Position numbers and translations under genes: made by a program. Positions 1-35,491 of a stretch of 35,491 nt of DNA are shown piece by piece (positions within the stretch are counted from its first letter, which is position 1; every line of letters begins with the position of its first letter). The notes under the pieces were generated by a model, which did not search any database, was not told where the DNA came from, and saw nothing but the letters and a program-made list of their open reading frames with translations. The DNA comes from Streptomyces atroolivaceus (GTDB lineage Bacteria; Actinomycetota; Actinomycetes; Streptomycetales; Streptomycetaceae): the NCBI RefSeq assembly GCF_000717025.1, contig NZ_JNXG01000029.1, forward strand, positions 1 to 35,491. Reading direction: 5' to 3'.

Positions 1-128
1 CCCTGCGCGGACAGCAGCACCATCTGGGCCCGTCGCCAGGTCACCACCGACCCGGTGCCCCTGCGGATGATCCGCAGCAGCCGCCGCCCCTCGTCATCAA
101 TCTCACGGACCTGCACTCGTATCGCCAC
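1..128 (-). CDS. IS630-family transposase, N-terminal part (cut by window edge)
   Basis: The minus strand from 128 to 1 encodes a GTG-started N-terminus containing REIDDEGRRLLRIIRRG, followed by VVTWRRAQMVLLSAQG. This is the characteristic start of Streptomyces IS630-type transposases, where an arginine-rich segment and an RRAQ..LLSAQG helix precede the helix-turn-helix. The catalytic DDE part lies outside the window to the left. GTG at 126-128 is the start that fits the family best; there is no clear Shine-Dalgarno sequence. Whether the element is intact cannot be judged, and I could not identify its terminal repeat in 129-272. Confidence 0.7.
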   Translation of the reverse strand, partial: MAIRVQVREIDDEGRRLLRIIRRGTGSVVTWRRAQMVLLSAQ

Positions 129-272
129 CCGGACAGAGTGACCGACACGCCCCGCCCGGCACAGCACCCGGACGGCGCGTCACATCACAACAGGGCAAAC
201 GTTGCCTGATCCGGCACTATCTGCTCCCCCGGCTGCGGAAACGATACTGCTTGCCTGGGCCAACCTGCCGAG

Positions 273-743
273 TTACGGCTGCTTCCAAGGTGGATGTCGG
301 TGCAGATAGCCATCGTTAGGACAGCCGGCATCAGGGTACCCAGTCGGACACATCGACGGGTCGTCTTCGTCACCGAAGAGATAGACGAGCACCTCGCAGT
401 CGCCGGCGGAGAAGATTATCGACAGGACGCTGCCGCGTGTGGTCGTCTCCTCAGCATCATTGGGCTGGTCGGCATCAGCCGTGGCATAGAAGGTCCATCG
501 GCCAGATGTCAGCGCCGAAGGGCTCCCGCAGTCCGACGCGACGGGCAGCTCGTCGAAGTGCTCGGCAACGAAGGTGTGATCCTCATGGAAGGTCAGCGAC
601 GCACCAGCCCTGCTGGTCCATCGCCCCTCAACTTGATCCACTGAAACCTCTGTGGCATAGATCCTCGCAGCCCACCCGCAGGACACCGTCAGGGCTACCG
701 CCATACCAATGAAGGCGATCGAGCACCACAAGTGTCGACTCAC
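273..743 (-). CDS. hypothetical exported small protein
   Basis: This 156-aa protein is read from GTG at 741-743, chosen because GGAGGGG lies about 5 nt upstream; an upstream in-frame start at 782 lacks such a site. The N-terminus (MSRHLWCSIAFIG, then MAVALTVSCGWAA) is a hydrophobic signal or anchor segment. The Cys in TVSC could be a lipobox variant, but Thr at -3 is unusual. The rest is soluble, with GRWTSRAGASLTFHEDHTF and GRWTFY segments, a G-W-x4-G-x2-L-x-F-x2-D pattern common in small secreted Streptomyces proteins of unknown function. Four Cys in the C-terminal two thirds may form disulfides. No function can be assigned. It may be co-transcribed with the doubtful ORF 779-994. Confidence 0.6.
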   Translation of the reverse strand: MSRHLWCSIAFIGMAVALTVSCGWAARIYATEVSVDQVEGRWTSRAGASLTFHEDHTFVAEHFDELPVASDCGSPSALTSGRWTFYATADADQPNDAEETTTRGSVLSIIFSAGDCEVLVYLFGDEDDPSMCPTGYPDAGCPNDGYLHRHPPWKQP

Positions 744-778
744 GCCAGCCCCTCCCCATACCCCCGGACACCCGCCCC

Positions 779-994
779 TCACGGCCCCTCACCGACCGAA
801 CCCCCAGCATATTTGAACGCGATCAAAATGGTGCAGTAATCCGTCATCAGGGAAGCAGCGGGGCAGGACACCATCCTCCAACCATCACTCAGCGTGTTCC
901 CATCACGGAAGTTGAGCCAGAACCCGAGATTCGACAGCACCACCAAGAGGGCGGCCGGGGTGGGCACCGAGTCCTGGCGTACGTTCGAACCCAT
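779..994 (-). CDS. possible 71-aa hypothetical protein (doubtful)
   Basis: A minus-strand frame from ATG at 994 gives a 71-aa peptide with hydrophobic stretches (PAALLVVLSNLGFWLNF; TDYCTILIAFKYAGG). It ends 35 nt upstream of the start of the 273-743 gene, on the same strand, so the two could be an operon. The composition looks protein-like (mixed aliphatic and aromatic residues) rather than the Arg/Pro-rich pattern of shadow frames. The ribosome site is weak and no family is recognised. It may be the residue of a larger membrane protein that lost its N-terminus. Confidence 0.3.
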   Translation of the reverse strand: MGSNVRQDSVPTPAALLVVLSNLGFWLNFRDGNTLSDGWRMVSCPAASLMTDYCTILIAFKYAGGSVGEGP

Positions 995-997
995 GAC

Positions 998-1549
998 GTG
1001 CACCCTGAGATCCCGGCTGGTGGCCCGGTGAGCGGCTGGTGGGTCTACCTGGAGGAACGGACCCGCCGAGAGGTCGATGCCGACGTGCTGCGCGACCGCC
1101 GACTGTCGGCGGTCAGGTCCGTCTGGGAGGCGCTGCGCCCGCTGGGGGTTGGCCTGCATGAAGCCGAGCGGGTGGTCCACGCGCGATACGAGGCTCTGGG
1201 CGACCGTGTGCAGCGCACGCCGCCTGATCCGCTGGATCTCCCCTCGCTCGCAGCCCGCGCCGCGGCTCTCCCAGGCCGTGTGACGGCGGTGGAGGCGCTC
1301 TGGGACGGCGATACAGTGCACGATTGGTTCGTGCTCCTGGTCGCGGTGCTGGACGCCCCAGATGGGGAGGGCCACCTGGCGACTGTCTACCACCGATCCG
1401 ACGGCCCTCCTCCTGGTGTTGTCGCCGCCGAGGCCGGCCGGGCGCTCGCCGACCACCTTCGCGTGCCCTTCCACTTCGCGTCCCCGGACGTCCCTGATGA
1501 CGACGCCCCGCGCTGGAGGACGATCCAACGGTTGGAGGAAGGGCCGTGA
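998..1549 (+). CDS. hypothetical soluble protein (Streptomyces-type)
   Basis: This 183-aa acidic protein is read from GTG at 998; an in-frame GTG at 1028 (reading VSGWWVYLEERTRREVD) may be the true start, because the family-like sequence begins there. Visible segments are a Trp-rich start, a helical middle (LRDRRLSAVRSVWEALRPLG) and a C-terminal GDTVHDWFVLLVAV ... VPFHFASPDVPDDDAPRW block. It has no signal peptide, membrane segment or recognisable catalytic motif. It resembles an uncharacterised cytoplasmic family I recall from streptomycetes, but I cannot name a domain. It is divergent from the doubtful ORF 779-994 and stands alone downstream, 145 nt from the IS3 element. Confidence 0.6.
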   Translation: MHPEIPAGGPVSGWWVYLEERTRREVDADVLRDRRLSAVRSVWEALRPLGVGLHEAERVVHARYEALGDRVQRTPPDPLDLPSLAARAAALPGRVTAVEALWDGDTVHDWFVLLVAVLDAPDGEGHLATVYHRSDGPPPGVVAAEAGRALADHLRVPFHFASPDVPDDDAPRWRTIQRLEEGP

Positions 1550-1693
1550 ACGGAGGCATGGACGGAGCGCGGCGACCCCAAGGAGGCCGGACGACATGGT
1601 GCCTCCCGTTCTCATGAACATGGCCTCGGGGCCGATCCGCCTGCCTCCCGAGATGGTGACAACTGCTGTCCGCAAGTCGTGAACAGAGCCAGC

Positions 1694-1719
1694 TGAAATT
1701 TCCCCGTGATCCTGGACAC
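1694..1719. repeat. IS3 terminal inverted repeat, left copy
   Basis: It pairs with 2953-2978. Reading inward, both ends share TGAA, TTCCCC, TGATC and TGGACAC, with four mismatches. It lies 7 nt beyond the orfB stop. Confidence 0.85.
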
Positions 1720-1726
1720 TCGATCT

Positions 1727-2614
1727 TTATGCTGCGAGGTCGTGTTGGTGCCGCTGTCGGGTCTCGGCCGGGGTGAGGTAGCCGAAGGCCTTGTGCTTGC
1801 GCAGGCGGCGGCGATTGTAGAACGTCTCGATGAAGTCGAAGACCTCGGCGCGAGCGGTGGCCCGGTCGGGCCAGAGCCGGGTGCCGATCTCTTCTTTGAG
1901 TAGGGCCCAGAAACTGTTCGCGGCGGCATTGTCGAAACAAGATCCGGTGCGTCCGCAGCTCTGTCGGAGGCCCAAATCGCTTATGTAGTGGCGGAAGAGG
2001 CTGCTGGTGTATTCGCTGCCGCGGTCCGAATGCGCTATGCAACCGGGCTGTAGGCGACCGCGTCCGGCTGCCATCTTCAGCGCGTCGACGACGAGGTCGG
2101 CGCGGTGGTGGCCGGCCATCGAATAGCCGACGACCTCGCGGGTGGCCAGGTCGAGCCAGCAGGCGAGGTAGAGCCAGCCCTCGCCGGTGGGCAGGGCGGT
2201 GATGTCGCCGACCAGCTGCGTGCCGGGTGTCTCGGCGTAAAAGTCGCGGCCGATCAGATCGGGGGCCGGCTTCGCCTTCTTGTCCGGCCGGGTCAGCGAC
2301 CGTCGCCTGCGGCGGTGGGCTCCCTGGATGCCGTGCTCGCGCATCAGGCGGGCGACCCGTTTGCGGTTCACGCATCGTCCCAGACGCCGCAGCTCGGCAT
2401 GGACGCGAGGGACCCCGTAGGTGTGGCGGGAGGCGACGTGGATGACGGTGATCTCGTGGGCCAGGGCATCGTCGGCGGCCTTGCGGGCCGCGCGGTTCGT
2501 AGCCGCGGCGAGCCAGGCATAGAAGGAGGAGCGGGCCACCTTGAGCAGCCGGCAAAGGAGAGCGACGCCGTGGGTGGTCTTCTCCGCCTCGATGAACGCA
2601 TACGTCTCGTTCAC
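1727..2614 (-). CDS. IS3-family transposase OrfB (DDE integrase domain)
   Basis: This 295-aa catalytic subunit carries the IS3/IS150-type domains in order: an HTH_21-like segment (YGVPRVHAELRRLGRCVNRK) and an rve integrase core with the acidic triad in VGDITALPT (first Asp), HSDRGSEYTS (second Asp) and NSFWALLKEE (Glu), then the FIETFYNRRRLRKHKAFG tail with the LTPAE motif. The GTG start at 2612-2614 overlaps the orfA stop codon (GTGA) and has AAGGAAAG about 6 nt upstream, so it can be translated by coupling. In this family a -1 frameshift OrfAB fusion may also be made. It looks intact and active. Confidence 0.9.
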   Translation of the reverse strand: MNETYAFIEAEKTTHGVALLCRLLKVARSSFYAWLAAATNRAARKAADDALAHEITVIHVASRHTYGVPRVHAELRRLGRCVNRKRVARLMREHGIQGAHRRRRRSLTRPDKKAKPAPDLIGRDFYAETPGTQLVGDITALPTGEGWLYLACWLDLATREVVGYSMAGHHRADLVVDALKMAAGRGRLQPGCIAHSDRGSEYTSSLFRHYISDLGLRQSCGRTGSCFDNAAANSFWALLKEEIGTRLWPDRATARAEVFDFIETFYNRRRLRKHKAFGYLTPAETRQRHQHDLAA

Positions 2615-2910
2615 CGATCGCTTTCCTTCGCGAAGAAGACCGCGGCTTTTCGTAGCACCTCGATCGTCTTGGCCTGCTCGGCGTTCTGCCGACGCAACCG
2701 CTTGAGCTCTTCGCGTTCGGCCGTCGTGAGCTCGCCCGGCGCACCCTCGCCCCGGTCCGCCCTTGCCCGGCGGCACCAGCCGCGCAGGGACTCCGAGCTG
2801 ATGCCCAGCTCCCGGGCGACGGCGGTGACCGTCTTGCCCGAGGAGTCGACGAGCGCGATCGCGTCCCGCTTGAACTCCTCGGTGTACCGCTTCGTGTACT
2901 TGCTTCCCAC
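2611..2910 (-). CDS. IS3-family transposase OrfA (HTH_8 protein)
   Basis: This 99-aa DNA-binding subunit begins MGSKYTKRYTEEFKRDAIAL, followed by the helix-turn-helix segment TVTAVARELGISSESLRGW. A leucine-zipper-like helix (LKRLRRQNAEQAKTIEVLRKAAVFFAKE) at the C-terminus would pair with OrfB in the transpososome. Family members bind the terminal repeats. It overlaps orfB by 4 nt. Confidence 0.9.
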   Translation of the reverse strand: MGSKYTKRYTEEFKRDAIALVDSSGKTVTAVARELGISSESLRGWCRRARADRGEGAPGELTTAEREELKRLRRQNAEQAKTIEVLRKAAVFFAKESDR

Positions 2911-2952
2911 CTGGCGCTACTTCCCTCTGGAACCTCAGGTCCCAGTCTCCAG

Positions 2953-2978
2953 GTGTCCACGATCAAGGGGAAGCTTCA
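2953..2978. repeat. IS3 terminal inverted repeat, right copy
   Basis: This is the reverse-complement partner of 1694-1719. It lies upstream of orfA, leaving about 40 nt for the promoter and ribosome site. Confidence 0.85.
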
Positions 2979-3185
2979 CACGTGCGCTCGCCCGGTTCAA
3001 CGACTTGACCATCGATCTCCGGCAGGAGGACGAGGTCTTGTTCGCCGGTGGTTGAGCAGGGTCGTTCGCCTTGTTGCAGGGCGCGCTGATCTATCCGACG
3101 CTGGCGGGCGCTCACCGAGAATTCCGTGGTTCACGGTGAGCTGGGCAAGCCCCCGATCTTGACCTCAGTGCCTTCCAGACCTGTG

Positions 3186-3201
3186 AACGACTGCTGTCGT
3201 T
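3186..3201 (-). terminator. short hairpin downstream of the DMFase-like gene
   Basis: A perfect 6-bp stem (AACGAC / GTCGTT) with loop TGCT begins 19 nt beyond the stop of the minus-strand gene 3220-4740. There is no U-tract, so termination is only a suggestion. The rest of 2979-3219 shows nothing else recognisable. Confidence 0.3.
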
Positions 3202-3219
3202 CCGACAGAGCCAGTCCTG

Positions 3220-4740
3220 CTATGGCCTATTGCGAGGTTCCAGCATGCGAGTGATGAGGTTGCCGGTGGCTCGCTGGACGTGCGGGTTGCGGTGGTTGGA
3301 GTCGTTAAGAGCGAGCGGCCAGTGGAAGGTGCCGGCGACGAAGACGAGGGTCCCCTGGTGGTTCTCGCAGAGGCTGGTGTTCTGCACGGCGCGGCCCCGG
3401 TTGCGGCTGTCGACGTAGGGGGATGCGGCGAGCAGGGTCTGCTTGGTGTCGGCGGGCTGGGGCATCGCGGGGTTGAAACCGTCTGCTTCGACGGCGATCA
3501 GGTCAGGTATTTCGTCTCCGTCCCGCAGGCCCGTTCCTGACCAGAACCAGTGCTTGCTCTCGCTGACCACCAGGGGGACGGGTTTCGCGAGGATGCCGTT
3601 GTACTGGACGCCCATCAGGCGCTGTTCGGCTTTGTGGTGCTTTTTGCCGAGGTGGCGCCATCGCACGGTCGGGCCGGCTTCGCCTGGTTCCGGGTCTGGG
3701 GCTTCCTTGTAGCAGGTCACCACACGGGAGGGCCGGTCTTCGGTGCCTGCCTCGAGACGTATGTGGAAGTAGATGTTGTTTGAGGCGAGGAACGCCAGGT
3801 GGGTTCCGGCGTCCACGGCGCTCTCGGCGCAGTCGCGCATCTCCTTGGACCAGTATTCGTCGTGTCCGGAGAAGACGATCGCGGTGTACTGCGAGGGGTC
3901 GATGCGTCCCTCGTGCAGATCGACGCTGGTGGCATAGGTGATGTCGTAGCCGGAGCTCTCCGCCCACCGTGCCGCGCTCATATCCATGTCGAACCAGCGG
4001 GGCAGGCCGAGCTGCATGTACGGCCGGTCGAAAGAGACCTTGAAGGCGCGTTCCGGGTTGCCGCCTATCTCACCGTCGGCGGTGTACCCCTTGTACAGGT
4101 TTTTCCCCGTACGACCATCGAGCGGCCACATGTTGTACGCCTGATACGTGGTGAAGGGGACGACCATCAGGACATCGGAGTGGCGGGCGGTGTCCCGCAC
4201 GACGAAGGGCGTGTAGCTGCGGTGGCCGTCCTGGGAGGTGAAGACGGCAAGGAATATCCCCGACACCCACGTTTTCGGTATCTCCAGCGTCCAGGAGACC
4301 GGCCAGTCGCAGGAGATGAGACCGGTCGCCGGCTGCGTGTCAGGCTTCTTCTGCGGTTTGACCTTCACCGGCTCGCTGGTCAGGAGATGCCTGGCACCGA
4401 CAGCTGCGTAGTGACCGATGCGGTAGACCGCTATGGTGCAATTCTGTGCGGTATGAGAGGCGATATGGAAATCGATAGATTCGCCGTGGCCGACCGAGGT
4501 CGCTGATGCGTAGCCCTGGACCTGCGCAAGATCATCGGTCACGCCCTTGAGGCCGTCACGTCCCAGCGGCCACTGGTCCGAGCCGATGGCCGTGTTCTCC
4601 CGAACGACGGGGTTGTTGCCGGTTCGCGCTGCCGGACGCGTGGGAAGAGGTCCGGCCTGTTCGCGCAATTGATAGCCGACGAAGCCGACTGCACCGAGAC
4701 TGATAGCCCCCAGTGCGGTACGACGGGTCACCTTCGACAC
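3220..4740 (-). CDS. exported N,N-dimethylformamidase beta-subunit-like protein
   Basis: This 506-aa protein has a twin-arginine type signal (TRRTALGAISLGAVGFVGY, residues about 5-23), so it is probably exported folded by Tat. The mature part resembles the domain annotated as N,N-dimethylformamidase beta subunit-like C-terminal: an N-terminal beta-rich region (residues about 60-180, jelly-roll-like, with AVYRIGHY) and a Rossmann-like core with VVPFTTYQAYN, the hallmark FSGHDEYWSKEMRD, LAFLASNNIYF, and a C-terminal VFVAGTFHWPLAL. In true DMFase, Tyr and Glu residues ligate a mononuclear iron; the Tyr of HDEYW may be one equivalent. This protein lacks the small alpha subunit next door, so amidase activity is uncertain. 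The start is GTG at 4740 with GGAG about 8 nt upstream. It has its own transcription unit, separated from 4995-9386 by a terminator. Confidence 0.85.
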   Translation of the reverse strand: MSKVTRRTALGAISLGAVGFVGYQLREQAGPLPTRPAARTGNNPVVRENTAIGSDQWPLGRDGLKGVTDDLAQVQGYASATSVGHGESIDFHIASHTAQNCTIAVYRIGHYAAVGARHLLTSEPVKVKPQKKPDTQPATGLISCDWPVSWTLEIPKTWVSGIFLAVFTSQDGHRSYTPFVVRDTARHSDVLMVVPFTTYQAYNMWPLDGRTGKNLYKGYTADGEIGGNPERAFKVSFDRPYMQLGLPRWFDMDMSAARWAESSGYDITYATSVDLHEGRIDPSQYTAIVFSGHDEYWSKEMRDCAESAVDAGTHLAFLASNNIYFHIRLEAGTEDRPSRVVTCYKEAPDPEPGEAGPTVRWRHLGKKHHKAEQRLMGVQYNGILAKPVPLVVSESKHWFWSGTGLRDGDEIPDLIAVEADGFNPAMPQPADTKQTLLAASPYVDSRNRGRAVQNTSLCENHQGTLVFVAGTFHWPLALNDSNHRNPHVQRATGNLITRMLEPRNRP

Positions 4741-4751
4741 AGGAAAGCTCC

Positions 4752-4772
4752 GAGGCCTGGACGCCAGGCCTC
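4752..4772 (-). promoter_or_regulatory. perfect hairpin abutting the ribosome site of the DMFase-like gene
   Basis: A 9-bp perfect stem (GAGGCCTGG / CCAGGCCTC) with a 3-nt loop lies immediately 5' of the GGAG ribosome site of the minus-strand gene starting at 4740. On the mRNA the stem ends next to the Shine-Dalgarno sequence, which suggests translational control, mRNA 5'-end protection or an operator. It is unlikely to be a terminator of the upstream gene, since a stronger one exists at 4957-4988. Confidence 0.45.
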
Positions 4773-4956
4773 ACGCCTCTCGCGTCGATTCAAGGTGTGA
4801 CCGGTGAGCAACGAAACCTCTTGGGTGCTTCCAGTCAACAGTCGTTCATCATATGTATGTAATGCCCATGCCGAGTCATTGTTGCGATGTGTTATGGGAC
4901 ACACGCCGGGGCCCGCTGGTCACGAAGTTCGGGGGCCAGAGGCGCGTTGAGTCCCG

Positions 4957-4988
4957 GGGTGGTGGCCCTCCGTGGAGGACCACCACCC
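4957..4988 (-). terminator. strong hairpin terminator after the DNRLRE/FG-GAP gene
   Basis: A 9-bp outer stem (GGGTGGTGG / CCACCACCC) continues, across a single mismatch, into an inner 5-bp stem (CCTCC / GGAGG) with a 2-nt loop. It lies 7 nt beyond the stop codon of 4995-9386. It is GC-rich without a U-tract, as is usual for Streptomyces terminators. Confidence 0.75.
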
Positions 4989-4994
4989 GTTCAG

Positions 4995-7900
4995 TCAGCT
5001 TCCGTATCGCTCAATCACGTAGGACCGTGGGTAGCTGTAGCCAGAAGTGACGCCCCAGCTGCTCACCGGCTTGGCGAACTTGCGTCCCGCTGTCGCCGAC
5101 CATGTCCACGCCTTGATGCTGCCGTCGTCGTAGCCGTAGAGAGCGCCGAGGTCGTCGAGGCCGTCCCCGTTGTAGTCGCCGATGACGATCGACATGTGGT
5201 CTCGCCACATGTTGTCCGGAGGCGTGGTCCACGCCTCTGCCACGGAGCTAAACGCGCCCGTCGCGCTGCTCGGGAACACGTAGATGCTGTCATGTCCGTC
5301 GGCGTAGTCGTACCAGGCGGCGATGTCGTCCCGGCCGTCCCCGTCGAAGTCGCCGGCATGTACCGACGTCCGGTCCCAACTGCCCCACGTGGCACTGCCC
5401 CATGAACCGACAGGATTGCTGAAGCCTCCTGTGGGTGTGGCGAGGAACGTCCAGATCTTGTTGCTGCCGTCCGTGTAGCCATGAAAGACGGCAATGTCGT
5501 CCCGGCCGTCACCGTTGAAGTCTCCAGCCACTGGCTTGTCCCGGGAAGCTTCCCAGCCGCCGGTTGGGCGGGTCATCGACTCGAACGGAGCGTTGAAGCC
5601 GCCCCGGACATTCGCGGTGAAGGTCCACAGCGTGTCCCGGCCGTCGGCGTAGTCGTACCAAGCCGCGACATCATCCCTGCCGTCACCGTTGAAGTCGCCG
5701 CTGCTGACCGTCATCCGAGCAAAGCTCCACATGCCGGCCGCTACCTGCCACGACTTGGAGGGCGCTGAGAACTTACCACTCGTGCTTCCCAGCCACGTCC
5801 ACAGGGCGACCTGCCCATCGGCATAGCCGTAGACAGCGGCCACGTCACCGATTCCGTCGCCGTTGAAATCGCCCGTCGTGCGCTTCATCCTGCTTGCCGT
5901 CCACCCTGTTGGCACGTTCCACCCAGTGAGCGGGTTTTTGAACGTTCCGTCAGAGTTCGTCAGGAAAGTATGGATCGTGTCCGACTCGTCTGCATGGTCG
6001 TACCAGTCAGCCATGTCGCTTCGGCCGTCGCCGTTGTAGTCATGCCGCTGAGCTGTGCCGCTGCTCCACAGCGACTGGCCTCTGACGTTGTGGATGACGA
6101 GGCTGCCACGGTCCTGGAGGACGGCGTATCCCTCGGCGCCAGTGGTCTTGGAGTCCCACAGAACGGTGCTGCCGTCTGCTCCGACGACCACAAGGTTGCC
6201 GCTGGCCTGCATGACGGCTTTGGCTCCGACATTTCCTGCGGTCTTGGTCGACCACAGGACGCTGCCGGACTTGGAAGTGATGGCGAGGTCGCCGTCTGAC
6301 CGCATGGTGAGGGTGGCGGAGCGGGAAGTGTAGGACTGCCCGCTGGCAAGGGTGGTGCCGGCGGGGATGCGTGTGCCGCCTACAGCGCCGTCGATGGAGA
6401 AGTAGGAGGCGAAGGACATGTTGTCCGCGCCGGGGGTTTTGCCCGGCCAGCCGATCATGGTGTTGTCGGTTTTGCGGCCCCAGAGGTCAGCCAGGCCGTC
6501 GCCGGTGACGTCGCCCACGGAGTCGATAATCGGGTAGAGGGAGGCAGGATAGCCCACACCGATCTTCACGCGGCTGGCAGCGTTGCCCCAGGTGGTGGGG
6601 TCAAGGATTCCGGTTTCTCCCTTGCGGCCCAGCGCCCGGTACATGTCTCCTGATGCGTTGTCGCGGAGCCACAGGTCAGCGACGCCGTCACCGTTGAGGT
6701 CGCCGGGAGCGATGACGGTGTACTTGTCCCAGTCGCTGGCTCCCACGAGAACGGGTGTGCTCAGCCGCTTGGTGTAACTGCCGTAGTAGGCCCACAGCAG
6801 CTTGCCCTGCTTGACCAGGAGGTCTGGCTTCCCGTCGGCGTTGATGTCGCCCGGGGTGACGATCTGGTCCGCGTCGCTCCAGTGGTCGTTACCCGTCCAC
6901 CCGGGCTCGCCGACGCAGCCGTAGTCCTCGTCGATTACAGGGCACTTGACGGTCAGAGCCTGCTTGCCCTCCTCGTAGTCCGTGGTGGCGATGCCGAGCC
7001 CGTTGTTGGTGTAGGTCCACAGGTTCTTCCGCTTGGCCACGGTGTCGTACTCGAGGGCGACCAGATCGGTGTAGCCGTCCTGGCCCCAGTCGGTGCGGTA
7101 GGTCACCTGAGCGTCGGCGAATGCCTGCCCGCCGTTGGCGGCTGAGGCGAACGTGCCGTTCTGCTGACCGGAGTAGGTCAGCAGGGTGCCGTTGGAGTCG
7201 ATGCTCCAGAGGTCCTTGTTCCCGTCGCCGTTCAGATCGCCCGGCGCGTCACGCTGCGCGGAGCGGGTGGCGTAGAAGACGTAGCTTGCGGTGTCGGACC
7301 TGTTGCCGGCCTTGTCGACGCTGTACGCGTAGACGAAGTGCGGGCCGTACCCCGGCGGGAGCACGGGGACCGGGACGCCCGGATCCGCCTCACTGATCTG
7401 CGGTTCGGAGTCCGTCCACCACACGTAGTGGTCGACGTCCGTCACTCCGTTGGCGCCCAGGGTGAACCAGCCAGTCTGGCGGGCCTTGCCGGTCACTGCC
7501 GGCCAGCCGCTGTCACCCGGAGGGAAGATCCCGTCCTTCGAAGTGATCGTGGGCGGCAGCCCGGGGCGCGTGCGGTCCACGGAGAACTTGCAGGTGGCAC
7601 TCCACGCCGAAGTGGCACCGTCGGCATCCTTCGCCCGTACTCGCCAGGTGTAGGAACCGGTGGGAAGCTTCCCATCGGCTACCGGCAGCGTCACGACACG
7701 CTTCTTGAGCGCCGAAAGCGACTGATCGACCACGGCTGTTGTACTGCCGGTGGAGAAGACCTGGAACTGAGCGGTGAGGTTGCCTGCGTCCGGGTCGTCC
7801 ACGGTGGCGTGGACACTCACCCTGGTGTTGCCGATGAGACCGCCCGAGGAGCAGGACGATTTCGGGTTCGTGCCCAGGCCGTAGGGGGTCTTGGGCGGGT

Positions 7901-9386
7901 TGTTGTAGGTGGTCTCCAGGACTGCGGTCTTGGGGTCGAACTTCTTCCAGCCGAACGTGTCTTCCTCGTCCGCGGCGTACAGGCCCAGCGTGAGGCTCGA
8001 CCACTTGCCTGCAGCCGCCTCGCGCACCTTGGAGGTGATGTCGAACTCGAGGTTGCCGGCGCCGCAGTCGTTGCTCCACCCCTTGGAGTCGTTCACCGTC
8101 TTCAGCGGGGCGGCCCCGATCTCATCGGGACGGTTGGCCCAGGTCGTCTTCTTCGAGATCGGCGTGGTGTGCCACAGCTCGACCTCCCGGGCCTGGCACG
8201 ACCAGGACCAGACGTTCTTGATCCGGAACGTCGAGGACTTGACCAGGGCGCCCTTGATGTTGTCCGTGTCGATCTGGAAGAAGGACCGTGAGACCCGGTT
8301 CTGGCAGCAGGTCTGGGCCTCGTACCCCACGCGTGCCACTTCGTTCGCGTTCCAGAAGGAGGAGTTGGGGTACTCCTTGTAGATCCGGGTCCAGTTCTCC
8401 TTCTTGCCCCACGCCCACGAGGGGTCGATGAAGACGGGGTAGGTGGTGTCGGACGCCTGCAGGAGCGCCTGGTCAGGCTTGATCTCGATGGTGTCGGACC
8501 CGACAGTGGTTTCCATCTGCGCGTCGGTCGACCCGGGGGGCGGTTCGAACAGCTCAGAGGGAAGAGGGCTCTCCTGCGAGCTGAGCGAGGACCTGGCGGA
8601 AGGTGCTGACGACGCCGTAGTCGAGTCCCACATCAGGGGAGTGGGGCTCGTGAAAACGGTCTGGCCGGCCGGGTCGACGGCAGCCAGGCTTCCGGTCTCG
8701 GCGTCCTTGGAGACAGTCAGCCCGACAGTCTTCATCTGGTAGGTCAGCTTGCTCAAAGCGGGGTTGGCGGCCGCTGCGGGAGTCTTGACCACGAACAGCT
8801 GGGAGAACCCTTCCACCTCTGCCTTGAGCTGAAGATCGACGCCGGGCAGCACCTCACTGTAGGTAGCCACGTTCCCCGCGAGAACAGGCTTGGGCAACGC
8901 AGTGGGCCAGGACAGCGTCAGGGTGCGGCCGTCCTTCACCCCGGACAGCAGCGGGCCTGACCCGCCCCCTGAAAACGTGACGCTCACCGTGGACGCTTTC
9001 GGGACGACCGAGCCGTCCGCCGCGAACATCAGGCTCGGATCCGTCGCCACCCACGCACCATCCCGCAGCAGCCGCACGGCCGAGCCGTAGCGCTTCACGG
9101 AGAAGGAGCCGTCAGGCAGCGCCCAGGTGTCAGACGTCTCGGTGCGTGCAGATTCCAACTCAGCTGGCTTTCCAGTGGACTTCGCCGCCTGAAGCGCCTT
9201 GTCCTCCTCGCTGACCGAGCCGTCGTCCAGAGGCGTATCCGCCACGGCAGACAGGTGCGGTGCGGCAGACGCGGAGCCGACGGGCACCACCACGCCTACC
9301 GCCCCGAAGGTTGTCACCAAAGCCAAAGATATGGCTTGAAAGAGAGGTGTGGGCCTTCGCCTATCCCGTCTCGTAAATCGACTCAT
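4995..9386 (-). CDS. large secreted DNRLRE / FG-GAP (VCBS) repeat protein with lectin-like domain
   Basis: This 1463-aa protein begins with a Sec signal peptide (basic RRDRRR, then ALVTTFGAVGVVVPVGSASAA, residues 1-42). In order, it shows a domain with FSVKRYGSAV and LSGVKDG segments (about 50-310); a DNRLRE-type domain (about 324-494) with paired Cys and DDNIKG-like strands; an Ig/FN3-like region (about 495-700); a first set of FG-GAP/VCBS repeats with DLNGDGNKDLW-type calcium loops (about 717-968); a bulb-type lectin-like repeat (about 1004-1110: SDGDLAITSKSGSVLWST, ASGNLVVVGADGSTVLWDS); and a second FG-GAP set (about 1114-1455, DFNGDGRDDVAAWYDYADG). Beta-propeller FG-GAP repeats bind ligands or surfaces. 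It is divergent from the RHS toxin gene, which suggests a partner role in surface display or delivery (inference). GGGGGAG precedes the ATG at 9386. Confidence 0.88.
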   Translation of the reverse strand: MSRFTRRDRRRPTPLFQAISLALVTTFGAVGVVVPVGSASAAPHLSAVADTPLDDGSVSEEDKALQAAKSTGKPAELESARTETSDTWALPDGSFSVKRYGSAVRLLRDGAWVATDPSLMFAADGSVVPKASTVSVTFSGGGSGPLLSGVKDGRTLTLSWPTALPKPVLAGNVATYSEVLPGVDLQLKAEVEGFSQLFVVKTPAAAANPALSKLTYQMKTVGLTVSKDAETGSLAAVDPAGQTVFTSPTPLMWDSTTASSAPSARSSLSSQESPLPSELFEPPPGSTDAQMETTVGSDTIEIKPDQALLQASDTTYPVFIDPSWAWGKKENWTRIYKEYPNSSFWNANEVARVGYEAQTCCQNRVSRSFFQIDTDNIKGALVKSSTFRIKNVWSWSCQAREVELWHTTPISKKTTWANRPDEIGAAPLKTVNDSKGWSNDCGAGNLEFDITSKVREAAAGKWSSLTLGLYAADEEDTFGWKKFDPKTAVLETTYNNPPKTPYGLGTNPKSSCSSGGLIGNTRVSVHATVDDPDAGNLTAQFQVFSTGSTTAVVDQSLSALKKRVVTLPVADGKLPTGSYTWRVRAKDADGATSAWSATCKFSVDRTRPGLPPTITSKDGIFPPGDSGWPAVTGKARQTGWFTLGANGVTDVDHYVWWTDSEPQISEADPGVPVPVLPPGYGPHFVYAYSVDKAGNRSDTASYVFYATRSAQRDAPGDLNGDGNKDLWSIDSNGTLLTYSGQQNGTFASAANGGQAFADAQVTYRTDWGQDGYTDLVALEYDTVAKRKNLWTYTNNGLGIATTDYEEGKQALTVKCPVIDEDYGCVGEPGWTGNDHWSDADQIVTPGDINADGKPDLLVKQGKLLWAYYGSYTKRLSTPVLVGASDWDKYTVIAPGDLNGDGVADLWLRDNASGDMYRALGRKGETGILDPTTWGNAASRVKIGVGYPASLYPIIDSVGDVTGDGLADLWGRKTDNTMIGWPGKTPGADNMSFASYFSIDGAVGGTRIPAGTTLASGQSYTSRSATLTMRSDGDLAITSKSGSVLWSTKTAGNVGAKAVMQASGNLVVVGADGSTVLWDSKTTGAEGYAVLQDRGSLVIHNVRGQSLWSSGTAQRHDYNGDGRSDMADWYDHADESDTIHTFLTNSDGTFKNPLTGWNVPTGWTASRMKRTTGDFNGDGIGDVAAVYGYADGQVALWTWLGSTSGKFSAPSKSWQVAAGMWSFARMTVSSGDFNGDGRDDVAAWYDYADGRDTLWTFTANVRGGFNAPFESMTRPTGGWEASRDKPVAGDFNGDGRDDIAVFHGYTDGSNKIWTFLATPTGGFSNPVGSWGSATWGSWDRTSVHAGDFDGDGRDDIAAWYDYADGHDSIYVFPSSATGAFSSVAEAWTTPPDNMWRDHMSIVIGDYNGDGLDDLGALYGYDDGSIKAWTWSATAGRKFAKPVSSWGVTSGYSYPRSYVIERYGS

Positions 9387-9699
9387 TTCGCTCCCCCCAG
9401 GAGTAAAGGATTTTCGCCCCAGACCATATAGCCGCCCTCTGCCGGGTCAACAGCCGAAGGAAATACGCACCTAAGCAACTAAAGCAGTGATCATTAATGC
9501 AATTAATCAATAGGGGCACTTGCTGCCAGAAAAGCCCCAAACCGGGTCGCCGCCAACACGGTTCAACCGCAACGAACTTGCACCCTATGCCCCTTCCTGT
9601 GCCACTTTGCTCGTGCGCGCAAGAGGGGGGGCAGTGACTTTTTCGTGAAGGCTCTGTTAGTTTCCGACGGTCATTCACGGGGTGGGCAAGGGGTGGGTC
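9387..9699. promoter_or_regulatory. divergent promoter region between the FG-GAP and RHS genes
   Basis: This 313-nt spacer is clearly more AT-rich than its surroundings. It contains a near-palindrome at 9488-9509 in which two ATTAAT boxes are separated by GCA and flanked by TGAT and ATCA; this is a plausible operator shared by the two promoters. The RHS start at 9700 is preceded by AAGGGG (9688-9693). Exact -10/-35 boxes cannot be assigned by eye. Confidence 0.55.
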
Positions 9700-12600
9700 A
9701 TGCGTTGGTTCGGCAGGTCATTGATGGCTGCGCCATTGTCCGCTGCACTCTTGTTGGGGCTACTGCCCGCAGTCGCAAACGCATCAGACCCTGACGCGAT
9801 CCCAACGACCTCCCGCGCAGCAATAAAGCAACCCAAAGCCGTGCCGGTAGAACCCGTCAAATTCGAGTCCAACAAGCGCAAGAACGACGCCGAGCGCTCC
9901 CCATGGCGCTCACCCGACGTCGTCTGGCCCACCGCGGCCAGCGCCGACGTCGTGCTGGATCCCGCCAAGGCGAAAGCTGCGCCCGCAGGCCGGCTCCCCG
10001 TCTCCCTCGCGCCTGCCAAGAGAACAGAACGTCGTGCCAAGACCAGCGCACCCTCCAAACTCAGGGTGGCAGTGGCAAGCCGGTCAAAGGCAGACCAGGC
10101 GGGTGTCGACGGCCTGCTGCTCTCCGTGACACCTGATAAGACGACGGCACAGAAGCAGTCCGTCAAGGTCACGGTCGACTACGACACCTTCAAAGACGCC
10201 TACGGCGGAGACTGGGCAGCCCGACTGCGGCTGGTCCAGCTGCCCAACTGCTCGCTGACAACACCGCAAAAAGACGAGTGCCGCAACGCTCAGCCGCTGA
10301 AATCCTCGAACGACACGGAACGTAAGACACTCAGCGCAACAGCCACAGCGACGGGCGCCACCCCCGTGGTCCTGGCCGCCGTCGCCGGCGCCGAAGGGAG
10401 CTCCGGCAGCTTCAAGGCGACCTCCCTGCAGCCGTCGGGCGCCTGGAACGCCGGCAACTCGACCGGATCCTTCAACTGGTCCACGAACATCGGAATGCCC
10501 GCGGTGCCGGGCGACCTTGTGCCCAAGGTCGAGCTGAGCTACTCCTCCCAGAGCGTCGACGGGCGGACAGCAGCCTCGAACAACCAAGCGGGGTGGATCG
10601 GCGACGGCTGGTCGATGGAGCCCGGATACATCGAACGGCGCTACAAGTCGTGCGACGACGACAAGGACGAGGGCAGCGCTACCAAGGTCGGCGACCAGTG
10701 CTGGTACAACAACAACGCTGTCCTGTCCCTCGGCGGCAAGACCACCGAACTCATCTACGACGCTGCCAAAGGCTGGCACCCTGAGCAGGACAATGGCGAA
10801 AAGGTCGAAAAGCTCACCGGTGCAGACAACGGCGACAAGGGAACAGTCGGCGTCGACGGCGTAGGCGAACACTGGAAGATCACGGCCACCGACGGAACCC
10901 AGTACTTCTTCGGGCTCAACAAGCTCAAGGGCTGGAGCGACCACGGAACCGAAGCAGACGACCCCCTCACCAACTCTACCCTCACCATGCCGGTCTTCGG
11001 CAACCAAACAGGGGAACCCTGCTACAACGCGTCCTTCGCCTCCGCCTGGTGCCAGCAAGCCTGGCGCTGGCAGCTCGACTACGTAGTCGACCCCCACGGC
11101 AACGCGATGGCGTACTACTGGAAAACCGAGAACAACAACTACGGCCGCAACGTCTCCACCACCACCGGCACCGCAACCGCCACCCCCTACAAGCGCGCCG
11201 GCTACCTCGACCACATCGAGTACGGGCTGCGAGACGAAAGTCTCTACACCGCCAAGGCCATGGCTCGCGTCGACTTCGGGGTGGCCGAGCGCTGCCTGAC
11301 CAATTGCGGGACGTTCAACGCAGCCAACGCAGCCAACTGGCCTGATGTCCCCTTCGACCTGTACTGCAAGGAAGACGCGACCGACTGCAAGGACCAGTAC
11401 TCGCCAAGCTTCTGGTCCCGCAAGAGGCTCACCAGCATCAGCACCAGCCTCCTCACCGGCGGCTCCTACGCACCGGTCGACACCTGGACGCTCAAGCAGG
11501 GCTTCCCCGCATCAGGCGACGGCATCTCCACCCCGATGTGGCTCGAGTCCATCCAACACACCGGAAAAGCAGGAGGCAGCACCGCCCTGCCCCCGATCAC
11601 CTTCGCCGGCGTCCAGATGGCAAACCGCGTGGACAAGACCGGCGACGGCCTCGCACCCTTCATCCGCCTGCGCATGTACCAGGTCACCAACGAGAGCGGC
11701 GGCACAGTCGGAGCCGAGTACTCCCAGCCCGGCTGCACCGCGAGCACCCTGCCTCCCTCGGACGAGACCAACAAAACACGCTGCTACCCGGTCAAGTGGG
11801 CCTTCGAAGGGGACACCGCGAAGGAGGACTGGTTCAACTCCTACGTGGTGACCAAGGTTCTCGAGGGTGACAACGTCACCGAAACGCCCGACACCACCAC
11901 CCAGTACACCTACCTCGACGGTGCAGCCTGGACGAAGAGCACCGACGAATTCACCAAGGAAAAGGACCGAACCTTCTCCGTCGCGCGAGGCTACAGCCGC
12001 GTGCAGACACGCAAGGGCGGAACCGAAGAGGGCCCGACCCTGACCGAAACGCGGTACTTCCGCGGAGTCGACGGGGCAGCCGTCAAAGACTCCGCCGGTG
12101 TAGCGGTCACCGACCGGGAACAGTTCGCCGGCAGAACCCGCGAAACCATCACCTACAACGGCGACGACACCAGCAAACTCGTCTCAGCCATCTCCTACAC
12201 ACCCTGGCGCTCCGCAGTGACGGCCAGCCGGCCCCGCACAGGCCTGCCCGACCTGCAGGCATACCTCAGCGGTACCGAGAAGGACGAGACACGCACCAAG
12301 ACCGCTACAGGGGAATACAAGACCTCAATCACGCGGACCTTCAACAAGTACGGGCAAGTCACCACGGAGTCAGAAACGGGTGACACGGCCAAGACGAACG
12401 ACGAGAAGTGCTCCACCACGACGTACGCGGCCAACACCGCGACCAATCTGCTCAGCCTCGTCGCGCAGCAGAGGACGGTTGCCACCCTGTGCGGGGCCGC
12501 TGACCCGGGCGCCGACGGCGTGATCAGTGATCTGCGGACCTACTACGACGGGGCCACGTCGCTGACCGCCGCACCGACCAAGGGGAACACCACCAAGGTC

Positions 12601-12831
12601 GAGACCATCAACGGGGCGGGCACCGGCTACGAAACCGTGGGATCGACGCCCGTAGCCGACTTCGACGCCTACGGCCGGGCACTCTCCGTCACCGACGTAT
12701 ACGGCAAGACGACGAAAACGAGTTACACCCCCCCACAGGCCAGGCACCGACCGAAAAGCGGGTCGTCAACCCGCTCGGCCACACCATCACCACTGAGCTC
12801 GATCCTCTGCGCGGACAGCCGCTCAAGGTGA
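9700..12831 (+). CDS. RHS-repeat polymorphic toxin, N-terminal part (frame broken at 12728)
   Basis: This is the first part of a giant secreted RHS protein. The ATG at 9700 is preferred over GTG at 9682 because AAGGGG lies 6 nt upstream and the signal peptide (MRWFGRSLMAAPLSAALLLG ... ANA) starts there. Next come a low-complexity region (about residues 30-150), an SpvB/TcdB-like beta-domain (WSTNIGMPAVPGDLVPKVEL, NNQAGWIGDGWSMEPGYIERR) and FG-like strands up to the start of the RHS/YD repeats. The frame leaves homology after SYTPP at a seven-C run and ends with a 34-residue nonsense tail. Adding one base (or slipping back one) continues it as TGQAPTEKRVVNPLGHT into the 12828-16343 frame, for a total of about 2214 aa. 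RHS repeats form a shell that encloses the C-terminal toxin. Confidence 0.88.
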   Translation: MRWFGRSLMAAPLSAALLLGLLPAVANASDPDAIPTTSRAAIKQPKAVPVEPVKFESNKRKNDAERSPWRSPDVVWPTAASADVVLDPAKAKAAPAGRLPVSLAPAKRTERRAKTSAPSKLRVAVASRSKADQAGVDGLLLSVTPDKTTAQKQSVKVTVDYDTFKDAYGGDWAARLRLVQLPNCSLTTPQKDECRNAQPLKSSNDTERKTLSATATATGATPVVLAAVAGAEGSSGSFKATSLQPSGAWNAGNSTGSFNWSTNIGMPAVPGDLVPKVELSYSSQSVDGRTAASNNQAGWIGDGWSMEPGYIERRYKSCDDDKDEGSATKVGDQCWYNNNAVLSLGGKTTELIYDAAKGWHPEQDNGEKVEKLTGADNGDKGTVGVDGVGEHWKITATDGTQYFFGLNKLKGWSDHGTEADDPLTNSTLTMPVFGNQTGEPCYNASFASAWCQQAWRWQLDYVVDPHGNAMAYYWKTENNNYGRNVSTTTGTATATPYKRAGYLDHIEYGLRDESLYTAKAMARVDFGVAERCLTNCGTFNAANAANWPDVPFDLYCKEDATDCKDQYSPSFWSRKRLTSISTSLLTGGSYAPVDTWTLKQGFPASGDGISTPMWLESIQHTGKAGGSTALPPITFAGVQMANRVDKTGDGLAPFIRLRMYQVTNESGGTVGAEYSQPGCTASTLPPSDETNKTRCYPVKWAFEGDTAKEDWFNSYVVTKVLEGDNVTETPDTTTQYTYLDGAAWTKSTDEFTKEKDRTFSVARGYSRVQTRKGGTEEGPTLTETRYFRGVDGAAVKDSAGVAVTDREQFAGRTRETITYNGDDTSKLVSAISYTPWRSAVTASRPRTGLPDLQAYLSGTEKDETRTKTATGEYKTSITRTFNKYGQVTTESETGDTAKTNDEKCSTTTYAANTATNLLSLVAQQRTVATLCGAADPGADGVISDLRTYYDGATSLTAAPTKGNTTKVETINGAGTGYETVGSTPVADFDAYGRALSVTDVYGKTTKTSYTPPQARHRPKSGSSTRSATPSPLSSILCADSRSR
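12728..12734 (+). other. seven-C tract causing -1 frameshift in the RHS gene
   Basis: The tract C7, read as A-CC-CCC-CC, separates two well-conserved coding frames. Its form C-CCC-CCC allows a slip of both tRNAs by one base, or one missing C could be a sequencing error or a genuine phase-variable tract. The downstream frame is clearly coding from about 12735 onwards, well before its first start codon at 12828. Confidence 0.8.
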
Positions 12832-15800
12832 CTGACGCCAATGCCCGTGTCACCTCTGCGGCCTACGACCCCCTGGGCCGGGTGACCAAGGTCTGGCAGC
12901 CCACCCGCTCCGCAGTGACCTACCCAGCCAGCCCCAGCCAGACCTTCGCCTACCAGATCCGTAACGACGGCCCCGTCCTCGTCACCGCCACCGCACTCAA
13001 CCACAATGGCGCCTACCAGCCTTCGTACACCTTCTACGACGGGCTCATGCGGGAGATCGAAACCCAAGCACCGTCCCCGGACGACGCCGGGCGCCTGATC
13101 ACCGAGACCTTCTACGACAGCCGCGGACAGGCCTGGCGCAACTCGGGCGTCTACTACGCCACCGGACCCGCTGAGCCGGTGCCCGTCACAGGCCAGGAAC
13201 TCAACTACCCCTCCGCCACCGAAACCCTCTTCGACGGAGCAGGCCGCGTCACCGCCGTAATCGCGAAGAAGTTCGGTGACGAAACGAAGCGCACCACCAC
13301 CGCATACACCGGAGACACCACCATCGTCGTGCCCCCGGCCGGAGGAACCGCCACCACGACGGTAGCCGACGCCCTGGGCCGGACCACGGAACTGAAGCAG
13401 TACACCAACGCTGACCGCACCGCATCCCAGTCGACGAAGTACACCTACAACAAGCTAGGCCGCCTGGAACAAGTCACCGACCCCTCAGGCGCCAAATGGG
13501 TCTACGGCTATGACGCAGCGGGCCGCCAGGACTACATGGACGACCCCGACAAGGGCGAGACCACGACCGCCTACGACAAGGGCGGCCGCGCCACAGACGT
13601 CACCGACGGCAAGAAGATCACGCTGCACACCGACTACGACGAGCTGGGACGCCCCATAGCCCTGATGCAGGGCACCACCAAGCGCGCCTCCTGGGAGTAC
13701 GACAAGGCCACCAAGGGCCTCGGCCAGCTCTACAAGACCACCCGCTACAACGGGGCCGACGCCTACACCAGCACCATCATCAACTACAACGCCACCTACG
13801 CACCTGTAGGCACCACCGTCACGATCCCGGCAGCCGAAGGCGCCTTGGCAGGAACCTACGCCTGGACCGACGTCTACAACCCCCACACCGGGCAGCTCAT
13901 GGAGACGGCACAACCAGCCGCCGGCGGCCTCCCGGAAGAGGACGTCATCAACGCCTACGCCTACGGATCCAGCCTGCCCATGTCAGTCTCCGCCGGAGAC
14001 GACACACTCCTGGCAACAGTCAAGTACGACCACTACGGACGCCCCGCGGAGCAGCAGTTCGGAGCATTCGCCGAACACCTGTGGAAGACAAACGAATACG
14101 ACCAGCACACCGGCGCGCTGACACGCTCCTTCACCGACCGCGAGGTCACCCCCCAGCGCATCGACGACGTCCGCTACACCTACGACCCCGCCGGCAACAT
14201 CAAACGCATCCAGACCACAACCGGCCAGGACGCCACCGCCCTCAACGACACCCAGTGCTTCGCACTCGACACCCTGCGCCGCATCACCGAAGCCTGGACC
14301 GCAACCGACAACTGTGCCGCGCCCGCAACCGCCACCACGGTCGGAGGCCCAGACCCGTACTGGACCTCGTACTCCTACGACGCCGTAGGCAACCGAAAGA
14401 CCGAAACCCAGCACACCGCCGCCGCAGGACCCGCAACCGACACCGTCCGCACCTACGCCGCGCCGGAAACCGGAACGCACAACCTGCCCGGCATCACGCA
14501 GAGCGGATCCGCTGCCCGCACCGAGACCTACACCTACGACGCCGCGGGCAACACCGAAACCCGGAAGATCGGCAACGACGCCACCCAGAACCTGAAGTGG
14601 GACGCTGAGGGCCACCTCGCATCCGTCACCGAGGTAACCGACACCACCAGCTACCTCTACGACACAACAGGACAGCGCATCATTCGCCGAGACTCCACCG
14701 GAACCACGCTCTACCTGCCCAAGGGCAACGAACTCCACCTCGACAAGGCCGGCAAGGTCACCGGCACCCGCTACTACACCGCCGCCGATGAAACAGCAGC
14801 CATACGCACCGGCGGAAAGATCACCTTCCTGATCAGCGACCACAACGGAACCAGCACCACCCAGGTCACCGCCGACAGCAACCAGACAGTCACCCGGCGC
14901 CAAAGCACCATCTTCGGAGCGCCCCGTGGCGGCGAGCCGACGACCTGGGCCGGCGACAAGGGCTTCGTGGGCGGAACCCGCGACACCGATACCGGCCTCA
15001 CGCACCTGGGCGCCCGCGAGTACGACCCTGCCACCGGCCGCTTCATCAGCGTCGACCCGGTCATGGACATAGCCGACGCCCAGCAGATGCACGGCTACAC
15101 CTACTCCAACAACAACCCGGTCACCTACTCCGACCCCAGCGGACTGTGCATGGACCCCGGAAACGGGCGCTGCGAGCCGGACGACGGAGGTAAGAGCGGC
15201 GGAAAGCCCGACCCCGGGTTCCCGATCAACACAAACCCAGATGACGGAATCGACAATTCGCACCTGCCGACCACCAACCTTGGTGACGGAGAGGCACATC
15301 TTCCGCCGGCGAAAGCAATTCACCTGTACGTCGGTAAGAAGAGAGATCTGACGAACCTCCTCGGAATGGTGACGAGGTGGCAGTACTACCAGCCCGAAAT
15401 GAGCATTGAGCTCAATACGGAACTATTCCTGCGTTCGCAATGCGGCAAAAGCTTCGGTCCTGGATGCGATGAGTTCAGAAAGTTCTATGACGGCTGGAAG
15501 CATGTAGACAAAATTCCCGAACCTGAGACATGCCCCATCTGCGGGAACGTAGGTTTCCAAGCCATCGTGGCCAAAATCCTCGGCCGCGGCGGCTGCGGGA
15601 AATGCTTCCTCGCAGGAACCGAAGTCCTGATGGCCGACGGCACAACAAAGAACATCGAGGATGTGAAACCGGGAGACGAGGTCCGAGCCGCGGACCCCGA
15701 GACAGGGAAAACGGGAGCTCGCCGGGTCGCGGCCCTCATCGTCACGGAAGACGACAAGCACTTCAATGAGCTCTCGATAACTTCGACAGCCGGCGCCAGC

Positions 15801-16343
15801 ATGCTCACTGCTACGCACGAGCACCCTTTCTGGTCCCCGTCTGCAAACCGCTGGATCGAAGCGGACCAACTCAAGCCCGGCATGACACTGCTCACCGACT
15901 CAGGTGGGACGGCGACAGTCACAGGGAACCGGAGTTACAACCAGCAGGCGCGCACGTACAATCTGACCGTCGACGACATGCACACGTACTATGTGCTGGC
16001 GGGGCAGACTCCGGTCCTCGTTCACAACAGCGACTGTTGGACTGTCAAGGCAAGGATGCGTGCAGCCGGTCCCGGGGAGAAATTCGGTCTGCCAAACCAA
16101 GGTCGCATTCGATATGTGCCCCCGAAGGGCTATAATCCCGCGAACCCCTTGCCGCGAGGTCGTAGCGGTGGATATATTGATCGATTCGGTAACGAGTGGA
16201 CAGTGGGGCCCTCGCGTACCGAGGGGCATCCTTTTGAGTGGGATGTTCAGTTGTCGCGTCAAGGGCGGGAGAAGATCGGTTGGCTCTCTCGCGATAATCG
16301 CCACGTCAATGTGGACCCGCATGGGGAGGTGACTCATAGGTGA
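12828..16343 (+). CDS. RHS core, HINT pretoxin and C-terminal toxin domain (continuation)
   Basis: This is the second frame of the RHS toxin, open from about 12735; GTG at 12828 is only its first possible start. It has many YD repeats (YDPLGRVTKVW, YDAAGRQDYMDDPDKGETT, YDAVGNRKTE), then the RHS-associated core (GLTHLGAREYDPATGRFISVDPV and YSNNNPVTYSDPSGL, about 15000-15145). A Cys-containing linker of about 150 residues follows (C-P-I-C and C-G-K-C pairs), then a HINT domain and a 104-residue toxin domain. The core motif marks the autoproteolysis site that frees the C-terminal cargo in RHS proteins. The gene ends with a GTGA overlap with the immunity gene. The C-terminal 450 nt are lower in GC and use different codons, typical of exchangeable toxin tips. 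Confidence 0.9.
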   Translation: MTDANARVTSAAYDPLGRVTKVWQPTRSAVTYPASPSQTFAYQIRNDGPVLVTATALNHNGAYQPSYTFYDGLMREIETQAPSPDDAGRLITETFYDSRGQAWRNSGVYYATGPAEPVPVTGQELNYPSATETLFDGAGRVTAVIAKKFGDETKRTTTAYTGDTTIVVPPAGGTATTTVADALGRTTELKQYTNADRTASQSTKYTYNKLGRLEQVTDPSGAKWVYGYDAAGRQDYMDDPDKGETTTAYDKGGRATDVTDGKKITLHTDYDELGRPIALMQGTTKRASWEYDKATKGLGQLYKTTRYNGADAYTSTIINYNATYAPVGTTVTIPAAEGALAGTYAWTDVYNPHTGQLMETAQPAAGGLPEEDVINAYAYGSSLPMSVSAGDDTLLATVKYDHYGRPAEQQFGAFAEHLWKTNEYDQHTGALTRSFTDREVTPQRIDDVRYTYDPAGNIKRIQTTTGQDATALNDTQCFALDTLRRITEAWTATDNCAAPATATTVGGPDPYWTSYSYDAVGNRKTETQHTAAAGPATDTVRTYAAPETGTHNLPGITQSGSAARTETYTYDAAGNTETRKIGNDATQNLKWDAEGHLASVTEVTDTTSYLYDTTGQRIIRRDSTGTTLYLPKGNELHLDKAGKVTGTRYYTAADETAAIRTGGKITFLISDHNGTSTTQVTADSNQTVTRRQSTIFGAPRGGEPTTWAGDKGFVGGTRDTDTGLTHLGAREYDPATGRFISVDPVMDIADAQQMHGYTYSNNNPVTYSDPSGLCMDPGNGRCEPDDGGKSGGKPDPGFPINTNPDDGIDNSHLPTTNLGDGEAHLPPAKAIHLYVGKKRDLTNLLGMVTRWQYYQPEMSIELNTELFLRSQCGKSFGPGCDEFRKFYDGWKHVDKIPEPETCPICGNVGFQAIVAKILGRGGCGKCFLAGTEVLMADGTTKNIEDVKPGDEVRAADPETGKTGARRVAALIVTEDDKHFNELSITSTAGASMLTATHEHPFWSPSANRWIEADQLKPGMTLLTDSGGTATVTGNRSYNQQARTYNLTVDDMHTYYVLAGQTPVLVHNSDCWTVKARMRAAGPGEKFGLPNQGRIRYVPPKGYNPANPLPRGRSGGYIDRFGNEWTVGPSRTEGHPFEWDVQLSRQGREKIGWLSRDNRHVNVDPHGEVTHR
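15603..16028 (+). other. HINT (Hedgehog/intein-like) pretoxin domain
   Basis: The domain starts at the nucleophilic Cys in CFLAGTEVLMADGTTKNIED, continues with VKPGDEVRAADPETG and the block-B-like TATHEHPFW, and ends with TPVLVHN, the splicing-type His-Asn. HINT domains next to RHS cores are known to cleave off the C-terminal toxin. All key residues (Cys, the T-x-x-H of TATHEH, terminal HN) are present, so it is probably active. Confidence 0.9.
16029..16340 (+). other. C-terminal toxin domain, polymorphic toxin type 17-like
   Basis: These are the last 104 residues, after the HINT domain. Conserved-looking blocks are GRIRYVPPKGYNPANPLPRG, GGYIDRFGNEWTVGPSR and FEWDVQLSRQGREKIGWLSR, ending HVNVDPHGEVTHR. 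I recognise this pattern as the family annotated as polymorphic toxin type 17 (Ntox17), a predicted nuclease-type toxin. The biochemical activity is not established by anything visible here. His and Arg residues near the end could be catalytic. Confidence 0.7.
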
Positions 16344-16603
16344 GGGAGTTCGACTTCGATGAAGTCGTCACAGTTCTCGAAACAAACCACACTGTAGAAC
16401 TCGGAGTTGCTGGCGCCACAGGGGCGATCTTGGGCAAGAGTCAAGGCGTCGACGAGAGGATCTATGCTGTCCTCATCGGGGATGAAGCGACTATGCTCCC
16501 GGAGTCTGTCCTCATGTCGACCGGGCGCTACGTGGATCCAGACGAGATATACGACGGTGAATCCATCAAGGTTAAAGCAGAAAGGTACCCTGAAAAAGGG
16601 TGA
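16340..16603 (+). CDS. Imm31-like immunity protein
   Basis: This 87-aa acidic cytoplasmic protein is read from GTG at 16340, which overlaps the TGA of the toxin gene (GTGA); GGGGAGG about 9 nt upstream supports it. The sequence has the small beta-barrel pattern I associate with Imm31: FDEVVTVLETNHTVELG, GATGAILGKSQG, RIYAVLIGDEATMLPES, ending with the diagnostic EIYDGESIKVKAE. It should bind and neutralise the toxin domain. Translational coupling ensures immunity is made with toxin. Codon use is less GC-biased than in neighbours, as with the toxin tip, consistent with co-transfer as a cassette. Confidence 0.75.
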   Translation: MREFDFDEVVTVLETNHTVELGVAGATGAILGKSQGVDERIYAVLIGDEATMLPESVLMSTGRYVDPDEIYDGESIKVKAERYPEKG

Positions 16604-16686
16604 AACAATTAAGGCCCTCAAATTTTTCACCGCCCGTAACCCTGTAGGATTCGAGTCCTCCGAATGGTGTTATGGGAACTGGCTGG

Positions 16687-16712
16687 GCGAGCGATACATT
16701 CGTAGCGCTCGC
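16687..16712 (+). terminator. hairpin downstream of the immunity gene
   Basis: A 7-bp stem (GCGAGCG / CGCTCGC) extends after one mismatch by 3 bp (TAC / GTA) around a 4-nt loop, 83 nt after the immunity stop. It is a plausible end of the RHS-immunity transcript. Confidence 0.45.
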
Positions 16713-16724
16713 AAATGAAGCCCC

Positions 16725-16865
16725 GTCAGGCTGGGCAGTTTCTAGGGATCGTCGCAACACGCGATTGGTTGTGTTAGACGGCGAGTAGTTTATGCAGGCG
16801 CTCGCCTGGGGTTTCCCAGCCGAGCGTTTTGCGTGGGCGTCCGTTGAGCTCCGCGGCGACGGCGA
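16725..16865 (-). mobile_element. remnant of an IS30-family element (transposase C-terminus)
   Basis: Minus-strand codons down to the TAA at 16774-16776 read VAAELNGRPRKTLGWETPGE followed by RLHKLLAV, the signature end of IS30 transposases. Beyond the stop, sequence like GTGTTGCGACGATC resembles the 3' end of Streptomyces IS30 elements. Only about 30 codons remain; the rest of the element was lost, and its edge falls inside the NB-ARC gene at about 16855-16866. Confidence 0.75.
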
Positions 16866-18051
16866 GCGAGGAGCTGCAGGACAGGGCGGGCGAGGGCGTA
16901 GCCGTCGCTGTGGAGCTGGTCGAGGGAGAGGCCCCAGGTGTGCGCACGACGCGGCGGGCGACGGCGAGGTCGGTGGCCGCGGCGGGGTGATCGGCGCCCA
17001 GCAGGTCGGCGAACTCGGTGGCCAGTGCATGCTGGTAGGCGGTGAACGTCCGGTGCCGGCTCGTGGGAACCGACAGGAAAGTGCCCGCCGCGTTCAGCCC
17101 GAGCGGGAACCCGCCCAGCCGGGCCGCCAAGGCCTCGGCCTCATTTTCGGTCCCGGCGTGCGGCGCGGCGTCCAGGAGCACAGCTCCGCCCGCGTTGTCT
17201 GCCAAGGGCTGGAGGTGGATCAGGTCGGCGTCCGGCCCCCAGGTCTGCCGGGTGGTGTCCCGGCTCGTGACAAGCAGGAGTCCGCCTCCGTGCGGGCGCA
17301 GCCACCCCCGGTAGGCGGCCGGCGGCCCTGACCCGGGCCCGACCCTGGCCGGGGTGTCGACGTTGTCGACGACGATCAGCCACCCCTCCACGGTAGCCAG
17401 GTGCTCCCAAACCGCGTCGACGAGCGAGACCCGGCCCGTGCGGGCCTCCTCCAGCCGCGACTCGGGAAGGCCGAGGATATGGGCGGCCTGGGCGAGGTCC
17501 TGCCCGAGCTGGTCAGGGTCATCACGCCACCGGATCCACACCACCACCCGCCCCTCGGACCGCGCCCGCGCCGCGGCCTCGGCGGCGAGCGTGGTCTTGC
17601 CCAGGCCTCCGGCCCCGCACACCACGACCATGCCCCCGCCGGGACCCCGCACCAGGCCTTCGATCCGCTCCAGCTCCGCCTCGCGCCCCCGCACCCGTGC
17701 CGAGACCGTAGGCGGGTTCATCGAGTGTCCGCCCACGGCGATCCGCCCCAGCGCCACGGGCCGCACACCACCGTCCGGCGCTCCGGCGGCCAGACGCCGC
17801 TCCCAGAAGAACAGCCCGAGCGAGACCACGGCCAGCGCCGTGAACACCGACCACACCAGGACGGTGTTCTCCGCCCACTTGGGCGGCTGCGCGGTCACGT
17901 AGTTCGTCACGATCGCCACCAGGAACGCGATCGCCGCCGAACTCCCCGACACCGCCGAACCCACCCTGGCCGCACGCCTGCTACCCGCCACCCCACGCCC
18001 CCTGCCCTGCCCAGAACTCAGGAGCACATCATCGCCCCGCCCCGGCAACAC
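16774..18051 (-). pseudogene. truncated membrane-anchored NB-ARC (STAND) ATPase with IS30 tail
   Basis: The frame of 425 codons starts as a STAND protein: two TM helices (SSAAIAFLVAIVTNYVTA and VLVWSVFTALAVVSLGLFFW, residues about 35-85), a linker, then an NB-ARC ATPase with P-loop GAGGLGKTTLA, Walker B WLIVVDNVD, sensor LLLVTSRD and GFPLGLN. Near 16941 an extra AC dinucleotide (CACAC for CAC) shifts the frame. Reading across it restores TWGLSLDQLHSDGYALARPV and LQLLA, the expected next helices. After that the sequence switches to IS30 transposase. Thus the C-terminal winged-helix and sensor/repeat domains are gone. Family members act as nucleotide-switched sensors in immunity or cell death; this copy is almost certainly dead. 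GTG at 18051 has GGAG close upstream, but other GTG starts are possible. Confidence 0.8.
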
Positions 18052-18456
18052 GTCTCCGATCCGTTCGGTCCGGTACCGGCCCGTGACACAACGTCAGCCC
18101 CGCAGTCCGGGCCGCGCGGACAGCATGAGAACCGGGGGAGACCAACCGGCCGCCCGAAGCGGCGGTTTCCCACCGTTCCGACCTCCGCGCCCCGTACGGC
18201 TGAACACCGCCAAGCGGTCCCCGCTCCGCCCCAGCCCTCAGGCCGAGCGCCTCCTCCAAGCCCGCCTTGCCGCCACCCTCCCGGATCACGCCGCGCACCG
18301 TACGGGTGACGCCCGCCACCGGGCGTGGCCCCGACCTGGCTCCGCCCGATACGGGAGTACGACCCCTGACCGCACACCGGATCGCGCCCGCCCCCCGGCC
18401 CAGACCCGGACCCGGCCCGGGGCGCTCGTGCTGACCCGCACGAAGGAGCCTCCACC
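18052..18456. other. intergenic stretch without recognisable gene
   Basis: This region of 405 nt is very GC-rich. It must hold the promoter of the minus-strand STAND gene and the upstream region of the broken gene at 18457. Frames through it are Arg/Pro-rich shadows. I see no RNA gene or repeat. Confidence 0.5.
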
Positions 18457-18790
18457 ATGGCCACGCCTACTGCCGCGCCGCTGTCCGGTGAGCCGTTCTC
18501 TTGGAGCCCTGGCGGAGGCGGCCCAGGCAGCCGCGGCGATGTCAGTCCGGCTGATCCTCACGATCGCCGACGTGGCCTGCCGCGCCGCCCAGAAGCACCA
18601 CGATGGGAAGGAGAAGGAGCTCGGCTCCGACGCGGAGAAGCTCGCTGAGGACTGGTCGGCCGAGCAGCTGCGCACCGCCTGCCCGAGGGCGTCCTGCATG
18701 GTCTGCTGGCCGATGCCAACTGGCCGGGCTTCAGTGGCTGGCCGGGTTGGAGTTGGAATGGGCGGGCGAAGGCGCCGACGTCCGACACCG
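18457..18790 (+). pseudogene. decayed plasmid-type gene of unknown function
   Basis: ATG at 18457 follows a strong ribosome site (AAGGAG, 8 nt upstream). The protein can only be followed by hopping frames: MATPTAAPLSGEPFSW, then (shift near 18503) SLGALAEAAQAAAAMSVRLI, LTIADVACRAAQKHHDGKEK and AEKLAEDWSAEQLRTA, then (shift near 18676) LPEGVLHGLLADANWPG, then (shift near 18730) LAGLELEWAGEGADV. At least three frameshifts therefore break it, and it is truncated against the UvrD remnant. The amphipathic helical N-terminus resembles proteins I associate with Streptomyces conjugative or linear plasmids, possibly mobilization-related, but I cannot name the family. Confidence 0.6.
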
Positions 18791-18825
18791 TGCCCGTACT
18801 CGTCCTCTTCCCCACCTGAGGAACT

Positions 18826-19205
18826 GTCCAGGACTACGCTGCCCACGACCTCTCCGGACGCGACCTCCAGCCCTTGGTCGACCTCGTCGACGCCCACGGA
18901 ACCGCCGCCATCCTGACAGCGGTCAGCCGCCTCAGCGCCGAGGAGGACGCTCAGGTCACCCTCTCCACCGCCCACAAGGCCAAAGGCCCCGCGAATGGGC
19001 ACGCGGTCAAGTCGCCGACGACTTCCCGCCCAAAGACACCGATCAGCAGGACAGCCAGGGCCGGCCGATCCCAGGACCCATCGACGACAGCGAAGCCCGC
19101 CTTGCCTACGTTGCCGTCACCCGCGCCCGCGCACATCTCGACATCGGCGGACTTTCCTGGGTAAACGCACATCCCGACGGTCACGCGTCGAACTTGGGTG
19201 AGTGA
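18826..19205 (+). pseudogene. UvrD/Rep-family helicase, C-terminal remnant
   Basis: Two frames together give the end of a superfamily 1 helicase. The first reads VQDYAAHDLSGRDLQPLVDL, ILTAVSRLSAEEDAQVTLST and AHKAKG (the motif V region, S-T-x-H-K-A-K-G). After a shift near 18990, REWARGQVADDFPPKDTDQQ, RPIPGPIDDSEARLAYVAVT and RARAHLDIGGLSWV follow (motif VI, YVAVTRAR). The ATPase N-terminal half is missing. The upstream junction with the 18457 remnant is near a TGA at 18817-18819. It is non-functional. Confidence 0.8.
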
Positions 19206-19293
19206 CGGCGCCGGCTGCCAAACCTGGATGCGCGCTCCAGGCGGCCGACGCAGCCTTCACTGGCCCTGCCGGAACTGGCGGCTTCGGATGGAG

Positions 19294-19314
19294 AAGACTT
19301 CGACAGGCAGTCTT
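19294..19314 (-). terminator. hairpin after the CHAT gene
   Basis: A 6-bp perfect stem (AAGACT / AGTCTT) with a 9-nt loop begins 10 nt past the stop of the minus-strand CHAT gene. It is a weak candidate terminator. Confidence 0.35.
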
Positions 19315-19324
19315 TCGGCGCAGC

Positions 19325-21412
19325 CTATTCCAGGAAGGCGGCGCTTCCCCAGTCGAAGATGCTGGGCTGCCTGAATCCGTCCAGGGGCTCGGCTACCAAG
19401 GCCCCGATGCCGCGGTCGCCGAGTTGGCGGGCCACAGCGAACCAGTCCTGCTGGAGATCACGAAGCGCGTTGGCGAACGCATCGGCGAACGAACCTCCGT
19501 CGGCGAGTTCGATCGCGAGGAGGGCACCGAACACCGTGGCGGCGTATCCGTCGACCGGCCATAGATGCCCAATGACTGCTTGGCCGGGGCCCACTATGGA
19601 ACGGGCGATGCCTCGGTCGTCGTAGGGGCCTTGAGTGTCGGCGGCCGCGCTGTCGCAGGTGTTGAACACCACGAGGCGCCGGGTCGAGGCCGGTAGCAGG
19701 GGCGCGCGGGCGAGGTCGTCGAGAAAGATATGCTCGGTGTCGCTGAGCACGACGGCGGCGCGGTCAGGCGCGTAGAGGGGGTGTGATCCGTGCGCGACGA
19801 CCCAGATAACGTCGTAGTCGTCACGCTGGAACTCGGCGAGGAACCGGTCGCGGGTGAGGTCGGCGCCCGTCATCACGTCGACGCTCATACCCGCGTAGGA
19901 GAACACCGTCTCCACGACCGCGGCCTCCACATGAGCAGACGGAGCGTCGCCGCACCACAGCTGCACGCGCTCCACAGGCCGGTCCGGCAGCGGCGCGCGC
20001 AGACTGACTGCCAGAGGAAGAACCGGACCTCGAGCACGGGCCAGCAGAGCCTGCACCGGGGTCAAATGCGGCAGCAGCGAGATGAAGGCGGCGGCGCCTT
20101 CTCTGGAGGAGAATTCAGCCAGGTCCGCCACGTCGAGATGGGCGTGCAGAGCGTCGCTCAACTCCTCAGCGTACGTAGCGTCTTTGCGCCCGGTGGCAGG
20201 AGTTGTCAGTGCGGTGTCGTCGAGGCCGCGAGTGACCAGGGCGTGCCCCAAGGCCTTGTTGAATGCTGCGGTGAGGCGGCTGGCGGAGTCCGGGAGATCC
20301 GGTGACGGAGCCGACCCTGGCCGGAACCAGACCTTGCTGCCGGCGTTCGCCAGCGTTAGACACCGGTCCGTGCGAGCTTGACCCGCCGGCACACCCCGCC
20401 ATGCGCTCAGCAACTGGGTGAGGTGCGTGGCGTCACCCGACTGCAGGAGTCGGTACTGGAGCTGGCCCAGCATGGAGAAGACGACGCCTCGATCGCGTGA
20501 CACCTGCGCCGGATCGTCCTCGCTCTCCACCATGGTGATGACTGCCTGCACCTGTTGGAACAGCTCAGGCAGGAGGGCCTCCCCTTCGGGCTCACCGAGG
20601 AACCGCTGTACCTCAAAGGCCAGGGCGGTGTAGGGATTCATGGGGACGTGCTGCAGCGCCCACCTCGCGATCGCGTCGGGGTCGCGATGGGACACCGGGG
20701 GCCGCGCCCCGGCCAAGTACACAGCGATGGCTGCCGCGAGGGGATGAGCAGGGTTGGCCAAGAGAAGAAGCTCCACCGCGTGACCCAAGAGGCTTGCTGG
20801 CCGGCGCAGGCCTTGCGAGACCAGGTACTGCGCCAGGTAGAGGGCAGCTTCCGCCACGTGCTGGTTTCCGGTTGGCAAGCTTCGCATGCAGAGACGGAAA
20901 GCCGGCTCACGGAAACCCTTAGCCAGGTGTTCGGCCGTGTTGTGGTGATGGGCGAGGTAGAACACCATCGGCGCCAGCAAGAGGACGCATCGCTCCACGG
21001 ACGTGCCCCAGCGCGGGTCCTTCAGGGCACGGTCGACCGGGCCCATGTCTATGTCGACCGATCCGTCCTTGTCGTCTGATGTGGCAACCGCTCGGTGCAG
21101 CCACTCCCACGTGGCCAGGGGGTGCGCGCACTCGAATGCCAGGCGCGCGGGAGCCCAGCAGATGCCGAGAGCCAGGACCACACGTGCTCCCTCGGGTACA
21201 TGGGGAGCGACGAGTGGCACACCTCGAAGGTCACTCAGAAGCCGCCTGGTGAAGTGCTCCCAAGCGTGAGGGGTGTCCTGGAGCGCATCCTGCCGGAGCC
21301 GGATGTGGGCCAGCAGTAGCGCCACACTGCTCGGGTCTGTGGGGTCCACGTCGAAGCCGGACGGCACGTCGAGGTGTCCGGCAACGGAGGGAAACAACGC
21401 ACTGGGCCGCAC
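19325..21412 (-). CDS. CHAT-domain (caspase-like) peptidase with helical N-terminus
   Basis: This protein is about 695 aa from GTG at 21412; the frame is open to 21547, but the extra residues are Arg/Pro-rich and look non-coding. The C-terminal 200 residues are a CHAT protease domain: YDVIWVVAHGSHPLYAPD supplies the catalytic His (about residue 541) and RRLVVFNTCDSAAADTQGPY the catalytic Cys (about 586), 45 residues apart as usual, followed by ARSIVGPGQAVIGHLWPVDG and AATVFGALLAIELADGGSFA. The first 480 residues are alpha-helical with TPR/repeat-like character (AEAALYLAQYLVSQGL; LLANPAHPLAAAIAVYLAG). In bacteria such TPR-CHAT proteins are proteolytic effectors of immunity or cell-death systems. 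It stands alone, in the same direction as the caspase-like operon at 22.3-24.9 kb but separated from it by the relaxase fragment. It looks intact. Confidence 0.88.
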   Translation of the reverse strand: MRPSALFPSVAGHLDVPSGFDVDPTDPSSVALLLAHIRLRQDALQDTPHAWEHFTRRLLSDLRGVPLVAPHVPEGARVVLALGICWAPARLAFECAHPLATWEWLHRAVATSDDKDGSVDIDMGPVDRALKDPRWGTSVERCVLLLAPMVFYLAHHHNTAEHLAKGFREPAFRLCMRSLPTGNQHVAEAALYLAQYLVSQGLRRPASLLGHAVELLLLANPAHPLAAAIAVYLAGARPPVSHRDPDAIARWALQHVPMNPYTALAFEVQRFLGEPEGEALLPELFQQVQAVITMVESEDDPAQVSRDRGVVFSMLGQLQYRLLQSGDATHLTQLLSAWRGVPAGQARTDRCLTLANAGSKVWFRPGSAPSPDLPDSASRLTAAFNKALGHALVTRGLDDTALTTPATGRKDATYAEELSDALHAHLDVADLAEFSSREGAAAFISLLPHLTPVQALLARARGPVLPLAVSLRAPLPDRPVERVQLWCGDAPSAHVEAAVVETVFSYAGMSVDVMTGADLTRDRFLAEFQRDDYDVIWVVAHGSHPLYAPDRAAVVLSDTEHIFLDDLARAPLLPASTRRLVVFNTCDSAAADTQGPYDDRGIARSIVGPGQAVIGHLWPVDGYAATVFGALLAIELADGGSFADAFANALRDLQQDWFAVARQLGDRGIGALVAEPLDGFRQPSIFDWGSAAFLE

Positions 21413-21708
21413 GCGGGTCAGATTACCCCGGCGCGGCGCGCTCGGCGCAGAGCGTGAGGCGGGCAACCGAAGGCGGTGCCTGCGCCGTTGCGGGCTGCCT
21501 TCGGCAGCCGGAAGTGGGCGTGGGCGCACTCCTGCTCGGGGTGCCATTGATGAAAGAGTCGCCGGTCTGGCAGCGCAGGGCGCCAGACGCGGTCCACGAG
21601 AAGCCCACAGCAGCCCGTCGGACCCTGGGACCTGCGGAGTCCGGCCTGTGCGGTCGGCGACGCTGATCGGTCTCTTCTTGCAGCTCAGAGCCGTGTGGCG
21701 TGGTCTGT

Positions 21709-22215
21709 ATGACAGTGGATATCAAGATCGTTTGGGCTAATCAGATGTACCACTACCACCTGCGCGAGACCGTCGTCGGTGACGACCGCCGCACGGCGCG
21801 CCCGCCGCTGCGCCCCCCGGGAGCAAGCCGGGGCCCCGCTCGGGCGCTGGACGGGCCGCGGCCTGGCCGTGCTCGGACTTGCGCCGGATGAGGAGATCAC
21901 CGAGGCGCAGCTGCGGAACCTCTTCGACGAGCGGGACCGCCACCCGTACGCGGACCGGATCGAGGCCGATTGGCTCGCCAAGGGTGACTTTCCAAAGAAG
22001 GCGGCGTTCAAGGCCGGCGCCCTCGGTCGCCGCGTGACGGTGACAGGCGTGAACTTCGTGTTCCGGCCGCAGCCGACGATCTACCTCCTATGGGCGCTGG
22101 GGGATGAGGAGACGCGGCGGGTGATCGAGCCGCTCACGAGCGGGCGATCGAGCGGGTGCTGGCGTGGATCGAGGACGAGGTCGCGGTGATCCGGTATGGC
22201 AAGCACGGGATTTAA
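21709..22215 (+). pseudogene. MobF/TraA-type relaxase, N-terminal fragment
   Basis: The fragment starts MTVDIKIVWANQMYHYHLRE followed by TVVGDD, the relaxase N-terminus of actinobacterial conjugative elements. A shift near 21813-21818 (six-C run) moves to the frame with REQAGAPLGRWTGRGLAVLG, LAPDEEITEAQLRNLFDERD, GALGRRVTVTGVNFVFRPQP and TIYLLWALGDEETRRVIE. A second shift near 22129 (one G missing in GAG-CCG) continues with AHERAIERVLAWIEDEVAVI and RYGKHGI, ending at TAA. The two shifts cancel, so the length is a multiple of three. The nicking Tyr region is partly present, but the helicase domain of over 700 residues is absent. It is a relic of a conjugative element. Confidence 0.82.
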
Positions 22216-22325
22216 CGGGGGCCCGTCGGCACGAGCCGCCTCTGCCGCCCGGGCCCGACTTCCGCTGCCGCGGTGGGAGCACCCGCCCTCACACGTGCTG
22301 TGTCCTCCAACTGAGCTGTCCTCTC

Positions 22326-24062
22326 CTACGGGGTGAGCGGCCGTGGCCCGGGCTTCGGCAGACGCTTGTCGGGCCGGGCCCGCTCGCAGTGCGCGCACTG
22401 GCAATCCACCGGCCCCGCGCTGCCATGGGCAGCATCACGTCGTGAGTTCACTGAGGTGCTCATTTCCGGCCAGTTGTCGCAGGTCAGCACCACCCACCAA
22501 CTCGGTTCACGGGCACGGAGGTTTGTGCACCACAGGTGCACCAGCGCATATCCGGCCCCTGCCTTTGCCGGGTGCCGGACTGCGGAGGCAGCGGTGGCGG
22601 CGCGGAGCCCGAACCACTGGGCAGGTTCCCACCGCATGTCCGCCTTCCCGAACTGCTGCAGGGCATCCAAGGACGCAGAAGCCTGCCTGCAGGAGCTCAG
22701 GCTGTTCTGGCCGGCCACGGGGCTGGGAAGGTGATCGACGCGTGCGTCCTCCATCAAGGAGGCGATGTCATGGAACAAGAGCCACGCCAGCGGTGTGCGA
22801 GCGGCCGGCCCTCGTTGATCACTGGCCGCGCACAGACCGGGACCCGGCCAGCGCTCTGGAGCACCGGCGTATCGCCCCCGAGCGACGTCCGCGGGATCCA
22901 TGGCTGGCCGCTTCACAGCGCGGGCGAGCAGGAGCAGAAGCTCACTGATCTTGTCCGTAGCGAGCGGCTGGACGTCCGCCATCCGCAGTGACGTGGCCGC
23001 CTTGGTCACCACAACCAGGGGCAGCCTTGGCCCGAATTTGCTTCCGAAGGGTGTCCAGTATCGGGCCGCGTGCTGCGAGCTGGCTACCCACGCAGAAATG
23101 GACAGGCGTTCATAGGCCTGTTCCCGGAGCGGCCCAAGCTCATCCGGGGCGGACGGGGGCCGTGAGCCGAATGTTCTTGGAAGAGCTTCGCGGCACGCGT
23201 CTACCAGGAAGACGACGTGGTTGCCCCTACGGTAGGCCCGCTGAAGTGGGCGAGCAGGCAGCCAGCCGGCAGAACGCGCTGACCGAGCCCGTCCCGCACC
23301 CGCAGGGTCCAGCAGGAAACGGAGAGCCTCGCCCGCAGCCATGGGCCGGCTTGCTCCGGTCAACCGCACATGCCGCGTTGCCGTCTCCTGGCCAGGCTGA
23401 GGCTGCTCGCCGTGGCCTGGAAAGAGGAGGAAGGTATGCATCTCGTCGTAGAACTCGGTGTCCTCCACCCGCACGGGCCTGCCGGGCGCGGGTGCCTCGC
23501 CATCCCGACCTGCCGCGGCTCCTGTGTCCCCTGCCGCACCGGCACTGGCGCCGGCCCAGGACGCCTCATCGCTTTCGGGTAGAGAAGCGATGAGGTGACG
23601 TGCGTCGCCGTGTCCCCAGTCCGCAGCGATGCGCAGCCATCGCCGTACCTCCGTGTCCCGGCGAGCCGGGGCGGTGCGCAGGAGGTTGCTGAGGGCGCTG
23701 ACGTCCGCCTGCGCCGTGCTCCGCGCGGCCGCCAGGGCGCTGCGGAAGGCCGCCCCGGGGTGCTCGGCGTCCGTGGCGACAGCGAACCACGCGCGCGCGT
23801 TGTCGAGTTCGTCGCGGCGCAGGGCCTTGCTCCCGATCACGTACGCGCTGTTGGCATCGGCCCTCCGCTCCGCCTCCGCCTTGCTGAGTTCCTCATCCCT
23901 CTCGTACTCGCCCTCGCCCCAGCTGCCGTCCGGCCGGTCCCAGAAGTCCTCCTCACCGCCCGAGAGCCGGGAGAGCAACTGCTCGTAGGCCGACGTGATC
24001 CGCATGCCGTGATCCTCATCCTCTGCCGGGTGTGCCGGTGCCTCGAATTCGTAGTCGCGCAT
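22326..24062 (-). CDS. predicted caspase-like protein in a sigma-factor operon
   Basis: This 578-aa protein is not recognised as a whole. Residues 60-165 are helical and resemble Sel1/TPR units (ALRRDELDNARAWFAVATDA, VRRWLRIAADWGHGDARHLI). After an Ala/Gly linker, residues 196-295 contain two motifs that look like a caspase-type dyad: HTFLLFPGHGEQ (His217) and GNHVVFLVDACRE (Cys290, compare D-A-C in metacaspases). The 73-residue spacing is longer than the usual 40-50, so an insertion or a degenerate fold is possible. Residues 320-560 have hydrophobic helices (ISELLLLLARAVKR, LAWLLFHDIASLM) and a C-Q-C-x2-C cluster near the end. The ATG starts 3 nt after the sigma gene stop, so translation is probably coupled. 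The frame is clearly coding throughout. Confidence 0.72.
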   Translation of the reverse strand: MRDYEFEAPAHPAEDEDHGMRITSAYEQLLSRLSGGEEDFWDRPDGSWGEGEYERDEELSKAEAERRADANSAYVIGSKALRRDELDNARAWFAVATDAEHPGAAFRSALAAARSTAQADVSALSNLLRTAPARRDTEVRRWLRIAADWGHGDARHLIASLPESDEASWAGASAGAAGDTGAAAGRDGEAPAPGRPVRVEDTEFYDEMHTFLLFPGHGEQPQPGQETATRHVRLTGASRPMAAGEALRFLLDPAGAGRARSARSAGWLPARPLQRAYRRGNHVVFLVDACREALPRTFGSRPPSAPDELGPLREQAYERLSISAWVASSQHAARYWTPFGSKFGPRLPLVVVTKAATSLRMADVQPLATDKISELLLLLARAVKRPAMDPADVARGRYAGAPERWPGPGLCAASDQRGPAARTPLAWLLFHDIASLMEDARVDHLPSPVAGQNSLSSCRQASASLDALQQFGKADMRWEPAQWFGLRAATAASAVRHPAKAGAGYALVHLWCTNLRAREPSWWVVLTCDNWPEMSTSVNSRRDAAHGSAGPVDCQCAHCERARPDKRLPKPGPRPLTP

Positions 24063-24065
24063 CCC

Positions 24066-24667
24066 CTACTCACCGTCCTTCGCCAGGCGCCTGCGACCGG
24101 CGCTCTGCACGTACGCCGCCCTGATGAACGGGCTGACCTCCGGTGCGGCGCGTACTTTGGCGCGGCCGCGGTTGTACTGTGTGTCGACCTGCTGCCGGGA
24201 GATCCCGAGCGACTCGGCCACCTCCTTAGCAGGCTCTCCCCGTGCCCGGCGACTGGTCACCTCGCGTTGCTGCGGAGAGGCGATCCGGCTCAGGCCCTGG
24301 GAGACCCTGGCCTCCAGGTCGTGGTCCTGCTCGTCCGGCTCCGCTCCACCTGCACGTCGGCCAGGCCGGACAGGTCGACGTTGTCCATGAGCACGGTCTC
24401 GCCGTCCCTCTTCAGCTTCCCCAACGCCAGTCGTCTGGCGGTCGTCTTGATGTACGCGACCGGCTTCTTCGACGGATCCAGAAGGCCGCTCCTCAGCACC
24501 ATGAGGACGGCTTCGTTGGCCACATCCGCCCGCTCGCCCGGGTCGAGCTGCGGGAAACAGCCGAGCGAAGCGACGACCTTCCTGCACAGCTCGTCGTACC
24601 CCTCACGGCCCAGCTCCTCGAGATAGGCGCGGCCCGCGTCGGACTGGCCGCCGCCGGGGCTCACCAC
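24066..24667 (-). pseudogene. sigma-70 family (ECF-like) sigma factor with frameshift
   Basis: Two frames together make about 200 aa. The first, from GTG at 24667, holds region 2: YDELCRKVVASLGCFPQLDP, ADVANEAVLMVLRSGLLDPS and VAYIKTTARRLALGKLKRDG. Near 24344, GTGGAGCGG stands where GTGGAGGCGG would be expected, so one G is missing. The other frame continues AEPDEQDHDLEARVSQGLSR, then region 4: SPQQREVTSRRARGEPAKEV and AESLGISRQQVDTQYNRGRA. With one base added, the length is an exact codon multiple. It would direct RNA polymerase to its own promoters, possibly this operon. The gene overlaps the 24661-24951 gene by 7 nt. Either the mutation is real and the operon is decayed, or it is a single-base sequencing error. 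Confidence 0.8.
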
Positions 24668-24951
24668 AGCCGGTACTCCCCGTGCTCCGTACCCGGTGCC
24701 GACCAGCAGGTGAGCACTGCCCCGTCGGGCGCCTCGTAGCGCAGCACCGTACCGGGCGGCATGCCGCGCATCAGCTCCAGGAATGCCGAGCCGGCCGCTG
24801 CGGTCGGCACGGCGACGGAGCCGGCCGGGGGACGGGCGCCGTGGTGCCGGGAGTGCCTGCGGGATGTGCTGCTCGCAGGACGGTCGAGGAGGGCGAGCAT
24901 GTGGGGGAGCATCTGGAGGACGAGCGGGAGGAGCTCGGTGAACTCGGGCAT
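24661..24951 (-). CDS. 96-aa hypothetical protein, first gene of the sigma/caspase-like operon
   Basis: The start ATG at 24951 is preceded by GAGGAAG (11 nt away). The protein begins with an amphipathic or hydrophobic helix (TELLPLVLQMLPHMLALL), followed by a basic, His-rich low-complexity linker and a compact C-terminal part with ELMRGMPPGTVLRYEAPDGA followed by VLTCWS. The helix could be a membrane-associating or dimerisation segment. Its end overlaps the sigma gene start, implying coupled expression and perhaps a regulatory role (anti-sigma-like or sensor; inference only). No family is recognised. Confidence 0.6.
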   Translation of the reverse strand: MPEFTELLPLVLQMLPHMLALLDRPASSTSRRHSRHHGARPPAGSVAVPTAAAGSAFLELMRGMPPGTVLRYEAPDGAVLTCWSAPGTEHGEYRLW

Positions 24952-25308
24952 CGAGTAGGGGACTTCCTCGGTTCGGGGCCGGCGACTTACTTCACCGGCT
25001 CATAGGCCCGCCCGCCTCCGTTTCTCAACAGCTGCCTCACCTCGTTTTTCTTCCCTCGTGCGGTGAAACCCTGTGAACTGGGCTTTTACCTCTCGCCGCG
25101 TCGCAGATTCTCTGTGACGCCCGGCGCTCAGCAGCGCCCCGCGCGCCCCCGGCGCGATGCGGGAGCGCACGGCCAGGAATATGCGCCCCCGCACGGGACG
25201 GGGTGGGAACGCTGCCGTGGACGTGCCCGGCCCTGCCGCGCCAGTTCCTGTCCGGACGCCGTTCCCCGCCGGAACGGACCCACGGCGCGGAGCTGGTGCC
25301 GGTGTGGT
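24952..25308. other. intergenic region, promoter of the sigma operon
   Basis: This 357-nt stretch has no convincing gene. Besides the hairpin at 25259-25277 it holds a second perfect small hairpin at 25123-25138 (GGCGCT / AGCGCC, loop CAGC). The last 60 nt before 24951 should contain the operon promoter, which I cannot resolve. Confidence 0.45.
25259..25277 (-). terminator. hairpin after the 25309-26232 gene
   Basis: A perfect 7-bp stem (CCGTTCC / GGAACGG) with a 5-nt loop starts 31 nt beyond the minus-strand stop at 25309. Confidence 0.5.
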
Positions 25309-26232
25309 TCAGGTCAAGGCGGCCTGGAGGCCTGCGAGGGCTCTCACCCGGTTGTCGTCGGGGGTGCGATTCCATTTCAGGTTGGAGTACCACACCGGCT
25401 GTCCGGTGGCCGGGTCCAGGAAGTCGACGGAGCATCCGGTCGAGGTGTGGCGGTGATCGCACCGGCAGGTGCACGTCTTGGCCGTGACCTCCCATCCCAG
25501 TCCGCAGGGCCCCTGCGTCAGAAGCCGGACGAGGTCGGAGCAGGGCGGCCCGTCCGTCGTCTCCAGACGGATGCCCCTGCCGCTGGTCCAGGTGTCGGTG
25601 CTGTTGACCGGTCCGGCGCCGACGGTCGCCCGGATCCGGCGCAGCAGAGACGACATCAGCCAGAAAGGGTCGCAGGGCCGGGCGGTCTGGGCGGCGTAGG
25701 CCGCCTCTTCGACGGGTGTCCAGTCCGGTCGCCGCAGCAGAGACCCGTAGACGCCCTCGCGCTTCGTGGCGAATCGCTCCCACCTGTCCGGGCTGAACCC
25801 GCGCAGGAGGATCGCCGCCTTCATCCCCGGCCGGTACAGGCGTACCCCGCCCGGGACACGGGCGCTGCGCAGCCCGGGCACACCGCCCACCCGGTCGCGC
25901 GGATCCTCACCAGCGTCCTTGACGTCACTGACCCGGGGATACAGGAACTCGACCCAGTGACCGAGGACCACCGGCTCGTCGATGAGCTGGAGGGTGAGAA
26001 CGTCCTTCTCGGGCCGCACGCGGACGATGCCCATCGGATGACTGCTCAGGCCGCCCATCGCGCAGACCCGCTGGAAGACCTCGGCCTCCAGCCGGGCCTG
26101 CTCGGCATCACGCGCAGCCGGGATGGGCAGCCCTTGGCCCGGGCCGGCCAGCAGCGGGTGAAGGGCCTGGTGGGATTCCCCGGTGCTGCGCCGCCGGTCG
26201 GCGGTGAGATGGAGAGCGGCCGCAGGGTTCAT
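25309..26232 (-). CDS. hypothetical protein with Cys/His-rich C-terminus
   Basis: This 307-aa protein is read from ATG at 26232; the frame is open further upstream, but those residues are Arg/Pro-rich shadow. Recognisable blocks are MGIVRVRPEKDVLTLQLIDE, VVLGHWVEFLYPRVSD, GFSPDRWERFATKREGVYGS and DPFWLMSSLLRRIRATVG. A C-terminal cluster with the spacing C-x-C-x-C-x2-R-H-x4-C (TCTCRCDHRHTSTGC) could bind zinc, and VWYSNLKWNRTPDDNRVRAL precedes the end. No family is recognised. It is divergent from tap, so it shares the upstream region with the telomere genes and may belong to the same linear-replicon module (inference). Confidence 0.6.
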   Translation of the reverse strand: MNPAAALHLTADRRRSTGESHQALHPLLAGPGQGLPIPAARDAEQARLEAEVFQRVCAMGGLSSHPMGIVRVRPEKDVLTLQLIDEPVVLGHWVEFLYPRVSDVKDAGEDPRDRVGGVPGLRSARVPGGVRLYRPGMKAAILLRGFSPDRWERFATKREGVYGSLLRRPDWTPVEEAAYAAQTARPCDPFWLMSSLLRRIRATVGAGPVNSTDTWTSGRGIRLETTDGPPCSDLVRLLTQGPCGLGWEVTAKTCTCRCDHRHTSTGCSVDFLDPATGQPVWYSNLKWNRTPDDNRVRALAGLQAALT

Positions 26233-26700
26233 GAGTCTTCTTCCGCGCGGAACCGGCCCCCGGGCGGTACGCGCTGTGCAGGTACAGATGGGGCGGCAGA
26301 TGATGCGGTGACGCTTCTGGCCGGTCCTTGGCGACGGAAGCAGCGGGGGCGTCGTCCGTCGCGCGGCCGGGCGTTCACAGGCCCGAATGCCATGGAAGCC
26401 GCCCGGCAGGCCACCGTCAACAAGGCGCGCGGGCGCCTTCCGCACACCGCCGTGGCAGCTCCTCTCCCTGCAGCCGGAACTGGAGGCCGAGGAGGTCGGT
26501 GATTTCGGCTTCGAGGCTTGGGCGCGGCGTTGGAGCGGGCATGGACGGCGAGCCGGGAGAAGTGGCGGAGCAAGGGGAGTGCGCTGCGGCGCGAGCAACG
26601 ACACCCGGCTGATCTCTCAAAAGTACGCAGCCTGTGCGAATAAAGTGCGGAAAAAGTTGCGGTGAGAGATAGGTTCGGAGCATGATCGGGGAGGATTGCG
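26233..26700. other. upstream region of tap (468 nt) between divergent genes
   Basis: There is no convincing gene here. The last 90 nt hold an ordered repeat structure (26612-26670, listed separately) and the tap ribosome site GGGGAGG, 6 nt before the ATG. A minus-strand stretch reading SLEAEITDLLGLQFRLQGEE (near 26460-26520) looks protein-like but has no start or extent I can defend. Confidence 0.5.
26612..26670 (+). promoter_or_regulatory. phased 11-bp repeat array inside an 8-bp inverted repeat, upstream of tap
   Basis: A perfect inverted repeat, ATCTCTCA (26612-26619) and TGAGAGAT (26663-26670), encloses units that recur every 11 bp: GTACGCAGCCT at 26623, GTGCGAATAAA at 26634, GTGCGGAAAAA at 26645 and GTTGCGGTGAG at 26656. 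One helical turn of spacing places all boxes on the same DNA face. This suggests cooperative protein binding, for example autoregulation by the HTH of Tap, or an iteron-like site. Confidence 0.5.
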
Positions 26701-28854
26701 ATGTCTGAACTGTTTGATGCGGTCGATGCCCTCATCGCGGGCCGCGCCCATTTGCCGCCGCCGCAGGAGCGGGAGCGCCTGCGCAAGGCGCACGGTCTGA
26801 CGCAGGACGAGGTCGCCCAGGCACTCGAAGTGCGCCGCGCGACCATCGTGTCCTGGGAGAACGGCAAGACAGAACCACGGCCCCCGCAACGTGAGGCATA
26901 CGCCCGGCTGTTGGACAAGCTCGCCGAGCTGTACCCCGCGCCCGTCCCGAAGACGGCTCCGGCCGGTCAGACCGCTCCGGTGACACCGGTTCCCAAGACT
27001 CCCTCCCCGCCCGTACCCGACGCCGCCCCGTCCGCCGGCACGCCGTCCACTGCTGCTCCAACCGCCGGTGTCGCCCGGACTGTCCGCGCACCCGCCCCGG
27101 TGGGCGTGGCGCGCACGGTGCCCCGCCGCCCGGCGGCCACGAAGACCACCGTGCCACCGGCCCAGGCTGATCCGCGGTTCGCGAACGGCCCGCTGGCCGT
27201 CCTCGACATCGAGGACGGGCACACCATGGCCTACTGCGTCGGCGGACTCGTCCTCGACGTGCCCGCCAAGTCCATCCCCGCTCTGGTCGACTGGACCCTG
27301 AACGAAGCGAAACTGGGTGCCGCCCGGCTCCACGGGTCCGGCAAGGACGCCGACCCGCTGATCGTGCTCACCCCCGCCGCCTGCGAACGCTATGGCCTGC
27401 CCGGCCGGCTCAGCGATGAGGAACGCAGCGCCGGTCGGCTCCCGGAAGGCCACAAGGTCATCAAGCAGCTCGCCCGGGCCGACTGGCAGCTCACCCGCCG
27501 TGGCTTCGGCCCCTGGGCCCGCATCTACCGCCCCGCCCAGGGCGGCAAGCGGGCGTGCGTGCAGCTGTGCATCCCCTCCTGGAACGCGCTCGACAAACGC
27601 AGCTGGGGTGATGCCGCCCAGCTCCCCGCCCCCGAACTCGCCCGCCTGCTGGGCACCTACGCCACCCGCGTGATCACCCCGCGCGGGTCCACGGCCGTCA
27701 CCGGCCTGGAACTGATGACCGCACTGCACCCGCCCACCCGGGCCAGCGAACCCGACCACACCGGCAAAAGGCACAGCCAGCACAACCCCGGCTCGCTCGG
27801 CAAGGAGCCGGTGGACTGCGCACCGTGCGAGGCACCGGACGGCCACCCCCTTCTGGCCGGCCTGCCGCGCTTCCACCAGCGCACCCCCGCCGAGATGCTG
27901 ATGGAAGAGGCCTACGACTGGGCACGCCCACTCACCGACGAGGAGTGCGCCAAGCGGTACGTCGTCGGCATCGACATCAACATGGCCTTCGCCGCCGCCG
28001 CGAACGGCACCACCGTCGGCCTGGGAGCCCCCACCCACGTGCGCCAGCCCGCCTTCGACCCGAAGCTGCCCGGCTCCTGGCTCGTCGACCTCTCCCACAT
28101 CGAACTCGACGACCGCCTCCCCTCACCCTTCACCCCACGCGGCGAGAGGCCCACCGGTCCGGCCTGGTACGCGACACCGACCGTCGCCTACGCCGTCGAA
28201 CTCGGCCACCAGGTCACCCCCGTCGAGGCGTACGTCCGTCACGAGAGCGGCCGCTACCTGGACGGCTGGTACAACCGGCTGCGCGACGCCTACATCGCGA
28301 CGATGGCCGACCTCGGCGTCACCACCGACCTGACCCCGGCTGACTTCCTGGCGGCCATGGACGGCCACCGCCTGCGCGACCCGCAGATGGCGACCCTCCT
28401 GTCCGCGGTCAAGGCCACCGTCAAGGGCGGCCTCGGCAAACTCCGCGAACGCCCCCGCGGCGAGAACTGGAAACCGGGGGAGCCCTGGAGGGCCCTGTCC
28501 CGCCCCACCTGGCGCCCCGACATCCGCGCCGCCGTCATCTCCAAAGCCCGCATCAACATGCACCGCAAGATGCTCAAACTCGCCGACGCCACCGGCCAGT
28601 ACCCGCTCGCGATCCTCTCCGACTGCGCCGTCTACGCCAGCGACGGCCCCAGCCCCCTGGACTTCCTCCCCTACAAGGACGGCAAGTCCCTGCCGGGCGG
28701 CTTCCGCCTCGGCGTCAGCCCCGGCATGGTCAAGCACGAGGGCACCCAGACCACCCTGTGGGCCGAAAGTATCCACGAGCAGCACGGCCCGGACGAGAAC
28801 ATCGCCCGGTACATCAAGGACGGCCAGGTCACCCGAACCGACAACGGGGAGTAG
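26701..28854 (+). CDS. tap: telomere-associated protein Tap
   Basis: This 717-aa protein of the Streptomyces telomere complex binds the single-stranded 3' overhang left after replication and recruits the terminal protein for end patching. Residues 20-80 form an XRE-type helix-turn-helix (RKAHGLTQDEVAQALEVRRA then TIVSWENGKTEP). A Pro/Ala-rich linker (about 80-155) leads to the conserved body: PLAVLDIEDGHTMAYCVGGL, ERYGLPGRLSDEERSAGRLP, LTRRGFGPWARIYRPAQGGK, EEAYDWARPLTDEECAKRYV, and a C-terminal half with DINMAFAAAANGTTVGLGAP and ISKARINMHRKMLKLADATG. The length matches known Tap proteins (about 720-740 aa). The ATG at 26701 has GGGGAGG upstream. The stop is 10 nt before tpg, so the two form an operon. 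It appears intact. Confidence 0.95.
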   Translation: MSELFDAVDALIAGRAHLPPPQERERLRKAHGLTQDEVAQALEVRRATIVSWENGKTEPRPPQREAYARLLDKLAELYPAPVPKTAPAGQTAPVTPVPKTPSPPVPDAAPSAGTPSTAAPTAGVARTVRAPAPVGVARTVPRRPAATKTTVPPAQADPRFANGPLAVLDIEDGHTMAYCVGGLVLDVPAKSIPALVDWTLNEAKLGAARLHGSGKDADPLIVLTPAACERYGLPGRLSDEERSAGRLPEGHKVIKQLARADWQLTRRGFGPWARIYRPAQGGKRACVQLCIPSWNALDKRSWGDAAQLPAPELARLLGTYATRVITPRGSTAVTGLELMTALHPPTRASEPDHTGKRHSQHNPGSLGKEPVDCAPCEAPDGHPLLAGLPRFHQRTPAEMLMEEAYDWARPLTDEECAKRYVVGIDINMAFAAAANGTTVGLGAPTHVRQPAFDPKLPGSWLVDLSHIELDDRLPSPFTPRGERPTGPAWYATPTVAYAVELGHQVTPVEAYVRHESGRYLDGWYNRLRDAYIATMADLGVTTDLTPADFLAAMDGHRLRDPQMATLLSAVKATVKGGLGKLRERPRGENWKPGEPWRALSRPTWRPDIRAAVISKARINMHRKMLKLADATGQYPLAILSDCAVYASDGPSPLDFLPYKDGKSLPGGFRLGVSPGMVKHEGTQTTLWAESIHEQHGPDENIARYIKDGQVTRTDNGE

Positions 28855-28864
28855 GAAGTAACCG

Positions 28865-29419
28865 ATGGGACAGCTCGCCGACGGGCTCGACAAAGCCGTC
28901 CACAAAGCCTTCACCCGGCCGATCCCCACCTCAGCCGGCGCCCGCATGCGCTACCTCGTACGACAGATGAAATCCACCAAAGCCGCAGCCCAGCAGCTCG
29001 GCATCAGCCAGCGCACCGTCGAACGCTACGTAAAGAACAAGATCAAAACGCCCCGCAAGGACCTCGCCGCCCGCCTGGAAGGCGAAGTCACCAAACGCTG
29101 GCAGCCCCAGATCCGCGCCCAGGCCAAGCAGAAGGCCGCCACCACCCACGGCATCGTCATCGACACCCGCGCCCGCTTCGGCTACACCGCCGCCCCGGGC
29201 AGTACCGACGACGCCCGCCTGCGCCACCTCACCGTCGCCCTCCCACCCACCTACGCCGCACGCCTCTTCGAAGCCCGCGACCAAGGAGCCACCGACCAAC
29301 AACTCCAGACCATCGCCGCCGAAGCCCTCCAGGAGACGTACTTCCGTGACGGCGGGCGCCGGGCAGGCGGACTCCTCGTGGAGTTCACCGACGTCGAGCA
29401 CATCGAGTTCGACCTGTAG
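28865..29419 (+). CDS. tpg: terminal protein Tpg
   Basis: This 184-aa protein, of the usual terminal-protein length, becomes covalently linked to the 5' ends of the linear replicon and primes DNA synthesis there. A helix-turn-helix lies at about residues 37-60 (STKAAAQQLGISQRTVERYV), in a region that resembles reverse-transcriptase-like and DNA-binding parts described for Tpg. Thr114 in the segment AAPGSTDDARL corresponds in number to the threonine I recall as the deoxynucleotidylation site in Streptomyces Tpg, which also supports the ATG at 28865. The C-terminus is the conserved QETYFRDGGRRAGGLLVEFT. It is coupled to tap with a 10-nt gap. It looks intact, so the replicon end should be functional. 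Confidence 0.95.
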   Translation: MGQLADGLDKAVHKAFTRPIPTSAGARMRYLVRQMKSTKAAAQQLGISQRTVERYVKNKIKTPRKDLAARLEGEVTKRWQPQIRAQAKQKAATTHGIVIDTRARFGYTAAPGSTDDARLRHLTVALPPTYAARLFEARDQGATDQQLQTIAAEALQETYFRDGGRRAGGLLVEFTDVEHIEFDL

Positions 29420-29544
29420 CGGCTCTTCCCGTCTTCGCCCCGGCCCCTGCCGCGCGGTCCCAGACACGAGGGAGGCCCCCTTCCACGACCGTGCCCGGGC
29501 GAACTGGCAGATCACCGTGGCGACGACCACCCTGCACCGGCTCA

Positions 29545-29780
29545 TCCATGACAGGGCCGCCGGGCACCGGCCGCCGGTGACGGGCCGGTAGATCCGCGCC
29601 CACGGGCCCAGCCAGCGCCGGGTCAGTTTCCACCCGGCCCGCTCCAGGAGCTTGATGGCCCTGTGGTCCGCCGGGAGCCGCCCTGCCGACCGCTCCGCAT
29701 CCGACAGGGCAGCGGGCAGACCGTAGCGTTCGCGTAGCGTGAGCTGGCCAGGGCCCTTGAGAAGGACGCCCGCCGCCGCC
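29545..29780 (-). pseudogene. relic of a second tap gene, opposite strand
   Basis: Between tpg and the helicase fragment, minus-strand codons read AGVLLKGPGQLTLRERYGLP, AALSDAERSAGRLPADHRAI, KLLERAGWKLTRRWLGPWAR and IYRPVTGG. This aligns without gaps over the conserved part to the complete Tap of this window (ERYGLPGRLSDEERSAGRLP ... LTRRGFGPWARIYRP). Only about 75 codons remain, with no start, and both flanks have lost similarity. It is a decayed fragment of another tap, inverted relative to the intact one. Confidence 0.85.
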
Positions 29781-29804
29781 CCGCACCGCCCTCAGGAGTG
29801 CTGT

Positions 29805-30302
29805 ATGACCGTGGTTGCCGCCACCCCCGGCCTGCCGGAGAAGGGGGCGCTGTTCCCCGACCAGGCGGAGGCCGTCTCCCGGGTGGCGCGGCATCTGCGG
29901 CGCCCCGGGACGCGGGGGCTGTACGTCGCGGCGACCGGAACGGGCAAGACCCTGGTCTCAATCCGCGTGGCCGACGAACTCCAGGCGCGCCTGGTTCTGT
30001 TCGTCGTGCCCACCCTCGACCTGGCCGCCCAGACCGCACTGGCGTGGCGGCGCGACGGCCACACCGAGCAAATGGTGATCGTCTCCTCCATGGACGCCGC
30101 CGGCCGCGACGCCCTGGTCGCCGCCCGCGTCATGTCCAGCAGCAGTCCTGTCACCCTGGCCACCCTCATGTCGGTCGTGGGGGAGAGGGATGACCAGATC
30201 CCGGCTCTGACACTGATCTGCACCTACGACTCACTCGACAAGATCCAGGAGACCCGCAACACCGCATACGCGGTCCCGCCGTTCGACCTGGCGATCATGG
30301 AC
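29805..30302 (+). pseudogene. DEAD/DEAH helicase N-terminus, truncated before the DEAH box
   Basis: ATG at 29805 has CAGGAG 7 nt upstream. The 166 codons carry the Walker A motif GLYVAATGTGKTLVSIRVAD and motif Ia (FVVPTLDLAAQTALAW), then LICTYDSLDKIQET and PPFDLAIMD. In family members DEAH follows directly (IMDEAH); here the sequence changes after IMD to FTNRGL, so the gene is cut at 30302/30303. The frame stays open into the inserted element and is in phase with its first recombinase, giving a chimeric frame to 30761. Such helicases with helicase-associated repeats are frequent near Streptomyces telomeres. Motifs II-VI are missing, so it is inactive. Confidence 0.85.
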
Positions 30303-30431
30303 TTTACCAACCGTGGCCTGGGTGTGTGGGACGTTCGCGTGGAGTGGTCCGCCGGGGCGGGGGAGGGGTGTGGACTCGGAGCCAGGGTGCTGCCACCGGG
30401 GCGGTTCCCGGTTCGGAGGGGGCGGCACCTG

Positions 30432-31609
30432 ATGGATGGCCGGTTGGTGGTGGGCGACTTACGCGTGCAGGAGATCGTCCGCGGGAACGGTCGGGTGTCC
30501 TACACGGTCGTGGACACGGACTGCACGCTTGTGGCGGAGGCGGACGGGTTCCTGCGTACCTGCCGGGCGGGCACGGATCGTACGTACGCGTATGTGCTGG
30601 TGGACCATTTGCGGTGGCTGCGGTTCGCGGGCCTGGACACAGGGTCGGTGTCGCTCGAGCATCTGCGGCACTACATGGCAGCTCTCGGGGCGGAGTATCC
30701 GGGGCCGTTCGGGCTGCCGGGTGGCGGGAGGGGAAGCGCCCGTACGGGCACAGCGCGTTGAAGACCGCGGCGGCCTGCCTGAAGGGCTTCTACCTCCACC
30801 TCAGCATCCACGGCGTGAACCCCGCGCTGGCGGAGGCGCTGCGCGTGACGCGGTTGCCGACGCGGGCGGATCGACGGCGGGCGATGCTCGGGCACGTCCT
30901 GCACAGCCTGCCCGCCAACCCTCTGGCTCCGGCCCAGCGGGTGCGCCGGCACCCGAAGATGCTGCCGGAAGGCGCCCGGGATCTGCTGCTGGGGGCGGTC
31001 TCGTGCGCGCGGGACCGGATGGTGGTCACGTGGTTGGCCGACGGCGGTTTCCGCATCGGTGAGCTGTGCGGGCTGCGTCTGGTCGACCTGCACCTGCGCG
31101 AGCAGGCCGCGTGCGGTCAGTGCCGGGGGCCGCACGTGCACATCTGCCACCGTGAGGACAACGCCAACCGGGCCCGGGCGAAGACCAAGTCCCCCTGGAC
31201 GTCGCAGGACGGCACTGTGTGCGGTGGAACGGTGCGCCGGGTGAGTCCGGCGATGGTTCACACCTACTTCGAGTACATCACCACCCAGTACCCCGCCCAG
31301 ACCGCTCACGGCATGCTCCTGGTCAGCCTGAACGGCCCCTCCCGAGGCCAGCCGTGGACCACGGCCGCGGCCCGCGGCATGCTGCGCCGGGCCGCGGCCC
31401 GTGTGGAGATCGGCCGGGTGGTCCCGCACGCTTTCCGGCATAGCTTCGCCACCGCGGTGCTGGACGCCGCACAGGGCAATGCGGTGATCGCGCGGGATGC
31501 CGGCGGCTGGGCCTCGGCCGTGACCGTCGAGCAGGTCTACGGCCACGTAGACGTCCACGACCCGGTGTTCACCGCAGCTCTGGAGCAGGTGTGGGGGACA
31601 CGGCCGTGA
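30432..31609 (+). pseudogene. TnpA-like tyrosine recombinase, frameshifted
   Basis: ATG at 30432 follows GGAGGGGG. The first 95 codons give the SAM-like N-terminal domain (LVVGDLRVQEIVRGNGRVSY, YAYVLVDHLRWLRFAGLDTG, EHLRHYMAALGAEYPGPFGL). Two extra bases at about 30716-30722 shift the frame; after it WREGKRPYGHSALKTAAACL continues to the catalytic domain. Catalytic residues are visible: Arg in DGGFRIGELCGLRL, His and Arg in VVPHAFRHSFA, Trp in GGWASAVT, and the nucleophile Tyr in VEQVYGHVD. Removing two bases gives exactly 391 aa, so the gene was otherwise complete. It ends close to tnpB. Confidence 0.82.
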
Positions 31610-34204
31610 TCCCTCTGACGCTGTTGCCCGGCCGCACCGACACCACCCGCGTCGGCCGCGACCGGCTCGAACTGCTCACGGCCCTCATCGCTGCTCCCGC
31701 ATTCGACCCGCTCTTCCGCGACACGTTGATCTTCATCCCGCCTCAGCACCCGGTCTTCGCCTGGCAGCGCGCCGTTGACGGCTGCCTGCGCATCCGCCGG
31801 GTCAGCCACAACCTGTGCAACACGCACAACCTGGAGTGGGAGCAGGCCGAGCGGACGGGGCAGACCAAGCGCGCCTTCATGGACGCGGCCACCGCTCTGC
31901 CCGCCGCGCGGGGAGTGGACTACGGCCGGTGCCTGATCTGTCCCGACCGCCCGGCGATCAGTCCCACCACCCGGCTGTGCCTGCAGCACCAGACCAGGTG
32001 GCAGTACGGCGAGGCCGCCGGCATGGACCGCACCCGGTTCGAATCCTGGGCCCGTACACAGCACCCGCTTCCCGGCTACGGCCTGTGCACGGCACGATGT
32101 CCGTTCCTGGCCTGCACCTCACTGGGGCTGTGCCTGCAGCACCTGAACCGGTACAAGATCGACAACCGTCCGGGAGAGGCCCGGTCACAAAACTCACGCG
32201 GCCCCCTCAAGGACGGCCAGCCGCTCCCGGTGACGTACGGCGACGAGAAGGCATTCCGCGCCTGGTGCGCCACTGCGGAGCCGGTTACGCAGCCAGGGCT
32301 GGTCAACCTTCATGGCCTGTCCCCGCTGTTGCGGGCCGAGATCCAGTGGGGCCTGCACACCCATGCCCAGTCCGCGCAGCACTCCGAGTGGAGCACCAAC
32401 GGCATCAGGAATCTCGTCAGGCATTGCCGACGAGGCGGCATCACGTCCCTGATGGATCTGCACGACGAGGGCTACAAAGACCTGTCCCGTAAGCAGATGG
32501 ATTCCGAAGTCCGCAAGCAAGATCATCTGGGAAGTCATCAACGGTCTGCGCTGCGTCTACTACAGCCCCTCGGACACCAAGGACGCCGGTTTCCTGGAGA
32601 CCGATCACTTCGGAAGGCGCTTCAAGAACGCCCAGAGCAACTTCGACATCACCGCCGTACCGCAGCGGTGGCTGCGCGACCTGCTCTGGGACTATCTCGC
32701 CGAGTTGCTCCGGTCCCCGCAGTGCCCCCGCACCAGAGGCCCCTTCGACCAGATGCGCCGCGCCGCCGTCGAACTGGGAGTCTTCCTCGAAACCGACGCC
32801 CCTGACGCCGGCCACGACCCCACCGTGCTTCGCCGTGAGCACGCCGATCGGTTCGTCGCCGACCAGCGCCACCGCGCCCGCCACGGCCTGCCATCTCTGG
32901 GCATGCTCCTGGTCGACGGACGATCCCCCACCGTCACCGATCTGAGCTGCCAGTTCGTGTTCAACCAATCCCGCAAGCTGCTCTACAGCGCCATCACCGC
33001 CGGCCACGCCGAACGCCTCGGCATCGACACCGGCTTCCTGACTGCCATCCCCTTCGGCGGCACCGGCATCAAACAGCGCTCCCGCAACCCCTTCAGCGAC
33101 GACGTCGCCCGCGCGCTGATGGACGAGACCAACCTGCGCCGCCTGGAGGAACTCGACCTCAACGACCGGGGCCTGCGGGACATCTGGGAGACCATCGTCG
33201 CCACCGGGCGCCGCTGCAGCGAGGTCGTCGGACTGCGCCTGGACTGCATCGGCCGCTACCGCGGCCTGGCCATGCTGTGGCACGACCAGACCAAGGTCGG
33301 CATTTACAACGAGGGCATCCGCATCCCCGAGTCCGTGTACCAGCGCCTCAATGCACGGCGCACTAAGACACTCCAGATCTTCGAAAAGCGCTACGGCCAC
33401 ACCCCAGCGGCTGCGGAACGCCCCGGCCTGGCCCTGTTCCCGTCCCGCATCCGCAACCCCAACGGCCGCCAGCCGATCTCCTACGGACACTTCAACGAGC
33501 GCTTCAGGACCTGGATCTCCGACCTCGACCTCGGCGGCGCGTACGTCGCCCACCAGGCCCGCCACACCCTGGCCACCAACCTGCTGCGCGCCGGCGCCAC
33601 ACTCACCCACATCCGCCGCTACCTCGGCCAGCTCTCCGAACGCATGGCCGAGCACTACGTGAAGATCACCAACAGCGACCTCGAAGACGTCCTGAACACC
33701 ATTTGGGTAGCCGGGCCCGGCGCCCTCAACCCCGGCGAACTCCTCTCCGGCGACACCACCCCCATGGAGCGCGAGACAGCTCTCGCCCTGGCATTGGACC
33801 TCTCCCGCCGCAGCACCCCCGCCGACGGGGGATTCTGCACCTACCAACCCGTCGTCAACGGCGGAGCCTGCCCCTGGAAACTCGACTGCGAGAACTGCGA
33901 CAACTTCGTCCTCTCCGGCGCAGACCTCCTCTACTGGCGGCGCAAAGCCGAACAGTGGCGCTCCATCGCCGAGAACGCCCCCGACGACGCCACCGCCGAC
34001 TACCTCCACACCGTCTTCGAACCCACCGCCAAGGCCATCAAAGGACTCGAGCAGGCCCTGGCCGCCCTCGGCATCCTCGATGAAGCCCTGGCCCTCGACC
34101 TGCGGCGCCCCCAGGACTACTTCCACCGCACCTGGAGCACCGCCTTCCGCGCCCGCGACCTCGCAGCACTGCAGGACCCCGCCGACGCCACAGGGCAGCC
34201 ATGA
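31591..34204 (+). pseudogene. TnpB-like large tyrosine recombinase, broken by a 4-bp duplication
   Basis: GTG at 31591 (GGAG 5 nt upstream) starts inside the end of tnpA. The N-terminal half has a Cys/His-rich region (CNTHN, CLICPDRP, CLQHQTRW, CTARCPF, CLQHLNRY), probably zinc-binding. At 32514-32521 the tetranucleotide CAAG is tandemly duplicated, shifting the frame; removing four bases joins MDSEVRK to IIWEVINGLRCVYYSPSD and yields exactly 869 aa. The C-terminal half has the recombinase core: Arg in ATGRRCSEVVGLRL, HQARH (H-x2-R), YLGQLSERMAEHYVKI with the Tyr nucleophile, then a C-terminal Cys motif (CPWKLDCENCDNF). It overlaps the next gene by 4 nt (ATGA). It is inactive unless the shift is suppressed. 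Confidence 0.85.
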
Positions 34205-34821
34205 GCACTCCCCGCACAGACGCAGCCGTACGAGCCCGCCGCCAAGCCACCCAAGAGATGCTTCAACGCCTGCAGACTGCCCTGGCAGCAATGACACGCG
34301 ACCACACGCCTGTCACCGTCGCAGCCCTTGCCCGTACCGCCCGCGTCTCACGCACCTTCCTCTATCAAAACCAGCAGGCCAGAGCCCTGATCGAGCGGGC
34401 CAATCGAGCAAGCAGACCCCATCCCGGAGTCTCCAACAACGGCAGCCGCGCACAGCCCGCCTGGAAGGAACGCGCACTCAACGCCGAAGACGCACTCGCC
34501 CAAGCCCAGCGCGAAATCCGCACCCAGCGCACCCGCATCGCAGAGCTCCTCGGCAAGATCCGCGACCTCGAACACGATCTACCCGAAGGTTCACTTCAGC
34601 GCATCGTCACGGAGAACACCACGCTGAAGCAGCACGTACGACAGCTCACCCAGGACAACCAGCAGCTTCAAGAGCGCCTGACCAGCGCACGCCAGAACAA
34701 CCGCTTCATGGACAAACGCATCGCCGACCTCGAAGCCCAACTCGCCCCGTACCTCACCACCCCGCCCCCGCGCCCCTCACCCAGTCTCGGATCATCACCG
34801 AACCTTGCCGACGACCGTTAG
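34201..34821 (+). CDS. TnpC-like coiled-coil protein (DUF6262-type)
   Basis: This 206-aa protein is read from ATG at 34201, overlapping the tnpB stop (ATGA). The N-terminal 70 residues contain a TetR/HTH-like segment (VTVAALARTARVSRTFLYQN), the middle is a long coiled coil (AEDALAQAQREIRTQRTRIA, LKQHVRQLTQDNQQLQERLT) and the tail is Pro-rich. This arrangement is typical of TnpC-type accessory proteins of Tn554-like elements, which modulate integration frequency and orientation in the prototype. It appears intact, unlike the two recombinases. Its stop overlaps the end of the convergent helicase gene. Confidence 0.8.
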   Translation: MSTPRTDAAVRARRQATQEMLQRLQTALAAMTRDHTPVTVAALARTARVSRTFLYQNQQARALIERANRASRPHPGVSNNGSRAQPAWKERALNAEDALAQAQREIRTQRTRIAELLGKIRDLEHDLPEGSLQRIVTENTTLKQHVRQLTQDNQQLQERLTSARQNNRFMDKRIADLEAQLAPYLTTPPPRPSPSLGSSPNLADDR

Positions 34822-35491
34822 ATCCAGTCGATGCCCAGCGCCGCGAGCGCGTCGCGCTGCTCCTGGCCGAGTCTGTCGCGTCGGGTCTTGGTGTTGGAAA
34901 CCCATACGCCCAGCTTCACCGCCATTGGTTCAGCCTCGCCGTCGACTGCGATCTCCTCAGCGTGGCCGCGCGGTACCGGCCGGTCCACGCCTTCCCGTTC
35001 GATCCATTGTGTGAGGGCTGTGAGTCCGCGTTGGAATGCCTGCTGCGCCTTGTTCGGGCCCTTCGTCGCGCCCGCGACTGCCGGGGCGGGGGCCAGGGCT
35101 TGGTCGGGTTGTACGCCCAGCCTGGACAGTCGTTCCTGCTGCTCGGTGGACAGCTGCTTCCAGGTGGCGGGCTTGCGCTGCTGCTGGAGCCATCGTCCGA
35201 TGTCGTCGCCCTCGAACAGCACCCCGGGGTCGATGGCCGGCAGGACGCCATCGGCCTCGTCGGCGGCGAGGTCGGCGAGCACTCGGTGGTGGCGTTGCCA
35301 GTCGAGGGGCCAGGGGCAGTTCCAGTCCTCATCGATCTCCGCGAGCTGCGCGGCCCGGGTCTCCGCGCGCTGCGAGTCTTTGCCGAGGCCGTTGTGGCGG
35401 CCCGGTTGAAGGTGAGCAGGGTAGGGGACTCCGAGCTGGCCATTGCTCACGTTGGTGAGCGCAACCTCTAGTTGGGGGTTCTCCGTTGCTG
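34818..35491 (-). CDS. DEAD/DEAH helicase, C-terminal helicase-associated domains (partial)
   Basis: The minus-strand frame is open from the right edge of the window to TAA at 34818. It encodes helicase-associated (HA) repeats: RHHRVLADLAADEADGVLPA, LFEGDDIGRWLQQQRKPATW, LSTEQQERLSRLGV, then a second repeat with FQRGLTALTQWIEREG, VPRGHAEEI and VKLGVWVSNTKTRRDRL, ending LAALGIDWI. Trp-rich HA repeats follow the motor domains in the helicase family whose N-terminus is seen at 29805-30302. It may be another copy or the other half of the same gene, inverted. Motor domains, if present, lie outside the window. An in-frame GTG at 35450 is probably not the start. Confidence 0.82.
   Translation of the reverse strand, partial: ATENPQLEVALTNVSNGQLGVPYPAHLQPGRHNGLGKDSQRAETRAAQLAEIDEDWNCPWPLDWQRHHRVLADLAADEADGVLPAIDPGVLFEGDDIGRWLQQQRKPATWKQLSTEQQERLSRLGVQPDQALAPAPAVAGATKGPNKAQQAFQRGLTALTQWIEREGVDRPVPRGHAEEIAVDGEAEPMAVKLGVWVSNTKTRRDRLGQEQRDALAALGIDWI

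Follow-up and report, generated by a model that had tools for sequence, protein, structure and literature searches.

A conserved Streptomyces operon joining a predicted ECF-type sigma factor to a Sel1-like module protein, with a frame-broken sigma gene in one of its copies

As outlined in Table 1, three genes on the minus strand, coding for a small protein of 96 aa, a sigma factor and a protein of 578 aa, were located in the window, i.e. the whole 35,491-nt stretch of DNA analysed here, which is part of an 8.2-Mb genome assembled in 105 contigs. The stop of the 96-aa gene overlaps the sigma start, and the tight coupling of the three frames described in the first-pass annotation (an overlap of 7 nt and a gap of 3 nt) was recovered at the same coordinates. 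The operon is preceded by a promoter-like element and followed, about 0.8 kb downstream of the 578-aa gene, by an open reading frame with a CHAT domain. Rfam and tRNA scans of the window returned no match.

Table 1 Features of the cassette and its surroundings in the window.
Feature	Position	Strand	Evidence and remarks
Promoter-like element TGTTGAGAA-N16-CTATGAG	24999-25030	-	0 mismatches; ends 47 nt ahead of the 96-aa gene
Small gene, 96 aa	24661-24951	-	Open reading frame
Sigma gene, first part (region 2)	24290-24667	-	Open frame of 125 aa; held-out sigma HMM E 6.2e-14; PF04542 only E 0.035, under its cut-off
Sigma gene, second part (region 4)	24066-24587	-	Different frame; held-out sigma HMM E 9.1e-13; PF08281 E 3e-5, 24.0 bits (cut-off 25.7)
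Module protein, 578 aa	22326-24062	-	Open reading frame
Sel1/TPR-like helices, residues 61-170 of the 578-aa protein	23553-23882	-	AF2 prediction; module profile against PDB
Last module helix, residues 205-213 (within VEDTEFYDEMHTFL)	23424-23450	-	Just ahead of PGHGE; block pLDDT 95 (residues 201-210) and 72 (211-220)
Variable rear, residues 214-578	22329-23423	-	4 invariant columns; dN/dS 0.90; low pLDDT
His217 codon	23412-23414	-	In PGHGEQ
Cys290 codon	23193-23195	-	In VFLVDACRE
CHAT-domain ORF	19325-21547	-	PF12770 E 3.7e-16

The sigma factor, which had been taken for one open frame, proved to be broken: regions 2 and 4 are split over two frames, each of which was recognised by a held-out HMM, trained on sigma genes outside the window. 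Compared with L010, the intact plasmid-borne copy of Streptomyces sp. Alt3 (2775 aligned bases, 94% identical), the window DNA is one base shorter near 24.34 kb. The truncated frame of 125 aa (P0152) is recorded from four contigs, the longest of 8.05 Mb, as compared with the 105-contig draft of the window, so the break is probably no error of the window's assembly, and a sequencing error in that assembly is an unlikely cause. By its profile match the sigma factor of the cassette is of the ECF type, as the intact relative L010 reaches 45.5 bits with the Sigma-70 ECF profile TIGR02937 (cut-off 42.9) and both parts are present in the window; another relative, L013, stays under the cut-off with 32.3 bits. 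For the second sigma part a dN/dS of 1.13 was obtained between the window and L010, on 11 differences only; this and all further dN/dS values derive from this one sequence pair with few differences.

Searching with the whole 578-aa protein yielded 29 relatives, of which 20 align over 63-100% of its length and nine over 21-49%, in the front part. Conservation among the 20 full-length relatives is strongly one-sided, with 71 invariant columns in residues 1-213 versus four in residues 214-578, and the conserved module is the first 213 residues, which carry predicted Sel1/TPR-like helices. In both mixed alignments each of the 20 rows has the three motifs DxWDRP, HPGAxFR and GHxDA. TPR/Sel1-like helices ahead of PGHGEQ had been proposed before, and two results are in line with this: the module profile matches Sel1 repeat proteins of the PDB (E 4.9e-10), and AF2, supplied with 111 sequences, predicted helices for residues 61-170 with eight of eleven ten-residue blocks above pLDDT 90. 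This was a second run with 111 of the 136 proteins found, in which the prediction for the window's own rear may have suffered from the foreign rears aligned with it; the first run, with the 20 full-length relatives, had given a pLDDT of 30 throughout, the Sel1 part included. The sequence of the last module helix recurs in the IclR, NACHT and VMAP-C relatives introduced below. Between the window and L010 the module shows a dN/dS of 0.43 (19 differences in this single pair).

In order to count module genes across the genus, a module alignment (A3) was used, since the mixed alignment A2 as query had mostly drawn ordinary IclR proteins (in 234 of 238 genomes). A3 matched 145 of 295 genomes at E ≤ 0.001; only matches at E ≤ 5e-31 were counted as the module and the weak Sel1/TPR matches were dropped, which left module genes in 13 of the 295 genomes. 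Further copies lie on 20 plasmid records, all of them from Streptomyces, and at five loci of named genomes, one of which is Actinacidiphila. In S. venezuelae and S. globosus the cassette's distance from a plasmid end is about 4 kb and 2 kb, respectively, and in genome G253 a copy lies 13 kb from each chromosome end; internal places occur too, for example in G284.

In 25 of 28 loci the held-out HMMs placed a sigma gene directly upstream of the module gene, and the neighbourhood survey of homologues thereby upholds the linkage with a sigma factor. At the remaining three (L016, L095, L096) the module was matched and no upstream sigma gene was detected by the held-out HMM. The number of independent loci is below 28: the window is near-identical with L010, L017 and L089 are probably one record, and L018 hardly differs from these two. 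Among the database relatives of the window type, six sigma/module protein pairs were recorded on contigs of equal size (17127, 52350, 63573, 307511, 317960 and 8046083), which fits the linkage. Tree distances over 19 loci (the window, L081, L017 and L089 left out, clades read from topology alone) correlated with r = 0.75 for sigma and module, 0.50 for sigma and small protein, 0.64 for sigma and rear and 0.69 for module and rear, and all five tree pairs exceeded 999 permutations; in view of the two values for the rear, the correlation of sigma and module may only reflect joint inheritance. The three-gene linkage is, on the evidence of these sequences, real and conserved, and both it and the window-type promoter element described below clearly exceed chance.

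The first member of the operon had been described as a 96-aa protein with a hydrophobic helix, and this description extends to other loci in the form of a linked small protein with a moderately hydrophobic N-terminal segment. The window protein combines such a segment with the C-terminal motif PPGTVLRYEAPDGxxLTxW, and the small proteins at loci of the window type end in a motif like PPGxxxxYEAPDGxxLxVW. Relatives of the small gene were recovered by tblastn at eight of the 27 other loci. When sought via a Trp codon plus stop at the sigma start, a small frame that overlaps this start was present in 23 of 26 loci; the terminal Trp therefore follows from the way of searching, except for genes annotated in the plasmid records. 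The hydrophobic maximum was N-terminal in 19 of these 23 candidates and mostly moderate, and the dN/dS between the window and L010 was 0.45. The small-protein alignment (A5) was built without L093, whose small gene is doubtful and which was kept in the small-protein tree, and without L017, L086 and L089. An assignment as EACC1 was rejected: neither the window protein nor two relatives matched PF19953, and hhalign gave a probability of 22% (E 0.00096) over 26 columns of the hydrophobic segment.

As for the rear of the 578-aa protein, comparison with L010 suggests almost neutral evolution under little constraint in the window copy: dN/dS is 0.90 for residues 214-578, from 52 differences of this single pair spread as 17, 17 and 18 over the codon positions, and 0.61 on 66 codons of residues 214-313. 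The third gene of L010 carries its own 98-nt deletion. Third-position G+C of the 578-aa gene amounts to 0.85-0.94 in codons 1-144 and to 0.62-0.83 thereafter, and AF2 placed 333 of the 365 rear residues in segments below pLDDT 50. In favour of a function, the rear stays open in about 20 relatives. What follows the module differs between its carriers. IclR_C was matched in 103 of 110 proteins obtained when the front part of an IclR-type protein served as query, a choice that favours this type; single module proteins exhibit NACHT, VMAP-C or weak helicase-like matches in the rear, and one has an HSP90-like region that stays under the family cut-off.

In the first-pass annotation this rear was read as a protease of the caspase kind in which His217 and Cys290 form the dyad, and which might serve as a suicide effector or cleave the sigma factor. 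Both motifs are present in the 578-aa protein exactly as described, and the rears of the relatives are open; His217 is kept in 18, Cys290 in 17 and the pair in 16 of the 20 full-length relatives. Yet 110 of the 578 columns are more conserved than His217 and 152 more than Cys290, and the motifs are absent in the 14 relatives with other rears (alignment A2). A loose GHG...AC pattern was met in three of 1902 open frames, the 578-aa frame of the window included, and is hence rare, not decisive. The hydrophobic stretch ahead of PGHGE, which looked like a strand, is the end of the predicted module helix 205-213, and HTFLLF-PGHGE thus comes after a helix whose sequence also occurs in proteins with quite other rears. 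In a caspase a strand leads into the catalytic His, with the first half of the sandwich ahead of it; the model instead predicts helix 205-213, a low-confidence linker and the Sel1-like helices at this position. Between the last Sel1-like helix and His217 there are about 46 residues, helix 205-213 included, not enough to accommodate what precedes the catalytic His in a caspase fold, its N-terminal half.

No caspase or CHAT profile matched any of the 20 relatives (limit E 10, with the HMMER filters dropping most matches above about 0.1), and no PDB chain matched the profile of the 20 relatives at E ≤ 10. A Foldseek search against the PDB gave no match at E ≤ 0.001 and no caspase among the 50 of 173 matches listed, which mainly cover residues 60-215; VIA-align likewise gave no caspase among the 50 matches listed, again spanning mainly residues 60-215. 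Residues 214-578 have no confident predicted fold, and their low pLDDT says nothing either way on a caspase. Sigma-caspase neighbourhoods do occur elsewhere (PMC8195603), and ECF54 lies near CHAT and protease genes (PMC8999054). With no profile match, a predicted helix before His217 and nearly neutral substitution in the rear, the caspase-like suicide effector is left unsupported and we regard a protease of this kind, whether effector or sigma-cleaving enzyme, as highly improbable; the protease-like motifs are probably a coincidence.

A further alternative is a conflict or defence system in which the sigma factor amplifies expression of the third protein, the Sel1 module has no role beyond that of an adaptor, and the variable rear (NACHT, VMAP-C, HSP90-like, helicase-like) is the effector or a sensor of invaders. 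The NACHT and VMAP-C fusions, together with the HSP90-like region under its cut-off, would suit such a role, as would the fast evolution of the rears and the many copies on accessory replicons. The neighbouring CHAT protein is matched by the PADLOC model BovA (E 2.6e-89), and an intact TPR-CHAT gene 1 kb away had been noted before; the CHAT frame stands, while no TPR family was matched in it. As a conserved partner of the cassette this gene was rejected, as tblastn (E 1e-3) found none in the stretches around the other 27 loci, which counts against a defence role as well. Neither the 578-aa nor the 96-aa protein gave a PADLOC match at E ≤ 0.1, and IclR_C, by far the commonest rear domain under the query bias given above, is a regulator domain. 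A defence function is accordingly judged unlikely.

New here is the promoter-like element TGTTRAGAA-N16-CTATGAG ahead of the 96-aa gene. In the window it is the sole match at up to three mismatches (0.05 expected), and in the 8.2-Mb genome the sole match at up to two. Among 21 upstream stretches it was found in five (the window and the near-identical L010, L013, L014 and L094) and in none of 300 shuffle sets. A second element, GGAGAA-N15-18-CGT[CA], was found in seven of the 21 stretches, as compared with at most two in shuffles, and in nine of the 2578 tiles into which these loci were divided, a count that takes in the sites of the operons themselves. Neither strict element occurs in nine of the 21 stretches, and for L012, L015, L020 and L087 a looser element scan gave nothing either. 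Since both patterns were written after the 21 stretches had been seen, the genome searches are the fairer test. At up to two mismatches the window genome and three plasmids have one window-type element each, and G253 has it at both terminal copies. Throughout the 295 genomes of the genus six matches were obtained at up to one mismatch versus two for the reversed control. Five of the six precede the small gene or its remnant: three are known operons (the window with its broken sigma gene and G253 twice), that in G038 precedes a small gene and a partial sigma gene (E 4e-30, model positions 14-163 of 223) without the module, and that in G209 a broken small gene with no sigma gene. The sixth (G013) has an insertion sequence directly behind the element.

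The sigma genes of L010, L094, L013 and L014, with L010 standing for the broken sigma gene of the window, form a clade that carries the window-type element. That the element type follows the sigma clade suggests autoregulation, and the window-type element looks as a private, autoregulated promoter would. It could be argued that the sigma factor and its regulator are an ordinary pair controlling many genes of plasmids and chromosome arms through promoters weaker than the strict element. ECF sigma factors usually have several targets, and IclR rears would be in keeping with such a regulator. Against it, no second site of the window-type element at up to two mismatches was present in any of the five genomes or records, save the two terminal copies of G253; restriction to the own operon applies to the strict window-type element, as weaker or different target promoters would escape the search. 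All in all, control of many genes by an ordinary pair seems improbable to us.

The explanation we favour, with moderate confidence and from sequence comparison, is that the window holds a decaying copy of a mobile three-gene Streptomyces cassette of linear plasmids and chromosomes, composed of the small protein with its hydrophobic segment, an ECF-type sigma factor and a third protein in which a conserved N-terminal Sel1-like module is joined to different rears at different loci. The sigma factor would transcribe its own operon and so generate positive feedback. The Sel1 module is proposed as the sigma partner because it is the constant part of the third protein, next to a gene that is itself constant, and because its tree resembles that of the sigma factor; it may bind the sigma factor and either keep it off or deliver it to the polymerase. 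The signal would be supplied by the variable rear (IclR ligand domain, NACHT, HSP90-like etc.) or by the small protein. With the sigma frame broken and the rear drifting, the window copy probably no longer switches and is probably inactive. G038, in which the small gene and a partial sigma gene occur without the module, the three sigma-less loci and the nine upstream stretches with neither strict element count against this explanation. A wider version can be put forward, in which the cassette is a self-contained mobile switch and the Sel1 module a general adaptor joining interchangeable domains (IclR, NACHT, VMAP-C, HSP90-like) to a sigma factor that transcribes essentially only its own operon; this wider version is conceivable and, for the time being, doubtful.

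A literature search among papers outside subscription found no description of the cassette, and none was contained in the parts of PMC13118837 and PMC6662830 searched. Related arrangements can be named. In ECF42 a sigma factor carries a TPR extension thought to mediate protein interaction (PMC8999054), and a small two-region sigma factor combined with TPR-type helices is common to both; the repeats of ECF42 belong to the sigma factor itself, whereas those of the cassette form a separate downstream protein with exchangeable rears. The EACC2-caspase neighbourhoods comprise an ECF sigma factor and a TPR protein, DUF1822 (PMC8195603), and resemble the cassette in that a sigma factor is accompanied by a TPR-type protein and by a protein whose front is constant while its rear varies; by description they are set apart by their constant part, which is EACC2 plus caspase there and a Sel1-like module without caspase profile here. 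For ECF54 control without a classical anti-sigma factor has been proposed, and its neighbourhoods contain CHAT, subtilase and carboxypeptidase genes (PMC8999054). The likeness, again by description, would lie in this control without a classical anti-sigma factor and in the CHAT context, although tblastn found no relative of the window's CHAT gene in the stretches around the other 27 loci. Sel1-repeat proteins share the sequence and the predicted helices of residues 61-170, from which the cassette module differs in being short and in its own three motifs.

If the favoured explanation is right, Streptomyces possesses plug-in sigma switches that form a family: a single conserved adaptor would connect numerous input domains with a sigma factor that has a private promoter, and a role would be at hand for the 136 proteins found, most of which are named only hypothetical or IclR C-terminal. 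Should the self-contained switch hold true, the cassette would act in linear replicons as an element of bistable memory or of alarm. It would also offer, if the favoured explanation is right, a directly testable case of a sigma factor whose strict target is its own operon.

At L081, one of the loci read for comparison, the sigma gene of the cassette lies in two frames as it does in the window (E 2.5e-31 and 4.7e-27 with the held-out HMM, built from sigma genes of other loci). In a genome of the same genus (G013) a window-type promoter-like element, 79 kb from a chromosome end, is followed directly by an apparent insertion sequence, and this site is perhaps a remnant of the cassette.

Near the cassette in L010, a locus on a plasmid of Streptomyces sp. 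Alt3, and in L012 we found a further, inverted operon built on the same logic, which encodes a small protein, a different sigma factor and a third protein that by eye looks Sel1/TPR-like. On two linear plasmids a helicase gene adjoins the cassette near the plasmid end, everything lying at most ~7 kb from it. Inside the module, the Sel1/TPR-like N-terminal part of the third cassette protein, GxGKT and variants occur at one common position between HPGAAFR and WGHGDA in proteins otherwise unlike; we take these stretches to be P-loop-like.

Features of the window and of the compared loci
Feature	Location	Strand	Remark
Two large frames	window 9682-16343	+	meet at ~12.83 kb
CHAT-domain protein gene	window 19325-21547	-	PF12770, E 3.7e-16
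Element and insertion sequence (L131)	G013:C1:77500-84500		
Second inverted operon	L010:9640-11112; L012:5884-7437		
Cassette with helicase gene	L013:1-4578; L014:187-5623		linear plasmids
GxGKT-like stretch in module	P0022-P0026; L018:6980-7564; L020:6671-7120		

Elsewhere in the window, the two large frames look as if they encode RHS/YD-repeat proteins. Residues 124-740 of the CHAT-domain protein are covered by a PADLOC match to BovA (E 2.6e-89), and the gene may be a defence gene of its own.
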